From Kaistia soli DSM 19436 (GTDB taxonomy: Bacteria > Pseudomonadota > Alphaproteobacteria > Rhizobiales > Kaistiaceae): DNA of 64,000 bases. Location of the stretch: contig NZ_FQUP01000001.1 in assembly GCF_900129325.1 (NCBI RefSeq), positions 1,178,001-1,242,000 of the forward strand, written 5' to 3'. Below, one piece after another: positions 1 through 64,000 of this stretch. The notes under the pieces are model-generated. The model searched no databases, was not told the DNA's origin, and saw only the letters and a list, made by a program, of their open reading frames with translations. The translations under genes and the position numbers were made by a program. Each line of letters begins with the position of its first letter. Position 1 is the stretch's first letter.

Positions 1-3000
1 AGGACACGAACTTCATGCCGAGTTCGACCGGCTGCCCCGTTTCGGAACCGCCGCTCGGACCGTCGGTCGATTGGAAGACCGAGACGCTGACAGGCGCGGC
101 ATCGATCGAGAGGCCGACATTGGCCTGGCTGGTGCCGCCGCGCCCGTCGGAGATCGTGTAGCTGAAGCCTCCCGTACCCGAATAGCCCGATGTCGGCGTG
201 AACGTGATCGTGCCGGCCGCCTGGTTGAGACTGACGGTGCCGTTCAAAGCCTGTCCGACCGTTGTGATCTTCAGCGCGTCATCATTGGGGTCGTTGTCGT
301 TGGCGAGAAGCGCAGCGATCGAAAACGTGCGTGCGATGTTCTTTTCGACGAGCAGCCCGGTGTCGTCCGTGGCCGTCGGCGCCGTGTTCGGCCCCGCGTC
401 AAGAACCACATCGACCCAGTAATTGGCGCCGCTCGCGCTGTCGGTTGGGACATTCGTCGGGAAAGCGCTGGTCGCCCCATAGGCGTAGACGCCGCCGCCC
501 GGCTGCACAGTGACCTGGCCGTTGGAATAGGTCGTGTTGAAATAGCCGTCGTCGACGGAATAAAAGCCGTCGCTGTGATAGGAGGCGACATAGGTCGTCC
601 CGGCGGCGATCGCGACGGGACTGGAGAACGTGACGGTCTGCCAGCCGGACAGGGATTCTCCGGTCGAGACCCCCGTTGCCAGCAGTGTGCCGTCCACGGT
701 CCAGAGACTGACCGAATGCGAACCGGTATTGTAGAAGCCCTTATAGAAGCGGATGCCTTCGACAAGGCCGCCGTTCTTCGTCTGGAAGCGGACGCCGAGT
801 TCCACGCCATCGCGATCACGCGCGGTTTCCACGGTTGGCTTCGCCGCCATGGTCCACAGACCCGTCTCGTTCGGGAGCGTGACCGAAACCTGCTTGCCGG
901 CGGAAGGGGTTTCCAGATTGAGGCTGTCATCGACGGCCCGCGACAGGATCGTATAGGTCCCGCTAGCCTGAACGACCCAGTTGTAGCTCCAGTTGTTTCG
1001 CCCAGTGGCCTTGAACCAATGAGCACCACCATCAGTTGAAATCTCGACGCCGGCGATCACGCCGCCGCCACCGTCCTGCGCAGTGCCCGTGATGGTGACG
1101 TGCTGCCCCTCGGTGAACGAGCTGCCGACATTCGGCGAGGTGATGCTGGAGGTCGGCTTGGTATGGTCAGTCGATTGCGTGGCAAGGACCAGGCTGGCAT
1201 CGAGCGTTGATGGCTGAATGCCCATGTCGGCAAACATGTTGACCATCGCCTGCTGCACATTCGGATCCGTCTCGGTGGCGGGTCCCTCGTGATCAGCATT
1301 GAGACCCCATGACCAGAAGACGGTGCCGGCACTGAACACCAGCGCACCACTGTCGTCGCGATACATGGTCAGGCTGTGTGTCGCATCGGCCGGTCCGATG
1401 CTGCTGCCATAGTCGCGCAGATAAGTGTCGACCGAAACCGTGGTCTGCGAGAGGTTTACCAGCCCCGCCGGCCGATAGCCGTTCTCGACATCCGAATTCC
1501 ATTCATAGCCGAGGATGTTCTTCGAAAGCTGGACCGACTCGCCCGGCTGCAGATCAGCCACATCGGTGTTGCGCCAGAATCGGAGGTTCGAATAGTCATA
1601 CCCAACCGTGATCGCGTCCTGACGATAGGCATCGACCTGGAACATCGTGCCGATCAGCGCATTCTCGGGCTCTTGTCCCGGGGCGGCATTGTTCGGATCG
1701 CGCCAGGTTCCTGTCGCGGTGCCGGTCGGGTCGCTGGTGGTGCCCCAGGTGTCCTTGTAGGTGACCATGGTGCGGTACGGCGTTCCACTGCCGTCGATGC
1801 TCGTTTCCCAGCGCACCTTCCAATACATGTCGTTCCCGCCCCAGAAGGCGAGATTGACGCCGGCATCGCGGGCCGCCTCGACATTCGAGCGCTGCTCTGC
1901 CGACCAGTATTCGTCATGGCCAACCGAGAGGAACGCGTCGTGATTGAGAAGCTGCGCGCCGGAGCGCGCAGTGTCGACGCCTGAAATGTAGGAAACGTCG
2001 TAGCCGTTCTGCTCCAACCACTCGATCGCGGACAGCTCGACGCCGAAGACATAGTCGTGTGTGCCGCCGACCGGGCTGGTGTTGGTGACGATCGGCCTGT
2101 TGTAACTGACCGCAGTGGCCCGCCCGATGGCGGTGATACCGCAGCTGCAGTTCGGCGGCAGATAGCCGATCATATTGGCCGGATCGACCGGCACTTCCCC
2201 GAAATAGAGGCTCGCGCCGCCCCAGGCGTTGTAGGCCTGCCAGGTGGTGTCCGACGTCTGGAAGACGATGTCGCTGGTCGAGCCGTCATCGCGGACGATG
2301 AACGGCACAATGCTGGATCCCTCGGTGCCGTCCTCGCGCACCAGCTTGGCGAAATAAACGCCTGAGACGGCATCGCTCGGGATCTGCCAGCTCGCCGAGA
2401 CCGACCAGTTGCCGGCATCGATGAGCCCCTTGCTCATATCGACGATCGGATGCGGCTGTACCTGGGCGCTGGTGAGCGACTTGTCGACTGTCGCGACCTT
2501 GCGGGCGCCGTCGCCGCCGTAATAGCCCATGCGATAGATATCGAGCCGGTAATGCGTCGAGTCGGTGGCTATCTTGAAGTCGACCGTGCCGCCGATATTG
2601 GTGCTGATCTCCGTCGCGAAGCCCTGGATACTGGCGTCGCCGTCGCCATCGACAGCCCATTCGCTGCGCGGCGTTCCCTGCTTCGCGTTCTCGATCGTGA
2701 TCTTGTTCGGAGCGCCGGTCTGGACGGTCGCCACCGGTTCCGACTGAATGACGTCAGGATCGCTTCCCGTCACCGGCACGACGATCCCAGACGGGACCTC
2801 GCTCGTGACCGAATTGACATGCACGACCGGCGGCGGTCCATCGACCGTGGCGGCGTCCGCAGTCGTGGCTGCGATCACATCCGCCGTCTCCGCTGTCGCA
2901 AAAAGCGTCGCAGAAGGCTCGGCCGCCATGGTCGAGGCGGTCATTGGGGCGTCGACGGCCACGGCAGATTCCGCCGGCGCCAAAGCCGCAGCGGCACTCG

Positions 3001-3766
3001 CCGTTGATGGGGTGGAAAGGGCCGTCGACGTTGTCATGGTGCCGGCGGTGGGTACCGACGAACGGGATGCCGAAGAGGGCTCCGTGGTCACCCAGGAGGA
3101 GATCGCAGTCGTCGCGCTCGACGCAGCCAGAGGGTCGGCGATTGCGGCGCCGACGAGACCCGAGGAACTATCATGGCTCGCGAGAATCGCAGCCCCAGCG
3201 CCCGAGGACCACGCGGGCGAAAAGAGACCTTTGGGCGAAGTGGTCAGCTCGGAAAGCCAGGCGGGTCTGGATGACGTTCCAGCGCCGGCCGATGGATCTT
3301 TCCCGAAGAGATCATGTCCGTCAGGCGCAAGGAGCCGCTGGCGGGATCGCGGCGTATGCCCGGCGCCTGCATGAGCTTCCGCGGCACCGGATGCAGGCCG
3401 TTGATCGGACGACAAATGCCTGGGGGCATCGAGTGACATGTCCGAGGCGGCCGCGAGGCCAGCATGCGCCGAGCCGTCGGCATCATCCGGCGCGGCCGGC
3501 GTGACTTGGCTTTCGTCGGCTACTACCGTGTCCGCCTGCGTGGAAGCGGCGACAGCTGCGCGCGGGGGCGCATCAGCTCGGTAGGTCGCAATGAAATCGC
3601 CCCGCCCATCGTCGCAGGATCCGTCTGCCGCCGCGTCCTTGACGGGATTATCCGCTCGGACACTGATTACCGGCCCCGTGATGAAGCCGGATCCGCGGGG
3701 AAAGATCCTCGCCGAGGAACTCGAAACGCTCACATAGTCGTGCTGCGCGGGATTGAAGCGGATCAT
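1..3766 (-). CDS. Large modular exported protein: DMF-ase beta-like, Ig-like, DUF4082, cadherin-like (3' end outside window)
   Basis: One reading frame stays open from the ATG at 3764-3766 to the window edge, about 1255 codons with no stop, so the gene is partial. An in-frame TGA lies a few codons upstream and no other start is available. Residues 1 to about 350 are a low-complexity Ala/Ser/Thr-rich leader without an obvious signal peptide. Residues about 355-840 look like the N,N-dimethylformamidase beta-subunit-like domain (YRMGYYGGDG near 404, GHDEYWS near 617). A bacterial Ig-like domain follows at about 870-955, then DUF4082 at about 965-1112 and a cadherin-like repeat at about 1119-1217 (NTAPTATDD start, FTYTISDG-like end). 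A second DUF4082 begins before the edge. The architecture resembles very large secreted or surface proteins of Hyphomicrobiales; type I secretion is my inference. Catalytic activity is not implied. Confidence 0.85.
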   Translation of the reverse strand, partial: MIRFNPAQHDYVSVSSSSARIFPRGSGFITGPVISVRADNPVKDAAADGSCDDGRGDFIATYRADAPPRAAVAASTQADTVVADESQVTPAAPDDADGSAHAGLAAASDMSLDAPRHLSSDQRPASGAAEAHAGAGHTPRSRQRLLAPDGHDLFGKDPSAGAGTSSRPAWLSELTTSPKGLFSPAWSSGAGAAILASHDSSSGLVGAAIADPLAASSATTAISSWVTTEPSSASRSSVPTAGTMTTSTALSTPSTASAAAALAPAESAVAVDAPMTASTMAAEPSATLFATAETADVIAATTADAATVDGPPPVVHVNSVTSEVPSGIVVPVTGSDPDVIQSEPVATVQTGAPNKITIENAKQGTPRSEWAVDGDGDASIQGFATEISTNIGGTVDFKIATDSTHYRLDIYRMGYYGGDGARKVATVDKSLTSAQVQPHPIVDMSKGLIDAGNWSVSASWQIPSDAVSGVYFAKLVREDGTEGSSIVPFIVRDDGSTSDIVFQTSDTTWQAYNAWGGASLYFGEVPVDPANMIGYLPPNCSCGITAIGRATAVSYNRPIVTNTSPVGGTHDYVFGVELSAIEWLEQNGYDVSYISGVDTARSGAQLLNHDAFLSVGHDEYWSAEQRSNVEAARDAGVNLAFWGGNDMYWKVRWETSIDGSGTPYRTMVTYKDTWGTTSDPTGTATGTWRDPNNAAPGQEPENALIGTMFQVDAYRQDAITVGYDYSNLRFWRNTDVADLQPGESVQLSKNILGYEWNSDVENGYRPAGLVNLSQTTVSVDTYLRDYGSSIGPADATHSLTMYRDDSGALVFSAGTVFWSWGLNADHEGPATETDPNVQQAMVNMFADMGIQPSTLDASLVLATQSTDHTKPTSSITSPNVGSSFTEGQHVTITGTAQDGGGGVIAGVEISTDGGAHWFKATGRNNWSYNWVVQASGTYTILSRAVDDSLNLETPSAGKQVSVTLPNETGLWTMAAKPTVETARDRDGVELGVRFQTKNGGLVEGIRFYKGFYNTGSHSVSLWTVDGTLLATGVSTGESLSGWQTVTFSSPVAIAAGTTYVASYHSDGFYSVDDGYFNTTYSNGQVTVQPGGGVYAYGATSAFPTNVPTDSASGANYWVDVVLDAGPNTAPTATDDTGLLVEKNIARTFSIAALLANDNDPNDDALKITTVGQALNGTVSLNQAAGTITFTPTSGYSGTGGFSYTISDGRGGTSQANVGLSIDAAPVSVSVFQSTDGPSGGSETGQPVELGMKFVS

Positions 3767-4103
3767 CTTGTGCGTTCCGATATCGGCCGCTCCGAGGATT
3801 GGAACAGCCCTAGATCAGCACAGACTTTGCCAGCCTTCTCGATCCGTTGAACGCTGGCAAACCGGATGCGATCCCCCCCTAAACGGCGGGTCGGTTTCCG
3901 GTGGGCTCCCCCATTCAGATGAGGCCGATACGGCCGTAGCATCCGACCTGAACAGCCACCCCCGACCATCGGCATCGACCAATGCCAGAAAGGCGACGGA
4001 AGCCGGCGAAAATCCGCCGTTTGCGGCCCCGCGGCCAAGCGCCCGGAAGGCCCAAGCCGGACGGTTCCGAAGCCGGCTGATCACTGATCGGGGAGCAGGG
4101 TGG
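3767..4103. other. Intergenic region between the exported protein and the diguanylate cyclase
   Basis: These 337 bases carry no convincing gene. The open frames crossing them are shadows that run into neighbouring genes. The region should hold the promoter of the large leftward exported protein, but I see no clear sigma70 hexamers or strong hairpin. Confidence 0.4.
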
Positions 4104-5114
4104 CTAGAGCGATTGCGCCTGGGCCCGGCCACCCGCCTTGGCCGCATAGAGGGCGCGATCCGCCCGCGTCCACCAGTTGACGTGGTCTTCGTCACTGCGC
4201 AACGTCGCACATCCGATACTTGTCGTGATGACCTTGCGCAAAGGGTGCGGCAACGCGATAGCGTCCAGCGCGCGAATAATCGCATCAGCAACCTTGGCAG
4301 CGCCCGGCTCATCGGAGCCTGCCAGAATCAGCGCGAATTCTTCACCGCCGACGCGCGCGGCGAGATCATCCGGCCTTGCGGCGAAGGAGGACAAGAATCG
4401 GCCAAACTTGGCCAAGACCTGGTCCCCGGCCTGATGCCCCGCCGTGTCGTTGACCTCCTTGAAATGATCGAGGTCGAGCAACAGAAGCGACGTCGAAACG
4501 CCCGTCCGGCGGGCGCGGCGCCAGCTGCGATGAAATTCCTGGTCGAACATCCTCCGGTTGGGGAGGCCGGTCAGCGCGTCGGTGTTCGACAGCTGGTGCA
4601 GTTCCGTGTTCCGGCGCGCGAGTGTGAGTTCGTGGCTGGAGATGTCGGCGAGATCGCGCAGGACATCGATGTTAAACGCGGGCGGTGCGCCCGGCTCTTC
4701 ACGCAAGATGCACAGCGTTCCAATGACGCTGCCTTCTTCGCCGCGCAGGGGCACGCCGGCATAAAAGCGCCAGGGGATGTCCCGCGCCACGGGATGGCCC
4801 TCGAGCATCGGATCCTGACGCATATCCTCGATGACCATTTCAGCGCCGGACGCGACGACCATGGTGCAGATGCTGCGGTCACGCTCGATATGATCACTGA
4901 GGGCGTCCGACGTCTTGGACTTCATCCATTGCTGGTCGGCATCCACAAAGCTCAGGAAAGCGACATCGGCACCATAGACCCGCGCCGCGATGCGCGTGAT
5001 CCGGTCAAACCGTTCGTCAGGGGGCGTGTCGAGCATCCGGTAGCTGGAGAGATCGGCCAGACGACGAGATTCAGCCGCGGGCGGCAGTGGGGGAGTCCAA
5101 GCCAAGCTTCTCAT
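4104..5114 (-). CDS. GAF-GGDEF diguanylate cyclase
   Basis: Cytoplasmic enzyme predicted to condense two GTP into cyclic di-GMP. An N-terminal GAF domain (about residues 15-160, RRLADLSSYRMLDTPPDERF at its start) is followed by a GGDEF domain (about 170-330). The active-site motif is GGEEF, compatible with activity. An RPDD sequence lies exactly five residues upstream, matching the RxxD inhibitory I-site, so product feedback is expected. There is no membrane segment, so the GAF domain presumably senses a soluble ligand. I chose the ATG at 5114; the frame also allows a GTG at 5159 that would add 15 residues before the conserved GAF start. It is transcribed toward the large exported protein, 337 bp away. 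A link between the two is possible but not shown. Confidence 0.9.
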   Translation of the reverse strand: MRSLAWTPPLPPAAESRRLADLSSYRMLDTPPDERFDRITRIAARVYGADVAFLSFVDADQQWMKSKTSDALSDHIERDRSICTMVVASGAEMVIEDMRQDPMLEGHPVARDIPWRFYAGVPLRGEEGSVIGTLCILREEPGAPPAFNIDVLRDLADISSHELTLARRNTELHQLSNTDALTGLPNRRMFDQEFHRSWRRARRTGVSTSLLLLDLDHFKEVNDTAGHQAGDQVLAKFGRFLSSFAARPDDLAARVGGEEFALILAGSDEPGAAKVADAIIRALDAIALPHPLRKVITTSIGCATLRSDEDHVNWWTRADRALYAAKAGGRAQAQSL

Positions 5115-5622
5115 CCGGGATCGATGCAGGTCATTCGCACGATGGCAGAGCAACGGCACCGTGTGAAGGCGCGAGGTGCAAGTTCGAGCGAATCCGCCCG
5201 GCTCGGGACGATCCTCTCAAGCCGTCACATTTGCGAGCTTCGTTGGGACGCTGCGCTCCGCAAGATGCCAGCAGCGAAATCGCCGAACTCGGGTTCAATG
5301 GCCGAGACGCAGTCTCGAACTGCCCCGTTTTCGCCTGTCCCTGGTCGGGAACTCCCGCGTCGGATCGACGCCGACCCCCGGATCGATTTCGCCCAGCACG
5401 TTCCTTGGACATCTCTGTCCCATGCTGCCTGCGCCGCACCGATTCCTTGGTAGTTGATCAGGCGAACCGCATCGACCTTGAGCGAACGCCCGAACATGCA
5501 TCGTTGCATCTTCTGCCCGCAGCTCCATGAAACGCTCCAGTCGGGCGTCCACGAAACCGGCCGCAGGCCACAGCCTGCATTTCCTCTGACTGGCAGGGAT
5601 GGGCTGGTGACGAGCCGTTTAA
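5115..5622. other. Intergenic region with no recognisable gene
   Basis: About 500 bases between the cyclase and the small periplasmic protein. Several overlapping open frames exist on both strands, but none has a recognisable motif or convincing composition. It could contain a decayed gene; I see nothing I can support. Confidence 0.35.
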
Positions 5623-6207
5623 CTATTCGCCATCGCTGGTCATGGCCATGACGTCGATGAAGCGCCCGCCCTTGTCGAACCGGCACATGAATTTCTTGAT
5701 TCCATTGCTGCCTTGGTCGACCGTGCCGCCAATTGAGAAGATGCCGTTTTTGGCTTTGACGATCTTGCCGGTTTTCACGTAGCTCGGCTTGGTGCTGTAC
5801 ATGCTTGATACCTCGCCGCGGCAGAACGCAGGCATGTTGCCTCGGGTGATGGCCGCACTGCTCGCGGCTGGGCTGGTGGACGCGCCATTCGCCGCAGCGC
5901 CGCTGGGCATGCCATTTGCCAACTGGCAGACACCGTTGCCTCCGCCCGATCTCGTATAAGAAATGTCGGGCGAGCCATCTGGATTGATCGCGAGGGAAAT
6001 TGTGACGCCACCTCCACGGGCCTCGTAGTAGTTCTTATTGAACACCTTCAGCTTGGCCTCTTTGCCATTGATATAGATCGGGCCACCCTGATCGGCATGG
6101 ACTTCGATCCCACCCGGACAGGTCGCATTGACTTGTGGGATGTCGGCCCTTGCCGTGGTCAAGGACATCAGAGTGAGCAGCGAGACCGTCAACAGAAGCC
6201 GTGGCAT
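5623..6207 (-). CDS. Small periplasmic protein of unknown function
   Basis: The 194-residue product begins with a classical signal peptide (MPRLLLTVSLLTLMSLTTARA, cleavage probably after the Ala near 21). The mature protein has an N-terminal part with one Cys and Gly-rich stretches. A low-complexity Ala/Ser linker at about 100-115 leads to a C-terminal part with two Cys (FCRGE and FMCRF) that could form a disulfide in the periplasm. I do not recognise a named family. It is the last chromosomal gene before the prophage; its promoter would lie in the roughly 200 bp up to attL. Confidence 0.65.
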   Translation of the reverse strand: MPRLLLTVSLLTLMSLTTARADIPQVNATCPGGIEVHADQGGPIYINGKEAKLKVFNKNYYEARGGGVTISLAINPDGSPDISYTRSGGGNGVCQLANGMPSGAAANGASTSPAASSAAITRGNMPAFCRGEVSSMYSTKPSYVKTGKIVKAKNGIFSIGGTVDQGSNGIKKFMCRFDKGGRFIDVMAMTSDGE

Positions 6208-6415
6208 GTTATCCTCCGCCTAGACGCTGTCTCCTGCCAGAACGCTCGCTGTTTTGCTTCGCCAATGCAAGTCTCCAGTCTAGAACTGCTTGCTCTCTGC
6301 CGAGGTGAACGGATGCAGCGCAACCAGCTTGCGCATTCTCAACGTCCATCCTGCGCCGCAGTGGCCGAGCAGCAGCGCAATCATCGCCAATGAGGCATTT
6401 GGAAGACTAAAAAAG

Positions 6416-6464
6416 AATGGTGCTGCAAGAGAGGATTGAACTCTCGACCTCTCCCTTACCAAGG
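6416..6464 (-). repeat. attL: attL: 49-bp tRNA-Thr 3' fragment
   Basis: Identical to 51228-51276. It contains the T-arm, variable region, anticodon-stem 3' side and the CCA-encoding end of tRNA-Thr, but lacks the 5' half, so it is not a functional tRNA. It lies 12 bp from the integrase stop codon. This is the displaced chromosomal 3' end of the tRNA; the phage copy now completes the functional gene at the other end. Confidence 0.95.
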
Positions 6465-6476
6465 CCGCGGGTAGGT

Positions 6477-7562
6477 CTATGCTACGGCTTTGTTTATGCT
6501 CTTCTTTCGCTTTACGATCGGGCGACTATGCACGGATTTTGTCGCGAGGTGCGGAAGCTTGTGCACCGCCGAAATCATCTCTTCGCGGGGCACATGGGCA
6601 TAGCGGCGACCTATGCTCGCCGATGCATGGCCCATCAACTCGTCGCGGACGCGCTCGCTCACACCGGCGACCGTGAGCCATGTTGAGAAGGTATGCCGCA
6701 GGGTGTGCGGCGTGACGCCGACGACCTTCGCCCGCTTGCACATGCCGCGCCATGCGGTTTTCGTCTGGCCGCCGGCGAGGCGCTCGGCGTCGTAATAGGG
6801 TTCGCCCTTATGCGTGCGGAAGACACGGCCTTCGCGATGCGAGAGATTCGCCAGGGCGACGATCGCTGATGGATGCAGCGGCACGCCGCGCGGCTCGCCG
6901 CGTTTGGTGATGCGGAAGACGCACCATCCTGCCGACAGGTCGACATCGGCCCATTCGAGCTCGAGCGCTTCGGCCATGCGGGCGCCGGTAAGCGCGAGGA
7001 AGGTGACGAGCGGCGCCAAATGCGGCGAGGCGGCGCCGACCATCCGCTCGACCTCCTGCTTCGTCGCCCATCGATCGCGCGGCGGCGCCGTCATTTTCGG
7101 CCGTATCCATTCGCGCGGATCGCAGAGCCCTCGCTTGGCGGCGTCGCGCCAGATGGCGATGAAGGGCGTATAAACCTGACGATTGCGGGTCTCGGGCTTT
7201 GCGTCGGCACTCACCAGCTTGCGGGCGGCGTTGTCGAGATCGGCCTGCGTGATCGTCGCGAGTCGCTTGCTGCCGAAATGTCCGATCAGCCCGGACCATT
7301 TGCCCGTCGCCGCGTCGCGCTCGCCGACGAAGCGCATGGAACGCCCAGTATCAAGATAGGCATTGGCGGCCTCTATGAAGGTCGCGACCGCGCGGTCTCC
7401 ATAGACACTACGGTCGAGGATGTCTTTTTCCGTGGTGATGCGGATCGCTTCCGCTGCCGCGCGGTCGCGTGTGCCTGTAGTTTCATATACAGCTTTGCCT
7501 CGGACGGTGCCGCGGAGGTACCAGTATGGACTGCCCTTTCGGGCGACGATGTCGAGGGGCAA
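6477..7562 (-). CDS. int: Phage tyrosine integrase
   Basis: Site-specific tyrosine recombinase of 361 residues that would insert the phage at tRNA-Thr. The N-terminal part (about 1-65) resembles the arm-binding segment, residues 55-150 the core-binding SAM-like domain, and 165-330 the catalytic domain. The catalytic set is visible: R195 (TGARMAEAL), K220, H286 and R289 (HTLRH), H312 (MGH) and nucleophile Y321. The start is a TTG at 7560-7562 preceded by a good GGGAGG ribosome-binding site 9 bp upstream; no in-frame ATG gives the usual N-terminus. The upstream excisionase-like frame overlaps its first 190 bases. Confidence 0.93.
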   Translation of the reverse strand: MPLDIVARKGSPYWYLRGTVRGKAVYETTGTRDRAAAEAIRITTEKDILDRSVYGDRAVATFIEAANAYLDTGRSMRFVGERDAATGKWSGLIGHFGSKRLATITQADLDNAARKLVSADAKPETRNRQVYTPFIAIWRDAAKRGLCDPREWIRPKMTAPPRDRWATKQEVERMVGAASPHLAPLVTFLALTGARMAEALELEWADVDLSAGWCVFRITKRGEPRGVPLHPSAIVALANLSHREGRVFRTHKGEPYYDAERLAGGQTKTAWRGMCKRAKVVGVTPHTLRHTFSTWLTVAGVSERVRDELMGHASASIGRRYAHVPREEMISAVHKLPHLATKSVHSRPIVKRKKSINKAVA

Positions 7563-7729
7563 CGCATGGCCTCCCAGAGAGACGCGATATCGGATTCGGA
7601 GAAGAGCTTACGCCGCCCGTTGGACGCATAGAACGGGTGAACGCGGATGAGATCCTGAAACGCCCGGCGGCTCATGCGCAACCGGGCGGCAGCCTCCTCG
7701 ATCGTCAGGATTTCGCCTGGGCCGGTCAT
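7373..7729 (-). CDS. Excisionase/AlpA-like helix-turn-helix protein
   Basis: 118 residues. The first 58 form a MerR/AlpA-type winged helix (LTIEEAAARLRMSRRAFQDL, then GRRKLFSESDI) of the kind used by phage excisionases and DNA-binding adaptors. The last 60 residues are basic, unstructured-looking sequence read in a different frame over the 5' end of integrase, an unusually long 190-bp overlap. Position immediately upstream of int supports a recombination-directionality role, but the family also includes regulators. Its ATG overlaps the stop of the upstream small gene. Confidence 0.7.
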   Translation of the reverse strand: MTGPGEILTIEEAAARLRMSRRAFQDLIRVHPFYASNGRRKLFSESDIASLWEAMRCPSTSSPERAVHTGTSAAPSEAKLYMKLQAHATARQRKRSASPRKKTSSTVVSMETARSRPS

Positions 7730-7905
7730 AGGGCTTTCTCCTGTCGGTCGGCAGCGTCTAGAACGAGGCGCAGCTCATCGGCCTTGCGCATTGTCTCGCG
7801 CGAGATCAGGCCTCCATTGCCGCCGCGGCCGTTCGATCCGCTGTCATCGAATGTGACTGCGTCGAGCAGCGCGCGGGCGGCCTTCGCAATCTCGGCCGTG
7901 CTCAT
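7726..7905 (-). CDS. Small phage protein of unknown function
   Basis: 59 residues starting at MSTAEIAKAAR. The frame stays open further upstream, but that part overlaps the neighbouring coiled-coil gene. The chosen ATG overlaps that gene's end by 4 bp and the stop overlaps the excisionase start, the coupling seen throughout this operon. No recognisable domain. Confidence 0.55.
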   Translation of the reverse strand: MSTAEIAKAARALLDAVTFDDSGSNGRGGNGGLISRETMRKADELRLVLDAADRQEKAL

Positions 7906-8303
7906 GGGGATGCCTTGGCCTGTTTGGCCTTCTCGATGACGGCGTGAATTGCGCTGATGTCGCTGCGATATCCGAGCGTCGGATCGAGCAGGGCAATCAG
8001 CAGGTTGCCCGACTTCATGCCCTGGTCCCATTTGTCGTGGATCTCGTCGAGGATTGGTCCAAGGCTTTTCAGCGCGGCCAACATCTCGTCGACGAGGTCT
8101 TCCGAATCGCGGGCGCGCTGCAGATAGCGGTTGTTCGCCTCGAGCAGTTCCTGCGCGCGTTCGGACGTGTTGTTGCGCGCGGGAATCCGCTCATAGGCGA
8201 GCGCGAAATAGCGATTTTCCCACTCGTTTCGCTCTATCGTCATCGCCCTAAGCCGGTCCTCAAGATCGGCAATACGATCAGGCGCCGCAATATCGCTGCT
8301 CAT
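7902..8303 (-). CDS. Coiled-coil phage protein of unknown function
   Basis: 133 residues with a predicted coiled coil over about residues 8-95 (charged heptads, DRIADLEDRLRAMTIERNEW) and an alpha-helical C-terminus. No enzyme motif or membrane segment. It overlaps both neighbours by 4 bp in the leftward early operon. Function unknown. Confidence 0.6.
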   Translation of the reverse strand: MSSDIAAPDRIADLEDRLRAMTIERNEWENRYFALAYERIPARNNTSERAQELLEANNRYLQRARDSEDLVDEMLAALKSLGPILDEIHDKWDQGMKSGNLLIALLDPTLGYRSDISAIHAVIEKAKQAKASP

Positions 8304-8542
8304 TCCCCTGCCTCCTGGAACATATCGGGCTCGGCCGCGGCGCGGCTGGTCCGGTGGCGCTTCAGCGGTGCGGCGCGGGCGAGGTTGATCTCGGCCGCGA
8401 GCTGTGCATGCGTCGCCTGGCGCAGCTTGGCGGCCGTCTTGCCTGCGCCGCGATGCTGGCGCCGGGCCTTGTCATAATCCGCCGTCAGGCGGGCGCGGCG
8501 GCGGGCGAGCGCGCCGATGCGGTCGCTAGAACGGGATGTCAT
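8300..8542 (-). CDS. Small basic phage protein
   Basis: 80 residues, very rich in Arg, Lys and Ala, starting at [16 protein letters not shown]. This ATG lies inside the last codons of ssb in another frame. An upstream start at 8617 would overlap ssb by 90 bp and adds only low-complexity sequence. The basic composition suggests nucleic-acid contact, but no family is recognised. Confidence 0.5.
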
Positions 8543-8983
8543 CGTCAAGATCCGCGCTGTAGGAGGATGGGGCCGGCTGGCTGGCGGCCGAGCGGGTCGT
8601 GCCGTAGCTCTGTTCATCCGGCGTCGGGGCGCGCTCGCTGCGATCGAGCAGGGTCAACTGCCCGCGGAACCGTGCGAGCACGATCTCGGTCGAATATTTC
8701 TCGACGCCGGCCTGATCGGTCCATTTGCGGGTGCGCAGCTCGCCCTCGACATAAACCGAGGATCCCTTCTTCAGATATTGCTCAGCGACCTTGGCGAGCC
8801 CTTCATTGAAGATGACGATGCGATGCCACTCGGTGCGCTCCTTGCGCTCACTGGTGGCCTTGTCGGTCCACCGCTCGGACGTCGCGAGGCTGAGATTGAC
8901 AATCGGATCGCCGGCCTGATTGCGGCGCACCTCGGGATCGCGGCCGAGATGGCCGACGAGGATGACCTTGTTGACGCTGCCGC

Positions 8984-8987
<4 letters not shown>
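8526..8987 (-). CDS. ssb: Single-stranded DNA-binding protein (phage)
   Basis: 153-residue SSB. An N-terminal OB fold covers residues 1-110 ([38 protein letters not shown]). A short disordered linker follows, then the acidic tail ending DDDIPF that normally binds partner proteins such as exonuclease, primase and clamp-loader subunits. It lies next to a Gp37/Gp68-type gene and close to a phage clamp gene, consistent with a role in phage DNA replication. Its start overlaps the upstream stop (ATGA). Confidence 0.95.
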
Positions 8988-9994
<1,007 letters not shown>

Positions 9995-9997
9995 CGC

Positions 9998-11119
9998 TCA
10001 CACCCTCATCGGCATGATGACCAGCTCGACGGAAGGGTCGAGCGGGTTGGTGATGAGGGCCGGGTTGCCGGCGTCGCCTAGGCGGATCTGCACCTGGTCG
10101 CAGGCGATGCAGTCGAGCACGTCGGCCAGATAGCGTGAGTTGAAGCCGATGCGCAGCGGCTCGGCCTCATAGGTGACGTCGAGCGTTTCCTCGGCCGTGC
10201 CGTGATCGGCATTGTTGACCGCGAGGCGTGCCGTGCCAGCCTCCAGCTCGAGCACGACCGCCCTGCCCTTGTCGCTCGACAGGGTCGAGACGCGATCGAG
10301 CGCGGCGGCGAGGCTCGGCCGATCGGCGGTCAACAGGCGATCATTGCCGCGCGGCATGACGCGGGCATAATCCGGATAGGTCGCGTCGATGAGCTTCGAT
10401 GTCAGCACCGTTCCGCCGGCCGTCGCGCGGATCTTGGTGTCCGAGACTTCGAAGGTGATGTCGCCCTCAAAGCCCTTCGCCATCTCGCGCAGGCGGCTAA
10501 CCGTCTTGGTCGGCACGATGACGCCGGGCATGCCTTCCGTTCCCGGAGGCGCTGTTATTTCGACCTTGGCGAGGCGGTGGCCGTCCGTCGCGACAGCACA
10601 GAGCATTGGGCCATCGGCGCCACCGCGGACATGCCAATAGATGCCGCAGAGGTAGTAGCGCGTCTCCTCGCTGGAGATCGCGAATTCGGTTTTCGCGATG
10701 ATGCGCGCCAGCGTCGCGGCCGGCAGCAGCCATCCGTCCGGCATCGGCGCGACGGTGATCGAGGGATAGTCGCTTTCGGGCAGCATCTGCAGATGAAATT
10801 CAGAGCGCTCGGCCGCGACACGCAGTTTCTGGCCGTCGGGCGCGGTGGCGAGGCTGATCACGGCCTTGTCGGAAAACTTGCGGACGATATCGAACAGCAG
10901 ATGCGCCTCGACTGTCGTCGCGCCTGCCTTCTCAGGCGTCACGCCCTCGATGCGCACCTTGATCTCGATGTCGAGATCGGTGGCGACGACCGTGAAGCTG
11001 TCCTTCTCGGCGCGCAGCAGGACATTGGAGAGAATCGGGATCGTGTTGCGCTTCTCGACGACGGCCTTGACCTGGCCGAGGGCGGCGAACAGCGCGGAGC
11101 GCGGAAGGGAAATCTGCAT
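9998..11119 (-). CDS. dnaN: DNA polymerase III beta sliding clamp (phage-encoded)
   Basis: Full-length 373-residue beta clamp with three repeated domains (about 1-120, 125-245, 250-373). It starts MQISLPRSALFAALG and ends MPMRV, the usual clamp C-terminus. The conserved ATDGHRLA block lies in the middle domain. The clamp encircles DNA and tethers polymerase. A clamp inside a prophage early operon beside ssb implies that the phage supplies or replaces part of the host replisome. No clamp loader or polymerase is seen in the prophage, so it must work with host proteins. Confidence 0.95.
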   Translation of the reverse strand: MQISLPRSALFAALGQVKAVVEKRNTIPILSNVLLRAEKDSFTVVATDLDIEIKVRIEGVTPEKAGATTVEAHLLFDIVRKFSDKAVISLATAPDGQKLRVAAERSEFHLQMLPESDYPSITVAPMPDGWLLPAATLARIIAKTEFAISSEETRYYLCGIYWHVRGGADGPMLCAVATDGHRLAKVEITAPPGTEGMPGVIVPTKTVSRLREMAKGFEGDITFEVSDTKIRATAGGTVLTSKLIDATYPDYARVMPRGNDRLLTADRPSLAAALDRVSTLSSDKGRAVVLELEAGTARLAVNNADHGTAEETLDVTYEAEPLRIGFNSRYLADVLDCIACDQVQIRLGDAGNPALITNPLDPSVELVIMPMRV

Positions 11120-11176
11120 GGCGTCCTCGGGACCGAAGGGGAAAGCGGGCGGCGACGGGCGCCGCCCGGCTGATGA

Positions 11177-12106
11177 TCAGGACTGCGGTTCGGGGCTGCC
11201 TTCGAAGACCGGCAGCCCGGTGTCGTCGCCGGCCTGTTTCAGCGCCTGCCGCACCTCGACGCGCAGCCATTCTTCCCAACGATAGAGCTCGTAAAACCAG
11301 ACGATGCCACCCTTGAGGCGGTAGTTGAGCCGGACGGGAATGCGGATCGGATCGCCGCTGACGAAGGCGCGCATCTGAATCATGAAGATGCCGGGAATAT
11401 CGACGGGCTCACCCTTGGCGTTGACATGCTCATCGGCAAATTCGAGCACGCGCTCGCCGGTCTGCAGGTTATTGGCCTGCTTGACCTTGGCGTTGACGAA
11501 CACTTCGAGCGATCGGGATAGCGCCAGCACTTCGGACGGGGTCGCGATCTTGCGGCGGAACAGTTGCTCGTATTCGACCCTCTCGGCATCGAAGGGTGCC
11601 GACAGCTCGGCGGCGTGCTCCTCGAGGAAGGTGGCGAATTCCGCCTGTTCCATCGCCCGCTTGTTGTTGTCGATCCAGATCTTCAGCTCGTCGGTGAGCG
11701 GGAAGGAATAGACAATGCGATGTTCGCCCCAGAAGGGCGCCTTGCCGGTGTTGTAATCGAGTACGGCGGTGAGCTTCGGCTCGCGGCCGATGGTGGCGGC
11801 GAAGATGGCGCTGCGCTCATCCTTGTGCCGCTCGATCAGGTCGATGAAGCTCTGCAGCGTATCGACCTTGGCGGTGCCCTTGCGGCGCGCCGGCGCCTGC
11901 CGGGCGGCGTTGAGCGTGGCCTGCACGTCAATCACGCGCTGGTTGGTATGATCCCAGAGCGCGGGGACGATCGGCGGCAAGCCTTCGCCGAGACCATCGG
12001 TCTTGATCTCGATGAGCACTGGCGTGCTCGCGGTGCGGGCGAGATCGGCGATCAGGCCGGCGGCGCCGGCTTGCGGGATATCATTCAAGAGCGGCTTGTC
12101 GGCCAT
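11177..12106 (-). CDS. DUF2303 family phage protein
   Basis: 309 residues matching the DUF2303 family in length and in blocks such as VLDYNTGKAPFWGEHRI, FATFLEEHAAELSAPF and VQLNYRLKGG-like sequence near the C-terminus. The family is frequent in early regions of temperate phages of Proteobacteria and has no established function. It lies just upstream of the clamp gene with a 57-bp gap. No membrane segment or signal peptide. Confidence 0.88.
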   Translation of the reverse strand: MADKPLLNDIPQAGAAGLIADLARTASTPVLIEIKTDGLGEGLPPIVPALWDHTNQRVIDVQATLNAARQAPARRKGTAKVDTLQSFIDLIERHKDERSAIFAATIGREPKLTAVLDYNTGKAPFWGEHRIVYSFPLTDELKIWIDNNKRAMEQAEFATFLEEHAAELSAPFDAERVEYEQLFRRKIATPSEVLALSRSLEVFVNAKVKQANNLQTGERVLEFADEHVNAKGEPVDIPGIFMIQMRAFVSGDPIRIPVRLNYRLKGGIVWFYELYRWEEWLRVEVRQALKQAGDDTGLPVFEGSPEPQS

Positions 12107-12145
12107 GGGTCAGGCTCCGGTTTCAGGAAGGGAGAAGGGTCGCCG

Positions 12146-12487
12146 TCAGGCGGTTTCGCGCTCGTCGGCCGAGGCCGAGGCGTCGCGCGGGAACATGTCG
12201 GACTGGCTCGGATGCTCGACCGAAAGGCCGCCTTCCGCCGTCCAGAAGGGCGTTGCGTTGAATGCCTTGTCGGCGGGGAGTTTCAGCTTGGCCGCCGGGA
12301 CGATGTCGACGCGGCCCGCCTGATACTTGACCTTGATCTCGATCGTCAGCGTCGCCTCGCCCTTCTCTTCGGGCAGGTTTTCCAGCGTCGTGATCGCCTC
12401 GGCGAGCTTCTCGTCGCACTTTTCCATGAACTTGCCGCGGCTGAGCAGGCCGAGGATCTTGTCGAGCTTACGGATTGGTCGGGCCAT
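12146..12487 (-). CDS. Conserved phage protein upstream of the DUF2303 gene
   Basis: 113 residues, no named domain. The N-terminus is basic (MARPIRKLDKIL); the middle has regular beta-like spacing (EATLTIEIKVKYQAGRVDIVPAAKLKLP). The C-terminus is acidic and disordered. Its position next to the DUF2303 gene suggests the two may act together, an inference from order only. Confidence 0.65.
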   Translation of the reverse strand: MARPIRKLDKILGLLSRGKFMEKCDEKLAEAITTLENLPEEKGEATLTIEIKVKYQAGRVDIVPAAKLKLPADKAFNATPFWTAEGGLSVEHPSQSDMFPRDASASADERETA

Positions 12488-12499
12488 AGGCCGCTCCCT

Positions 12500-12727
12500 T
12501 CACTGTTGATGCAGGATGACGAGGCCGGCGAGCGCGCCGATCGCGGCGCCGGCGATGGCGATGAACTGCCCCACGGCACTGACGGCAGCGATGCCGCCTT
12601 CAAAAACGAGGTTCGGGTCGAGGAAGGCGAGCGACAGCGCGGCGACGATCGAGCCGATGAGCGCGCCGACGCCAGCGACAAACAGCATCAGGACGAGGCG
12701 ATAGAGCAGCGCGGCGGCGAGGCTCAT
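12500..12727 (-). CDS. Small integral membrane protein
   Basis: 75 residues with two strongly hydrophobic segments (about 5-32 and 44-72) joined by a short loop. Expressed with early genes rather than the lysis cassette, so a holin role is unlikely. Its ATG overlaps the stop of the HD hydrolase gene. Confidence 0.6.
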   Translation of the reverse strand: MSLAAALLYRLVLMLFVAGVGALIGSIVAALSLAFLDPNLVFEGGIAAVSAVGQFIAIAGAAIGALAGLVILHQQ

Positions 12728-13359
12728 GATTTCACCGCCGCCGCATCAAGCCATGCCAGGAAGCGCAACCGCCACGATTGCGCGGCATCGGCGGCTGTCC
12801 AGCAAATAAGAGGGGCGAGGCCTTCGATCGGCTTCGGGGGTGGCGCTCCGCCATCCAGCCGAAAGCCCGATGTCGGCAAGAGCCGGACACACTCATAATG
12901 AAGCATGCGTCGGTCCATCTCGCGCACCGCAGCAGAGATCTCGGGGGATGGCGGATAAGTCACGCCGATGGATGAGAAAATGGCTCCGTCAATCCGCGCC
13001 TTCAGCACGCGGATGGCGTCTCGCATCAAGCCTTTTGACTTTCCGAAGCTGATTTCCTCGGCGACGGCATCCACCGCTGAGACAAGCGGCGTCGTCAGGT
13101 CGCCGCAGTAAGCCTCATGCGCGTCGTGCATGAGGAAATGAAAGGCGAGCGCGGCGTCGCCGGTTTCGGCTGCCAGAACATCGGCGCCAAGGCAGCAGTG
13201 TTGAGCGACGGAATAGCCGATATCCGCCGCCCCAGCCTGCCCGCTGAAGCGTTTGGCAAGAGAAAGTGCCACGGAAATATCAGCGGCGATGTTGACGCTC
13301 TCAGCGGCCGGGCGCGCGAGATTGAAGATCAACCCGGAACGGGTCGGAAGGGCTGTCAT
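12724..13359 (-). CDS. HD-domain phosphohydrolase (YfbR-like nucleotidase)
   Basis: 211 residues with an HD-type metal site: His in SVAQHC, the HD pair in FLMHDAHEAYCGDL, and a later conserved Asp in REMDRRM. This arrangement matches phage phosphohydrolases related to YfbR 5'-deoxynucleotidase. It probably removes phosphate from (deoxy)nucleoside monophosphates and so adjusts nucleotide pools during replication. A MazG-like gene follows immediately with a 4-bp overlap, giving a small nucleotide-metabolism pair. Substrate is inferred. Confidence 0.85.
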   Translation of the reverse strand: MTALPTRSGLIFNLARPAAESVNIAADISVALSLAKRFSGQAGAADIGYSVAQHCCLGADVLAAETGDAALAFHFLMHDAHEAYCGDLTTPLVSAVDAVAEEISFGKSKGLMRDAIRVLKARIDGAIFSSIGVTYPPSPEISAAVREMDRRMLHYECVRLLPTSGFRLDGGAPPPKPIEGLAPLICWTAADAAQSWRLRFLAWLDAAAVKS

Positions 13360-13670
13360 GGCTTTTGCTCCTCCTTGGCGATGTCTGCGTCATGCCATGC
13401 ATGGAACAGCTTGAGCTTCTCATCGCGGCGGGCAGCGATCGCGTCGTAGTCAAGTGGGTTGACAGCGACCACGAACTCGATCGCGGCCAATAAATCTGCC
13501 AATTCCTCCTGCATCCGCTTTCGCAGGTCGGAGCCGTCGAAGTGAATCACCTCGCCGTGCGACCCGACGAGCTTTCCGCAGACTTGCATGACCTCGCCGC
13601 ATTCTTCCGTGAGCTTGGAAATGCCGGGCCAGACGGCACTGCCAATACTGAAATCTCCGGACCCCTTCAT
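13356..13670 (-). CDS. MazG-like nucleotide pyrophosphohydrolase
   Basis: 104 residues starting at MKGSGDFSIGS. The helical core carries the MazG-like metal-binding signature EECGEVMQ followed by EELADLLAAIEF about 30 residues later. Such phage enzymes hydrolyse (d)NTPs to monophosphates or remove modified nucleotides. The frame stays open upstream to 13955, but that part is Arg/Pro-rich shadow sequence overlapping other genes. The chosen ATG overlaps the stop of the small membrane gene upstream. Confidence 0.8.
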   Translation of the reverse strand: MKGSGDFSIGSAVWPGISKLTEECGEVMQVCGKLVGSHGEVIHFDGSDLRKRMQEELADLLAAIEFVVAVNPLDYDAIAARRDEKLKLFHAWHDADIAKEEQKP

Positions 13671-13846
13671 GCGGGCCTCCCGATGAGAGCGGTTGCGACG
13701 AGGGCGAGCGAGGCGGCCGTGGTGGCGAGGCCGAGCCAATAGAGCGTGCTGGCGTGGCCGGGCCTGAGCGCTGGGCCGGATGTCGCGAGCAGCGCGCCGC
13801 CTGCGATCAGCAGCGCGATCAGGAGGTAAGAGAGCGCGGCTGTCAT
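13667..13846 (-). CDS. Small two-helix membrane protein
   Basis: 59 residues. It begins MTAALSYLLIALLIAGG and has a second hydrophobic stretch after a short polar loop (HASTLYW). Both ends use 4-bp ATGA overlaps with neighbours, which supports a real gene. Function unknown. Confidence 0.6.
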   Translation of the reverse strand: MTAALSYLLIALLIAGGALLATSGPALRPGHASTLYWLGLATTAASLALVATALIGRPA

Positions 13847-14100
13847 GGCCGCACCGGCCGGGCAGCAAGGAGATTGACCAGGTCGAGCGTGAAAGTGTCG
13901 AGCAACGCGGCAGTATCGCGCCTGTCAAAGCCGTTGGAATCTTCCATGGCCGCAAACATCGAAACTGTGAGGATGCTTATAGCGGAAAACGCATCTGCCT
14001 CCGTTGCGTCCCGCCGCTCGATCTCGGTGCGAAGCGTGGCAAGCAAGCTTAGCGCGACGTCCATAATACTGTGATTGTCGAGGCGGCGGATCGCGCTCAT
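13843..14100 (-). CDS. Phage protein of unknown function
   Basis: 85 residues, mostly alpha-helical, no Cys cluster or membrane segment. The start overlaps the upstream gene's stop and the stop overlaps the membrane-protein start, so it is co-translated in the leftward operon. No family recognised. Confidence 0.55.
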   Translation of the reverse strand: MSAIRRLDNHSIMDVALSLLATLRTEIERRDATEADAFSAISILTVSMFAAMEDSNGFDRRDTAALLDTFTLDLVNLLAARPVRP

Positions 14101-14312
14101 GCCGCCCTCGCCGTCGTGGTGCCTTGCGACGAGGCGAAGAGGCGCATGTCGATTTCGCCCTTGGAATAGCCGAGCGACAGCAGGCGGGCGCCGAGCGAGG
14201 CGTCGTCGGCGAGGATGCGCGGCTCGGCCGTGACGATCTCGGTGATGTGCAGAGACATCAGCACCGGCAGCAGGCCGTGATCGCGCGCGATGTCGAGGCA
14301 GGTTCGGGGCAT
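14097..14312 (-). CDS. Small phage protein of unknown function
   Basis: 71 residues (MPRTCLDIARDHGLLPVL). The middle (LGARLLSLGYSKGEIDMRL) resembles the C-terminal part of the protein at 14717-14989 (DLLMAGFKQAEIDAHKM), so the two may be distant paralogues. A GGAG ribosome-binding site follows directly after structured repeat copy A. Confidence 0.55.
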   Translation of the reverse strand: MPRTCLDIARDHGLLPVLMSLHITEIVTAEPRILADDASLGARLLSLGYSKGEIDMRLFASSQGTTTARAA

Positions 14313-14325
14313 GATGGGGATCTCC

Positions 14326-14380
14326 GATCGTCCGGTGATCGCCGCTGCTGGCGCGGCGGCGACTGCGAGACGGTCTGGGG
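14326..14380 (-). repeat. Intergenic structured repeat, copy A
   Basis: Shares its two flanks with copy B at 14647-14710: a 20-base block starting GATCGTCCGGTGATCG and a block GCGGCGACTGCGAGACGGTCT. On the transcribed (minus) strand the middle folds as TCGCCGC/GCGGCGA, and CGATC/GATCG forms a second small stem. It lies between the stop at 14381 and the ribosome-binding site of the next gene. Confidence 0.6.
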
Positions 14381-14626
14381 TCAGAACTTCGTCAGGTCGG
14401 CGCCGAGGGCTTCGAGATCGCGGCGAATGCTCGTACGCTCGACATGCAAGTCGGTGAGCTTGTCGATCGTCTGCTCGATCTCCATCGCCACCACATTGGT
14501 GCGCGCTCCAAGCACGTTCATCCGCCCGTAAATTGCATTGAGGGCTGTCTCGGAAAGCCGGCGATGCGTCCTGCCGCCATCGGTGGCCTGCATATCGACG
14601 CTCTCTTTTGCCTTCGTATCGTCCAT
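14381..14626 (-). CDS. Phage protein of unknown function, coiled coil
   Basis: 81 residues. The C-terminal half is a likely coiled coil (VVAMEIEQTIDKLTDLHVER). AGGAG lies 7 bp before the ATG. The gene is flanked on both sides by copies of the same structured intergenic repeat, the most distinctive thing about it. Function unknown. Confidence 0.55.
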   Translation of the reverse strand: MDDTKAKESVDMQATDGGRTHRRLSETALNAIYGRMNVLGARTNVVAMEIEQTIDKLTDLHVERTSIRRDLEALGADLTKF

Positions 14627-14646
14627 GGCTTGCTCCTGTCGGAACC

Positions 14647-14710
14647 GATCGTCCGGTGATCGCCGCCAGCGGGGAGGAGGTCGCTGGCGGCGACTGCGAG
14701 ACGGTCTAGG
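14647..14710 (-). repeat. Intergenic structured repeat, copy B
   Basis: Same flanks as copy A. On the minus strand the centre forms a perfect 12-bp stem (TCGCCGCCAGCG with CGCTGGCGGCGA) around a 10-base loop containing CCTCCTCCC, an anti-Shine-Dalgarno-like run. It lies between two genes of the early operon. Confidence 0.65.
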
Positions 14711-14716
14711 GAGGAG

Positions 14717-14989
14717 CTAGGCCGCCTCGTTCACCTGGCGCATCGCCATCTGGCGCGCGGCCATCTTGTGGGCGTCGATCTCGGCCTGCTTGAAGCCGGC
14801 CATCAGGAGGTCATCTTCGGTGCATCCGCCATTCAGCGCGGAGCGACGCTCGACCATGGTCGCAGCCATCAGGTCGACAAGCGCCTTGGTGCCGGACATG
14901 CGGGCCTTTTCGACCGGCGTCAGCACGGGGAGGCGCGGCGGCATGCGGCCGCCGGCGAATGGGTCTTTCATGAGAATGCTGTGGCGCAT
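14717..14989 (-). CDS. Small phage protein, first gene of the leftward early operon
   Basis: 90 residues starting MRHSILMKDPF. The ATG at 14989 has a GGAGG box 5 bp upstream; an alternative ATG at 15001 adds four residues but has a weaker site. Helical C-terminal half (DDLLMAGFKQAEIDAHKMAA). It follows the candidate early promoter/operator region at 15.1 kb. Function unknown. Confidence 0.55.
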   Translation of the reverse strand: MRHSILMKDPFAGGRMPPRLPVLTPVEKARMSGTKALVDLMAATMVERRSALNGGCTEDDLLMAGFKQAEIDAHKMAARQMAMRQVNEAA

Positions 14990-15093
14990 GCCAGCCTCCA
15001 TCGAGCCTAAGGGTGAAAGGGCTCGACGCGATCCGTGGGCTGGTCGGCGCTGCTGATTTAGATGCCCACCGACCGCGTCGATGGGGAGAAAGT

Positions 15094-15146
15094 GCGCTTG
15101 ATACACATTTCATGTCAAGCGAAAAGTGCGCTACACACACATTGGC
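15094..15146 (-). promoter_or_regulatory. Candidate operator/promoter region of the leftward early operon
   Basis: Contains the 7-bp inverted repeat CGCTTGA...TCAAGCG (15095-15101, 15115-15121) enclosing TACACATTT, plus ACACACACATTGGC at 15133-15146. Both motifs recur in the repressor/Cro intergenic region: GCTTGACACACA and ACACACATTTGCGC. The minus strand reads TTGACA inside the inverted repeat, a possible -35. Probably the second operator set bound by the phage repressor or Cro. Confidence 0.5.
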
Positions 15147-15176
15147 AAACAAAACAAAGCCCGCAGAGGCGGGCTT
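15145..15176 (-). terminator. Rho-independent terminator, leftward
   Basis: Perfect 8-bp GC-rich stem (AAGCCCGC 15157-15164, loop AGAG, GCGGGCTT 15169-15176). On the minus strand a T-rich tail TTTGTTTTGTTTG follows (15145-15156). It would end the short leftward transcript carrying the repressor and the 71-residue gene, isolating it from the early operon promoter. Confidence 0.8.
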
Positions 15177-15205
15177 GGTTTCATTTCACGATGGACGCGA
15201 CGCTA

Positions 15206-15421
15206 TTAGCCAGGAGTGGGGAACGGAATAACGTCATGGTTTGCAGCTACAGGATGCTTTCCTCCGCTGCAGAACAACCTGATTGTCTGGACGTAGGTTA
15301 GAACACGATCCACCTCATCGGGATCGGTCGGCAGAAGTGCGGCGATGCAGACGGCGGTATGACGCAATCTCTGGTCGAATTCATGCTTGCTAGTGCGTCC
15401 CTGCACCTTGCGTTTAGACAT
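15206..15421 (-). CDS. Small protein co-transcribed with the repressor
   Basis: 71 residues starting MSKRKVQGRTSKHEFDQRLRH, with a GGGGAG box 6 bp upstream. It lies downstream of the repressor on the same strand and just before a strong terminator, so it probably forms a two-gene lysogenic transcript. No recognised domain. Confidence 0.55.
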   Translation of the reverse strand: MSKRKVQGRTSKHEFDQRLRHTAVCIAALLPTDPDEVDRVLTYVQTIRLFCSGGKHPVAANHDVIPFPTPG

Positions 15422-15506
15422 TTCACTCCCCTGTTTATTTACAGTATTTTGCCCGCTGTCCCACATTGACGCACAAATTTGATCCGTTTCAAAGGAAATC
15501 TGTAAA

Positions 15507-15833
15507 TCAGCCTGCCTTGCGCAGCGCCTGGAGCATGGTCAGGGCAATTTTCTGCTGTTCTTCGGGGATTGCGCGCAGCGTGTCATAGATCGACCAGACC
15601 GGGCTTTTCGGATCGCGCATCAAAAGGTCAGCTGGTTCGCATGCAAGCGCTTCGGCCAGTTGCTCGAGCAGATCCTGATTGTAGGGGATCAGTCCGCGCT
15701 CGACGCGGCTGTAATTCTCGCGCGACATGTCGATGCGCTCGACGAGCTGTTCCTGCGTCAAGCCACGATATTTCCGCCACTCCCGAAGGAAGTGACGTTG
15801 GCGTTCGCGCGTAGGTTTTGGAAATGGAGCCAT
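15507..15833 (-). CDS. CI-like phage repressor (XRE helix-turn-helix)
   Basis: 108 residues. A helix-turn-helix of the XRE/Cro-CI type occupies about residues 15-75 (YRGLTQEQLVERIDMSRENY, then SRVERGLIPYNQDLLEQLAEAL). The C-terminal 30 residues are helical and may dimerise; there is no LexA-type cleavage domain, so RecA-stimulated self-cleavage is not expected. It is divergent from a Cro-like gene across 95 bp with inverted repeats. Expected role: maintain lysogeny by binding the operators at 15.85-15.92 and 15.1 kb. Confidence 0.85.
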   Translation of the reverse strand: MAPFPKPTRERQRHFLREWRKYRGLTQEQLVERIDMSRENYSRVERGLIPYNQDLLEQLAEALACEPADLLMRDPKSPVWSIYDTLRAIPEEQQKIALTMLQALRKAG

Positions 15834-15928
15834 AATTCAACTTTGTAACTTTGTGCGGTCGGCGCACAATGGCACCCGGCGCACAAGGTGCTTGACACAC
15901 ACCGTGTGTCTGACACACATTTGCGCCC
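15834..15928. promoter_or_regulatory. Genetic switch: divergent promoters and operators
   Basis: On the repressor side TTGTGC (15851-15856) and GCACAA (15864-15869) form an inverted repeat, and a further GCACAA lies at 15881-15886. On the Cro side TTGACA (15892-15897) is a good -35; 17 bp further, ACACAT (15915-15920) is a weak -10. ACACAC/GTGTGT inverted repeats overlap this promoter. The predicted start site falls only a few bases before the ATG at 15929, so the Cro-like mRNA may be nearly leaderless. Confidence 0.6.
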
Positions 15929-16132
15929 ATGAAACTCGCCAGCTATCTCGCGGATCAGAAACTGACGGATCGGGCTTTTGCTGCCGTGATCGGCAAAGAA
16001 CGTTCTGTCGTCACCCGCTATCGCACGGGCGAATTGCGGCCGCCGCTCGAGGTGATCGAGGCGATTCGCATCGCGACCGGCGGCGCGGTTTCATATGAGG
16101 ATTTCCTCGTGAGGACGGAGGCCGCCGAATGA
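15929..16132 (+). CDS. Cro-like helix-turn-helix regulator
   Basis: 67 residues, a minimal DNA-binding protein. Helices around LTDRAFAAVIGKERSVVTRY and RTGELRPPLEVIEAIRIATG form the helix-turn-helix. First gene of the rightward arm and divergent from the repressor, the classical Cro position. No Shine-Dalgarno sequence precedes the ATG, and the promoter geometry suggests a leaderless message. Its stop overlaps the next ATG (ATGA). Confidence 0.8.
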   Translation: MKLASYLADQKLTDRAFAAVIGKERSVVTRYRTGELRPPLEVIEAIRIATGGAVSYEDFLVRTEAAE

Positions 16133-16449
16133 GCGCGCCCGTCGCAATCACCTGGGATGTCTCGGCGCGGCTCGACGACACGGCGGCTGGCGACATGCTC
16201 ATGGCCTTAGTGCAGCTTGCGGCCTGGCGTCAGGATCTCGCCGAGGCGCTGAAGCGCTTCTTCGGCTCGGGCGCGAACGCCTTCCGTGTCGCTTGCCTCA
16301 ACATCGAAATTCGCCCGGCAGACGGGGCAATCATCCTGCACCTGGTTCAGCTTCTTCATGAGGAACTCGGTGCGCTTCTGGCCGCAGGCCGGGCAGACAT
16401 TCGGCATTCGGGGCATGGCGCGGCGCCTTCGCTTGTGGGTGGACCATGA
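16129..16449 (+). CDS. Possible small protein coupled to the Cro-like gene (competes with the antisense zinc-ribbon frame)
   Basis: 106 codons starting in an ATGA overlap with the Cro-like stop, a common coupling in this phage. The first 26 residues look coding, but the rest lies opposite a better-supported zinc-ribbon frame and reads like its shadow. No domain recognised. At most one of the two is likely to be real over 16207-16416. Confidence 0.3.
   Translation: MSAPVAITWDVSARLDDTAAGDMLMALVQLAAWRQDLAEALKRFFGSGANAFRVACLNIEIRPADGAIILHLVQLLHEELGALLAAGRADIRHSGHGAAPSLVGGP
16207..16416 (-). CDS. Small zinc-ribbon protein
   Basis: 69 residues with two CxxC knuckles spaced for zinc binding (VCPACGQKR near the start, DCPVCRANF about 22 residues later) and a helical tail. 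The motif and codon use argue for a real gene despite its orientation against the rightward arm. The frame is open upstream to 16608, but MPRMPNVCPACG is the natural start. It could be a translational regulator like Mu Com or a small DNA-binding protein; function is unknown. Confidence 0.5.
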   Translation of the reverse strand: MPRMPNVCPACGQKRTEFLMKKLNQVQDDCPVCRANFDVEASDTEGVRARAEEALQRLGEILTPGRKLH

Positions 16450-16510
16450 CGAGCGGCCGACATCTGCGCGGGCCGCCGTGATCTGACGCCCAGACCGTCG
16501 CATTCCCCGT

Positions 16511-17032
16511 TTGTTTTCGCACCGAAAAAACCATGGAGCGTTTTTCGTGGACAAGCCTGCTTTGCCTGTCGGGCTCATCACCCAGATCAAGGCCACGACG
16601 CGCGCCATGGTTCTCGCGGCGGGCGGCGACGCGGAGGTCGAGGCGCTGACCGGCGCCTCGCGCGGCCAGATTTCGAAATGGAAGCTCGATCACCATCCCG
16701 ACCTGATGCCGATCTGGGCGATCGCCGCCATCGCCTTCAAGACGCAGGACATCAGCTTTGCGGCGATGCTGGCCGAGATGGCGTCGCATCAGGTTGTCCC
16801 CGTCGTCGGCGACGGGCCGAGCGATGCGAACGCGGCCGATTTCGTCGATGACCTGATCGGCCTTGCGCGCACCGGCGCCGAGATGAAATCGGCGCTTGGC
16901 GAAGCGATGTCCGACCGCAGCGTCACGCCCGCCGAGGCGCGGGTCGTGCTCAGCGAGATCAGCAAGCACAAGCAGACGATCACGCGCACCGAGCGCCGGC
17001 TCGCCCGTGTCGCCGCGCGGGGGAACCGCTGA
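16511..17032 (+). CDS. CII-like phage transcriptional regulator
   Basis: 173 residues. The central part (VEALTGASRGQISKWKL, then PIWAIAAIAF) looks like the helix-turn-helix of P2-type CII/CP76 regulators, and the C-terminal half is helical. Start uncertain: the ATG at 16511 has no clear ribosome-binding site, whereas the in-frame GTG at 16547 (MDKPALPVGL) has GGAG upstream and gives a more usual N-terminus (161 residues). Second or third gene of the rightward arm, as expected for an early activator. Stop overlaps the GcrA-like ATG. Confidence 0.6.
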   Translation: MFSHRKNHGAFFVDKPALPVGLITQIKATTRAMVLAAGGDAEVEALTGASRGQISKWKLDHHPDLMPIWAIAAIAFKTQDISFAAMLAEMASHQVVPVVGDGPSDANAADFVDDLIGLARTGAEMKSALGEAMSDRSVTPAEARVVLSEISKHKQTITRTERRLARVAARGNR

Positions 17033-17688
17033 TGGCCTGGACACCAGAGACGGAACGGGATCTGCGGCGGCTATGGGCGCGGGGCGACACGGCAACGATG
17101 ATCGGCATCGCGCTCCATTGCAGCCGCAACGCCGTGCTCGGCAAGGTGCACCGGCTGAAGCTCGAGGCGCGGGCGCCTGACGGCGGGCCGGGCGGCAAGC
17201 CGCGCACGGAGCCGAAGGCCGTGAAGGCGGGGCAGCCGGCGGCGGTTCGCGCGCTTGTCGATCCCGCTGGCGACAAGGGCCGCGCCGGGCGCCGGCATGG
17301 GCCGCCGAAGGGGCGGAAGCCGGCGAACAATTTCGGCTTCTTCGGCAAGCCGGCGGCCGCGCCGCTGCCGCCTCGGCTTGACCTCGTTGAGGCCGAGCCT
17401 ACGCGGTCGGGGGCTATTCCAATCGATGACGCGATCGGCGGGCAATGCCACTGGCCGCTGTGGGGCAGCGTGCCGGTCGCCGATCTGCCGCCCTCCGAGC
17501 GGCTCGTCTGCGCAGCGCCTGCGAGGGTGATATGCGAGGGCGAGGGCGGCAAGATCCTCGACATCTACTGCGAAGCACATCGATCGCGCGCCTCGGCGCC
17601 GGGCAAGCCTGTGCGGCTCGGGCCGCCGCCGTTGCCGCGCGACATGGCCGATGGCGGGCATACCAGCACGCGGCGGGGTGCGCTGTGA
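17032..17688 (+). CDS. GcrA-like cell cycle regulator (phage-encoded)
   Basis: 218 residues. The N-terminal domain (about 1-48) begins WTPETERDLRRLWARG and ends RNAVLGKVHRL, the signature of the GcrA DNA-binding domain. After a long Pro/Ala/Gly linker, the C-terminal segment has QCHWPLWG, ERLVCAAP and IYCEAH. These correspond to the conserved Cys/Trp/His end of GcrA that contacts sigma70. GcrA in Caulobacter and relatives activates promoters carrying methylated GANTC. This copy is longer in the linker than chromosomal GcrA as I recall it. It lies two genes before a DNA methyltransferase, so altered host cell-cycle transcription is a reasonable hypothesis. Confidence 0.85.
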   Translation: MAWTPETERDLRRLWARGDTATMIGIALHCSRNAVLGKVHRLKLEARAPDGGPGGKPRTEPKAVKAGQPAAVRALVDPAGDKGRAGRRHGPPKGRKPANNFGFFGKPAAAPLPPRLDLVEAEPTRSGAIPIDDAIGGQCHWPLWGSVPVADLPPSERLVCAAPARVICEGEGGKILDIYCEAHRSRASAPGKPVRLGPPPLPRDMADGGHTSTRRGAL

Positions 17689-18422
17689 CGCGCGCGGCCG
17701 ACATCAAGGTCGTCTCGCTTGCGGGCGACGACGGAAAGCGGCGCAGCGTCGCCGAGCGGATCTGCGGCAATTGCGGTGCACGGGGCCATGTGCCGAGCCG
17801 CGGTGCCACCGGGCGCGGCATGCCGCCTGAGGCCATCAATCGCATGTTCCGGGCCAAGGGCTGGGAACTCGGCATCGCCGCCTTCAGCGAACGCTGCCCG
17901 GACTGTGTCGCCGCCGCGAAAATCTCCGAGACGATGGAGGAGCCGGCCATGCCGGAGATCAAATCCCCGAACAGCATCGCGGCGATTGCAGCGCTTCCTG
18001 CCACCGCACCGCGCAGCATTACGCCCGACGATCGCCGGCTGATCTTCGTCAAGCTCGGCGACGTCTATGACGACGGCGCCGGCGGCTATGTCGTGGGCTG
18101 GACCGACAAGCGCGTTTCGCAGGATCTTGGGTGTCCCCTCGCCTGGGTGAGCGAGGTCCGCGAACAGATGTTCGGGCCGCTGAAGGCCAATCCGGAGATT
18201 CTGGCGCTGCTCGAGGAGTGTCGCAGGATCTTGGACAAGGCCGAGGAACGGTTCATGGCCGCGCAGCGCCAGCACAATGAGACCGTGCTTGCGATCAGCG
18301 CGGCCGACAAGCGGCTCTCTGCCGAGGGCGCCCGCGTTGTCGATGTCTTCCGGGGCATTACCGAAGACATGGACCGGACGCGGGCCAAGCTGCGCAAGAT
18401 CGAGCAGGCGGTGTTGCCATGA
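17685..18422 (+). CDS. Zinc-knuckle phage protein of unknown function
   Basis: 245 residues from a GTG that overlaps the GcrA-like stop (GTGA). An N-terminal zinc site has CGNCGARGH and, about 40 residues later, CPDC. A middle segment (GWTDKRVSQDLGCPLAWV) resembles a helix-turn-helix, and the C-terminal 80 residues form a coiled coil. The frame opens further upstream to 17445, but that part lies over the GcrA-like gene. The stop overlaps the methyltransferase ATG. Probably a DNA-binding regulator or adaptor; no named family. Confidence 0.7.
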   Translation: MTRAADIKVVSLAGDDGKRRSVAERICGNCGARGHVPSRGATGRGMPPEAINRMFRAKGWELGIAAFSERCPDCVAAAKISETMEEPAMPEIKSPNSIAAIAALPATAPRSITPDDRRLIFVKLGDVYDDGAGGYVVGWTDKRVSQDLGCPLAWVSEVREQMFGPLKANPEILALLEECRRILDKAEERFMAAQRQHNETVLAISAADKRLSAEGARVVDVFRGITEDMDRTRAKLRKIEQAVLP

Positions 18423-19748
18423 GCGAGCCGCGCCTTTTCCTCGGTGGCCGCGTGACGCTCCATCCCGGCGATTGCCGCGAGATGATCCGGCGCATTCCCG
18501 ATGCCTCGATCGACAGCGTCGTCACTGATCCGCCCTATGCGCTTGTCTCGATCGGCAAGCGATTCGGCAAGGAAGGCGCCGCGCCCTCGAAGCCCGGCAA
18601 GACGGGCGCCTATGCCCGCGCCTCGGCGGGCTTCATGGGCAAGGCCTGGGACACCGGCGAGACGGCGTTTGCGGAGGAATTCTGGGCCGAGGTGCTGCGC
18701 GTGCTGAAGCCCGGCGGCCATGTCGTGGCCTTCGGCGGCACGCGCTCCTATCACCGGCTCGCCTGCGCGATCGAGGATGCCGGATTTGAGATCCGCGATC
18801 AGTTGGCGTGGTGTTACGGCGCGGGATTTCCCAAATCGCACGACATTGCCAAGGCGATCGACAAGAGGGGGGGGGCATTACCGCGGCAAGCGCGGGATGC
18901 CGATACCTTTCCAGTCGAGTGCAAAGGGGCAGGAATACGAGCGCACCGAGAAGGGCTCGGCTGTGCTTGACGACGCGAAGGCTTGGGAAGGCTGGGGCAC
19001 AGCGCTCAAGCCGGCCTGGGAACCGATCGTGCTGGCGCGCAAGGCGCTTGTCGGCACCGTCGCCGAGACCGTGCTTGCGCATGGCTGCGGCGGGTTGAAC
19101 ATCGACGGATGCAGAATCCCGGTTGGCGATGGCGATCGACTTGTCAGTTTCGAGCGCGCCGCTGGCGATGTCAGTCGGGAGAACTGGCGCAAAGGCACGT
19201 GCGTCGGTGGCGGCAAGCCGGTCGATCATGGCCGCTGGCCGGCGAACATCCTGCATGACGGCAGCGATGAGGTGCTTGCGGCGTTCCCGGAGTCGGGCGG
19301 CAGCGTGCAGCGCACCGGAAAGCGCACCGGGGTGCTTGGCGACTTTGGAGGCCAGGCGCAAGTCGTCATGGGGCACGACGACGCTGGTGGCTCGGCTGCC
19401 CGGTTTTTCTATTCGGCCAAGGCGGACGCGCATGACCGGATCGGCTCCAAGCATCCGACCGTCAAGCCTGTCGACCTGATGCAATGGCTTTGCCGGCTGG
19501 TGACGCCGCCGGGCGGCACGGTGCTCGATCCCTTCGCCGGCAGCGGCACGACCGGCGAGGCGGCCTGGCGCGAGGGCTTTTTCGCCGTGCTGATCGAGCG
19601 CGAGGCCGAATACCAGGCCGACATCGCGCGGCGGATGGATCTCGCCACCGCCGGCCCGGCGACCCGCAAGGCCGAGAGCACGAAGGCGCGCGGCCGCGCC
19701 GCCGACATGGCCGGGACGCTTTTCGACCAGCCGGAGGCAGCGGAGTGA
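18419..19748 (+). pseudogene. DNA methyltransferase, beta class (N6-A or N4-C), interrupted by a frameshift at a G9 tract
   Basis: The first frame (18419 to about 18875) carries catalytic motif IV TDPPY near residue 38, then GGHVVAFGG. The second frame (from about 18876 to 19748) carries KHPTVKP and the AdoMet-binding motif FAGSGTTGEA. Motif order IV...I is the beta class used by many phage and CcrM-type enzymes. The frames meet at nine consecutive G (18867-18875); eight G would join them into one protein of about 440 residues. As written, frame one ends at 18970 after 183 residues without motif I and should be inactive. This may be a sequencing error, a real mutation or a slippage switch. 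Target sequence unknown. Confidence 0.8.
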
Positions 19749-19957
19749 CCGTCAAACGCCCGATCGCGATCGCGTTGTCAGATTCCGAACTCGCTCTCCT
19801 GCAAGAGAGCGTCTGGGTTTGGGAGGACTCGTATCGGTCATCACGGTTCAAGGCGAAGGCCCAGGGCCGCGCCGATGACGTGCGCCACTGTGACAGGAAG
19901 ATCGCTGCGCTGCGGAACCTGAAGGCGCGGCTTTATCGCGTCAAGGCAGCGTCATGA
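19745..19957 (+). CDS. Small phage protein of unknown function
   Basis: 70 residues from a GTG overlapping the methyltransferase stop (GTGA). Helical, with a basic C-terminus (KIAALRNLKARLYRVK). Its stop overlaps the primase ATG. No recognised domain. Confidence 0.6.
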   Translation: MTVKRPIAIALSDSELALLQESVWVWEDSYRSSRFKAKAQGRADDVRHCDRKIAALRNLKARLYRVKAAS

Positions 19958-21135
19958 CCATCTCCGATGCCATGCGGGCCTTTGTCGAGGAGGCGCGCGC
20001 CGTCTCGATCGACACCGAGGTTTCCCGCCGCGGCCTGAAGCTGATGCGACACGGAAGCGAGCTGGTCGGCCCCTGCCCTGTCTGCGGCGGACGGGATCGC
20101 TTCTCCGTCAATTTGCGCAAGGGCGTCTTCATGTGCCGCCAGGGCGGCGTCGCGGGCGACGTCATCGCCTTGGTCGAATATCTCGATGCGACGGATTTCC
20201 TTGGCGCTTGCGAGACCTTGACCGGCAGACCGCCGCCGAAGGGCGAAAGCCGCGGGCCGGACCCGGAAGAGCTGGCGCGGCGCGAAGCACTGCGGCTTGC
20301 CGCCGAGGCCGAGCGGGAACGCGGCGAGCGCGACTATCGCGAGGAAGAACGGGCGCGGATGTGGCGGCTTTGGACCGCTGCTGCCGCTGTGACCGATGGC
20401 TCGCCCGTCGACCGCTATCTCGAGCGGCGACGCCTGCCACTGATGCGCGGCGTGGCGCTGAAGGTGATCGACTCGCAGCCCTATTTCGAGGGCGGCAGCG
20501 AGATCTGGCGCGGCCCGGCGATGATCGCGGCCATCGTCGATGGCGCCGGCACCTTCAGCGGCGCGCATCTGACCTGGATCGACCCGGTCACCTTCGGCAA
20601 GGCCGAGATCGTCGACCCGGCGACCGGCGAGGTGCTGCCGGCCAAGAAGGTGCGCGGCTCGATGCGCGGCGGGCATATTCCGCTCTCGAAGCCGCTGGCG
20701 CCCTGTCGCCTCGTCATTGGCGAGGGGATCGAGACCGTGCTCTCCGTCCGCCATGCCATGCAGCATGTGCATGGCGGCGGCTATGACGCGGCGACGCTCT
20801 ATTGGTCGGCGGTTTCGCTCGGCAATCTCGGCGGGCGGGCAAGCGAGACCATCCCGCATCCGACGCTCGCCACAACCGACAAGCTCGGCCGCCGGCGGCG
20901 GGTCAAGGTGCCCGGCCCTATCCCGGCCGAGGACAGCGACGGGCGGCCGGGGCTGATGCCGCCAGAGGCGATCGACGAGGTGATCATCCTTGGCGATGGC
21001 GACAGCGACCGCTTCACGACCGAGCAGCACCTGGCGCGGGCCTCTGCCCGCTGGAAGCGCGCCGGGCGGCGGATCCGCATCGCCTTCGCGCCGTCCGGCC
21101 ATGATTTCAATGATGTCCTGCGGAGAACAGCATGA
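19954..21135 (+). CDS. Phage DNA primase (CHC2 zinc finger and Toprim)
   Basis: 393 residues. An N-terminal zinc-binding primase domain (about 25-90) has the cysteine set in CPVCGGRDRF and FMCRQGG. A charged linker follows (110-145). The Toprim catalytic region spans about 245-390, with the conserved Glu in VIGEGIETVLS and the DxD-like ILGDGDSD. Such enzymes make RNA primers for phage DNA replication. Translationally coupled to the downstream helicase gene. The zinc and Toprim order matches DnaG/P4-alpha-type primases, but the helicase is on a separate protein. Confidence 0.92.
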   Translation: MTISDAMRAFVEEARAVSIDTEVSRRGLKLMRHGSELVGPCPVCGGRDRFSVNLRKGVFMCRQGGVAGDVIALVEYLDATDFLGACETLTGRPPPKGESRGPDPEELARREALRLAAEAERERGERDYREEERARMWRLWTAAAAVTDGSPVDRYLERRRLPLMRGVALKVIDSQPYFEGGSEIWRGPAMIAAIVDGAGTFSGAHLTWIDPVTFGKAEIVDPATGEVLPAKKVRGSMRGGHIPLSKPLAPCRLVIGEGIETVLSVRHAMQHVHGGGYDAATLYWSAVSLGNLGGRASETIPHPTLATTDKLGRRRRVKVPGPIPAEDSDGRPGLMPPEAIDEVIILGDGDSDRFTTEQHLARASARWKRAGRRIRIAFAPSGHDFNDVLRRTA

Positions 21136-22655
21136 CCAGAAGCCCCGCAGAGACGGACCCCGGCGATGTCGAGACGGTGGCAGCGATTGTCGGGGGCGGG
21201 GAAGCCGATTCCCTTGGTGAACCCCTTTCGGAAGAGACCGGGTTTGAAGGGGTGGAAGCGCTTGACGAGATCCAGCCCGAGGAGGGCGACGGCGGTAAGC
21301 CGACCGAGCCGCAGGCCTGGGGCTTCGATATCGACTGGATGAACGACAACTTCGCCCTGGTCCTGATGGGATCGAAGGCCGTCGTCATTCGCGAGCAGAA
21401 CGTCGGGCCGATCGAGGATCGGGTGCGCATTTTGTCGATCGACGCGTTCAGGGAGAAGTTTCTCAACAAAAGGACGCAGATCATGTCGGGAGACAAGGTC
21501 AAGACGGTCACATGGGCCGATCGTTGGCGCACGCATACCAAGCGGCGGACCTTCGACGGGATCGAGTTCTTTCCGAATCCCGATGGCGCCCTATCGACGC
21601 CCGGTTATTTGAACCTCTATCGCGGCTTCAGCGTGACGCCGAAGGCCAAGCCGCACGGCTATGACGTGCTGCTCGACCATATGCGCAACAATATCTGCCA
21701 TGGCGACGCCGAGCTGTTCCGATGGCTGTTCGGCTGGTTCGCGCACATGATGCAGCGGCCGCGCGAGCGGATCGGCACGGCGCTTGTCGTGCGCGGGCGC
21801 ATGGGCGCCGGCAAGACGATCGTCGGCGAGTTCATGGGCTCGCTGATCGCCTCGCACTACTTCCTCGTCGGCGACGCGCGCTACATCACCGGCAACTTCA
21901 ACGCCCATATGGCGAGCTGCCTGCTGTTGCAGGCCGAGGAAGCGGTCTGGGCCGGCGACAAGGCGGCCGAGGGCCGGCTGAAGGATCTCGTCACGGCCGA
22001 GATCCAGATGATCGAACAGAAGTCGATCGACCCGATTCGGCTGAAGAACTTTGTCCGCCTGATCATGACGTCGAACGAGGATTGGGTCGTGCCGGCGGGC
22101 AAGGATGAGCGGCGCTTTGCCGTCTTCGACGTGCATCCGCGCTGTGCGCAGAACCATGACTATTTCCGCGAGATGCGGGAGGAGATGGATAATGGCGGGC
22201 GCGAGGCGCTGCTCGCCGACCTGCTCGCCTTCGATCTCTCGACGGTCAACCTTCGCCAGATCCCGATGACGTCGGCGCTGCTTGAGCAGAAGTTCCGCTC
22301 GCTCGACACGGTCGAGGCCTGGTGGCTCGAGCGGCTCATGGATGGCTCGACGAAGCGCGGCGGCGGCGATTGGAAGGCCGAGGTCGCGGTCGACACGCTC
22401 TATGACGACTATGTGGCGCAGGCCGAGAAGATCGGCGTCAAGCGCAAGGCCGAGAAGGTCCAGTTTGCGATCAAGCTCGGCAAGCTCGTGCCAGGCCTGC
22501 AGAAGACCCGGCCGTGGGTGACGGACGATCACAACGTGCGCCGACGCACCTGGTCTTACGTGCTGCCTGACCTTGCCACCTGCCGCGCTTTGCTCACCCG
22601 CGCCGTCGGACAGGAGATCGACTGGCCGGATATGGGCGACGAGGAGGCGGCATGA
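21132..22655 (+). CDS. Phage replicative helicase/ATPase (DUF5906-type, SF3-like)
   Basis: 507 residues. After a variable acidic N-terminus (1-60), the ATPase domain (about 180-380) has a Walker A GRMGAGKT, an acidic Walker B region (LLLQAEEAVWAG) and the sensor-like MTSNEDW followed by a conserved Arg pair (DERRFAVFD). This matches the DUF5906/primase-helicase C-terminal family of phages and satellites. Directly downstream of the primase and directly upstream of a dense repeat array, it is the likely initiator or helicase of phage replication. Confidence 0.88.
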   Translation: MTRSPAETDPGDVETVAAIVGGGEADSLGEPLSEETGFEGVEALDEIQPEEGDGGKPTEPQAWGFDIDWMNDNFALVLMGSKAVVIREQNVGPIEDRVRILSIDAFREKFLNKRTQIMSGDKVKTVTWADRWRTHTKRRTFDGIEFFPNPDGALSTPGYLNLYRGFSVTPKAKPHGYDVLLDHMRNNICHGDAELFRWLFGWFAHMMQRPRERIGTALVVRGRMGAGKTIVGEFMGSLIASHYFLVGDARYITGNFNAHMASCLLLQAEEAVWAGDKAAEGRLKDLVTAEIQMIEQKSIDPIRLKNFVRLIMTSNEDWVVPAGKDERRFAVFDVHPRCAQNHDYFREMREEMDNGGREALLADLLAFDLSTVNLRQIPMTSALLEQKFRSLDTVEAWWLERLMDGSTKRGGGDWKAEVAVDTLYDDYVAQAEKIGVKRKAEKVQFAIKLGKLVPGLQKTRPWVTDDHNVRRRTWSYVLPDLATCRALLTRAVGQEIDWPDMGDEEAA

Positions 22656-23001
22656 GCCGATTTTCCGCGTTTTGGTCCAAGGTTACTTGGACCGCGCGCC
22701 GTCACTTGGACCAAAATTCGTCAATGAAATCAACGGCCGGTCCAGGCTGTCCAAGTGGTCCAAGTAAAAAGCCTCACGGGCGCGCGAAGCGGCCGCGACA
22801 GCCCCAAAAATTGCCCCTTCCCGCTCTCGGGGGAAAGAGACGCCGATGAGACAAATACCAGCAACCTCAAAATTACCTGGACCACTTGGACCACTTGGAC
22901 CGGCTCAACAAAATCAACGGGTTAACATGGTCCAGGTACTCTCTTTTCTCTCAATCAACCTTGGACCACTTGGACCAAGCCGGAACGGGGATGAAACGGC
23001 G
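22656..23001. repeat. Iteron-like array of ACTTGGACC 9-mers; candidate phage replication origin
   Basis: About twelve copies of ACTTGGACC or its complement, exact or with one mismatch, lie between 22674 and 22976 in both orientations. Forward sites are near 22685, 22704, 22875, 22884, 22893, 22960 and 22968. Reverse sites are near 22674, 22739, 22749, 22757 and 22929. Two forward copies at 22884-22901 are in perfect 9-bp tandem. A-rich stretches separate the clusters. Open frames through the region translate to repetitive Gly-Pro-Leu or Trp/Ser runs and are not convincing. The site follows primase and helicase genes, so an origin is the best guess; a regulatory array for the downstream NusG-like gene is the alternative. 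Confidence 0.7.
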
Positions 23002-23604
23002 ATGACGAACGGCAGGACGTGGCGGATTGGCGATCTGGTCGACATGCTGCCGCCTCTGGCCGAGGCCGAGATAGCCGCGCCGGGGCTAAATGGCAGCCAA
23101 TGGTTCGTGCTTTCGGTTGAGCCGCGATGCGAGCGCCGCGTGCTGGCCGACCTCGGCAAGGCGCGCATGCCGGGCTATGTGCCCGAGCAGGCCGTCATGC
23201 GGAAGGCGCCGCATCGCCGCCGCTATGCGCGCTGCCTGATGCCGCTGCTGCCCGGCTATGTGTTCGTCGACCTTGCGCCTACGCCGGACGCATGGGCCGC
23301 GGCGCGGGCCGTGCGCGGCGTCAATAGCTTCGTCAAGGGCGCGAACGGCATCAATCCGCTGTGCGTTCCTGATGATGTTGTCGGCGATATCATGTCGGCC
23401 GAGGCGCGCGGGATGTTCGCCGACGATGACCGCCGCATCGTCAAGACGGGCGTGCGGGTGGCGGTCATAGGCGGGCCGTATGACGGCATGGCCGGTGTCG
23501 TCACGCGCGGCGGGCTGGTGACGGCACAGCTGCGGTTCGATGATTGGTCGGCCAAGCGTGCGCCGATCACGATCGCCGTTGACCGACTCGGTGTTCTCGC
23601 GTAA
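23002..23604 (+). CDS. NusG/RfaH-like transcription (anti)termination factor
   Basis: 200 residues starting MTNGRTWRIGDL with a GGGGA box upstream; the frame extends to 22846 only across the repeat array. The NGN domain (about 30-125) shows WFVLSVEPRCERRV, the hydrophobic LMPLLPGYVFVDL and VRGVNSFVKG. A KOW-type motif follows near 155 (VAVIGGPYDGMAGVV). NusG paralogues bind the RNA polymerase clamp and suppress pausing or termination at particular operons. It lies immediately before the terminase and structural genes, with a hairpin in between, so a late-operon antiterminator is the natural inference. Confidence 0.88.
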   Translation: MTNGRTWRIGDLVDMLPPLAEAEIAAPGLNGSQWFVLSVEPRCERRVLADLGKARMPGYVPEQAVMRKAPHRRRYARCLMPLLPGYVFVDLAPTPDAWAAARAVRGVNSFVKGANGINPLCVPDDVVGDIMSAEARGMFADDDRRIVKTGVRVAVIGGPYDGMAGVVTRGGLVTAQLRFDDWSAKRAPITIAVDRLGVLA

Positions 23605-23714
23605 CGCTCAAGGCAGGATCTGCGAGAGATCTTGTCGCGCTCGGCTTCGGCTTTGAGGAATGCGCTGCTCGCACCCGGAAGACGGCCCTAGCCGCTCTTC
23701 GCGATGGAAATGTA

Positions 23715-23743
23715 TTGCCCGGATGCAGAGATGCAGGCCGGGC
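23715..23743 (+). terminator. Hairpin, possible terminator upstream of the late genes
   Basis: TGCCCGG (23715-23721) pairs with CCGGGCA (23737-23743) around a 15-base loop, followed by TTTGTGTGT. The T-run is short, so termination is uncertain. Its location between the NusG-like gene and HNH/terminase would suit a signal overcome by antitermination. Confidence 0.4.
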
Positions 23744-23761
23744 ATTTGTGTGTCTAGGGGT

Positions 23762-24097
23762 ATGACGCACAACCGGCCGCGGCTGCAGACATTGAAGCCG
23801 GCTATCGCGACGCTCGACACGCGCACGGCGATGCCGCCGCCTAAGGTCGCCAATCCCTTCTATCTGTCGACCGCATGGCGCGCTCTGGTCGCCGAAGTGA
23901 CTGCCGAGCGCGGTCCTCTATGCCAGGATCCATTGTGCAAGCGGGCCAGTCGGTACGCATCGCGTGTCTTCGCTGATCACGTTGTAGAGCTTCAGGACGG
24001 CGGCGCGCCTCTCGACAAGGGCAACATCCTCCTGCGCTGCGGATCGTGCCACACGCGCAAGACGCTGGCCGTGAGGGCCGAGCGGCAGCGCGCCTGA
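23762..24097 (+). CDS. HNH endonuclease (packaging-associated)
   Basis: 111 residues starting MTHNRPRLQ. The HNH core shows CQDPLCKRA, then ADHVVELQDGG with the catalytic His, the Asn in GNILLRC, and SCHTRKT with the last His and Cys. Small HNH proteins next to terminase genes are widespread in HK97-type phages and are needed with terminase for DNA cleavage during packaging. The frame is open upstream to 23660 but would include the hairpin. Confidence 0.88.
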   Translation: MTHNRPRLQTLKPAIATLDTRTAMPPPKVANPFYLSTAWRALVAEVTAERGPLCQDPLCKRASRYASRVFADHVVELQDGGAPLDKGNILLRCGSCHTRKTLAVRAERQRA

Positions 24098-24179
24098 CCA
24101 GAGGGAGGGGTGGGGTCAAAGTCTGGGGGTCCAAGGGGCCTCCAACCGCTTGGGGTCTCACCCGCACAATTTTTTTGCC

Positions 24180-24662
24180 ATGGCAGACAATTTCGACCTC
24201 TTTGGCGACACGGTTCCTAACCACTTCGGTGGAAGGGGTCGGCCTCCGCATGTCCCGACCAACGAAAACCGTAACAAAGTCAAGATGTTGCTGGCGTTGG
24301 GCTGGGAGAATGAGCGGATCGCCAATGCCCTTTCGATCACGCCGCCGACGCTGAAGAAGCATTATTTTCGCGAAATGAAGTTCCGCGACGAGATGCGCGA
24401 TCGGCTCGAAAGCCGCTACGCCATGATCGTCTGGATGGGTGTTGAGGAGCGGAGCGGGGCGGCGTTCAAGGAGTTCCGCCGCATCATCGATCACAGCGCC
24501 GCCGAGAATGCGGACGGGCGCGTTCGTGGCCGTGGCGCTCCGAAAGCGCCGAAGCCGCCAAAGCTTGGCAAAAAGGAAGAGCGGAAGCTCGCCGCCGAGA
24601 GCGTCGGCGGCAAATTCTCGCCGCCAGCGCCGCCCAAACTGATTGTGGACAATAACCGCTGA
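24180..24662 (+). CDS. terS: Terminase small subunit-like protein
   Basis: 160 residues starting [14 protein letters not shown] helix-turn-helix (about 30-60, [20 protein letters not shown]) is followed by a helical oligomerisation region and a basic, Pro-rich tail. This is the size, motif and position expected of a small terminase subunit that recognises the packaging site. Stop and the large-subunit ATG overlap (TGATG). An alternative start at 24150 adds ten residues. Confidence 0.75.
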
Positions 24663-26350
24663 TGCAGTGGTCGACCGCGTGTCGCGATTGGGAACGGCGG
24701 ATCGTCGAGGGTCGATCGCTGATCGCCTTCGATCCTCTGTTCCCGGACGAGGCAGAGGCAGCCCTCGCCGTCTTCAAGTCGCTCCGCATCGTCGATGCGC
24801 CAGGCCAGCCAACTTTTGGCGAGGCCTGCGATGAATGGGTATTCGACTTCGTCCGGGCGATCTTCGGTGCCTATGATCACGGCACCGCGCGCCGCCTGAT
24901 CCGCGAGTTCTTCCTGCTGATCAGCAAGAAGAACTCAAAGTCGACGATTGCCGCCGGGATCATGTTGACGGCGCTCATCCGAAACTGGCGGTTTTCGGCG
25001 GAACTGCTGATCCTGGCGCCGACGCTCGAGATCGCCAACAACAGCTACAAGCCAGCGGCCGATATGGTTCGTGCCGATCCCGAGCTCGACGCTCTTCTGC
25101 ATATTCAGGATAATTTCCGGCAGATCACGCACCGGATAACCGGCGCGGTGCTTAAGGTCGTGGCGGCCGACACCGATACGGTCGGCGGCAAGAAGGCGGC
25201 TTTCGTCCTGATCGACGAGCTGTGGATCTTCGGAAAGCGGCCGAACGCCGACGCGATGCTGCGCGAGGCAACGGGCGGGCTGGTTTCCCGTCCAGAGGGC
25301 TTCGTCATCTATCTCTCGACGCAGTCTGACACGCCGCCCGCGGGCGTCTTCAAGGCCAAGCTCGATTATTTCCGGGCTGTGCGCGATGGCGACGTCGAGG
25401 ACAATAAGAGCCTTGGCGTGATCTACGAGTTCCCGAAGGCGATGATCGCGGCCAAGGCGTACCTGGTGCCCGCGAACTTCTACATCACCAACCCGAATAT
25501 CGGTCGATCGGTCGATCGGGAGTGGATCGAAGGCGAGTTGGTTAAGGAGTTAGGAACGACAGGCGGCGGCACGCTGCAAACGTTCCTGTCAAAGCATCTC
25601 AATATCGAGATCGGGCTCAATCTCCGGAATGATCGCTGGGCTGGTGTCGATCATTGGGATGCCGCGGTCGAGCCCGAGATGACGCTCAGTGAGCTTCTCG
25701 ATCGTGCCGAGGTGGTGACGATCGGCATCGACGGCGGCGGCCTCGACGATCTGTTTGGCCTGGCTGTCATCGGTCGTGAGGCTGAAACGCAGCGCTGGCT
25801 GCATTGGTCGAAGTCATGGGCTTATGAGGTGGCGCTCGAACGCCGCAAGGCCGAGGCAGCCCGCTTACAGGATTTCGCGACGCAAGGCGATCTGGTCATC
25901 GTCAAGCGGCTCGGCGACGACATCGAAGAGATCGCCGACCTGGTCGCCAGCATCGAAGAGACCGGCAAGCTTGCTCAGGTCGGCCTCGATCCGGTTGGTA
26001 TCGGCGCCATCGTCGACGCCATGGCGCTTCGCGGTATCGAGGGCGCCGAGCGGATCCACGGCATCTCGCAGGGTTGGAAGATGTCGGGAGCCATCAAGAC
26101 GCTGGAGCGCAAGCTTGCCGACGGCACGTTTGTCCATTGCGGGCAGCCGATCATGGCATGGGCGGTCGCGAATGCCCGTGTCGAGCCGAAGGGCAATGCC
26201 GTCACGATCACGAAGCAAATTTCCGGCTCCGGCAAAATTGATCCGCTGATGGCGACGTTCAACGCTGCGGCCCTTATGAGCCGCAACCCCGCCGCAATCG
26301 GCGGCCCGTCCGTCTATGAAACCCGTGGCATCCTCGAGGTCGAGATCTGA
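24662..26350 (+). CDS. terL: Terminase large subunit (HK97-type)
   Basis: 562-residue packaging motor. The N-terminal ATPase domain shows an adenine-binding region ([13 protein letters not shown], Walker A near 90-97) and Walker B LIDELW near 183. The C-terminal RNase-H-like nuclease domain begins near 350 with the acidic IGIDGGG and carries a further acidic site near 440 (GLDPVGIG). It cuts concatemers and pumps DNA into the prohead. Followed by a tiny membrane protein and the portal. Confidence 0.94.
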
Positions 26351-26351
26351 C

Positions 26352-26501
26352 ATGAGCCGTCCTTCGGTATCCGATCTCGTCGCGATCGTCGGCGTCGGTC
26401 TCATCGGCTTTGGCGCCTGGCTGATATTCCCGCCGGCTGGATACATCGTTGTCGGGTCGCTGCTGCTCGCCGGCGCGGTGCTTGGGGCTAGGGGCGCCTG
26501 A
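26352..26501 (+). CDS. Small membrane protein between terminase and portal
   Basis: 49 residues starting MSRPSVSDLVAIVGVG with two hydrophobic segments separated by PPAG. Starts 1 bp after the terL stop and its stop overlaps the portal ATG. Small membrane proteins at this position recur in related prophages, but I know no function. Confidence 0.6.
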   Translation: MSRPSVSDLVAIVGVGLIGFGAWLIFPPAGYIVVGSLLLAGAVLGARGA

Positions 26502-27784
26502 TGTCGTTCCTCGCGAGCATCTTCGGGCAAACGAGTTCGGTCGCCGATAACTCGGGATGGTTTGTCCGCGCCGTCGGCTTCGGCAAGACGAAGGCGGGCA
26601 CGGTCGTTTCTGAGCACAATGCCCGCAATCAGCCGGTGGTCTATGCCTGCGTCAACCGGATCGCCAATCCGATCGCCCGGTTTCCGCTCAAGATGTTCAA
26701 GCGGGACAAGGACGGCGGCTCCAAAGAGGTCACGAGCGAGCAGCATCCGCTCGCGCGCGGTCTGGCGATGCGGCCGAACGAATTTATGTCGTCGCGAACG
26801 CTCCGGAAGACGGTCCAGGGTCACGCGCTCCTGTGGGGCAATGGCTATGTCGAGATTGAGCGCAACCAGCGAGGTCAGTCGGTTGGTCTCTGGCCTCTTC
26901 TCCCAGATCGCACACGTCCGGTGCGCGAGGGGAATGCATTCTTCTACCGGACGAACATTGCTGGTGAGACATTTGATATCGATTCCGGCAACGTCATCCA
27001 TGTGATGGACCAGAGCCATGATGGCTATGTTGGTCAATCGCCGATCTGGCATGCGCGTAATGCGCTCGGCCTGGCCTTTGCGATGGAGGAGTTCGGCTCC
27101 AAGTTCTTTGCGAACGACGCCAAGAGCGGCGGGTTCCTCCAGCATCCAGGAAGGCTAGGCACCGAGGCGCGCGCCAACCTGAAAAAGGCGCCGGAGGAGC
27201 GGACGGACGCGGGTGCCAGCCTTGAACGACAGGGCGGGCTCGACAATGCGCACCGGGTCAAGATCCTTGAGGAGGGCATGAAATTCGTCTCGACGACGAT
27301 CCCCCAGGATGATGCGCAGTTTCTTGGGTCGCGCGAATTCCAGATTGCCGAGATCGCCCGCATCTTTGACGTGCCGCTTGTGCTGCTGCAGAGCCATGAG
27401 AAGTCCACTTCATGGGGATCCGGCATCGAGCAACTGATGATCGGGTTCGTGCGTCAGACGATCGACCCCTGGGTCGATGCCTGGGAACAGGAACTCAACT
27501 GGAAGCTCTTCACCGAGGAGGAGCGAAGCGAAGGCTTCTTCGTGAAGTTCAACATGAACGCGATTCTGCGGGGCGACATGGCCGCGCGCGCCGCGTTTTA
27601 TGGCGGACTGTTCCAGGTCGGCGCGATCTCGCCCAACCAGGTGCTGGCGCTCGAGGATTTCGAAGGGATCGGCCCGGACGGCGATCACCATTTCGTGCCA
27701 GCCGCCATGACGCCGCTCGATCGCGCCATCAACCCGCCCGAGCCGCCGCCGCAGTTGCCATCACCGCCAAAGGAACCAGCATGA
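26501..27784 (+). CDS. Portal protein (HK97 family)
   Basis: 427 residues. The dodecameric portal is the vertex through which DNA enters and leaves. Characteristic blocks are VVYACVNRIANPIARFPL near 47, HALLWGNGYVEIERN near 107, FFANDAKSGGFL near 205, and FDVPLVLLQ followed by the conserved QTIDPW region. Length is normal for the HK97 gp3 family. The Pro-rich C-terminus ends in an overlap with the protease gene (ATGA). Confidence 0.94.
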   Translation: MSFLASIFGQTSSVADNSGWFVRAVGFGKTKAGTVVSEHNARNQPVVYACVNRIANPIARFPLKMFKRDKDGGSKEVTSEQHPLARGLAMRPNEFMSSRTLRKTVQGHALLWGNGYVEIERNQRGQSVGLWPLLPDRTRPVREGNAFFYRTNIAGETFDIDSGNVIHVMDQSHDGYVGQSPIWHARNALGLAFAMEEFGSKFFANDAKSGGFLQHPGRLGTEARANLKKAPEERTDAGASLERQGGLDNAHRVKILEEGMKFVSTTIPQDDAQFLGSREFQIAEIARIFDVPLVLLQSHEKSTSWGSGIEQLMIGFVRQTIDPWVDAWEQELNWKLFTEEERSEGFFVKFNMNAILRGDMAARAAFYGGLFQVGAISPNQVLALEDFEGIGPDGDHHFVPAAMTPLDRAINPPEPPPQLPSPPKEPA

Positions 27785-28683
27785 GATATGCTCACATATT
27801 GCTTGCGGTCACCGAGGAGCGCTGGGCGATCCGCGAGGAAAAGCTGCAGGCAATCCTCGACTTTCTGGCTCTGCAGGCGGCGGGCGGCAAGCTCTCGGCC
27901 GAAGAGATCGAAGCGCGGGTCACCAAGCAGACGGAGCGCGATGTCGCGCGCCAGCAGGGCAGCGTCGCCATCCTCCCGCTGCGCGGCGTCATCGCGAACC
28001 GCATGTCGATGATGGACGATATTTCGGGGGGCACCTCGTCCGAAGGCTTTGGTCGCTTGTTCCAGGCGGCGGTTCGCGACGGGAGCACGAAAGCGATCGT
28101 CATCGACGTGGATTCGCCTGGCGGCGCTGTCAGTGGCAGCGACGAGCTTGCGAGCCTGATCTACAGCGCGCGCGGCCAGAAGCCGATCATTGCGCATGTG
28201 AACGCGACGGCCGCCAGCGCTGCCTACTGGATCGCATCGGCTGCCGACGAGGTCGTTGTGACGCCCTCGGGCAGCGTCGGTTCGATCGGCGTGTTTGGCG
28301 TGCACAACGATGTCAGCGGCGCACTGACAGCGCAGGGCGTCAAGAAAACACTTGTGAGCGCCGGCAAGTTCAAGACGGCGGGCAACCCCTATGAGCCGCT
28401 CGACGAGGAAACCCGGGCGCGCATGCAGGCGCGCGTCGATACTGCCTACGAGATGTTCGTCCGGACGGTCGCCCGCAACCGTGGCGTCGCCCTGAATTCT
28501 GTGCGCAACGGTTTCGGCCAGGGCGACATGGTCGACGCCGAGCCTGCGGTTGCCGAAGGCATGGCCGACCGAGTCGGAACGCTCGAGGAGACGCTGCAGC
28601 GCTTCGGCGCCTCGCTTTATGCGCCGGTCGCGAAGCGCAAGGCTTTTGCTCCGCAACGCGAGCGCCGCGCGCTCGATCTCTGA
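27781..28683 (+). CDS. Capsid maturation protease (S49/SppA family)
   Basis: 300 residues starting MRYAHILLAVTEERW. The S49 serine protease core (about 60-260) shows VIDVDSPGGAVSGSDEL. The catalytic Ser is expected in NATAASAAYWIAS and the Lys in VSAGKFKTAGNP. It processes the capsid delta domain during head maturation. It lies between portal and major capsid protein, the usual position. The start overlaps the portal stop; the longer frame to 27412 is the portal shadow. Confidence 0.92.
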   Translation: MRYAHILLAVTEERWAIREEKLQAILDFLALQAAGGKLSAEEIEARVTKQTERDVARQQGSVAILPLRGVIANRMSMMDDISGGTSSEGFGRLFQAAVRDGSTKAIVIDVDSPGGAVSGSDELASLIYSARGQKPIIAHVNATAASAAYWIASAADEVVVTPSGSVGSIGVFGVHNDVSGALTAQGVKKTLVSAGKFKTAGNPYEPLDEETRARMQARVDTAYEMFVRTVARNRGVALNSVRNGFGQGDMVDAEPAVAEGMADRVGTLEETLQRFGASLYAPVAKRKAFAPQRERRALDL

Positions 28684-28772
28684 TCTCATCACTCGCCTGC
28701 CCTCGCAGGGAGGTCGTTCGCGTGCCGGCGCGAGCGATCGCTGTTGTTCGTCCGGCCTCACCCGAGGGTAAC

Positions 28773-30218
28773 ATGGGAAAATATCGCAACACCGGCCTGC
28801 TCGCTGTGGTGACGGCCGCCCTTCTCGTCGCCGTTGTCGTCATGGTCGGCATCGACGGATCGACGCTGCATCACGCCATCGCGTCGATTGCGGATCCGCA
28901 CGCGATGTCTGTTGCATCGCTTGCCGCACTGGCGCCGCTCCGCGAAAAGCGCGTGGCGCTCGTCAAGGGCATGAAAGACATGCTCGCACTCACCGAAGCC
29001 GAAAATCGTGATCTCTCGGCTGAGGAACAGACGTCCTATGACGGCCTCAAGGCCGAAAAGGACGCTCTCGATAAGCGCATTGCCCGCCTTGATGAGCTGA
29101 TGGATGCGGACGCCGCCCTTGACGCTGTTGTCCCGGCCGCTGGCCGTCGTTCTGGCATCGAGGCGCCGCGCCGCCCCAACGAGGCGAAAAAGGACTTCGA
29201 GAACTTCGGCGAGTTCATGAACGCTGTTCGCTTCAATCCGAACGATCAGCGCCTCAACTTCGTCGAGAGCGCGGGCCGCGGCGAGGATGATCTCTCTGCC
29301 GAGATGCGGATGGACACCAACACGCAGGGCGGCTTCATGGTGCCACCGCAGTTGCGGCAGACGCTTATGTCGGTCCCGCCACAGGATGCGCTCGTCCGTC
29401 CGCGCGCCAACGTCATCCCTGCCGGGTCGCCGCCGGATGCGGGCATCACCATGCCGGCCCTCGATCAGACGGGCTCCAATCCCGGCAACATGTTCGGCGG
29501 CATGACCTTCAACTGGATCGAGGAGGGCGGCGAGAAGCCGGAGACCGATGCCAAGCTCCGCGAGGTCACGCTGACTCCGCACGAAATCGCGGGCTTCGTC
29601 ACCGTCACCGACAAGCTGTTGCGCAACTGGCAGGCTGCGAACAGCTTCGTCGAGTCGCTGATGCGCGCCGGCGTCATCGCTGCAGAAGACTATGCCTTCC
29701 TGCAGGGCTCCGGCATCGGCAAGCCGCTGGGCATTATCAATGCCGGCGTGACCCGCTGGATCAATCGCGCCACCGCCAACCATGTCGCCTATCTCGACCT
29801 GGTCACGATGGCGTCGCGCCTGCTGATGCGCGGCGTAAGTTCGCCTGTCTGGTCGATGCCGCAGTCGGCTCTGGTCGACATTGCGACGATGACCGATCCG
29901 GAAGGGCACTATATCTGGCAGGCCAATGCCAAGGACGGCTTTGCAGGCACCCTGCTCGGCTATCCGGTGCGTTGGAACAACCGCGCTCCGGCCCTTGGCT
30001 CGAAGGGCGACATCATCCTTGCTGACTGGTCCTACTACCTGATCAAGGATGGCTCCGGCCCGTTCGTCGCGGCTTCCGAGCACGTCAAGTTCACCTCGAA
30101 CAAGACGGTCATCAAGATCTTCTGGAACGTCGACGGGTCGCCCTGGCTCACCGCGCCGATCAAGGAAGAGAACGGCTACGAGGTCTCGCCCTTCGTCGGC
30201 TTGGACGTTCCGGCCTGA
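28773..30218 (+). CDS. Major capsid protein (HK97 fold)
   Basis: 481 residues from the ATG at 28773, which has GAGGG upstream. Residues about 60-160 are the charged helical delta/scaffold region (LREKRVALVKGMKDML onward). The mature coat begins near 170 and includes MRMDTNTQGGFMVPP, FNWIEEGGEKPETD, ITMPALDQ and GKPLGIINAG blocks. Oddly, the chosen start places a strongly hydrophobic segment (residues about 8-27) before the delta domain. The in-frame ATG at 28905 (MSVASLAAL) would give a conventional N-terminus but has no ribosome-binding site. Which start is used changes whether the prohead subunit carries a membrane anchor. Confidence 0.93.
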   Translation: MGKYRNTGLLAVVTAALLVAVVVMVGIDGSTLHHAIASIADPHAMSVASLAALAPLREKRVALVKGMKDMLALTEAENRDLSAEEQTSYDGLKAEKDALDKRIARLDELMDADAALDAVVPAAGRRSGIEAPRRPNEAKKDFENFGEFMNAVRFNPNDQRLNFVESAGRGEDDLSAEMRMDTNTQGGFMVPPQLRQTLMSVPPQDALVRPRANVIPAGSPPDAGITMPALDQTGSNPGNMFGGMTFNWIEEGGEKPETDAKLREVTLTPHEIAGFVTVTDKLLRNWQAANSFVESLMRAGVIAAEDYAFLQGSGIGKPLGIINAGVTRWINRATANHVAYLDLVTMASRLLMRGVSSPVWSMPQSALVDIATMTDPEGHYIWQANAKDGFAGTLLGYPVRWNNRAPALGSKGDIILADWSYYLIKDGSGPFVAASEHVKFTSNKTVIKIFWNVDGSPWLTAPIKEENGYEVSPFVGLDVPA

Positions 30219-30296
30219 TCCGGCGCGATCGCGCTGCCCGGACAGGTGCTGGGCAGCTCCCACTTCCCCTTCCCCTCTTTGGAAAGGATCGGCGCG

Positions 30297-30722
30297 ATGC
30301 GCGACCTCCTCAATTCTATCCATCCGGTCCGGGCCATCAGCCCGGCCGCCGCGGTGGCCGACAATACGCCTATCGTCTCCCAGATCATCGATACGGCCGG
30401 CTATGAAAGCCTGACGTTCCTGATCTTGATCGGCGCACTTGCAGACGCCGACGCGGCCTTCGCCGTCAGCCTGACCCATGGCGATGCTGCCAATCTCTCG
30501 GATGGTGTGGCGGTCCCCGCCGCGAATATCCTTGGCGGCCTCGCCAATGCGAACTTCACCTTCTCCGATGACGACAAGGTCCGGAAGGTCGGTTACCTCG
30601 GCTCGAAGCGCTATGTGCGCCTCACGATCACGCCGGCGAACAATACGGGCAACGCCTTCGTCTCGGCACTGGCGCTGCTTGGTGCGGGACGCTTCCGTCC
30701 GACGTCGAACCCGCCCGCCTAA
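30297..30722 (+). CDS. Phage structural protein downstream of capsid (possible head decoration)
   Basis: 141 residues from MRDLLNSIHPVRAISP, with AAAGGA upstream. Mostly beta-strand pattern with small residues (YESLTFLILIGALADADA, YVRLTITPANNTG). Found just after the major capsid gene, where decoration or minor head proteins often lie. I do not recognise a named family. Confidence 0.65.
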   Translation: MRDLLNSIHPVRAISPAAAVADNTPIVSQIIDTAGYESLTFLILIGALADADAAFAVSLTHGDAANLSDGVAVPAANILGGLANANFTFSDDDKVRKVGYLGSKRYVRLTITPANNTGNAFVSALALLGAGRFRPTSNPPA

Positions 30723-30780
30723 TCCATCATTCCTGCGCACTGACGGAGGCAATCGCCTCCGTCCTTTCATGGAGTTGATC

Positions 30781-31083
30781 ATGGCTTACAAAGTCATTGC
30801 CGAATGTGTTGATCAGCGCAGCGGCGTGCGGCTCTTCCCTGGCGACCTCTTCGAGGATCCGACCGAAGAGCAGTTTGCCCGGCTCGTCCGGGCGGGATGC
30901 CTTCACCCGAAGAAGGTGTCGGCGAAGGCCAAGCCCGCAAAGGATGCGCCCGGCGCCGATGACCAGTCCGGTGCGGGCGCCTCGTCGGCTGGGGCCGGAA
31001 GCGATGCCTCCGCGGACGACGCGGGCGCCAATGGCGGTGACGACTCTGGCCAGAGCGGCGCCGATCAGGGCGCGACCGGCTGA
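30781..31083 (+). CDS. Small phage protein with acidic low-complexity tail
   Basis: 100 residues. The first 45 (MAYKVIAECVDQRSGVRLFPG) look folded; the rest is a Gly/Ala/Ser/Asp-rich tail. GGAG lies 6 bp before the ATG. It lies between head and connector genes and could be a minor head or packaging accessory protein. Confidence 0.6.
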   Translation: MAYKVIAECVDQRSGVRLFPGDLFEDPTEEQFARLVRAGCLHPKKVSAKAKPAKDAPGADDQSGAGASSAGAGSDASADDAGANGGDDSGQSGADQGATG

Positions 31084-31085
31084 TC

Positions 31086-31721
31086 ATGATGCTGGTTGAG
31101 GTCACGCCGCCCGAGGCGCTGCCGATTTCCGCCGCCGACGCAAGGTCGAGGCTCGGCCTTGGCGCCGGCGTGTCGGAAGATCTGCTCGAAGCGCTGATCG
31201 GCGCCGTGACGGGCAAGGTCGACGGTCCTGACGGCGTCCTTGGCCGGGCGCTCGTCACCCAGGTCTGGAACCTCGTTTTGCCGTCATGGCCGGAGGGCGA
31301 TGTCATCATCCCGATGCTGCCTTTGCAGGCGATCGAGGCCGTGACCTATCGCGACCCTGACGGCGTCACCCAGACAATGCCTGTCGGCGACTATCAGGTT
31401 GTTCTTGGCTCGCGCGGATCTCCGGGCCGTGTGGCGCGCGGCTATGGGCGTTCGTGGCCGTCGATCCGGCCATGCAGAGATGCCGTGACTGTGCGCTTTC
31501 GTGCCGGCTATGGCGAGCCGGAAGACGTGCCAGAGGCCATTCGCACGGCCATCGTTCTTCAAGTCTCGCACCTGCAGTCGATGTCGTCGCCAGACGGCTT
31601 CGTGATCCGGGAGCGCGTCGACGGCGTGGGGCAAACCGACTTCGCCGACAAGGGGGTCTCAGGTCAGGCGCTCTGCGGCGCGGCCGAGGCGATGCTAGCG
31701 CCCTTCAAGGTATATCTGTGA
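31086..31721 (+). CDS. Head-tail connector protein (gp6-like)
   Basis: 211 residues. The N-terminal helical domain (PISAADARSRLGLGAGVSED) is followed by a beta-rich middle with the conserved LPLQAIEAVTYRDPDG and a helical C-terminus (PEAIRTAIVLQVSHL). This matches the HK97 gp6/phiE125 gp8 connector family, which forms a ring under the portal. Next gene starts in a GTGA overlap. Confidence 0.85.
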   Translation: MMLVEVTPPEALPISAADARSRLGLGAGVSEDLLEALIGAVTGKVDGPDGVLGRALVTQVWNLVLPSWPEGDVIIPMLPLQAIEAVTYRDPDGVTQTMPVGDYQVVLGSRGSPGRVARGYGRSWPSIRPCRDAVTVRFRAGYGEPEDVPEAIRTAIVLQVSHLQSMSSPDGFVIRERVDGVGQTDFADKGVSGQALCGAAEAMLAPFKVYL

Positions 31722-32068
31722 CGCCCGAAACCGCCCTAGCGATGTATCGCCGCCAGATCGACAAGCATGGCGAGCCTGTCGCGCTGCGGCGGGTCAATCG
31801 ACGTCCGGATCCTGACGCGGATCTTCCTATTCGCGCGCGTGTCCTGAGCCAAGCGAAGCCCGACGATCTCGTCAATGCCGTGTCGCAGTCCAATCGTGTC
31901 ATCGTGATGCTCGCGGCAGACATCGAGGCGAGCGATTGGCCTGGCCCGCCGCTGAAGGGTGACAAGGTCATCCTGCGCGGGCGCGCGCTCACCATCACGG
32001 CGGTCGACGACGACAAGCGGCGTATCGCCGGCGTGCTCATCGCCTATGAGATCACGGCAGGCGGTTGA
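31718..32068 (+). CDS. Head closure/head-tail adaptor protein
   Basis: 116 residues from a GTG overlapping the connector stop. A beta-barrel pattern (LPIRARVLSQAKPDDLVNAV, LKGDKVILRGRALTI, IAGVLIAYEI) and position fit the head-closure family (SPP1 gp16-like or lambda FII-like). Stop overlaps the next ATG. Confidence 0.7.
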   Translation: MTPETALAMYRRQIDKHGEPVALRRVNRRPDPDADLPIRARVLSQAKPDDLVNAVSQSNRVIVMLAADIEASDWPGPPLKGDKVILRGRALTITAVDDDKRRIAGVLIAYEITAGG

Positions 32069-32736
32069 TGGCGGTCCGGACCAAGATCGAGCCGATCGAG
32101 CGCGACGTGCGGATCATTATCGACGATCTGCTATCGCCGGAGGCGCAGAGCGCGGCTTTTGCGGGCTTTGCCCGCACACATCTCGCCGAAGCCGAGCGAG
32201 TCAATGCTGCAGCCCTCGGCTTCGTGCCGCCGCACGAGCAATATGTTGATGGGCGCCGCGGTGCCGTGCTCGAGACGGTCCGTCCTGACGGCGTGATCAT
32301 TTTCGAGTTCGAGCTTCTGCCGGACATCTTCGCGTGGATCGGCAAGGCCCTCGTCGAGGCGTCGCCGCGCAAGACCGGGAAATACAGCGAGTCGCATCTG
32401 TTTCTCGCCGACGGCGTCGTCGTACCGCCCGGCGCAGCGGCTCCGCAGGCGAGCGAGTATGTCTTCGTCAACAGCCAGCCCTATGCGCGCAAGATCGACC
32501 GCGGCCTGTCGAACCAAGCTCCCGACGGGGTCTATCAGGCCGTTGCGGTGCTGGCCCGGCAGCGCTTCGGGAACATAGCCATGATTTCGTTTGGCTATGA
32601 GGCGCTGCAGACGGGGGCCATCCATGATTGGGCGGGCAGCGCGCGCGGCGCGGCCTGGGCGCGGCGGCATCGCCGGAAGCGCGACGCGGCGCAGTGGTTG
32701 CGCAAGCAGCCGGCTATCTTCATCAGGAGCCACTAG
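32068..32736 (+). CDS. Tail completion-type phage protein
   Basis: 222 residues. An acidic helical N-terminus is followed by a mixed alpha/beta region (YVFVNSQPYARKIDRGL, with the SPRKTGKYSESH loop) and a very basic C-terminus (RRHRRKRDAAQWLRK). Position between head closure and tail terminator suggests a role comparable to HK97 gp10. Assignment by order mainly. I chose the ATG at 32068 over the TTG at 32065. Confidence 0.6.
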   Translation: MAVRTKIEPIERDVRIIIDDLLSPEAQSAAFAGFARTHLAEAERVNAAALGFVPPHEQYVDGRRGAVLETVRPDGVIIFEFELLPDIFAWIGKALVEASPRKTGKYSESHLFLADGVVVPPGAAAPQASEYVFVNSQPYARKIDRGLSNQAPDGVYQAVAVLARQRFGNIAMISFGYEALQTGAIHDWAGSARGAAWARRHRRKRDAAQWLRKQPAIFIRSH

Positions 32737-33171
32737 ATGCCGCTTGCAGGCGTTGTTGCCGCCGTCGAGGGGCGGCTCGCGGACTTTTGGAGCCGCTGCC
32801 CTGTGCGTGGTTTCCAGAGCGACGACGGCAGTGCGCCGCTCGATGGATCGGCCTTCCTCGAGGTGCAGTATCCTTATGCGAGTTCGGACCAGATCACGAT
32901 CGGCGCGCCCGGCAACAACATGTTCCGCGAGGAAGGCGCATTTCGCCTGGTGCTGAACGTCCCGCGCGACACCAATGGCCGCGCGGACGCATTGCCATGG
33001 TCGGACGAGCTTGCCGCGCTGTTCCGCAGCAAGCATTTCGGCGGAATTCCCGGGCTGACAGGCATCACGACCTGGTCGCCCTCAAGCCCGGTGATCGACG
33101 ACGCCACCGATGACGGCAACTATCTCGTGCTCGCCATCGCGGTTCCCTACCAGGCCAATTTCCTCGCCTGA
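32737..33171 (+). CDS. Tail terminator-like protein (DUF4128)
   Basis: 144 residues. The alpha/beta pattern, length and blocks such as FLEVQYPYASSDQITIGAPG and FRLVLNVP match DUF4128/tail terminator proteins that cap the tail tube and join it to the head. It precedes the tail tube gene, as expected. Confidence 0.78.
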   Translation: MPLAGVVAAVEGRLADFWSRCPVRGFQSDDGSAPLDGSAFLEVQYPYASSDQITIGAPGNNMFREEGAFRLVLNVPRDTNGRADALPWSDELAALFRSKHFGGIPGLTGITTWSPSSPVIDDATDDGNYLVLAIAVPYQANFLA

Positions 33172-33199
33172 TCTTCTCTCATCCTGACGGAGACGTTTC

Positions 33200-34669
33200 A
33201 TGCCCGACCTTCAGTCGACGAACCGCGTTGCCATCGCGAAGGTCCGCGAGACGACCTTCGGCGTCATCCCGGCCAACCCTGCCTTCAAGGCGATCCGGCA
33301 GACATCGTCGCCGTTGTCCGCCTCGCCGCAGACAGTAGTTTCCGACGAGATCCGCGGCGACCGGCAGGTGACTGACCTCATCTTGGTCGGCCAGCAGGCC
33401 GGCGGCGACATTGCCGGCGAGCTCTCGTTCCGCAGCAATGATGATGATCTCGAGGAGGCCTTGCAGGGCTCCTGGTCGAATAACCCGGTCATCACCAATG
33501 TGACGGCCGATACGGAGATCTCCGACGTCAGCACGACGGCTCTGACTGTAGCCGCCGGCGGCGCGGCGTTCGTCGCCGGCATGCTGGTGTTGCTGTCCGG
33601 CTTCGCGACCGCGGGCAACAACAAGGTGGCGCGCGTCGCCGCCTCGACGGGCACGTCTGTCACCTTCCCTGCCGCCACCTTCACGGCCGAAGGTGTGGTT
33701 CCGGTCGGCGCCGCGGCCCGCGTCGTCGGTTTCGCAGGTGCCGCCGGCGATCTTGTCGCGACGGTGACGGGCGGCAACGCCCTGACCTCGACCCTGCTCG
33801 ATTTCACGACGCTCGGCCTCTCGGTCGGCGAATGGGTCAGGATTGGCGGCGCATCGGCCGGCAGCCAGTTTGCGACGGCGGCAGCGAACGGCTGGGCGCG
33901 CGTCTCGGCAGTCGCCGCCGGCCGGCTTTCCTTCGATCGCGTGCCGCTGGGCTTCGGCGCGGACGCGGGCACGGGCAAGACGATCGAGGTCTATACCGGC
34001 GACTTCCTGGTCAACGGATCGACGAAGCGCTCGAACACGATTGAGCGGCAGTTTCTCGACCATTCGCCCGTGAGCTACGAATATCTGCGCGGTATGACGC
34101 TGGACTCCTTCGTGCTCGATCTGCCCGCGCAGCAGATCGCCAAGGTAACGCGGACCTATGTCGGCAAAGATGCGACGGTCGGGTCGGCGCGGACGGCAGG
34201 CGCCACGGATATCGCGGCGCCGACCAATGACGTGATGAACACCTCGTCCAATGTTGGGCGCATAGGCCTCGGCGGCGCGGCCGTCGCCGGCCCCAATTAT
34301 GTGATGTCGGCGCGGATCGAGTTCCGCAACAATATCCGCCGCCAGAACGCGATTGGCGATGTTGGCGCAGTTGGTACCGGCAACGGCGAATTCACCTGTA
34401 CCGGCGCGATCGAGAGCTATTTCGGCGATCGGACCGAATACGCCAAGGTGCTCAGCAACGAGGAAACATCGTTCGATGTCCGCCTCGGCGGCACCGATGC
34501 CAATGGGGAGGCGCTGCTGTTCGACCTTCCCAAAGTCAAATATGCCGGCGGCGCGCCCTCCGTCTCCGGAAAGAACGCCGACGTCATGATCAACGCCTCG
34601 TTTCAGGCGCTGCGCGATCCGGTGCTCGGCTACACGGCTTCGGTCGGCCGCTTCTGGTACCTGCCCTAA
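33200..34669 (+). CDS. Major tail tube protein
   Basis: 489 residues. The N-terminal part (NRVAIAKVRETTFGVIPANP, then VVSDEIRGDRQVTDLILVG) is characteristic of the phage tail tube family. A Gly/Ala/Thr-rich inserted domain (about 105-260, two Ig-like or carbohydrate-binding-like stretches) interrupts it. The conserved C-terminal part ends with ALRDPVLGYTASVGRFWY. The protein polymerises around the tape measure. At this length the insertion probably decorates the outside of the tail. Converges with the lipoprotein gene, overlapping by 4 bp. Confidence 0.88.
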   Translation: MPDLQSTNRVAIAKVRETTFGVIPANPAFKAIRQTSSPLSASPQTVVSDEIRGDRQVTDLILVGQQAGGDIAGELSFRSNDDDLEEALQGSWSNNPVITNVTADTEISDVSTTALTVAAGGAAFVAGMLVLLSGFATAGNNKVARVAASTGTSVTFPAATFTAEGVVPVGAAARVVGFAGAAGDLVATVTGGNALTSTLLDFTTLGLSVGEWVRIGGASAGSQFATAAANGWARVSAVAAGRLSFDRVPLGFGADAGTGKTIEVYTGDFLVNGSTKRSNTIERQFLDHSPVSYEYLRGMTLDSFVLDLPAQQIAKVTRTYVGKDATVGSARTAGATDIAAPTNDVMNTSSNVGRIGLGGAAVAGPNYVMSARIEFRNNIRRQNAIGDVGAVGTGNGEFTCTGAIESYFGDRTEYAKVLSNEETSFDVRLGGTDANGEALLFDLPKVKYAGGAPSVSGKNADVMINASFQALRDPVLGYTASVGRFWYLP

Positions 34670-35109
34670 GAGACGGGTGCCGCAGCCTTTGCCGGCGCCC
34701 GTCGGCTCGGCCTTGCCGGCTTGGCGGGCGCGGCAACCGGCTCCAGCTTGATGATAACCGGATTGGGGAAGTGGTCGTTGATCGCGCCCGTCGCAGCATC
34801 GACGCCGATCCCGATCAACCCGCCGACGACGAGATTGCCGGCCATGCCGGCGGTCCCTGCCCCAGTGGCGTGAACGCCTACAGGAACAACCTGGCTGGCA
34901 TAGCCGGGCGCTTCGGCGGTAACGACAAAGGATTTGTTACGCGGCGCCTTCACCAGACATGACCCGGTGCAGACGTTCCCAAGGGTTGTGGTGATCTTGG
35001 CGGTGGCCGGTGTCACCTGGATCGAGACATCTTCATTGGCGCCACGCGTAATCGTGCCGCATCCGGCGAGCGCAAGGCCCGCCGCTACTACTGAAACCAG
35101 CTTGAACAT
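34666..35109 (-). CDS. Lipoprotein, probable lysogenic-conversion (moron) gene
   Basis: 147 residues from MFKLVSVVAAGLALAGC: signal peptide with lipobox LAGC, Cys-17 being the lipidated residue. The mature part has a PEGA-like beta domain (VSIQVTPATAKITT, CTGSCLVKAP, FVVTAEAPGY). A Gly-rich hydrophobic stretch resembling a glycine zipper (LVVGGLIGIGVDAATGAI) precedes a basic Pro/Ala tail. It is the only leftward gene within the structural operon, with its own GGGGG ribosome-binding site. That suggests independent expression in the lysogen, possibly changing the host envelope or excluding other phages. The frame opens to 35175, but the lipobox fixes this start. Confidence 0.85.
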   Translation of the reverse strand: MFKLVSVVAAGLALAGCGTITRGANEDVSIQVTPATAKITTTLGNVCTGSCLVKAPRNKSFVVTAEAPGYASQVVPVGVHATGAGTAGMAGNLVVGGLIGIGVDAATGAINDHFPNPVIIKLEPVAAPAKPARPSRRAPAKAAAPVS

Positions 35110-35190
35110 TGAGCCCCCACGGCTTTTCGGAAGGCCAGCATCCTTGCAAGGCCGCAACCGGAAGTCGATAGCCATTTGAGGTATGACGCG

Positions 35191-35589
35191 ATGGAACTCT
35201 CTAATCTCCGGGTAAACCTTGTAAACATCGAGCAGGGCGCCTGGGTGAACAAGATCCCTGGACTTGGCGATATGGCACTGAAGGTTCGGGGCTTCGGCAA
35301 TGCCGACTACGAGCGCGTCAGTTCGGAGCTTGTGGCGGCCCTGCCCCTGGCGGCGCGCGGTGATGAGAAGGAATCAAACCGGATCGCGACGACGCTGCTC
35401 GTCGAGACGGTGTTGCTCGACTGGAGCGGGTTGACCGCCGACGCAAAGCCGGTTCCGTTCTCCAAGGAGAAGGCGTTCGAGTTGCTTTCCGATCCTGCGT
35501 ACCGGGATCTCGCCAACGGCGTCTCGTGGGCTGCGCAGCGCGTCGCGCGGATCTTCGACGACAGCATCGAGGCCGACGCAAAAAACTGA
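35191..35589 (+). CDS. Tail assembly chaperone G
   Basis: 132 residues from MELSNLRVNLVN (GAGG upstream; the start at 35176 is poorer). Size, acidic helical nature and position between tail tube and tape measure identify the lambda G-like chaperone that coats the tape measure before tube assembly. The last codons are GCA AAA AAC TGA. This creates the A AAA AAC slippery heptamer through which ribosomes can shift to the -1 frame and make the GT fusion. Confidence 0.85.
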   Translation: MELSNLRVNLVNIEQGAWVNKIPGLGDMALKVRGFGNADYERVSSELVAALPLAARGDEKESNRIATTLLVETVLLDWSGLTADAKPVPFSKEKAFELLSDPAYRDLANGVSWAAQRVARIFDDSIEADAKN

Positions 35590-35636
35590 CAGAGGCGCTC
35601 GCTTGGTACCTTGATTGGGGTGACCAGGCCGAGCGC
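35580..35636 (+). promoter_or_regulatory. Programmed -1 ribosomal frameshift signal
   Basis: Slippery heptamer A AAA AAC (35580-35586) is in the correct phase, followed at once by the zero-frame TGA. After an 8-base spacer, GCGCTCG-CTTGGT (35595-35607) pairs with ACCAGG-C-CGAGCGC (35623-35636), a 13-bp stem with one bulge and a 15-base loop. All three classical elements are present. Confidence 0.88.
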
Positions 35637-35921
35637 ATCGCGGCTGCTGCCGGTCCGGAGGGCGCAGCCGACTTGCCGTTCATGCAATCGCGCCCTGCCC
35701 TTGCCCGTCATCTCTTGTTCGAGTGGACGGCCTTTCGCCGTCTGGCGCTCGACCGCCCCCGGGGCTTCGGTATTGCCCCGATCCCATGGTCGTCGATCGA
35801 TCGCTACGCCAATCGCTTCGGCATCGCCGACCCTGATCGCTTCGAGCGCTTTTCCCGTCTGATGATGGCAATGGACGCCGCTGTGCTGCGGATCGCCACC
35901 GAAAAGGACGTCGCCCCCTGA
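35586..35921 (+). CDS. Tail assembly chaperone T extension (made as GT by -1 frameshift)
   Basis: This segment is read in the -1 frame from the slippery site: LTEALAWYLDWGDQAERIAA onward, 111 residues. It has no convincing start or ribosome-binding site of its own. Joined to G it gives a GT protein of about 243 residues. In lambda-like tails the T part recruits the tail tube protein to the chaperone-coated tape measure. Its TGA overlaps the tape-measure ATG (TGATGG). Confidence 0.82.
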   Translation: MTEALAWYLDWGDQAERIAAAAGPEGAADLPFMQSRPALARHLLFEWTAFRRLALDRPRGFGIAPIPWSSIDRYANRFGIADPDRFERFSRLMMAMDAAVLRIATEKDVAP

Positions 35922-38900
35922 TGGCCACCGAACTTGAAACCATCCGCCGCGTTCGCGTCGAGGCGACGACCTCCGGTGTCGAAAAGGCGACGGCGGCGCT
36001 CGAGGGCCTGGCTGGCGCGCAGCAGCAGGTCGGGACGAGCGGCGTGCAAATGGGCGCGTCGACTGATACCGGGGCAAAGAAGATCACGTCGGCCGCCGGC
36101 GCCTATCAGCGCCTCGTCCTCACGATCGATGCGGCTGCCAAGTCGCAGTTCGAGTTCGAGCGCGGCCAGCGCAAGATCACGAATGCACTGGAACAGGGGC
36201 TCATCAGCACGCAGGAGGCGGCGCGTTCGACCGACCTGCTGCGCGCCAAATGGGTGCTGAACGACAATGCCGTGCAGGCGGCCGGCAAGAGTTCCGGCCG
36301 GACGGCAGCGCAGCTTTCCAACCTGTCGTTTCAGTTGAACGACATCGCGTCCGGTCTCGCGATGGGGCAGTCGCCATTCACGATCCTGGCGCAGCAGGGC
36401 GGCCAGCTTCTGCAAGTTCTGCAGATGGGCGAAGGCGGCATTTCCGGCACCTTCGCCAAGGTAGCAGCGTCCATTGCCGCTGTCGCGACGCCCGCCAATA
36501 TCGCGGGCGCCGCGGTTGTTGCGCTCGGCGCCGGCTTTCTCGCCTATAGCGCGCTCAGCCGCAGCACATTGCCGACCGTCGATGAGGCGATCAAAACCCA
36601 CACCGACCTTATCGCCAAGATCAAGGAACAGTATGGCGAGGCGACGATCGCCGCCAACGAATATGCCCGCGACAGCAAGGCGGTGGTGGGCGCCGCCCTA
36701 AGGGGCGACATCACCGCGCTGCAAAAGCAGGCGCAGGCTGCCACGACGGATTTTGTCAATTCGGTCACCTCCCAGCAGTCCCAATCCAGATCGGGACAAG
36801 GCCCCCGCGTCGTTTCGGGGGAATTCGCCGCTTTCAAGGCTGAGATCGAAGATTTTCGTCGCTCGATCAAGGATGGGATTGGCGACTTCTCCGCCTTACG
36901 CGAAGCCATCGCGGTGAAGATGAACGCTGAGCCAGCCAACAAGTCGTTGCAGGAACTCGGCGCGCGCTTCATGGAGAATTCCAAGGAGCTTCTGAAGGTT
37001 ACTGGCAATCTCGACCAGGCCAGCGGCACGATGGACAAGTTCGCTCGCGACGCCGCCACGGCGGCGCTGAACGTCAAGGCGCTCACGAAAGCGCTGAACG
37101 ACATGGCCGATGTCGCCAAGATCGCGCCGACCGACGAAGAACAGGCGCGAAACGCATATGCGCGCGGGCTGCTGACGGCAAGGACAGCAGGTGACTTCGA
37201 GCGGGTGCGCGCAGCCAACGCGGCGGCTCAGGATCGCATTGCCGGCGCCAATATGCCGTTGCCGGGCAAGAAGCCCAATCTGACCGACTATGACACCGAC
37301 GCCCCTTACACCGCCCAATTCCGCGGTGCGCAGGATCGGATCCGAGATCTGCTGCTCGAGACGACGGCCCTCGGCAAGGCCTCCGGAGCGGCTGAAAGCT
37401 ATCGCCTGCAGCAAAAGATTCTGACCGAGTTGCAGCGCGACGGCGGCGTTGTAACGGAAGATCAGCGCAAGCAGATCGAGCAACTCGCTGACGCCTACGG
37501 AGTCTTGGTTGAGGCGCAGAAGCGAGCGGCTCTGACCCGTGATCTGAACTTCGAAAAGGAGCAGATCGGCCGCAATCCTGTCGATCAGAACATCGCAACG
37601 CAGATGCGGGCGATCTATGGCGATAGCTATCTCCAGCACATGGAGGATTTTGGCGCCATCCAGATCCGCAACAATGCGGCGCTCAAGGCGATGGCTGATG
37701 CCGGCAAGTCAGCGCGCGACGCCATGGAAACGCTGCAGCTCCGCCTGGCACTGATCGGAAAGCCGGCAGAAGAGGCAGCGGCGGCGATGGCCGGCCTTCA
37801 GGCCGATCAGCAGGCGCGCGATGCTGGCATCGCCGGCACCAGCCAGGCCGCCAGCATTCGAGAAGCGGCTGTTGCCCAGGCCCATTATAATTCAGTCGCC
37901 GAACGAACCGTCGCGGCCTGGGACGAGATCAAGGATACGGGCGGCAGCGCGATCGACAGCTTCGTCGACAAGATCGCCGACGGGACGCTCTCGCTTGAAT
38001 CGTTCCTCGATGTCGCAAAGGACATCGGCAAGGAAATCCTGAAGCTTGGGGTCGCCAATCCGCTGAAGAATGCCTTGTTCGGCGATAATCTGCCGACGCT
38101 CGACGATGCGCGGGGGGTGCTCGGCCAAGTCTTCGGCGGGAAGTCCAATCCGATCACCGACGCCGCGTCGTCGCTCGCGACTTCTGCTGTTGCATCGATG
38201 AATGTGACGGCCGCCTCCGTCGTCATCAATGGCGGTATCGGCGCGGCGCTGGGGGCAAACGACAACATCCTTCCCAAGGGGATCGGCTCTGACGCCGTTG
38301 CGGGCGGCGCGCTGAATTATGCCCGCGGAAGCTTCCAGCAGGTCAATGACAAGCTGAAGGATATCCTGCAGACGGCGGCGTCGCAGTTCCCGATGAAGGT
38401 CGACGCCATCAGCGGTTTCCGCGCTGGCGATCCGCGCTTCCACGGTCAGGGCCTTGCGACCGATGTTCAGATTTTTGACAAGCTCGGCAAGGCGATCCCG
38501 AATTATCAGAGTGGCGCGGGCTTCCGGACTTATGAGCAGTTCGCCCAGACGGCGCGGCAAGTGCAGCTCGAGAAATACCCGGAGCTGACGGACCAGTTTC
38601 GCTGGGGCGGCTACTTCTCGGGACCGAAAGGCAAATACGGCGCCGCCGACGCGATGCACTTCGATCTTGGGGGAAACAAGGTCGGCATGGGCGGCGGGTC
38701 ATGGGAGGGCGGCCTCAATTCGGCGCAGCGCAATTACTTCCCGGAAGCCGAGAGCGTCGGCAAGTCTTTCCGATCCGTTGCGGCAGCATCGGACGTAGCC
38801 GCGAAGTCAGCATCCGGGCTCGGTGGTGGTCTCGGGGATCTGACGAACAGCGTCTCCGGGGCGGCGTCGAAGATCGGCCAGCTGGCGGGCGGAGGCAGCG

Positions 38901-39358
38901 GGATCTCGCTGGGAGGCCTCAACTATGCCGCCCTCGGCGCACCTGCGGCCGGCGGCGTCTATGCCAAAGGTGATGCCTTCCTCCATGGTGCGCCGATGCG
39001 CTTTGCGCGCGGCGATATCTTCCACAAGAGCACGCTGTTCCCGATGGCCAATGGCGGCGTCGGCGAGATGGGCGAGGCTGGCCCGGAGGCGATCATGCCG
39101 CTGCGCCGGGATGCCAGCGGCCGGCTCGGCGTGGCAAGTACTGGCAAGGGTGGCGGCGGGATGAACGTCGTCATCAACAACAACCATTCCGGCGCCAAGG
39201 TGACGGCAGAAGAGCGGGTCAATGAAAAGACCGGCCAGCGCGAACTGGTGGCGACGGTCGATGAGATGACCGCGACCAGCATTCGCCGCCGCGGCGGTGC
39301 CACCTCGCGCGAACTTGCCGGCATGGGCGTCGCCCCGCGCACGCGGAAGCTCGGCTAA
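35921..39358 (+). CDS. Tape measure protein with M15-like zinc peptidase domain
   Basis: 1145 residues; sets tail length. Long helical, Ala/Gln-rich regions, one hydrophobic segment (about 177-213) likely to enter the host membrane, and a C-terminal part ending TRKLG. Residues about 825-920 form a peptidase domain. SGFRAGDPRFHGQGLATD gives H841 and D848 in the HxxxxxxD spacing of M15 D,D-peptidases, and DAMHFD gives D910 and H913. It probably trims peptidoglycan during DNA injection. GEAGPEAIMPL near 1050 is a block common at tape-measure C-termini. Confidence 0.92.
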   Translation: MATELETIRRVRVEATTSGVEKATAALEGLAGAQQQVGTSGVQMGASTDTGAKKITSAAGAYQRLVLTIDAAAKSQFEFERGQRKITNALEQGLISTQEAARSTDLLRAKWVLNDNAVQAAGKSSGRTAAQLSNLSFQLNDIASGLAMGQSPFTILAQQGGQLLQVLQMGEGGISGTFAKVAASIAAVATPANIAGAAVVALGAGFLAYSALSRSTLPTVDEAIKTHTDLIAKIKEQYGEATIAANEYARDSKAVVGAALRGDITALQKQAQAATTDFVNSVTSQQSQSRSGQGPRVVSGEFAAFKAEIEDFRRSIKDGIGDFSALREAIAVKMNAEPANKSLQELGARFMENSKELLKVTGNLDQASGTMDKFARDAATAALNVKALTKALNDMADVAKIAPTDEEQARNAYARGLLTARTAGDFERVRAANAAAQDRIAGANMPLPGKKPNLTDYDTDAPYTAQFRGAQDRIRDLLLETTALGKASGAAESYRLQQKILTELQRDGGVVTEDQRKQIEQLADAYGVLVEAQKRAALTRDLNFEKEQIGRNPVDQNIATQMRAIYGDSYLQHMEDFGAIQIRNNAALKAMADAGKSARDAMETLQLRLALIGKPAEEAAAAMAGLQADQQARDAGIAGTSQAASIREAAVAQAHYNSVAERTVAAWDEIKDTGGSAIDSFVDKIADGTLSLESFLDVAKDIGKEILKLGVANPLKNALFGDNLPTLDDARGVLGQVFGGKSNPITDAASSLATSAVASMNVTAASVVINGGIGAALGANDNILPKGIGSDAVAGGALNYARGSFQQVNDKLKDILQTAASQFPMKVDAISGFRAGDPRFHGQGLATDVQIFDKLGKAIPNYQSGAGFRTYEQFAQTARQVQLEKYPELTDQFRWGGYFSGPKGKYGAADAMHFDLGGNKVGMGGGSWEGGLNSAQRNYFPEAESVGKSFRSVAAASDVAAKSASGLGGGLGDLTNSVSGAASKIGQLAGGGSGISLGGLNYAALGAPAAGGVYAKGDAFLHGAPMRFARGDIFHKSTLFPMANGGVGEMGEAGPEAIMPLRRDASGRLGVASTGKGGGGMNVVINNNHSGAKVTAEERVNEKTGQRELVATVDEMTATSIRRRGGATSRELAGMGVAPRTRKLG

Positions 39359-39361
39359 GTC

Positions 39362-39796
39362 ATGGCTTATCCAAGCTGGCCGAGCAGCCTGCCGATGTTC
39401 ATTCAGCGCGACGGCTTCCGTCGTCAGCGCGCCGATGGGCGTCTGCGTTCGCCGACCGATCTCGGCCCGGGGAAGGTGCGCCGGAAGTCCACCGCCACGG
39501 TGCGCACCATCACGCCGCAGATCTGGATGACGCGCGTACAGCTTGAGCGGTTCGGCACATTCTGGGACGTCGACACCAAGGGTGGGGCACTGCCGTTCTG
39601 GTTTCCCGAGCCGGGCCGCCACGGCTTTCCGATGCGCAGCGACGACGGTGGCGTGCTGCTTGCCGCCGACGGCTCGCCCCTGCTGATTTCTGCCTGGGTG
39701 CTCGTCATGTTCTCGCCTGATGCAGAGCCGCCGCAGGACACGACGACTGCTGACGATCTGTGGCCGGTCAGCCTCTCCCTGGACATCATGCCGTGA
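39362..39796 (+). CDS. Minor tail protein
   Basis: 144 residues, beta-rich, starting MAYPSWPSSLPMFIQRDGF. It lies between tape measure and the DUF1833 gene, where distal-tail proteins lie. A conserved-looking RTITPQIWMTRVQLERFGTF leads into a strand-rich middle. No family name I can give with confidence; stop overlaps the next GTG start. Confidence 0.68.
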   Translation: MAYPSWPSSLPMFIQRDGFRRQRADGRLRSPTDLGPGKVRRKSTATVRTITPQIWMTRVQLERFGTFWDVDTKGGALPFWFPEPGRHGFPMRSDDGGVLLAADGSPLLISAWVLVMFSPDAEPPQDTTTADDLWPVSLSLDIMP

Positions 39797-40296
39797 CGGA
39801 AATCAGCCTCGATCTTCGGCAGCAGATGAATGCCGAGCAAGCTGGTGCTGTTCCGATCACCTTGCTCACCTTCGAGCACGACGCTTTGCCAGCGCCGATC
39901 AGGATCTCCTCCGACAGGACCGGACGCGTGTCCGACTCGCCGCTGGTCTATGGCACCGTGTCCCGTGGGGAGACCTATCTCTGGGTGCCGCTGTCCGCGA
40001 TTCTTCCGGATGAGAATGACCAGGCGCCGCCAGAACTGCGGATATCGATCGCGACCATTGATCGCTCGATCTTTCCGGTGATCCGCTCCTCGTCCGAGCC
40101 GGCGACGGTGACGATGGAGCTCGTCTATGACGGCGATCTCGACACGGTGCAGGTCTCGATCGGAAACCTCAAGACGCAGGCGGCGCCTTATGACGAAGGG
40201 CAGGTCTCGATCGTGATGGGGCAGGATGACTTTGCGCTCGTGAACTTTCCGCGCGGGCGCATGAACCCGATCGTTGCGCCGGGATTGCATCGATGA
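39793..40296 (+). CDS. DUF1833-like minor tail protein
   Basis: 167 residues from a GTG in overlap with the previous stop. All-beta pattern with VPITLLTFEHDALPAPIRIS, RGETYLWVPL and ATVTMELVYDGDLDTVQVS, as in DUF1833 phage tail proteins that precede the NlpC/P60 and J-like genes. Probably part of the tail tip baseplate ring. Confidence 0.78.
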   Translation: MTEISLDLRQQMNAEQAGAVPITLLTFEHDALPAPIRISSDRTGRVSDSPLVYGTVSRGETYLWVPLSAILPDENDQAPPELRISIATIDRSIFPVIRSSSEPATVTMELVYDGDLDTVQVSIGNLKTQAAPYDEGQVSIVMGQDDFALVNFPRGRMNPIVAPGLHR

Positions 40297-40700
40297 GCTG
40301 GTCGGATGGTTTCATCGGCATTCCCTGGTCACGCGGCGACCATGGGACGAAGAGCACGCATTGCTGGGGGCTGGTCCGTCTCGCGTTTGCCGAGCGGTTC
40401 GGCATCACGCTTGCCGACTATGGCCCTGCCCAGGGTCTCGCTCTGGATGCCTCCGCCATCGCCGCGCATCGTGATGTCTGGCCGTGGCGAAAGGTCGAGC
40501 ATCCGCAGGATGGCGATGTCGTCGTGATCCGGAATGGCGTCGTCGACGATCATGTCGGCGTCATGGTTGGGCGCCGGCTGATGCTGCATGTGCAGCGGGG
40601 CAAGAGCGCCGAGTTGGTCGAGATCGACATGGCGCATTGGAAAAACCGCGTCTCGGGCTTCTACAGGCATGCAGCCGTGGGAGATGACGAGCATGTCTAA
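40293..40700 (+). CDS. NlpC/P60 family tail peptidase
   Basis: 135 residues. Catalytic Cys24 in STHCWGLVRL, His87 in DDHVGV and a third polar residue His99 in MLHV fit the NlpC/P60 triad. Enzymes of this group cleave peptide bonds in cell-wall stem peptides. In siphoviruses the gene lies before the J-like tip gene (lambda K position) and helps penetration of the cell wall. With the M15-like domain in the tape measure, the virion would carry two different wall hydrolases. Confidence 0.9.
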   Translation: MSWSDGFIGIPWSRGDHGTKSTHCWGLVRLAFAERFGITLADYGPAQGLALDASAIAAHRDVWPWRKVEHPQDGDVVVIRNGVVDDHVGVMVGRRLMLHVQRGKSAELVEIDMAHWKNRVSGFYRHAAVGDDEHV

Positions 40701-43017
40701 GGCCCTGCTGACATTTACGCATCCCGAGATACTCAACCCTATTAAGCTGGTCGCTGATCGGACAGTGAAGCCGGATTCGCGTGGCGTCGCCGTTATCAGC
40801 CGGCTCAGGTTTGATCCATCGATCGAGCGCAGCCTGTCGCGGCCGGAAGGTGCGACGCTGGCCGAGATCGTCGCCGAGGAGATGGCGGGGGCCGTGGCGC
40901 CTGACCTCGACTTCCTCGTCGTTTCGTTGCACGGGCCGAAAAGCGTTGCCGTTGTCGAGCGCCGTCACTGGCATCTGGTGCGGCCGAAGGCTGGCACGAC
41001 GGTGACGCTCCGCATGCGCCCTGCCGGCGGCGGCGCGCTCAGGAGCGTGTTGTCGATCGCGATCATGGCGGCGACTGCCCTTTTCGCCGCATGGGCGCTG
41101 CCGGTGATCGGGCCGCTCGCAACCGCCCTTGCCAGCACAGCGATCGGCGTCGGCGCCAACTATCTGCTGTCGAGCCTCTTCCAGCGCGATGACAAGAAGA
41201 CGGAGGACAAATACACGATCGCCGGCACGCGCAACCAGGCCAATCCATGGGGGCCGGTGCCACAAGTCTACGGGCAGCATCGCGTCTATCCGCCTTATTG
41301 GGCTTTACCCTTCACGCGGGTGATCGGCGATGAGCAGTATCTCGTCGCGCTCTTCGTCATTGGAGAGGGGCAGCATAGCCTCGAGCAATTCCGCATCGGC
41401 GAGACGGGGATCGACGCCTATCACGACATCACGACGGAGATCCGCTACGGGCTCGATACCGACACCCCGATCACCCTCTATGAAGAGGTGACCTTCGAGG
41501 ATGCGGTGGGCGTCGAGCTTGCCTTCGATGATGGCTTCTCGATCCGCACCACGGCCAGCAATGTCGATGCGATTTCCGTCGACATCTATTTCCCGGGCGG
41601 CCTGTTCTGGACGGATGCCGATGGCGAGCTGCGGGAAATGGCGGCTTCCTGCGAGGTGCAATATCGGCGCAAGGGTGTCGACTTCGCCCCGGATGGGCCC
41701 TGGGTCTATGTGGACGTGATCTTTGTCAACGCGGCCAAGAAGGAATCCTTCTGGCGCACGCTCCGCTGGGAGGTCGACGGCGGTCCGGGCACATTCGACG
41801 TCCAGATCAAGCGCGGGAACGTCGAGAGCGACGACAGCAATACGACCGACACCATGCAGTGGACGGTCGTGCGGGGCATGCGCTACCAGCATCCGGTCAA
41901 TTATCCGCGTCCGCTCTGCCTGGTTGCGGTCCAGATCAAGGCGAGCAAGCAACTTTCTGGCACGATCGACACCTTCAGTGTCGTCGTCGCGAGCCATATC
42001 CCGGACTGGAATGGCTCGGCCTGGGTGTCGCGCCCGACGAGCAACCCGGCGTCGGTCTACCGCCATGTGTTGCAGGGGCATGCGACGGCGCTGGCCCGGT
42101 CGGATGCGGAGGTTAATCTCGACGCGCTCGCCGAATGGCACGCATGGTGCGAGTCCAAGAGCCTCACCTATCAACGGGTGCACGACTTCGACGCATCGGT
42201 GCGCGACGTGCTGCAACAGGTGTCGGCAGCGGGGCGCGCGACGCCCTCGCAGCCCGTGCTTGGCGGTGGAAAATGGTCAGTCGTGATCGACCGGATCCAG
42301 ACGGTGCTGCGCGCCCACATCACGCCGCGCAACGCCCATAGCTTTTCCGGGGAGGTCAACTATCAGAAGCTGCCCGATGCCTACCGCGTCAAGTTCCTGA
42401 ACCGCACCAAGTTCTGGACGGCCGACGAACGCATCGTCTTGCGGCCGGGACTTGTCGGCGACCCGCAGCTCTATGAGGAGATCGAGCTGCCCGGGGCGAC
42501 ATTGCCCGTGGTTGTCGATCGTGAGGCAGGGCGGCGCTTCCGCATCCAGCAGAGCCGCTATGAGACCTGGTATGCGTCGCAGGATTTCGAGCACCTCGTC
42601 GCGCCGCGCGGTTCGCTGGTGCGCATGGCATGGCCGATCATCATGCCAATAGGGAGCGGCGAGCCGTCGCGCGTCAAGTCAATCGAAACGGCCTACACGG
42701 CAGATGGCGAAAAGCGCATCGTCACTCTCGACGAGCTTGTCACCATGGAAGCAGGCAAGGATTATTGCATCCGTTTCCGACAGGACGACGGCCAAACGTC
42801 TCTATGGGTCATCATAACCGAGGATGGCGAAACCAACACCGTCACCCTCGATAGCGGTGGGGCAGAGCCACAGCCCGGCGATTTGGCCTTCTTTGGCGAA
42901 CTCGACGCCGATTCCATTGACTGTGTCATTGCCAATATCGAGGCGCAGCGCGACCTCGGTGCGCGGTTGACCCTGGTCCGGCATGCGCCGGAGATCGAGA
43001 GCCTCGCCGATGCCTAG
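40693..43017 (+). CDS. Tail tip/host specificity protein (lambda J-like)
   Basis: 774 residues from MSKALLTFTHPEILNP. An N-terminal beta domain is followed by a hydrophobic Ala-rich helical segment (about 118-165, lambda I-like: LSIAIMAATALFAAWALPVI). The hub domains of a J-type central tail protein follow, with NPWGPVPQVYGQHRVYPP as a characteristic block. The I and J functions therefore appear fused in one chain. It should cap the tail tube and hold the fibre. Stop overlaps the next gene's start region. Confidence 0.88.
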   Translation: MSKALLTFTHPEILNPIKLVADRTVKPDSRGVAVISRLRFDPSIERSLSRPEGATLAEIVAEEMAGAVAPDLDFLVVSLHGPKSVAVVERRHWHLVRPKAGTTVTLRMRPAGGGALRSVLSIAIMAATALFAAWALPVIGPLATALASTAIGVGANYLLSSLFQRDDKKTEDKYTIAGTRNQANPWGPVPQVYGQHRVYPPYWALPFTRVIGDEQYLVALFVIGEGQHSLEQFRIGETGIDAYHDITTEIRYGLDTDTPITLYEEVTFEDAVGVELAFDDGFSIRTTASNVDAISVDIYFPGGLFWTDADGELREMAASCEVQYRRKGVDFAPDGPWVYVDVIFVNAAKKESFWRTLRWEVDGGPGTFDVQIKRGNVESDDSNTTDTMQWTVVRGMRYQHPVNYPRPLCLVAVQIKASKQLSGTIDTFSVVVASHIPDWNGSAWVSRPTSNPASVYRHVLQGHATALARSDAEVNLDALAEWHAWCESKSLTYQRVHDFDASVRDVLQQVSAAGRATPSQPVLGGGKWSVVIDRIQTVLRAHITPRNAHSFSGEVNYQKLPDAYRVKFLNRTKFWTADERIVLRPGLVGDPQLYEEIELPGATLPVVVDREAGRRFRIQQSRYETWYASQDFEHLVAPRGSLVRMAWPIIMPIGSGEPSRVKSIETAYTADGEKRIVTLDELVTMEAGKDYCIRFRQDDGQTSLWVIITEDGETNTVTLDSGGAEPQPGDLAFFGELDADSIDCVIANIEAQRDLGARLTLVRHAPEIESLADA

Positions 43018-43729
43018 CCCTCCCTGGGCCGCGCGTGCGCCCGGCGCCCCTGTCATTGTCGCAGTTCAATCGGGCTCGGCATCGGTCGCGATCGACAGCG
43101 GCTCGGCGCCGACGCCCTTGCTGGTCCGCCTGCGTCCGGGGCCGGGATTCGTGCCGGTGCACCACTATGTCGTCACGGCAACGCCGGCCGGCGGCGCGCC
43201 GATCGAGGTGACCGTTCCCGCGGCCTCGGCGCGGGCACAGTTCAACGACATCGCTGCGGGGACGGAAGTCGCGATCACTGCCGTCGCCGTCAACGCCTAT
43301 GGCGTCGAAAGCGACCCTGTCGACCAGAGCGGCGTGATCGTTCAGGTGCGCGACGATCTGCCGGCCAATGCCGTCAACCTTCGCTATACCGGCCTCGTCG
43401 GCGGTGTCAGGCGCTTTACATGGGATGCCGACCCGGCATCGACCGCGGCGCAGCTCAACCGCATATCGCAGTTCGTCATGCGGTCCCGGCCGGGCTCCGG
43501 CTGGTCATGGGCTGACCTTCGCCCAATGCGTTTGCTTGTCGGCTACCCGCCCTTCGACACGGTCGAGCCCCTCACGGCCGGGCCGCACACGATCGGCATC
43601 GCGGCTGCCGACATCTATGGCCGCCTGTCGCTCGTCCCTGCCGTCGTCGACGTGACGCTCGACACCAGCGCGGAGTCGCGCGTCGGCAAGCTCGATCTGT
43701 CCAACCCGGCAAATTCCGCCTGGATCTAG
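43010..43729 (+). CDS. Fibronectin-III-like tail protein
   Basis: 239 residues from MPSPPWAARAPGAP. Two predicted beta-sandwich domains with FnIII-like features (FVPVHHYVVTATPAGGAP, AITAVAVNAYGVESDPVDQS, then VGGVRRFTWDADP). Such domains commonly link a J-type tip to receptor-binding fibres. Position supports that. Starts 8 bp before the end of the previous gene. Confidence 0.72.
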   Translation: MPSPPWAARAPGAPVIVAVQSGSASVAIDSGSAPTPLLVRLRPGPGFVPVHHYVVTATPAGGAPIEVTVPAASARAQFNDIAAGTEVAITAVAVNAYGVESDPVDQSGVIVQVRDDLPANAVNLRYTGLVGGVRRFTWDADPASTAAQLNRISQFVMRSRPGSGWSWADLRPMRLLVGYPPFDTVEPLTAGPHTIGIAAADIYGRLSLVPAVVDVTLDTSAESRVGKLDLSNPANSAWI

Positions 43730-43740
43730 GGATCATCATC

Positions 43741-44247
43741 ATGACTTTGACCACAATCCCCATCCTTGACGGGACGGGGGCAGCCTTCGATCACTCTGCG
43801 GTCGACGACGGCAGCGGCAACATCCTGCTCGGCCGGGTGGCCTTTACGGCGGATGGTCTGACCCCGGTCAATCCGAGCTCGGAAGAGAAGCAGGACGCGA
43901 TCATTGCGGCGATCGCCGGCCTCTCAGCCGCGCGCTGGCAGAGCGGCCCCGTCGTGCTCACGAATGCCGATCAGGCGCTTAAGGCCGCCGGTGCTGCCGG
44001 GGTCAAGAATTGGACGACCTGGGGCGTCCTGATCTGCGATGCGACATGGACTGCCAACACGGTCGATATCCGCGACGGCACGACTGTACTCTTCAGCCTG
44101 CCGCTGCCGGCCGGCGCTGGCTATTACCCGATGCCGGCGGGGCTCGCTCTTGTCGGTTCGGCGGCGACGGCACTCAACATCAAGGCGGCATCCGCCGTGA
44201 CCGGCACCTGTACGGCCAATTTCGGCGGCCATTTCGGCTCAGCCTAA
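43741..44247 (+). CDS. Tail fibre-associated protein
   Basis: 168 residues starting MTLTTIPILDGTGAAF. N-terminal beta region followed by a compact beta-sandwich-like domain (WTTWGVLICDATWTANTVDI) ending with GHFGSA. Probably a small fibre or attachment component between the FnIII-like protein and the large fibre. No named family. Confidence 0.65.
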   Translation: MTLTTIPILDGTGAAFDHSAVDDGSGNILLGRVAFTADGLTPVNPSSEEKQDAIIAAIAGLSAARWQSGPVVLTNADQALKAAGAAGVKNWTTWGVLICDATWTANTVDIRDGTTVLFSLPLPAGAGYYPMPAGLALVGSAATALNIKAASAVTGTCTANFGGHFGSA

Positions 44248-44303
44248 CCCTTCACGCTTGCCCCTTCATCTTCGCCTCGTCGATCGAGAGAGGTCGTCTC
44301 CGC

Positions 44304-47300
44304 ATGCCCGACAATTTCGCGAACCTGCTGCCGCTCGTTTCGTCTGTCGACGATCTGATGGGCAACAAGACGGTAGACGGCGTCACCTCGACAGTGCGTG
44401 TCCCGCGCGCCAACATCACGAACGGAGCGTCGCCGGCGGATATCATTGCGGTTGCCGACCGCGCAACCGCGCTCGAGGCGGACCTTGCCCCTGGCGCCCG
44501 GGTGATGCGTGGCGGCGCCAATATCGCGTCGGCCGCGTCCATCGATCTCGGCGCGGCGACAGGCGACTTCGCGGCTATCACCGGCACGACGACGATCGCC
44601 TCGCTCGGAACGGCGCCGGCCGGGATCGAGCGGACGGTCTATTTTACGGGCGTGCTGACGCTGACGCACAGCGGCACACTGGTGCTCCCGACTGGCGCCA
44701 ATATCACGACGGCGGTCGGTGACGTTGCGGTATTCCGCTCGCATGGGTCGGGAGCTTGGCGGTGCGTCAGCTATATGCGCGCGGATGGCAACCCGGTCAC
44801 CGGGTCGATGGGCGGCAAGGTCGACAAGACGACGACCGTGTCGGCGTCCGGCATGGCGTCGGGTGGCGGGGCGCTCGACGCCAACCGCACCATCACCGTA
44901 ACCGCGGCGACCGATGCCGAGATCCTCGCCCGCACGGCGAACAAGGCTGCCGATGCGCGCGGCGTCGGTGTCCTCGTCGACGCGGCCGTACGCGGCCTTC
45001 GCCAGAACCGCATTCCCAACGCCTATTTCACGCGCGACTTGATCGGGCAGGTACTGCCCTACGGCTACACGTCGGCCTTCTCGTCCTCCGGTGGCGGCGT
45101 GCTCGCCGCGTCGGCAATCGCGGCTTTTGCCAACAAGCCGCTCAAGACCGCCAATGCGCTCAAGGTTTCGTCGTTCTACAACGGCACCAACAAGACCGAC
45201 TTTCAGCTGCGCTCGCCGATCTTCACCGTGCCGGATGCCCTCGCCGGCGACACTACGGCGACTGTCCGCTATGTGTGCCAGCTTTATCTCGGCTCGGCCA
45301 ACGTCTCCGTCACGGCCCTCTCGTCTGGCTATGCCAATGCTGACGGCACTGGCACGACTTATACGCTGACGCCGACCAAGATCTCGACCGATGTCGTCGG
45401 CGGCTGGGCGACGGTGATCTTCGACGTGCCGATCAGCAATGCCGCAGTGCGTTCGCTCTTCATCGCGCTGCGCCTGATGGCGCTCACCTCCGGCGGCAAC
45501 TTCTCGGCCGACAGCTATGTCGTCGGCATGTTCGCCGACTTCAATCGGTCTGACGTCGACACACCGGATTTCAGCGCCGGCGAGCAACTGGTGATTGATG
45601 CGGGACAGGTTTCGCCTGCCATTGGCAAGCCGCATCTGCTCGGCGGCAACCGCATCCGCAATCCCCTGTTCACCGCCGATCCGGTCGGCGCCAGCTATAC
45701 CGGGCCGCCTTCCGAATACACCGTTGGAATCGGAAGCGGCTTTTCCTTGGCGCCCTGGTCGATTGTCTCGACGGTGACGCCCTTCAAGACGAAGCAGGCG
45801 TTTCGGGCTTCCATCTCCTATGACGGCACGACCAAGACCGAAGTGCAGCTTCGGCAGACGGTCGATCTCCCGCCCGATCTCGTCGGCGACACAACGGCCG
45901 TCGCGCGCCTGATCTTCTATGTGAAGGTCGACGACCTCTCCAAGGTCGCGCTCTCGATCGTAACCGCGATGCTCAATGACGCGCTTGCGTCACAGGGCAC
46001 GCCGACGCCGGTCAAGCGCTCCTCGGATGGTCCGAACGCGACGTGGTTCCCGATCATCTATGACATCCCGATCACGGTCGGAACGACGACGAAACTGCAA
46101 GTCTTCATGCGCCTGTCTGCGCTTTCGACGGCCGGGAATTTCACGGGCACGATTGATGTCACTGGCGTCTTCCTCGGCTTCAACCGGCCTGAACAGACGG
46201 TCTATGACAAGAACGCCGACTATGACGCCGAGCTGGCGGCCAAGAAGGCGCTGCCGAATATCGCCAGCAACTCGGCCGCCTTCTTCGGCTCGAACAAGGC
46301 CAAGAATGCCCTGTTCATGGGCGATGCCATCGGCCTGACAGCGGCGCCTGCTGGATGGGCTCTCAGTTCGGGCGGAACCGGCGCGACGAAACCGAACACC
46401 GAGATCGTCGCGACGCAGACGCCGTGGTCGGGAGTCGAGCAGGCGCTTCGCGTCTACCTGACCTCGACCGGCGCCGCCTGGTCGGACCTTCAGCCGCGGC
46501 AGACGATCGCTGTCCCCAGGGAACTTCAAGGGCGGACGGATGCTGTCCTCAAACTGATCTTCTTCGTGCGCGCCGACGCGGCGCAGGTGGCGCAGGGCTT
46601 CAACCAGATCACCGGCCTCGTCACGATGTATGACGCTTCCGGGGTCTCGCTGGGTTCGGCGACCATCACCAAGGTCTCGACCGACAATCTGGTCGCCGAC
46701 ACCTGGTTTCCGGTCATCATCACCGCGCCGATCACAAACGCCTCGGCCCGGTCGCTGCTGGTCTCGGCCCGCGTGCAAACGGCGCATGGTGCCTATGCCG
46801 GCGGCCTCTGCGATCTCACCGGCTTCTTCATGGGGTTCAATCGGCCTGAGCTCACGACCTTCGAGCGCAACCTCAACGACGATATCGATCAGCGTGCCAA
46901 GGTGCAGGCGCTCGCCGTCAACGCCGGCAGCTCCAACCTGACCCGAGTCAGCACTTTCGACCAGTATTCGGACATCCTCGGCAATATCCTGCCGATGATC
47001 CCCGACAGCATCATCAACTGCCCCGGCGACAGCCTCACCGATCTCGATTGGGCGGCGGTCATCGCTGCGGCTTATGCTGCAGCCGGGCAGACGCGCACCG
47101 TCCGCAACCTCGGTATCGGCGGCGAGGCAAGCTATGAAATCGTCAATCGAGCGCAGGGCTACCAGCCCTATGTGACCGGCATCACCTGGTCGACCGGGAC
47201 GATCCGTTTGCGTGCCCGGCGCGCTGTACCGGCACGCACCTTCAACACGACGTATCGCGCCTACTGGGAGGCCTACGGGGCGCGGATCGCCGAGCCGACC

Positions 47301-48068
47301 GCCGTCGAGTTCTTCAACGCCAACGGGCGCATCGGCAAGAGCTTCAGCCGGCTGTCGGCCTCCGGCGCGGTGTCGGGCGCGACGATCACCGCCAACGGCC
47401 ATCCTTTCGCCAATGGCGATACCATCTTCGTCCGCGACGCCGTCGTTCCGACCGGCATGTACAAGTACAAGCCCTATTACGTCCGCGACGTGACCACGAA
47501 CACCTTTGCCGTGGCCGAAGTGAGCGGCGGCGCCGCGATCACCTTCACCTCGGCGGTGACAGTCACCTTCCTTGGCGATTTCTACCTCGATTGGGATTAC
47601 ACGACCGGCGTCGATCACACGATCACGGCCGTTACGCATACCAATTGGGACAAGAGCGCCCAGATTACGATGGCCTCCGTCAACACCATCAACAAGATGG
47701 GGTCGCCGGCGGCTGACTTGGCGCAGCTCAAGGCGGACACCCGCGCGCTGATCGCGCAGCTCAAGACACTCTCGAAGCGGTTCCTGATCCTGACGCTTTC
47801 GGTCGATGCGAGCTGGACGATCGGCACGCCCGAATACGACACCGTGATGGCCTACAACGCCTGGGTGCTCGCCGAGTACCCGAACAATTCGGCCGACCTC
47901 TACGCCTTCCTGCGGACACTCGGCGACGGCTCGGCCAACGACAATGCCGACATCGCCGCCGGCATCATCCCGCGTTCTCTCCGGGTCGACAGTGTCCATT
48001 GGAACAACGCGACGACTCAGGTCGGCAACTGGATCTATTCATCCTTTCTGGCGCCGCGCGGCTGGTAG
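44304..48068 (+). CDS. Receptor-binding tail fibre with three 214-residue repeats and a C-terminal GDSL/SGNH esterase domain
   Basis: 1254 residues from MPDNFANLLPLVSSV (GAGAGAGG upstream). The N-terminal shaft (1-230) contains a typical fibre sequence with KVDKTTTVSASG. Three homologous units follow, starting near residues 235 (NRIPNAYF), 449 (NRIRNPLF) and 664 (NKAKNALF), each ending with a GFNRPE-like motif. The last domain (about 890-1254) is an SGNH hydrolase: GDSL with Ser910, a Gly-rich block LGIGGE, and Asp1229/His1232 in DSVHW, with a beta domain inserted. It likely removes acyl groups from surface polysaccharide during adsorption. The longer frame to 44010 lies over the previous gene. 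Confidence 0.88.
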   Translation: MPDNFANLLPLVSSVDDLMGNKTVDGVTSTVRVPRANITNGASPADIIAVADRATALEADLAPGARVMRGGANIASAASIDLGAATGDFAAITGTTTIASLGTAPAGIERTVYFTGVLTLTHSGTLVLPTGANITTAVGDVAVFRSHGSGAWRCVSYMRADGNPVTGSMGGKVDKTTTVSASGMASGGGALDANRTITVTAATDAEILARTANKAADARGVGVLVDAAVRGLRQNRIPNAYFTRDLIGQVLPYGYTSAFSSSGGGVLAASAIAAFANKPLKTANALKVSSFYNGTNKTDFQLRSPIFTVPDALAGDTTATVRYVCQLYLGSANVSVTALSSGYANADGTGTTYTLTPTKISTDVVGGWATVIFDVPISNAAVRSLFIALRLMALTSGGNFSADSYVVGMFADFNRSDVDTPDFSAGEQLVIDAGQVSPAIGKPHLLGGNRIRNPLFTADPVGASYTGPPSEYTVGIGSGFSLAPWSIVSTVTPFKTKQAFRASISYDGTTKTEVQLRQTVDLPPDLVGDTTAVARLIFYVKVDDLSKVALSIVTAMLNDALASQGTPTPVKRSSDGPNATWFPIIYDIPITVGTTTKLQVFMRLSALSTAGNFTGTIDVTGVFLGFNRPEQTVYDKNADYDAELAAKKALPNIASNSAAFFGSNKAKNALFMGDAIGLTAAPAGWALSSGGTGATKPNTEIVATQTPWSGVEQALRVYLTSTGAAWSDLQPRQTIAVPRELQGRTDAVLKLIFFVRADAAQVAQGFNQITGLVTMYDASGVSLGSATITKVSTDNLVADTWFPVIITAPITNASARSLLVSARVQTAHGAYAGGLCDLTGFFMGFNRPELTTFERNLNDDIDQRAKVQALAVNAGSSNLTRVSTFDQYSDILGNILPMIPDSIINCPGDSLTDLDWAAVIAAAYAAAGQTRTVRNLGIGGEASYEIVNRAQGYQPYVTGITWSTGTIRLRARRAVPARTFNTTYRAYWEAYGARIAEPTAVEFFNANGRIGKSFSRLSASGAVSGATITANGHPFANGDTIFVRDAVVPTGMYKYKPYYVRDVTTNTFAVAEVSGGAAITFTSAVTVTFLGDFYLDWDYTTGVDHTITAVTHTNWDKSAQITMASVNTINKMGSPAADLAQLKADTRALIAQLKTLSKRFLILTLSVDASWTIGTPEYDTVMAYNAWVLAEYPNNSADLYAFLRTLGDGSANDNADIAAGIIPRSLRVDSVHWNNATTQVGNWIYSSFLAPRGW

Positions 48069-48121
48069 CGCCCCGCGGATTACGGCCTCCCGTCTGAACT
48101 CATCCACCTTCGGAGTTATCC

Positions 48122-48370
48122 ATGCAGCTCGTCAGTGATTGGCGCGCGTTGCTCAAGCACGCGTGGACGGTTCGATTTTTCGCGCTTGCAGCGATCTGCG
48201 CCGGCGCAACGCAGGCTCTGCCGGCGCTCATCGATGTCATCCCGCCCTGGCCCTATGCCGCCCTGATGTTCATCGCTCAGGCCGGCAGCATCGTCTTTCC
48301 GGTCCTCGGCATCCCCGCGCGCGTGGTTGCGCAGCCCAAGACGCTCGGAGGTGACGATGCCGGTCAATAA
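48122..48370 (+). CDS. Holin-like membrane protein
   Basis: 82 residues with two hydrophobic segments (about 18-35 and 43-63), a basic N-terminus and a polar C-terminus. It is first in the lysis cassette and its end overlaps the lysozyme start. Likely class II holin that permits or triggers endolysin release. Confidence 0.78.
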   Translation: MQLVSDWRALLKHAWTVRFFALAAICAGATQALPALIDVIPPWPYAALMFIAQAGSIVFPVLGIPARVVAQPKTLGGDDAGQ

Positions 48371-48884
48371 GATCCAGAGCAGCCGGCGGGCGAGAACAGC
48401 GATCGCCGGAGCCGGAGCGGCCGGCGCCGTGGCTTTGGCAAGCGTTGTCCTGATCCAGCCATGGGAGGGCCGCAGCCTCGTCGCCTATCGCGATATCGTC
48501 GGCGTGCTGACGATCTGCGACGGCGACACGGCGAATGTCCGCCCTGGCATGAAGGTGACGCCCGCCGAATGCGATCGGCGCCTCGCCGTCCGTGTCCGCC
48601 GCGATTATTTCGAGCCGCTCAAGGGTTGCATCTTCGGTTTCGAGAAGCGGCCGATCAGCTGGCAGGCGAGCATGATCTCGCTTGCCTACAATGTCGGGAC
48701 CGGCGCGGCCTGCAACTCGAGCGCGGCCCGGCTCGCCCGGCTCGGCAAGCTGCGCGAGAGCTGCGAAGCGGCGACGGCCTTCAACAAGGCTGGCGGCAAG
48801 ACGGTTTCCGGCCTCGTCAAGCGCCGCGAGATGGGCGACGCGACCCGGATCGGCGAAGCCGAGCTTTGCGTGAGCGGGCTGTGA
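48357..48884 (+). CDS. Endolysin, GH24 lysozyme with N-terminal signal-anchor
   Basis: 175 residues. After a basic start an Ala/Gly-rich hydrophobic segment (about 14-33) looks like a signal-arrest-release anchor. The T4-lysozyme catalytic pattern E-x8-D-x5-T is present exactly (Glu in WEGRS, Asp in YRD, Thr in VLT). LAYNVGTGA and GLVKRREMGD-like C-terminal blocks are typical of phage GH24 muramidases. Cleaves the MurNAc-GlcNAc backbone. Confidence 0.92.
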   Translation: MPVNKIQSSRRARTAIAGAGAAGAVALASVVLIQPWEGRSLVAYRDIVGVLTICDGDTANVRPGMKVTPAECDRRLAVRVRRDYFEPLKGCIFGFEKRPISWQASMISLAYNVGTGAACNSSAARLARLGKLRESCEAATAFNKAGGKTVSGLVKRREMGDATRIGEAELCVSGL

Positions 48885-49168
48885 TGGGTGCGCTCTCGCC
48901 GATCCTTCGCAGCATCGATAGAGCCGGCAAGTTGGCGTTCTACTGCCCAGGCTGCCGTACCGAGCATGTCGTCCGCCTGAAAACGCACGGTGGCCCTCAT
49001 GAATGGGATGGAAACGCTAAAGCGCCGACGCTCACGCCAAGCATCCTCTATCCCGGAGCCTGCCATTCCTTCGTGACGAACGGACGCATCCAGTTCCTCG
49101 GCGATTGCGCGCATGAGCTCGCTGGGCAAACGGTCGACCTGCCGCCGTGGCCGGGAGCCGACCCATGA
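48884..49168 (+). CDS. DUF6527-like phage protein
   Basis: 94 residues with FYCPGCRTEHVVRLKTHG, then EWDGNAKAPTLTPSIL and CHSFVTNGRIQFLGDCAHEL. This matches a small phage family (DUF6527, often misnamed ammonia monooxygenase) with a CxxC knuckle and two later Cys, probably zinc-binding. Occurs within lysis cassettes; function unknown. Both ends overlap neighbours. Confidence 0.8.
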   Translation: MGALSPILRSIDRAGKLAFYCPGCRTEHVVRLKTHGGPHEWDGNAKAPTLTPSILYPGACHSFVTNGRIQFLGDCAHELAGQTVDLPPWPGADP

Positions 49169-49506
49169 GCCTCCCCTCCGTCTTGGGCCTCAAGGGCTTG
49201 GCGATCGCCATCGTCGTCGGCGCGGCGGTCGGCGGCTTCGCTTCCTACAAGGTGACGCGGGCCTTCGCCGATCGCGAGATCGCCGCCTACAAAGCGGCCG
49301 CCGTCCAGTCCCGTCTCAATGCCGCAAAGGCCGATCTTCGCATCGACAAGGGCGCCCGCGTCGACGCCGCGGCCGATGCCGATGTCATCGCCGAGACGGA
49401 CCGTCGCAATCAGGAGATCCTGCATGCCCCGCCCGCGTCTTCTGGTTCTGATTGCGACGACACTGTTGGCGACGCTGGCGCTCGCTGGATGCGATCGATC
49501 CGATAG
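49165..49506 (+). CDS. Rz-like inner-membrane spanin subunit
   Basis: 113 residues from MSLPSVLGLKG. One N-terminal transmembrane segment (about 8-28), then a helical, coiled-coil periplasmic domain (YKVTRAFADREIAAYKAAAV). The 3' end overlaps the Rz1-like lipoprotein in another frame. This is the classic spanin arrangement that fuses inner and outer membranes at the end of lysis. Confidence 0.82.
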   Translation: MSLPSVLGLKGLAIAIVVGAAVGGFASYKVTRAFADREIAAYKAAAVQSRLNAAKADLRIDKGARVDAAADADVIAETDRRNQEILHAPPASSGSDCDDTVGDAGARWMRSIR

Positions 49507-49762
49507 ATATCTCGCGATCGAGCAGCGCAGCCTGCCGGCAAAGCCGGACTATGTCCGCGAAGTCTTTGTCGCCGATCCGCAACCGACGGCGAAATGGCGC
49601 GACGTCGCCGGCGCCGAGCGGGCCGGCCGGGTCAAAGCGAACAAGATCATCGACTGTTTCGGCCGCTGGTACGATCGCCAGCGCGAGCAATACGCGATGA
49701 TCGGCGAGCGGGCAGCGACGGCAACGGTCGAGGTCTGCAAGGCCGGGGTGGTGCCGAAATGA
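49424..49762 (+). CDS. Rz1-like outer-membrane spanin lipoprotein
   Basis: 112 residues from MPRPRLLVLIATTLL. Lipobox LAGC at the end of the signal peptide. The first 83 bases overlap the Rz-like gene in a different frame, supporting the pairing. Longer than lambda Rz1, with an extended helical C-terminal half (RWYDRQREQYAMIGERAAT). Confidence 0.82.
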   Translation: MPRPRLLVLIATTLLATLALAGCDRSDRYLAIEQRSLPAKPDYVREVFVADPQPTAKWRDVAGAERAGRVKANKIIDCFGRWYDRQREQYAMIGERAATATVEVCKAGVVPK

Positions 49763-50070
49763 TCCTGCCCGACGAAGACTATCAGGTACTGCCGTCGGAG
49801 AAGCATACCGACATCCCGAAATGGACGCGCGACCTCCTGGACGAGCTGCGGCCGGAGGAGGTCGAGGCGCTCCGGCGCGTCGCACGGCTCGGACCGGAGG
49901 GCACGGCACAGCTGCTGGCGGCGATCGAGCTCGCCCGCTCGGTCGGCACGGTCGCGAAGTTCGTCAAATGGCTGGTGATCGGCTGCCTCGGCATCTTCTT
50001 CGCCTCGATGCTGTTCGCCGAGAAGATCATCACGCTCCTCTCCTGGATCAGCAAGGGAAAGGGCCAGTGA
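49759..50070 (+). CDS. Small single-span membrane protein of the lysis region
   Basis: 103 residues. Polar, helical N-terminal 70 residues (WTRDLLDELRPEEVEALRRV) and one C-terminal transmembrane segment (WLVIGCLGIFFASMLFAEKI). Start overlaps the Rz1 stop, stop overlaps the next ATG. Could assist lysis or tether something to the inner membrane; no family recognised. Confidence 0.65.
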   Translation: MILPDEDYQVLPSEKHTDIPKWTRDLLDELRPEEVEALRRVARLGPEGTAQLLAAIELARSVGTVAKFVKWLVIGCLGIFFASMLFAEKIITLLSWISKGKGQ

Positions 50071-50519
50071 TGCGCACGACCCGCATTGTCCTGATCTTCG
50101 CCTTCGGCGTCATTGCCGCCATGCTCGGCGTGTGGGCCGGCGACCGCAACCCGGCGACGGAAAGCCTCCTCGCCGAGGCGCGACCGCCGGACGTTTTGCC
50201 GGGCGGCCAACTGCACATCGCCTATGAGTTCCGCCGCTACCGGCTTTGCCCGCGCGAGACACAGCGGACGATCTTCGACGGGCAGAATATCCGCTTTGAC
50301 CTCGGGACGCAGATGCGGGCTCTATCCGGGCCGGTCGGTGCGGACAGTTATGTCCAGCCGATCACGGTCCCGCCGGCCGCCGCACCGGGGCCAGCGCGCT
50401 ATCGCGTCATGATCTATGACTACTGCAATCCGCTGCACCGGCTATGGCCGCTCTCGAAGGTGATCGAGATCCCGTTCACGATCCTGCCGGAGACGCCTCT
50501 CCCCTCGAATCGGAACTGA
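50070..50519 (+). CDS. Exported phage protein of unknown function
   Basis: 149 residues beginning MRTTRIVLIFAFGVIAAMLG, a signal peptide or N-terminal anchor. The rest looks like an all-beta periplasmic domain with two Cys (RLCPRE, DYCNPL) that may form a disulfide. Coupled to the upstream membrane gene, so probably lysis-module or superinfection-related. Confidence 0.65.
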   Translation: MRTTRIVLIFAFGVIAAMLGVWAGDRNPATESLLAEARPPDVLPGGQLHIAYEFRRYRLCPRETQRTIFDGQNIRFDLGTQMRALSGPVGADSYVQPITVPPAAAPGPARYRVMIYDYCNPLHRLWPLSKVIEIPFTILPETPLPSNRN

Positions 50520-50564
50520 TTCGCTCGGCCCGCCTTGAGTCCCCCGACTCGACAGGAGGCGACC

Positions 50565-50810
50565 ATGGGCCATCCATTCCCGCGCGTATCAGTCTGGGAG
50601 ACGGCGACCGCGAGCCGCGGCCTGACCGATGTCGAGGGCGCGGCGCGCTGGCTGCTCGATCAATGGCCGGATAGGGTCCGTCGTCCGCGAAGCTATCGGC
50701 CGGCTCTGAAAGCCTGCCTCGATGTGCTCGAGGGCAATGGCACGGTCGAGCGCGCCCGCGCTGCGCTGATCAAAGCCGCGGCCGATGCGGACATCCTCGA
50801 CAAGGCATGA
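50565..50810 (+). CDS. DUF982 family protein
   Basis: 81 residues from MGHPFPRVSVWETA, with AGGAGG 6 bp upstream. The sequence GAARWLLDQWP...ALKACLDVLEG...RARAALIKAA is the DUF982 pattern, a small family abundant in Hyphomicrobiales chromosomes and mobile elements. Function unknown. Last rightward gene of the prophage. Confidence 0.8.
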   Translation: MGHPFPRVSVWETATASRGLTDVEGAARWLLDQWPDRVRRPRSYRPALKACLDVLEGNGTVERARAALIKAAADADILDKA

Positions 50811-50820
50811 TGGCGTGCGT

Positions 50821-51087
50821 CTACGGCGGTCCGTGCGGCCCAGCCTCGACCTTCTCCCACATCTCGCGCCAGGCATCCATTGCCGCCTCGATCGACGCGG
50901 CCATGCCGTTCTGCACGCCGGGCGGACGGCCGACGATCGCGGTGACTGACCAGGTCACATGATAGCTTGGCAGCTTGTGCTCGATGATCGTCCCGACCGT
51001 GCGGCCGTCAAGCATGACGCGGTAGATCTGCGACGGGTCGACCGGGTTCGATTTGATGCGACGCAGGCGGAAGCGGGTGTCATTCAT
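50821..51087 (-). CDS. Leftward gene at the right prophage end, unknown function
   Basis: 88 residues from MNDTRFRLRRIKSNPVDPSQ. Beta-strand pattern (YRVMLDGRTVGTIIEHKLP, YHVTWSVTAIVG) followed by a helix (AASIEAAMDAWREMWEKVE). It is opposite to the late operon and 140 bp from attR, a typical place for a gene expressed in the lysogen. The open frame to 51198 has no better start. Confidence 0.6.
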   Translation of the reverse strand: MNDTRFRLRRIKSNPVDPSQIYRVMLDGRTVGTIIEHKLPSYHVTWSVTAIVGRPPGVQNGMAASIEAAMDAWREMWEKVEAGPHGPP

Positions 51088-51227
51088 GACGGAGGCTAGT
51101 GAACGAGTCGGGAACGAGACTGCACGGATATTGCACGAATATCTGTGCAGGTTCACGCCATGTTCTGCCGTTCCGTGCCGAATGCGATGATATGGCAAAC
51201 CGAGAAGGCATTGAAATCATTAGGAAA

Positions 51228-51304
<77 letters not shown>

Positions 51305-51452
51305 GTCGCGGCGCGCTTGGCGCGGACGGCGGCCTTACTGCCACAGTGGGGCGGGCGGATCAAGCGGCGTCGGGGGCCGGGGCGCGCTTTCCTCGCGCCT
51401 GTGGATGGCCGGTGGTTTTCCGATCGGTGATTCGGGGTTAGGGTTCGTGAAC

Positions 51453-51644
51453 ATGACTGACAAGATCCAACCGCCCGAAAAGGCGAAATCCAGCGCGAAC
51501 ACTCAGGGACAGCGCGAGAAGGATGCTCGCGCCGCGCGGCTGGCCGCAGCGCTCCGCGCCAATCTCGGCAAGCGCAAGGCGGCCGCCCGCGCCGCTGCCG
51601 TCACGCCGCCTTTGGAAGGCGTGCCCGACGACAAGATGCCCTGA
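51453..51644 (+). CDS. Small basic chromosomal protein of unknown function
   Basis: 63 residues from MTDKIQPPEKAKSSAN. Central region highly charged and Ala/Arg/Lys-rich (ARAARLAAALRANLGKRKAA), probably helical. Lies between tRNA-Thr and murA. Short conserved proteins of this kind occur upstream of murA in relatives as far as I recall; no function known. Confidence 0.6.
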   Translation: MTDKIQPPEKAKSSANTQGQREKDARAARLAAALRANLGKRKAAARAAAVTPPLEGVPDDKMP

Positions 51645-51791
51645 CGGCTTGCGCAGTTCAGGCGCGATGCCGGCCTGCGGAACGCCGGAGCCCGCTATCC
51701 TTGAGTCGGCCCCAATCCTCATGTAATCAGGCCGGCTTCAAGCTTCGGCGGCTGTCCGCCTTGCCGGTGATTCGAACACGGGGCCCCCTTC

Positions 51792-53081
51792 ATGGACAAG
51801 ATTCGCATCGTCGGCGGCGCGCGCCTCAACGGCACGATCCCGATCTCCGGCGCCAAGAATGCCGCGCTGCCTCTGATGATCGCGAGCCTTCTGACGGATG
51901 AGACGCTGACGCTGGCGAATCTGCCGCGCCTTGCCGATGTCGCGCTTCTAAAGCGCATCCTCGGCAATCATGGCGTCGACATGACAATCTCCGGCAAGCG
52001 CATCGGCGAGGCCGAGCTTTCCGGCGAAACGGCCCACTTCACGGCCCGTACGATCGTCGATACGACGGCGCCCTATGAACTCGTCTCGAAGATGCGTGCC
52101 AGCTTCTGGGTGATCGGGCCGCTGCTCGCCCGCGAGCGCTTCGCCAAGGTTTCGCTGCCTGGCGGCTGCGCTATCGGAACGCGGCCCGTCGATCTTTTCC
52201 TTGAGGCGCTGACGAGCCTCGGTGCGTCGATCGAGATCGATGCTGGCTATGTCATTGCCCGCGCCCCGGACGGGCTCAAGGGCGGACGTGTCGTCTTCCC
52301 GAAGGTCACTGTCGGCGCAACGCATGTGACGATGATGGCCGCGACCCTGGCGCATGGCGAGACGGTCATCGAAAATGCCGCCCGCGAGCCGGAAATCGTC
52401 GATCTCGCCGACTGCCTGATCAAGATGGGCGCCAAGATCACGGGCGCTGGCACCTCGACCATTCGCGTTGAGGGCGTTGATCGCCTGCATGGCGCCCGCC
52501 ATGCCGTGATGCCTGACCGCATCGAGGCTGGCACTTATGCGATGGCCGTGGCGATGACCGGCGGCGACGTGCTGCTCGAAGGCGCGCGGCACGACACGCT
52601 GGTGACGCCGCTCGAAGTGCTGTCCGAAGTCGGTGCCGAGGTCACGGTTACCAATACCGGCATCCGCATCTATCGCAACGGCGCCGACCTGCAGCCGGTC
52701 GACGTCGTGACGGAGCCCTTCCCTGGCTTCCCGACCGATCTGCAGGCGCAGCTGATGGCGCTCGTCTGCCGCGCCAAGGGCACGTCGCATATCCGCGAGA
52801 CGATCTTCGAGAATCGCTTCATGCATGTCCAGGAACTGGCCCGGCTTGGCGCCGAGATCCATCTCGACGGCCAGAACGCGACGATCGTTGGCGTACCGGT
52901 GCTGAAAGGCGCGCCTGTCATGGCGACCGATCTTCGCGCATCGGTCTCGCTGGTCATCGCGGGTCTCGCCGCCGAGGGCGAGACGATGGTCAACCGCGTC
53001 TATCATCTCGATCGCGGCTTCGAGCGGCTCGAGGACAAGCTCTCGCGCTGCGGCGCCACGATCGAGCGCATCAGCGGCTAG
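51792..53081 (+). CDS. murA: UDP-N-acetylglucosamine 1-carboxyvinyltransferase
   Basis: 429 residues, the normal MurA length. Transfers enolpyruvate from PEP to UDP-GlcNAc, the first committed step of peptidoglycan synthesis in the cytoplasm. Visible hallmarks are the start [20 protein letters not shown] with [10 protein letters not shown], the flexible loop with the PEP/fosfomycin-binding Cys in [13 protein letters not shown], and [24 protein letters not shown] and [10 protein letters not shown]. First gene of a conserved chromosomal cluster. Confidence 0.98.
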
Positions 53082-53170
53082 GTGAGTCTTCCCAAGAAGA
53101 GCTTGCGCTTTCAACGCGCCATTCCCACCTTCGGGCCAGAACATTGGCTGTGCCAAAGGGGTGCGTAGTG

Positions 53171-53647
53171 ATGGATAGACTGAAGCTCGTCGCTTTCGAT
53201 CAGGACGATCTCGCTGTCGTTTCGGCACATGTCCAGGATGCGGTGCTGAAGGTCAAAGACATGACTTTCCTACCCAAGGAAGGTCGTTTCGCTGCCGTCA
53301 TCAACCGCTTCGTCTGGGAAAAGCCCGCTGAGGGCACGGTTCGCAAGAGCTGGGAGCGGCGGCGTGCTGGCTTTCATTTCGACCGCGTCTCGGCCGTCCG
53401 CTCGATTGGCATCGACCGCAGCAATCCCGACGCCGTGCTCGACCTCCTCGCCATCGCCTTCGACAAGGCGGAAGAGCCCGCCGGAACCGTCACGCTGATC
53501 TTCGCCGGCGGCGGCGCCATCGCGCTGGACGTTGAATGCATCGAAGCCTCGATCAGCGATTTCGGCCCGGCCTGGGCCACGGCTTGCTGCCCGCAGCATG
53601 ACGTCGATACCGCCGACGCCAAGGCTCCAGCGACGATGAAGGCCTGA
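53171..53647 (+). CDS. DUF2948 family protein
   Basis: 158 residues from MDRLKLVAFDQDDLAVVSAH. LKLVAFDQDDL followed by VQDAVLKVKDMTFLP is the characteristic start of DUF2948, an alphaproteobacterial family usually encoded between murA and hisD. The C-terminal part has GGGAIALDVECIEA. Cytoplasmic, function unknown. A GTG at 53168 and a longer start at 53144 are possible. Confidence 0.9.
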   Translation: MDRLKLVAFDQDDLAVVSAHVQDAVLKVKDMTFLPKEGRFAAVINRFVWEKPAEGTVRKSWERRRAGFHFDRVSAVRSIGIDRSNPDAVLDLLAIAFDKAEEPAGTVTLIFAGGGAIALDVECIEASISDFGPAWATACCPQHDVDTADAKAPATMKA

Positions 53648-53726
53648 GAGGGACTGCCTAGCAGATAGTCTTCCGCCCGCGGGCCAACCGCGCTAGACAC
53701 GTCGCGCCATCAGAAGGAGCCGTGTC

Positions 53727-55019
53727 TTGGCCATTCGTCTCGATCAGTCCGAAGCCGATTTCGAGCAGCGTTTCGTCGCGCTGCTCTCCGCCAAGCGCGA
53801 GGTTTCCGAGGATGTCGATGCGACCGTGCGCGCTATCCTCGCCGATATTCGCGCCCGTGGCGATGCAGCCGTTCTCGAATATACGGCGCGCTTCGACCGC
53901 CTGCCCCTGACGGCCGAGAAGCTGCGCGTCAGCGAGGCCGAATTTGAGGATGCGGCGCTCGCCGTCGAGGACAAGACGCTGGCGGCGCTGACCTTGGCTC
54001 GCGACCGCATCCGCGCCCATCATGCTCGCCAGAAGCCAGTCGACGATCGTTATGTCGATGCGCTCGGCGTCGAGCTCGGCTCGCGCTGGACGGCCATCGA
54101 GGCGGTTGGGCTTTATGTGCCAGGCGGCACCGCGTCCTATCCGAGTTCCGTGCTGATGAACGCCGTCCCGGCCAAGGTCGCCGGCGTCGACCGTGTCGTC
54201 ATGGTTGTTCCCTCGCCGGACGGCATCATCAATCCGCTGGTTCTGGTCGCTGCGAAGCTTGCCGGTGTCGACGAACTCTACCGGATCGGCGGCGCGCAGG
54301 CGATCGGTGCGCTCGCCTATGGGACGAAATCCATCCCGCCGGTCTACAAGATCGTCGGGCCGGGCAATGCCTATGTGGCGGCCGCCAAGCGGCAGGTATT
54401 CGGAACGGTCGGCATCGACATGATCGCCGGCCCGTCGGAGGTACTGGTGATCGCGGATGGCGACAACGATCCGGACTGGATCGCCGCCGACCTCCTGGCG
54501 CAGGCCGAGCATGACACGGCGGCGCAATCGATCCTCATCACCGACGATGCAGGCTTTGCCACCGCGGTCGAAGCGGCCGTCGAACGGCAGCTGAAGACAT
54601 TGCCGCGTGGTGAGACGGCCGCGGCCAGCTGGCGCGATTATGGCGCGGTGATCCTCGTCGCTTCGCTCGCCGACGCCGTGCCGCTGGCCAACCGCATCGC
54701 GCCGGAGCATCTCGAAATCGCCGTGGCCGATGCCGGGCCCTATCTCGAAGGCGTTCGCAATGCCGGGGCGATCTTCATCGGCCGCTCGACGCCCGAGGTG
54801 ATCGGCGACTATGTCGGCGGCTCGAACCATGTCCTGCCGACCGCGCGCTCGGCCCGCTTTTCCTCCGGTCTCTCGGTGCTCGATTTCATGAAGCGCACGT
54901 CGCTGCTGAAAACCGGGCCGGAGCAGCTGCGCGCGCTCGGTCCAGCGGCGATCACCCTGGCCGAAGCTGAGGGGCTCGGGGCCCATGCCCGGTCGGTGGC
55001 TATCCGGCTCAATTTGTAG
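53727..55019 (+). CDS. hisD: Histidinol dehydrogenase
   Basis: 430 residues. NAD-dependent zinc enzyme for the last two steps of histidine synthesis, L-histidinol to L-histidine. Recognised by [60 protein letters not shown], the zinc/catalytic region AEHDTAAQS, and RIAPEHLEI with the catalytic Glu/His. The start is TTG at 53727, preceded by AGAAGGAG at 8 bp; no ATG fits. Confidence 0.97.
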
Positions 55020-55065
55020 CAGGATCGCGGGCGGAAGCGCGCCAGGGGGGCCGGACCGGAGACCG

Positions 55066-55554
55066 ATGACGGACGGGAGCGAGGACGAGGCAGGACGACT
55101 GGTCGCCGTCGAGCTGGACGGCGCCTCGATCGGGCGCTCGACGCCCGATGTCGAGCATGAACGGCGGATCGCGATCTACGACCTGATCGAGGATAACCGC
55201 TTCGTGCTGCCCGGCCATCCGACGGGCGCTTATCGGCTGCATCTCGCCGTACGCGACAGCCGCCTCGTCTTCGACGTGCGCGACGCCGACGACGGGCCGC
55301 TGGTGCTGCACATCCTGTCGCTGACGCCGCTCCGCAAGATCGTACGCGACTATTTCACCATCTGCGACAGCTACTATGCGGCCATTCGAACCGCGACGCC
55401 GAGCCAGATCGAGACCATCGACATGGGGCGGCGCGGCGTTCATGACGAAGGTTCGCAGCTGTTGATGGATCGCCTCGCCGGCAAGATCATCGTCGATTTC
55501 GAGACGGCACGGCGGCTGTTCACCCTCGTCTGCGCGCTGCACTGGAAGGGTTGA
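55066..55554 (+). CDS. UPF0262 family protein
   Basis: 162 residues from [40 protein letters not shown] and [14 protein letters not shown] with [12 protein letters not shown] are hallmarks of UPF0262, an alphaproteobacterial family normally downstream of hisD. Cytoplasmic, function unknown. I chose the ATG at 55066 rather than one inside hisD. Confidence 0.92.
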
Positions 55555-55558
55555 GCGC

Positions 55559-56047
55559 TTGGGCGCGGGGACCGACGGCGCCGTTGCACCGCCTCCTGCC
55601 CCGGCGACAGCCCGGCCCCCGCGCTCCGTCCTCTTCGTCTGCGGCATGAACAGCGTGCGCTCCCCGATGGGGGCAGCCATCACACGGAGGCTGTTTCCAC
55701 GCGGGCTCTATGTCGCCTCGGCCGGCGTCCGCAAGGGCGAGCCGGACATGTTCGCCGTCTCAGTCATGGAGGAAGACGGCATCGACATCTCCCGTCACCG
55801 GTCGCAGACGATCGAGGATCTCGAGGATACCAATTTCGACGTCGTCATCACGCTTGCGCCCGAAGCGCATCACCGCGCGCTCGAATTGACCCGCACCATG
55901 GCGGTGTCGGTCGAATACTGGCCGACCGCCGATCCGACGCTGACAAGCGGCACGCGTGAACAGATCCTCGACGCCTATCGGGCGGTTCGCGACCAGCTCG
56001 CCGAGCGGATCAAGGCGCGCTTCGGCTGGATGCCAACGGGCAGCTGA
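55559..56047 (+). CDS. Low-molecular-weight protein tyrosine phosphatase-like protein
   Basis: 162 residues. The P-loop VCGMNSVRSPM contains the C-x5-R-S signature of LMW phosphatases and arsenate reductases, preceded by a Pro/Ala-rich extension of about 20 residues. The general-acid Asp is probably in PTADPTLT. Starts at a TTG 5 bp after the UPF0262 gene; the conserved region begins only at RSVLFVCG, so the exact start is uncertain. In related genomes infA often follows, but it is absent here. Confidence 0.85.
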   Translation: MGAGTDGAVAPPPAPATARPPRSVLFVCGMNSVRSPMGAAITRRLFPRGLYVASAGVRKGEPDMFAVSVMEEDGIDISRHRSQTIEDLEDTNFDVVITLAPEAHHRALELTRTMAVSVEYWPTADPTLTSGTREQILDAYRAVRDQLAERIKARFGWMPTGS

Positions 56048-56124
56048 TTGGGGCGCCGGCGCTATGCCTTTGTGGACGAAATGATTAGTGTCCGCCGCGT
56101 GATTGTTCTCATTCCGGATTTCCG

Positions 56125-56748
56125 ATGACCGATACGCCGAAGCTCCTGCTCGCCTCCGCCAGCCCGCGGCGCCTGCAGCTCCTTGCCCAGGCGGGAATCG
56201 AGCCGGATGGGCTGATTCCGACCTCGCTCGACGAGACGCCGCTGAAGAACGAGTTGCCGCGCAGTCTCGCCAAGCGTCTCGCACGCGCCAAGGCAGAGGC
56301 GGCGCTGACGCTGTCCGCGCGCAATCCCGAGCAGGCCGGCTCCTATATCCTGGCCGCCGACACGGTCGTCGCCGTTGGGCGGCGCATCCTGCCTAAGGCC
56401 GAGTTTCAGGAGGAGGCGTCGGAGTGCCTGCTGCTGCTGTCGGGCCGATCGCACCATGTCTATACGGCGGTTGCCCTCGCAACGCCGAAGGGCACGATAC
56501 GCCAGCGCCTCGTCGAAACGAAAGTTCGCTTCAAGCGACTTTCCCGGCTTGAGATGGAGACCTATCTAGCCTCCGGAGAGTGGCGCGGCAAAGCCGGCGG
56601 CTATGCGATCCAGGGGCTTGCCGGCAGCTTCGTCGTGAAGCTCGTCGGATCCTACCCTTCCGTGGTCGGCCTGCCGCTCTTCGAAACGATCACCATGCTG
56701 GAGGGCGAAGGCTATCCAGCCAAGAAGGGTTGGCTCGAGCCTGCCTGA
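56125..56748 (+). CDS. maf: Maf-like nucleoside triphosphate pyrophosphatase
   Basis: 207 residues. Starts [19 protein letters not shown], the Maf signature, with ADTVV (catalytic Asp) near 78 and [12 protein letters not shown] near 160. Hydrolyses non-canonical or excess nucleoside triphosphates (dTTP/UTP-type substrates known for the family). Followed by yacG 11 bp downstream. Confidence 0.95.
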
Positions 56749-56759
56749 CGGACCAAGAG

Positions 56760-56996
56760 ATGACCGACGACAAGACGACACCCGCGCGCGCGGCCGATAT
56801 CCTGCCGCTCCGCCCACGCCGCCCCTGCCCGATCTGCGGCAAGGATTCGCAGCGCGATGCCTATCCGTTCTGCTCCAAGCGCTGCAAGGATATTGACCTC
56901 AATTCTTGGCTTTCCGGCCGCTACGCGATTCCCGCCGTCGAAAGCGAGGACAGCGACCCGGTTCTCGACGACGATGGCGCGGCCGACGATCGGTGA
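56760..56996 (+). CDS. yacG: DNA gyrase inhibitor YacG
   Basis: 78 residues. Zinc site CPICGK and [17 protein letters not shown] with GRYAIP are the YacG signature. The small protein binds gyrase GyrB in E. coli. Usual position after maf. The acidic C-terminal tail ([15 protein letters not shown]) is typical. Confidence 0.94.
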
Positions 56997-57098
56997 GCGG
57001 ACAAACCATCCACAACGAGCGTTTCGAGGCTCTGGACAGGTTCGGCGCGCTCCCCTATAAGGCCGCAGTCTTCGCAGCGCCAAGCGCGCCGCGCGGGG

Positions 57099-57174
57099 GC
57101 CTGGGTAGCTCAGTTGGTAGAGCAGCGGATTGAAAATCCGCGTGTCGGTGGTTCGATTCCGCCCCCAGGCACCA
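57099..57174 (+). tRNA. tRNA-Phe (GAA)
   Basis: 76 bases including CCA. Acceptor GCCTGGG/CCCAGGC, D-arm TAGCTCAGTTGGTAGAGC, and anticodon stem GCGGA/TCCGC with loop TTGAAAA, anticodon GAA. T-arm GGTTCGATTCC. A tyrosine integrase gene begins about 80 bp downstream, so the 3' half is the probable attachment site of the second element. Confidence 0.97.
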
Positions 57175-57256
57175 AAGACCTTTGAAATCAAACAGTTGGG
57201 CCGGTTGGAATCCCTGAAATATCCCAACCTGTTCACGGTCTATTCGGCTGCCGTTT

Positions 57257-58360
57257 TTAGCTGGCGTCGTTGATCCGACGCAGAACGTTCTCAGCCATCT
57301 TCCGCTGCCGAGCGCTGCGCGTGTAGCGGTCGATTTCCTTCGTGGTCGTGTGGCCGGTGATCGACATGATTTCCCGGTCGGAACAGCCGAGCTCCGCGAG
57401 CCGAGCGGCAGCCGCTTTCCTCAGACCATGCGACGAACAGTCCGACAGTCCGGCATCGTTGCACCACTTGCGCATCCGGTTGCCAAAACCGTTGCCGGTG
57501 AACGGCTTCCCGAATGTCGTCTTCAGATAGGTCAAGTCGCCCGTGGGGCTGGCGTCGATGATACGCTGAAGCTCCGGGATGATCGGTATCTCCATACGGG
57601 CCGGCTTGCGGTTTCTGCCCTTGAATTGTGTGAAAATCAGCCAACCGTCGCGGACGTGCTGCCTGCCGAGAACGACGATGTCGGAGCGCCGCTGGCCGGT
57701 ATAGAGCAGCAGCGCCATGGCGAGACGCGCCGTCGTCCCGACAGGGTAATGCTCTTCGAACCTCTCGACCTCATCTAGCGTCCACGCATGGAAGCCGTCG
57801 CCCTGCCGCGGCTTGTAAGCGACATCGCGCGCGTGGTTGGCAGTGAGCTTCTCCGTCGTCTCGGCTTCCATAGCCCAGGCGAAAATCTGTCGGAATGCTT
57901 TGACGCGGACGTTCGCCGCCTCTGGCAGTCGCGCCTTCCTGTCACGCAGGACCTTGATCGCCTTCGGTGTCATCCGGTCGAGCGGGAAATCGGCATAGAG
58001 CGTCTTCGCGCCAGGCTCTGTCGGCTCGTTCAAGCAGTGTTCGACCACCTGCTTGCGGACATACCGGGTTCGCTCATCGAGCGACATGAAGGCGTCCGAC
58101 TGGTAGTACGCCTCGCAGAGCCACCGGAGGGTGTCTGGCATTGCCGCGCGCAGACGCCGTCCCTCCTCCTTCGCTCTCATCGGCTTCGGCGCAATCCGAC
58201 CTGCGCAAGCTTCTTGGTATGCCGCGATCATCTCGGGCGAGTTGGGCTCGCCAGGCAATGCGATCTTCCTGCCCCCTGGCGGCTTGTAGTAGTATCTTAT
58301 TCGTCCGTGCCGATCGGTGTCGGCATGGACATACTTCGGCAAATCTCTTGCCATAGCCAT
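57257..58360 (-). CDS. int: Tyrosine integrase of element 2
   Basis: 367 residues, unrelated in detail to the first integrase. N-terminal segment 1-60 has a basic beta-rich arm domain (RYYYKPPGGRKIALPG), core-binding domain about 75-180, catalytic domain 190-360. Catalytic residues R224 (TGQRRSD), K247 (FKGRN), H311 and R314 (HGLRK), H337 (TGHTT) and Y346 (DRYTRSA) are all present. Transcribed toward tRNA-Phe, whose 3' end is probably its target. Confidence 0.93.
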   Translation of the reverse strand: MAMARDLPKYVHADTDRHGRIRYYYKPPGGRKIALPGEPNSPEMIAAYQEACAGRIAPKPMRAKEEGRRLRAAMPDTLRWLCEAYYQSDAFMSLDERTRYVRKQVVEHCLNEPTEPGAKTLYADFPLDRMTPKAIKVLRDRKARLPEAANVRVKAFRQIFAWAMEAETTEKLTANHARDVAYKPRQGDGFHAWTLDEVERFEEHYPVGTTARLAMALLLYTGQRRSDIVVLGRQHVRDGWLIFTQFKGRNRKPARMEIPIIPELQRIIDASPTGDLTYLKTTFGKPFTGNGFGNRMRKWCNDAGLSDCSSHGLRKAAAARLAELGCSDREIMSITGHTTTKEIDRYTRSARQRKMAENVLRRINDAS

Positions 58361-58366
58361 GCGCTC

Positions 58367-58612
58367 CTACGCCCGCACGCTCCCCCATGGATCGTCGCGG
58401 GCGTTTTCATCAGGGAGCGCATCAAAGCACTGGTCAAGCCTGCGCAGATCCCAAATGGTCCGAGCGTTAACGCGCTTCGGTCCGGGCATGCGTCCATCTT
58501 TGACCATCTCGTCGAACAGGGTGGGGGAGACGCCGACATAGGCGGCTGCTTCGGCTCGGTTCAGCCCCCTTGGCGCCAGAGATCGGGGCAAGACGTCTTT
58601 AGCCTGTGCCAT
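58367..58612 (-). CDS. AlpA/excisionase-like helix-turn-helix protein
   Basis: 81 residues. LNRAEAAAYVGVSPTLFDEM followed by PGPKRVNARTIWDLRRLDQ is the AlpA-type winged helix-turn-helix pattern. It lies 7 bp upstream of integrase in the same direction, the place of a directionality factor or integrase activator. Confidence 0.8.
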   Translation of the reverse strand: MAQAKDVLPRSLAPRGLNRAEAAAYVGVSPTLFDEMVKDGRMPGPKRVNARTIWDLRRLDQCFDALPDENARDDPWGSVRA

Positions 58613-58772
58613 GCTGCCCTACCACCAGCGAGCCTCGTCGATATCCGAGAATCTCGGCTGCTCGAAAGTGATTGGCGACGAGCACCTGGGCAAGGCTGCC
58701 CTTGCCTACCGGGAAGCGGGCGAACCGCCGGCCGGCAATGATGAGCGTCATGGCGTGCAGGATATGGTTCAT
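58599..58772 (-). CDS. Small protein of unknown function
   Basis: 57 residues (MNHILHAMTLIIAGRRFARF). The start overlaps the upstream stop (ATGA) and the end overlaps the AlpA-like gene by 14 bp. Basic and partly hydrophobic; no family recognised. Coupling supports it, composition is neutral. Confidence 0.4.
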   Translation of the reverse strand: MNHILHAMTLIIAGRRFARFPVGKGSLAQVLVANHFRAAEILGYRRGSLVVGQHGTG

Positions 58773-59029
58773 GCCACCATGCCCCGTCTGATCAGTTCAT
58801 CACGGAGATCCTGCTTCTCGGCTTCGGTGCGAGGCCGTAGCGAGCCGGTGAGCCGCATCACTGCGTCGGCAGCTTCACGGTCGAATGGGCGATCGAGATC
58901 GACGTCGAAGCCGCGCGGGTAGAAGTTCGTGTAGATGGCATCCCTGCCATCCGTCCATCCGCCTCGAACGAGTAGGAGTGAATGGCCTTCGGCTTCGACG
59001 GCGGCGATATAGTCGGCGGCCCGGTTCAT
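58769..59029 (-). CDS. Protein of unknown function, element 2
   Basis: 86 residues starting MNRAADYIAAVEAEGHSLLL. Short beta segment followed by a helical C-terminus with charged residues (RTEAEKQDLRDELIRRG). Overlaps both neighbours by 4 bp. No recognised family. Confidence 0.55.
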   Translation of the reverse strand: MNRAADYIAAVEAEGHSLLLVRGGWTDGRDAIYTNFYPRGFDVDLDRPFDREAADAVMRLTGSLRPRTEAEKQDLRDELIRRGMVA

Positions 59030-59244
59030 GTGGCACCCCCCTTCTGCTTTGGGGGCAGCGCCTCGAGGTCGTCACGGACCTTCTCGCCGAGGTCACGAGC
59101 AACCCAAAGCAGAGCCGACAGTCGAGGCCATTCGCCTTGACCGCCGGCGCCCGCTTCCTCCAGGACCATGTCGACCATCGTGTCGAGCAAATGATAGAGG
59201 TGTCCAGCATCGCTGCTGATGTCGTCGAGCGTGGCCTGAGTCAT
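59026..59244 (-). CDS. Small helical protein of unknown function
   Basis: 72 residues, acidic and helical (ISSDAGHLYHLLDTMVDMVL). ATGA overlaps on both sides. No named domain. Confidence 0.55.
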   Translation of the reverse strand: MTQATLDDISSDAGHLYHLLDTMVDMVLEEAGAGGQGEWPRLSALLWVARDLGEKVRDDLEALPPKQKGGAT

Positions 59245-59918
59245 GCCGCACCGCCCTCAGGCTGCGCCACGATCTCGCCGATCAGGCTTGAGATAAGCGA
59301 TCCCAGGATGGTAGAGGCGGTGCTGGTGCCATCTTCGTCTGCCCAATGTCGAATGGGATCGTCCGCGGCCGCGATCGAAGCCCAGGCTCTTGCCTTGACC
59401 CGGAAGTCATCCAGCGTCACTGCGGGCTGGGTTGCAATGTCGTCTAGCAGGCCGAAATACTCGTCGGCGGCCGCGTCGTAACCCCTCTCGACGACGTCAT
59501 GCCCGTTGTCGAGCTCGAAGGCTGTAAAAGCCCTCCGCCAACCGTCGCGGGCGAACGCCAGTTCCTCGACCCGCTTGCGCACTTCGTCCGTGAGATTCGG
59601 TCTACCGCCGACGGCAGCGGACACCAGGCGGTCAATCGCATAATCGCTGTATGGCCTGCCCAACTCCGGGGTCAACCCCGGATTGAACAGGCGGCGATCA
59701 GCAGGCAATGCGGTAAGCGCCGCAGGTCTCATCGCGCTGATAAACCGGCTGCGGCTTGCGTTCACGGCACTCATATCCGCCTCAGCCTGCCGATAAGCTG
59801 GCAGTATCGCTCCAAGCCTTTCGCCGAGCTCCACCAGAGACTGAAGTGCCGTCGCGGCGTCGGCGCATGCGCCCTCTTTCGCCGGCGAGGCCGACGTACT
59901 ATCTTCCTGCCTTGTCAT
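59241..59918 (-). CDS. Protein of unknown function, element 2
   Basis: 225 residues, mostly alpha-helical and acidic, no membrane segment, Cys pair or nucleotide motif. N-terminal 30 residues look disordered. Co-directional with the small genes that lead to integrase. Preceded by a GC-rich inverted repeat (CGGGGC...GCCCCG at 59950-59980). I cannot assign a family. Confidence 0.6.
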   Translation of the reverse strand: MTRQEDSTSASPAKEGACADAATALQSLVELGERLGAILPAYRQAEADMSAVNASRSRFISAMRPAALTALPADRRLFNPGLTPELGRPYSDYAIDRLVSAAVGGRPNLTDEVRKRVEELAFARDGWRRAFTAFELDNGHDVVERGYDAAADEYFGLLDDIATQPAVTLDDFRVKARAWASIAAADDPIRHWADEDGTSTASTILGSLISSLIGEIVAQPEGGAA

Positions 59919-59969
59919 CTTCGGGTTCTCCCGTTGGTGCCGGCGACGACGGGGCTTGTTCCGCCAAGA

Positions 59970-60059
59970 TCACTGCCCCGTCGCCGCACCCCTCAGCAGT
60001 GCCGGATGGCGCCCGCCAAACTCGAAATCATCCTGCCTGCTTGCTCGCGGCCGGTTCAT
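59970..60059 (-). CDS. Possible very small coupled gene (29 residues)
   Basis: MNRPRASRQDDFEFGGRHPA begins in an ATGA overlap with the ribbon-helix-helix stop and ends 51 bp before the next gene. Only the coupling argues for it. Confidence 0.25.
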   Translation of the reverse strand: MNRPRASRQDDFEFGGRHPALLRGAATGQ

Positions 60060-60247
60060 GTCCCCGCTTCGGGGGCAGACGACGCGGCAACGCTCTTCAT
60101 CCCCTCGTCGATCAGGAACCGGATCGCCTCGGCACGGCTGTTCAGCCGACGGGCGAACCGGATGTCGTCGACCGCCTTCACCTCGCTCTGGCTCATGTGA
60201 AGCGCGATTCGTTCGGATCTAACATCCTCAGCGCGGGGATCATTCAT
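60056..60247 (-). CDS. Ribbon-helix-helix DNA-binding protein (leftward paralogue)
   Basis: 63 residues. The beta strand RIALHMS and helices SEVKAVDDIRFARRLNSRAE and AIRFLIDEGM form a ribbon-helix-helix (Arc/MetJ) fold. It aligns without gaps with the first 50 residues of the divergent protein at 60376. Both begin at equivalent methionines and share RAEAxRxL. Probably binds the 9-bp repeats in the shared intergenic region and represses one or both promoters. Confidence 0.8.
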   Translation of the reverse strand: MNDPRAEDVRSERIALHMSQSEVKAVDDIRFARRLNSRAEAIRFLIDEGMKSVAASSAPEAGT

Positions 60248-60375
60248 CCGTGGTTACCTTGTGCCAGTGGCACTTCATGTGCCGTTAACGATGATGCTAG
60301 TTGTGCCAGTTGTGCTAGTCAACGACGATTCAGCGCTGCTTGTGCTATCTGTGCCTGTAGCGTATGTTGCGCCGC
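60248..60375. promoter_or_regulatory. Shared operator array between divergent ribbon-helix-helix genes
   Basis: Repeats of the 9-mer TTGTGCYAG: tandem TGATGCTAG, TTGTGCCAG and TTGTGCTAG at 60292-60318, and TTGTGCTAT plus CTGTGCCTG at 60340-60357. A palindrome GTGCCAGTGGCAC lies at 60261-60273 and TGTGCC at 60278. The 9-bp spacing fits cooperative binding of ribbon-helix-helix dimers along one face. Confidence 0.75.
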
Positions 60376-60954
60376 ATGACTGACGAGCCCAAAGATGAGC
60401 CGAGAGATCAGCGGATACCGATCATGATGTCGGCGTCCGAGGTACAGGCGATTGATGACTGGATGTTCGCCAACCGCATCAGAACGAGAGCGGAAGCGGT
60501 CCGCCGGCTGTGCGAGACGGGTATTGCGGTTGACAGGCATGTACTCTTCGAGAGCCGCCTCGCGTTGGCGGACGCGTTCTCCGGTCTGGTCCGCGCTCTC
60601 GTCGACCCGGAGCAGGTCGAACCGAACAGACTCAAATTCGAGGGCGCTGGCGCGGCCACAGAGCGACATATCCTGGATAGTTTGAAGGAATTGGCTGCGG
60701 CGTGTTTAGCGGTCGACAGCCAACTTGAAGTGCTGTTAATAGCCCGTGGCATCGGGGACATTGCATCCGCCAAGCAGATGGGTGCGAGGCCTGCCGAATT
60801 TATGTCGTTTGTTCGCCGCATCGAAGAAATTGAGGAGCGGGAACGTGGGGAGCGCCAACAGGCCCGAAAGAACTCCCGTCGCGCACTGCAACTGGACGAG
60901 GATTCAAACGAGGCGATCGAGGCTCGAACGACAGACGATACGACACGCGAGTGA
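60376..60954 (+). CDS. Ribbon-helix-helix protein with C-terminal extension (rightward paralogue)
   Basis: 192 residues from MTDEPKDEPRDQ; the ATG at 60364 is possible but 60376 aligns exactly with the start of the short paralogue. Residues 10-50 are the ribbon-helix-helix domain (PIMMSASEVQAIDDWMFANR). The remaining 140 residues are helical with a charged C-terminus (ERERGERQQARKNSRRALQ), resembling MobC or phage accessory regulators in layout only. Divergent from the short paralogue across the repeat array; convergent with the DUF3102-like gene. Confidence 0.75.
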   Translation: MTDEPKDEPRDQRIPIMMSASEVQAIDDWMFANRIRTRAEAVRRLCETGIAVDRHVLFESRLALADAFSGLVRALVDPEQVEPNRLKFEGAGAATERHILDSLKELAAACLAVDSQLEVLLIARGIGDIASAKQMGARPAEFMSFVRRIEEIEERERGERQQARKNSRRALQLDEDSNEAIEARTTDDTTRE

Positions 60955-60967
60955 ATTGGCCTGGTGA

Positions 60968-62041
60968 TCATGACTTCGCGCCATCCAAATCGGTGACGTC
61001 GGCATCGAACGTCATGCGTGCGCTGCCAATCGAGGCGATCATCTGAGCCAGCCGGCCGCAGCGTTCGGCTACACCATGGGCGATGCCAGCGACCTTGCCG
61101 CTGTGCTGGTACTCCAGTCCCTCGATGACAACTGCCAGTCGGGTCATGGTCTGGTCGAAGTCGCCGAGCTGATCAAGGAGATTGCGGGCCTCGACGTCGG
61201 AGTTCTCCTGCGCGCTGAGAAATGCTCTGTGCGTCTCGACAGATTTCCGCAGGGCCTCCTCGATACCGCGCAGTCGATCGGCGCTGGCCTTCGCCTCCGC
61301 TTCTTTGCGGCGCGCCTCGCGGACGTCCTCAGCGACTTCGGCCAACGCAGCCCGCGCGGCGGCGGCGCCCTGCGCTTCGGCGGCAGCCGCGGCTTCAGCC
61401 CTTACCTTCTCGATCTCGCCGGCTAGTCGTTCGATTTCCGCCTTCGCTGCGACCTCGGCTTCCGCGCGCGCTTGCACGCGCACGAGCTCGGCGTTCTCCG
61501 CCAGGGCCTCTGCCTGCTTCTTAAAGCTGGCCATGTCGGCCCAAGCCTGCTGAGCATCGGCGCGCGCCCTCTCAGCCGTTCCAGTTGCACGAGCCGCTCT
61601 CGCCTCTGCTTCAGCGGCGTCGCCGAGTGTCTTGGCCAGCTCCTTTTTGAGCCGCTTGATCTCGACAGCTGATGTCGGATCTCCTTCACCGGCGCGAGCA
61701 AGCACGTCCTCGACGACATCGTCGGGAGTTGAGGGCGCTGCGAGTTCGTAGAGAGCGGTAACAGGCAAATTGCCCAGCGTGAGCATTTTGGCGCCGAACC
61801 GATCCGCCACCGCCATGAAGCGCTCGGCACTCTGCCTGCTCATGCCAAACTCAGCTTCGATCCATGCGAGAAACTTCCCATGGCCGAGCTCGGCCTTCAC
61901 GAAGTGCAGGTCCCGGCCAATTTCGATTATGTCGGATGCCGAACGCTGCATCCGAAGCCGGATGCGCGCCGCGGCCTCGCGAATGCTTCCCGTATCGTCC
62001 AGCCCGAGCGAGTGATAGTCGAAGGTCGCGACCTGGTTCAC
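60968..62041 (-). CDS. DUF3102-like coiled-coil protein
   Basis: 357 residues from a GTG that overlaps the upstream stop. The N-terminal 100 residues (IIEIGRDLHFVKAELGHGKF, then EFGMSRQSAERFMAVA) match the DUF3102 type of mobile-element proteins, which look DNA-associated. Residues about 125-290 are a long Ala/Glu/Arg coiled coil; the end is globular. Function unknown. Confidence 0.78.
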   Translation of the reverse strand: MNQVATFDYHSLGLDDTGSIREAAARIRLRMQRSASDIIEIGRDLHFVKAELGHGKFLAWIEAEFGMSRQSAERFMAVADRFGAKMLTLGNLPVTALYELAAPSTPDDVVEDVLARAGEGDPTSAVEIKRLKKELAKTLGDAAEAEARAARATGTAERARADAQQAWADMASFKKQAEALAENAELVRVQARAEAEVAAKAEIERLAGEIEKVRAEAAAAAEAQGAAAARAALAEVAEDVREARRKEAEAKASADRLRGIEEALRKSVETHRAFLSAQENSDVEARNLLDQLGDFDQTMTRLAVVIEGLEYQHSGKVAGIAHGVAERCGRLAQMIASIGSARMTFDADVTDLDGAKS

Positions 62042-62487
62042 CGTGCGCCTCCCCGGAGTTTGCGAAGGGCGTCGAGCTGAACGGCGAACTGCTCTGCCAT
62101 CTCCTTGACCCTCGCCTTAATCTCGGCGCGGGTCCATGACGCGGCGATTCCGGCGAGGATCACTTCGGCCGCCGTGCGTTCCGCTACCTGCAGGAAGCTC
62201 AGTTCCGTGGCGCTAAAGGTGTCGCGCGAATCGTCAGGGATCTCCTTTGCCTCGCGCGCCTTCACATTCAGGCCAAAAGGCGCGTAGATCGTGCGCGTCA
62301 TGTTGACATAGGCGAGATCGGGCCGGCTCGCACCCTCGCCGTTGCCGTCGATATATTCGACGAACGCTTGAATGGCTTCGGTCAGAGCAGCACGGTCGGC
62401 CTTGCCGGCTTCGCGAATAGCCTCAAGGTGCCGAGACCGCGGAGCTGAGACGCCGCCGTTCGAAGAGTGACTTGCCAGGATATTCAT
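62038..62487 (-). CDS. Protein of unknown function, first gene of a repressor-controlled leftward operon
   Basis: 149 residues from MNILASHSSNGGVSAPRS, largely helical; no family recognised. It is preceded by two copies of TCAAG-N5-CTTGA, the same operator found upstream of the Cro-like gene, so it is probably repressed in the integrated state and co-expressed with the DUF3102-like gene. Confidence 0.6.
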   Translation of the reverse strand: MNILASHSSNGGVSAPRSRHLEAIREAGKADRAALTEAIQAFVEYIDGNGEGASRPDLAYVNMTRTIYAPFGLNVKAREAKEIPDDSRDTFSATELSFLQVAERTAAEVILAGIAASWTRAEIKARVKEMAEQFAVQLDALRKLRGGAR

Positions 62488-62517
62488 TGAAGCTCCGCCG
62501 CATGAGAACGGAGCAAT

Positions 62518-62555
62518 TCAAGCACGACTTGATCTCTTCGTCAAGCGTCACTTGA
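62518..62555 (-). promoter_or_regulatory. Two operators TCAAG-N5-CTTGA before the leftward operon
   Basis: TCAAG-CACGA-CTTGA at 62518-62532 and TCAAG-CGTCA-CTTGA at 62541-62555, centres 23 bp apart. The second overlaps the end of the repressor gene. Same sequence and spacing as the site at 63282-63296. Confidence 0.75.
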
Positions 62556-63246
62556 TATTCGTCTGACCCCCTCGGAATCTCCGATGCTCGACCAGCACTC
62601 CGATAATCCGGTCGTAACTGTCATCAAGCGAAATCGTCTCGGTCAGAAAATCGGGATTGCAAGGCACCAGATCGGCGAGAAGGTCACCCTCCTTCGATCG
62701 GCGCAGCATCCGAAGCTGCCGCAAACGAGGAAGGGGATGGTCTAGGCCCCTGAAGAACACCATGTCGCCCGGCTCTGCTGTTATGCCAGTGTCCCCGATA
62801 ACCAAATCTCCGATAATATAGTCGGGCGAATTGCTCTTGTCCGCAACAGAAAGGGCGAACAAATCCCCTATTCCGTCTCGTTGCGCCAACACTGTAGTAT
62901 CATCGATCTCCGATGTTGGTGTTTCCCGACCCCACTGACCGAACGACTTGAGTTCTAACCAGTCAATCATCTTGGCGACACGTCTTCGGTAGGGTTCGAT
63001 ATCAAATTCTCGCCCCTTCGGAACGCGCTTTTCGGCTCCGCCGTTGACGAGCCACTCGTAGTCGACAGCATAGAGCTCAGACAAGAGCATCATGCGATCC
63101 ATTGCCGGCCTGGTCCGCCCAGTCTCCCATTGCGAAACGGACTGAACACTGATGTTCAGCCGATCCGCGACGACCTGCTGCGACAAGCCGGCAAATTGGC
63201 GGGCCTCTCGGAGGCGGTCGCCCAAGGTTTTCTTTTCATCGGTCAT
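62548..63246 (-). CDS. CI-like repressor with HTH and S24-like C-terminal domain
   Basis: 232 residues from MTDEKKTLGDRLREARQFAG. XRE helix-turn-helix at about 8-65 (LSQQVVADRLNISVQSVSQW, then ETGRTRP). The C-terminal part (about 135-232) resembles the LexA/CI S24 peptidase fold: DKSNSPDYIIGD fits the DxSMxPxYxxGD block with Ser retained, and EPGDMVFF follows. The Lys expected in the second catalytic block is not evident (RLRQLRMLRR), so self-cleavage may be lost or use a different residue. Divergent from a Cro/YdaS-like gene. Confidence 0.85.
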   Translation of the reverse strand: MTDEKKTLGDRLREARQFAGLSQQVVADRLNISVQSVSQWETGRTRPAMDRMMLLSELYAVDYEWLVNGGAEKRVPKGREFDIEPYRRRVAKMIDWLELKSFGQWGRETPTSEIDDTTVLAQRDGIGDLFALSVADKSNSPDYIIGDLVIGDTGITAEPGDMVFFRGLDHPLPRLRQLRMLRRSKEGDLLADLVPCNPDFLTETISLDDSYDRIIGVLVEHRRFRGGQTNIK

Positions 63247-63327
63247 GGCGGCAGCATAAAGCGCCGCTTCATCAGCCGATATCAAGTTTCACTTGAATTC
63301 GTGCTTAATTTCTGCTTGATATCAAGA
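63247..63327. promoter_or_regulatory. Switch region of element 2 with TCAAG/CTTGA operators
   Basis: TCAAG-TTTCA-CTTGA at 63282-63296 and a tight palindrome CTTGATATCAAG at 63315-63326 that ends 1 bp before the Cro-like ATG. A repressor bound there would block both transcription and translation start. No Shine-Dalgarno sequence is present for the rightward gene. Confidence 0.75.
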
Positions 63328-63579
63328 ATGAGCAAAAAACCCCCGGCAATTTCCCTCGCGATCCAGGCTGTCGGCAGCGCCAAGGCGCTGGCGGAACAGC
63401 TTGGAATCTCCCTTCAAGCCGTTTCTCAATGGAAGTGCATCCCGTCAGGCAGGGTGCTGGCCGTTGAGCGCGTGACGGGGGTGCCCCGCCACGTCTTGCG
63501 TCCGGATATCTATCCGGCCCAACGGGAACGCTTCGTGGAGTTGGGTCAATCCGACATCCATAAGGTCCAGCCCCAATGA
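63328..63579 (+). CDS. YdaS/Cro-like regulator
   Basis: 83 residues from MSKKPPAISLAIQAVG. AKALAEQLGISLQAVSQWK followed by PSGRVLAVERVTGVPRHVLRPDIYP is the YdaS-like Cro pattern common in prophages of Proteobacteria. Divergent from the repressor. The longer frame to 63130 lies over the repressor gene. Stop overlaps a tiny downstream frame. Confidence 0.82.
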   Translation: MSKKPPAISLAIQAVGSAKALAEQLGISLQAVSQWKCIPSGRVLAVERVTGVPRHVLRPDIYPAQRERFVELGQSDIHKVQPQ

Positions 63580-63656
63580 CATCGATCTATCTCGACTGTC
63601 CAAACGGTGTGTGGGCCTTCGAAAAAAGTCCTGCTAGCGATAGAGGCGCCGCATGA
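63576..63656 (+). CDS. Possible 26-residue linker gene
   Basis: MTSIYLDCPNGVWAFEKSPA starts in an ATGA overlap with the Cro-like stop and ends in an ATGA overlap with the RNase HI start. Double coupling is suggestive; there is no other evidence. Confidence 0.35.
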   Translation: MTSIYLDCPNGVWAFEKSPASDRGAA

Positions 63657-64000
63657 CCAAGATGCGTTGGGATCTTGCGAAGCGGCCGAAGCCGGAATTA
63701 CAGACTCCGTTCGGCGGCGGGTTTGCCTTTCTGTCTCATCCGCGCCCCCGGCGGGCGTCGACGCGTAGGGAGGCACTGAGTGCCGAGGCGGCAGCCGCTG
63801 CGGCAGCGTTCGGACCAGTTAACGTCATCAAGGCGCCAGTCGCTGGCGAGGTGCGGCGACTGCATGTGAGGTCCGATGAGGACATCATGCGAGCTCGGTC
63901 GCTGCTTGCCGATCACGTCGGAGCCGACATTGAGGTCTTCACCGACGGCGGCTGCTCGCCCAACCCAGGCGCTGGCGGCTGGGGCGTCGTCGTGCTGGTC
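63653..64000 (+). CDS. Ribonuclease HI with N-terminal extension (3' end outside window)
   Basis: 116 codons are visible. After about 95 residues of Ala/Arg-rich extension, the sequence IEVFTDGGCSPNPGAGGWGV appears, the first strand of RNase HI with the catalytic Asp in TDGG. The enzyme would remove RNA from RNA-DNA hybrids. Coupled to the Cro-like gene through a tiny frame, so it belongs to the early rightward operon of element 2. The remaining catalytic residues lie beyond the edge. Confidence 0.82.
   Translation, partial: MTKMRWDLAKRPKPELQTPFGGGFAFLSHPRPRRASTRREALSAEAAAAAAAFGPVNVIKAPVAGEVRRLHVRSDEDIMRARSLLADHVGADIEVFTDGGCSPNPGAGGWGVVVLV

Follow-up and report, generated by a model that had tools for sequence, protein, structure and literature searches.

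Directly behind the gene for a DUF5906 helicase in a prophage of Kaistia soli DSM 19436 lies an array of twelve 9-bp repeats (iterons). In all likelihood this array is the replication origin of the prophage, bound by the C-terminal winged-helix domain of the helicase; both binding and initiation are inferred, and no replication mapping is at hand. Related phages very probably keep the layout of about twelve repeats and change the repeat word in step with the helicase, a reading drawn from sequence comparison. An origin bound by an SF3-like helicase had been proposed from the letters of the DNA alone (the original prediction), and it is now supported by the position of the array, its recurring geometry, its presence on plasmids, and the covariation of helicase residues with iteron bases, with initiation still inferred. 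The stretch of DNA analysed here, referred to as the window, is 64,000 nucleotides long, and all coordinates without a locus label are positions in it.

Organization of the array

The helicase gene ends at 22655 and the first iteron lies 18 bp past its stop codon. The original prediction spoke of about twelve near-identical 9-mers in both orientations, some in tandem; there are indeed twelve, on both strands, between 22674 and 22976. Six are exact copies of ACTTGGACC, five have one mismatch, and one (at 22739) has two. The copies start at 22674 (-), 22685 (+), 22704 (+), 22739 (-), 22748 (-), 22757 (-), 22875 (+), 22884 (+), 22893 (+), 22929 (-), 22959 (+), and 22968 (+). Such a density had been judged beyond chance, and the counts bear this out: the 346-bp array stretch holds 11 sites with at most one mismatch, and the maximum in 2000 two-base-block shuffles of the stretch is 2. 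The whole window contains 20 sites within one mismatch of ACTTGGACC versus 6.9 expected, and no second such array. When a 17-mer of the tandem unit is searched with up to two mismatches, the array is its sole occurrence in the 5.23-Mb host genome; with up to one mismatch, the 17-mer was not found in the 150 other genomes searched.

The iterons follow a dyad order that the original prediction missed, in that two inverted halves of six iterons flank a 109-bp centre. With spacings in bp in brackets, the array reads -(2)+(10)+(26)---(109)+++(27)-(21)++. The left half-origin (22674–22765) comprises the six 9-bp iterons before the centre and the right half-origin (22875–22976) the six after it; no strand is assigned to either half or to the central spacer (22766–22874). 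The spacer contains GCGCGCG and, at 22821–22828, a CCGCTCTC element, and is not AT-rich overall. GC skew keeps its sign across the array.

Neighbouring genes and the nature of the element

The gene order is primase, helicase, array, NusG-domain protein, HNH gene, terminase large subunit, portal, and head protease. The primase, P0002 (19954–21135, + strand, 393 aa), is of the DnaG type (CHC2/Toprim) according to its family matches, and is presumed to be the partner of the helicase. The helicase, P0001 (21132–22655, + strand, 507 aa), is the proposed initiator; it is an SF3-type helicase of the DUF5906 family (PF19263, 3.3e-21, 76.5 bits against a cut-off of 27.6), and its PHROG label is 'DNA primase'. 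The NusG-domain protein (23002–23604, + strand; PHROG transcription antiterminator) follows the array. Its start codon was chosen by judgement: the frame is open from 22846, across the right half of the array, and the matched domain begins after the array, and 23002 is considered the likelier start. A 65-codon open frame across the left half (22652–22849, + strand) has no family match and was judged not to be a gene. Its sole match among 160 helicase loci (BLAST, low-complexity filter on) is L142, and its sole match among 46 stretches from an 18-mer scan (filter off) is L048; both are the same prophage as that of the window. The open frames through the array (22652–22849 and 22846–23001) look low-complexity, as had been noted from the letters.

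The gene for the terminase large subunit (24662–26350, + strand) lies 1.7 kb past the array, followed by those for portal (26501–27784) and head protease (27412–28683). Since the element has its own terminase, portal, and head protease, it is a tailed prophage and not a satellite; an assignment as a PICI element was rejected on the same grounds. Upstream of the primase gene, the overlapping frames 18419–18970 and 18720–19748 match successive parts of the DNA methyltransferase profile phrog_67, which indicates either a split gene or a frame error.

The array in relatives of the helicase

Helicase loci were collected as the best 80 of 95 from GTDB genomes and the best 80 of 228 from IMG/VR, and some of these loci are the same prophage. 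An array was called if an 8-mer occurred at least four times within 700 bp past the helicase stop and exceeded every one of 30 dinucleotide shuffles. By this test an array follows the helicase stop in 119 of 155 loci; of the control segments, 2 of 135 taken upstream and 7 of 147 taken further downstream pass. With a minimum of six copies, arrays are found behind 14 of 23 homologues with 40–50% identity, 7 of 17 with less than 40%, and 6 of 12 with a C-terminus that fails to align. The original prediction was to be refuted by absence of the array from otherwise syntenic phages. Arrays of six or more copies follow 93 of 101 full-length homologues that are at least 50% identical; in distant phages, eight of nine records have no clear array. 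The eight close homologues below the array threshold are L069, L073, L075, L113, L144, L150, L166, and L194, and in L073 an array is visible with a different choice of unit. Among the distant phages, no array was found behind the homologous helicase in YuA, MW2, TM26, RDJL Phi 2, Sonora, Tedan, and phiVC8. What follows the helicase in AAT-1 is a weak repeat of four copies, not a clear array, and in Microcystis phage Mwe-JY26 it is a weak six-copy array, which 4% of shuffles reach. No 9-mer array was found within the first 50 of the 58.7 kb of YuA. The helicase relative of YuA type, which can be aligned to 85% of P0001, is labelled 'integrase' in several phage records (e.g. KY000218.1). A 9-bp array of ACGGTGGAC on both strands is present in phiVC8 (L230, 38326–38553), about 14 kb from the helicase gene.

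The geometry recurs. Of 98 distinct arrays that have seven or more copies, 84 show two sets of iterons around a centre; 40 bp was set as the lower limit for a centre, and the longest is 139 bp. In these 84 arrays the left side has six iterons in 61, the right side in 55, and both in 42, so that half of the arrays are not six-plus-six by the count used. The commonest order, read outward, is +++-++ on both sides (34 and 46 of 84). The recurring layout is - - (10 or 20) + (26/27) - - - on the left and + + + (26/27) - (10 or 20) + + on the right. Spacings of 10 and 20 bp are about one helical turn apart, from which it is inferred that the face of the helix may matter.

The word itself varies. About 66 forms of the consensus unit occur in 126 loci, roughly [GA][GC]TNGGAC[AC], for example GGTTGGACA, GGTGGGACA, ACTTGGACC, GGTCGGACA, GGTAGGACA, CCTATGACA, and GGTCTGACA. 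These forms include register and strand variants, and the 126 entries include duplicates (for example the window and L142) and one locus, L008, without a DUF5906 helicase. Out of nine bases, copies inside a locus differ by 1.08 on average (a value limited by the two-mismatch cut for copies) and the consensus units of different loci by 3.57. At a locus of the same genus (L233), whose helicase is 71–74% identical, the array is in the same place and the inner word is GGTTGGACA instead of ACTTGGACC; the word thus turns over within the genus. In two genomes that carry two helicase-array loci each, Paracoccus lutimaris (L110/L114) and Methylobacterium gnaphalii (L084/L088), the words of the pair differ, as expected if shared words were incompatible.

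Other observations concern the surroundings and outliers of the family. A cluster of proteins from 33 loci (L190:5422–6483 and 32 others) begins roughly at the end of the array, with a median distance of 329 bp from the helicase stop; its representative matches phrog_9306 (unknown function) and has no Pfam match. In L008 (1852–2016) the gene before an array of ACTTGGACC encodes not a DUF5906 helicase but another initiator, a Prim-Pol plus AAA_25 protein; ACTTGGACC or its reader may be common to different helicase classes. L033 (8268–8404) contains two inverted triplets of 9-mers and no outer iterons, and no helicase match was found in the stretch of the contig searched. L008 and L033 come from the 18-mer scan of viral contigs, many of whose stretches have only 2–5 sites in their best 500 bp; of the five stretches followed further (L008, L029, L033, L045, and L048), three match the helicase, namely L029, L045, and L048. 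The scan also returned several long one-strand repeats with a 9-bp period (e.g. L010, L018, L026), and two candidates, L022 and L030, were rejected as arrays as they look like coding repeats.

The array also occurs outside phages. Seven plasmids were read among eight records with a helicase homologue, and in five of them the helicase is followed by two iteron sets of opposite orientation: L222 (Roseomonas, 9.7 kb), L223 (pMP1, 7.6 kb), L225 (9.3 kb), L226 (pEC224_4), and L228. The array of L224 is marginal and L227 has none. Among ten plasmid coding sequences scanned (6 of 10 in L222, 3 of 6 in L224, and 1 of 10 in L225), DUF5906 proteins are the only replication proteins recognised and no terminase is above the cut-off; one coding sequence of L222 has a sub-threshold TerL_ATPase match. 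pEC224_4 also carries an annotated RepB.

The helicase and its winged helix

The structural model of the helicase has a mean pLDDT of 90.2 and ends in a winged helix. This domain (residues 393–492; 22308–22607, + strand) is proposed to be the iteron reader on the basis of the predicted structure and the covariation described below. It is predicted to have helices at residues 393–404, 420–434, and 442–452 and strands at 457–459, 462–464, 470–472, and 475–477, and the same elements appear if the domain is modelled alone. Residues 442–452 form the predicted recognition helix and residues 457–464 the predicted wing hairpin. The folds nearest to the helicase are the C-terminal region of the NrS-1 polymerase, the SaPI5 primase-helicase, poxvirus D5/E5, AAV Rep, and papillomavirus E1. 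NrS-1 (PDB 6k9c, 6k9e, 6lrb) is the best match in both fold and sequence (Z 26.9, 368 residues aligned). By their structure titles, solved relatives are hexamers and, for one, dodecamers; rings are solved for relatives only, and hexamer formation and helicase activity of P0001 are inferred. A Foldseek search with the winged helix alone gave no match at E ≤ 0.001, and its top rows, with weak E-values, include the DNA binders RFX, ORC, and RTP.

Distances between iterons track distances between C-terminal regions when the rest of the protein is allowed for (partial r 0.276, reached in 0 of 300 permutations), and do not track those of the N-terminal region (-0.131) or the core (0.062, reached in 46 of 300 permutations). 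Single residues were compared with single bases in 79 loci that have at least seven copies and distinct helicases, with 19 loci of unclear register or orientation listed for exclusion. T occupies residue 443 in 45 of the 49 loci whose base 2 is G, and in none of the other 30. For base 9, loci with C have P at residue 461 in 19 of 25 cases, the others in 1 of 54; for base 7, loci with G have K at residue 460 in 12 of 13 cases, the others in 7 of 66. For base 4, loci with G have R at residue 458 in 20 of 23 cases, those with T in 1 of 37. In the predicted structure residue 443 is at the start of the recognition helix and residues 458–461 are in the wing hairpin.

A tree was built from helicase residues 70–400 only. 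On that tree, a change of the paired base on the same branch accompanies 13 of the 16 changes at residue 443, 9 of the 12 at 461, and 5 of the 11 at 460. 443T, 461P, and 460K each rank first for their own base out of 732 residue states, that is, states present in at least eight loci with at least five changes. Without the exclusions (101 loci) the pair of 443 and base 2 is still first, core residue 268 comes third, and the signal at 461 falls outside the top ten; core residue 302 ties with the pair of 460 and base 7 in one association scan. Out of sample, the rule for 443 and base 2 holds in L233–L236, four loci with aligned C-termini whose words and registers were read by eye, and the rule for 461 and base 9 holds in three of these and fails in L233. 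L233 breaks the wing rules: its inner iterons end in A despite 461P, and its base 4 is T despite 458R. Six distant cases have an uncertain alignment, and in these the rule for 443 and base 2 agrees with L222, L225, L226, and L029 and disagrees with L061 and L230. L223, L224, L228, and other newly found loci were omitted from the test as their register or alignment is unclear. Taken at this level, recognition of the iterons by the C-terminal winged helix is supported by covariation among sequences, without a binding assay.

IHF-like sites and the central spacer

The 26/27-bp gaps that separate the inner three iterons from the outer three are not featureless. In the right 27-bp gap of the window, AATCAACGGGTTA (22912–22924, + strand) is a perfect match to WATCAANNNNTTR, which we take to be the IHF consensus. 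The left gap of the window has no good match (four mismatches in the expected orientation and two in the other). Allowing one mismatch, 30 of the 72 distinct gaps on the right and 23 of the 75 on the left contain WATCAANNNNTTR, as against about 0.7 expected on each side from shuffles; these were mononucleotide shuffles, and as the loci are related the counts are not independent. Of the 53 IHF-like sites, 50 lie at an offset of 9–10 from the inner triad, and the sites point outward on both sides with one case reversed. It is inferred, with no IHF binding data, that a sharp bend at such a gap would put the outer three iterons beside the inner three.

The centres are on average 43% AT versus 41% around them. 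AT content reaches 72% in the last tenth of the centres, and in 44 of 55 the best 15-bp stretch is above that of shuffles. CGCGCG is present in 45 of 54 central spacers, compared with a mean of 0.10–0.13 of control segments, and alternating purine-pyrimidine runs of at least 12 are present in 35 of 54 (the longest run in the window is only 7). The central spacers are thus possibly a Z-DNA-prone tract. The CCGCTCTC element, several times as TCCCGCTCTCGCGGG, is found in 7 of 55 centres, namely those of the window, L062, L146, L155, L164, L170, and L181.

Proposed model of origin function and alternative explanations

The steps below are built on what is observed, namely the array and the recurrence of its geometry, the motif resembling an IHF site, and the covariation of iterons with the winged helix. 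The winged helix of P0001 would bind the 9-bp iterons directly, six iterons per inverted half-site with one subunit per iteron; the binding and the number of rings are inferred. IHF, where a site is present, may bend the 26/27-bp gap and bring the outer iterons beside the inner triad. Two helicase rings could then assemble face to face over the centre, double-hexamer loading being likewise an inference. The duplex of the centre would open and the neighbouring DnaG-type primase would prime synthesis, and for neither opening nor initiation is there more than inference.

P4 crr is a copy-control, incompatibility, or autoregulatory type of site, and the array could be mainly a site of this kind, bound by the helicase while replication starts elsewhere. 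We regard this as improbable, though the covariation speaks for recognition and not for initiation, the centre is not rich in AT, GC skew gives no signal, and the phiVC8 array lies far from the helicase gene. The window has only one such array, and in the 9.7-kb plasmid L222 the array is in the same place, with a DUF5906 protein as the only replication protein recognised in the 6 of 10 coding sequences scanned. In SaPI/PICI elements, moreover, it is the stretch 3' of the initiator that serves as origin (PMC6092414, PMC7581432; both available in part).

The position of the array between replication and packaging genes, 1.7 kb before the terminase gene, would also suit a cos/pac site bound by the terminase small subunit. 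In such a site IHF would be arranged as in lambda cosB, and IHF between repeats with an HNH gene nearby, as here, is a feature of cos regions. This is nevertheless very improbable. The geometry precedes two families of terminase large subunit, gpA-type in a 28-locus cluster and TerL_ATPase type, as in the window, in a 14-locus cluster (one representative scanned per cluster); the array of L067 has a tape-measure gene 1.2 kb on; and the same geometry recurs on small plasmids, where no terminase is above the cut-off in the ten coding sequences. The tie to a particular terminase that a cos/pac site would have is therefore lacking, and in addition the iteron covaries with helicase residues. Antitermination or other transcription control with the downstream NusG-like protein, named as the alternative in the original prediction, has in its favour that the NusG-domain gene directly follows the array. 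It loses nearly all credibility as NusG-like homologues are found at only 4 of 122 array loci (tblastn; one of them, L142, is the same prophage) and NusG-type clusters at only 9 and 4 loci, and as the sites are on both strands with dyad symmetry. Least of all can the repeats be put down to translation of the stretch into a tripeptide repeat (PLGPLGP), an idea that may virtually be dismissed. Nine bp is three codons, and the frames 22652–22849 and 22846–23604 are open and overlap their neighbours by ATGA, but the copies share neither strand nor frame, relatives keep the spacing and change the unit, and the small frame has no match outside this prophage among the loci and stretches searched.

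Comparison with known systems

The best reading, which rests on analogy, is that the array is the origin of a self-loading helicase and may work like a SaPI/PICI origin, but in a whole prophage. P4 alpha is a fused primase/helicase initiator that binds short iterons in both orientations, and it is similar to P0001 in that respect; unlike it, P0001 has a separate DnaG-type primase, and P4 is a satellite. The accessible part of PMC6092414 names the P4 alpha protein together with its cognate ori site. As far as the available portions of the papers go, the SaPI helicase uses its C-terminal domain to recognise an origin that lies immediately past the helicase gene, and appears to bind as two hexamers (PMC7581432). 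The SaPI/PICI pri-rep-ori arrangement is thus alike in having the ori directly 3' of the gene for the initiator helicase (PMC6092414, PMC7581432). It is also alike in having two sets of iterons (here two inverted ones), and may be alike in the reading of iterons by a C-terminal domain, which here is inferred from covariation and not from a binding assay (PMC7581432). The SaPI5 primase-helicase, as mentioned, is among the closest folds to P0001. The differences are that the present array belongs to a tailed prophage with its own packaging genes, or to a plasmid, that the AT-rich middle of SaPI/PICI origins is not clearly present, that the halves are inverted, mostly of six iterons, and accompanied by IHF-like sites, and that the iterons turn over between relatives along with winged-helix residues.

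Geminivirus Rep is the rolling-circle Rep of ssDNA plant viruses and is unrelated to the helicase here. Geminivirus iterons are unlike the present ones in that they are located upstream of rep and are 5–6 nt long. They are alike in that their positions and patterns are conserved while their sequences diverge and are recognised by the cognate Rep, according to the part of the source at hand (PMC12548392). In SCCmec the D5-family helicase Cch2 likewise binds direct repeats just past its own gene, at a putative origin; these are three 5-nt iterons, and no six-plus-six dyad or IHF site is mentioned in the portion of the paper available (PMC7581432). The C-terminal region of the NrS-1 polymerase forms a hexameric ring; its Tail fold is called novel, and the text available in part makes no mention of an iteron array (PMC7102993). 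NrS-1 has a fused Prim/Pol domain, unlike P0001 with its separate primase. No description of the present array layout was found in open-licence PMC papers, among the matches listed.

A more far-reaching reading is also conceivable, and we offer it tentatively, with more doubt than confidence. It takes these loci as one large family of prophage origins, and some plasmid ones, with a frozen geometry of six iterons in each half, a face-to-face double hexamer in which every subunit of a ring has its own iteron, folding of each half by IHF, concerted replacement of word and winged helix, and turnover through avoidance of incompatibility. As part of the same tentative reading, turnover would be driven by selection against origin incompatibility between related prophages that share hosts, and concerted replacement of the word at twelve places together with a few winged-helix residues would amount to a readable protein-DNA code.

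Significance

DUF5906, so far a 'family of unknown function', gains a likely role as the origin-binding replication initiator of many prophages, and the array layout provides a sequence rule for finding the origins of DUF5906 prophages. The six-plus-six layout with variable words constitutes a natural series of matched protein-DNA pairs. Three questions thereby become directly testable: what sets the number and orientation of self-loading SF3 helicases on duplex DNA, how the specificity of a winged helix changes in small steps, and whether origin words set compatibility among coexisting prophages and small plasmids. The helicase and its iterons would thus be a testable natural example of coevolution between a protein and its DNA target.
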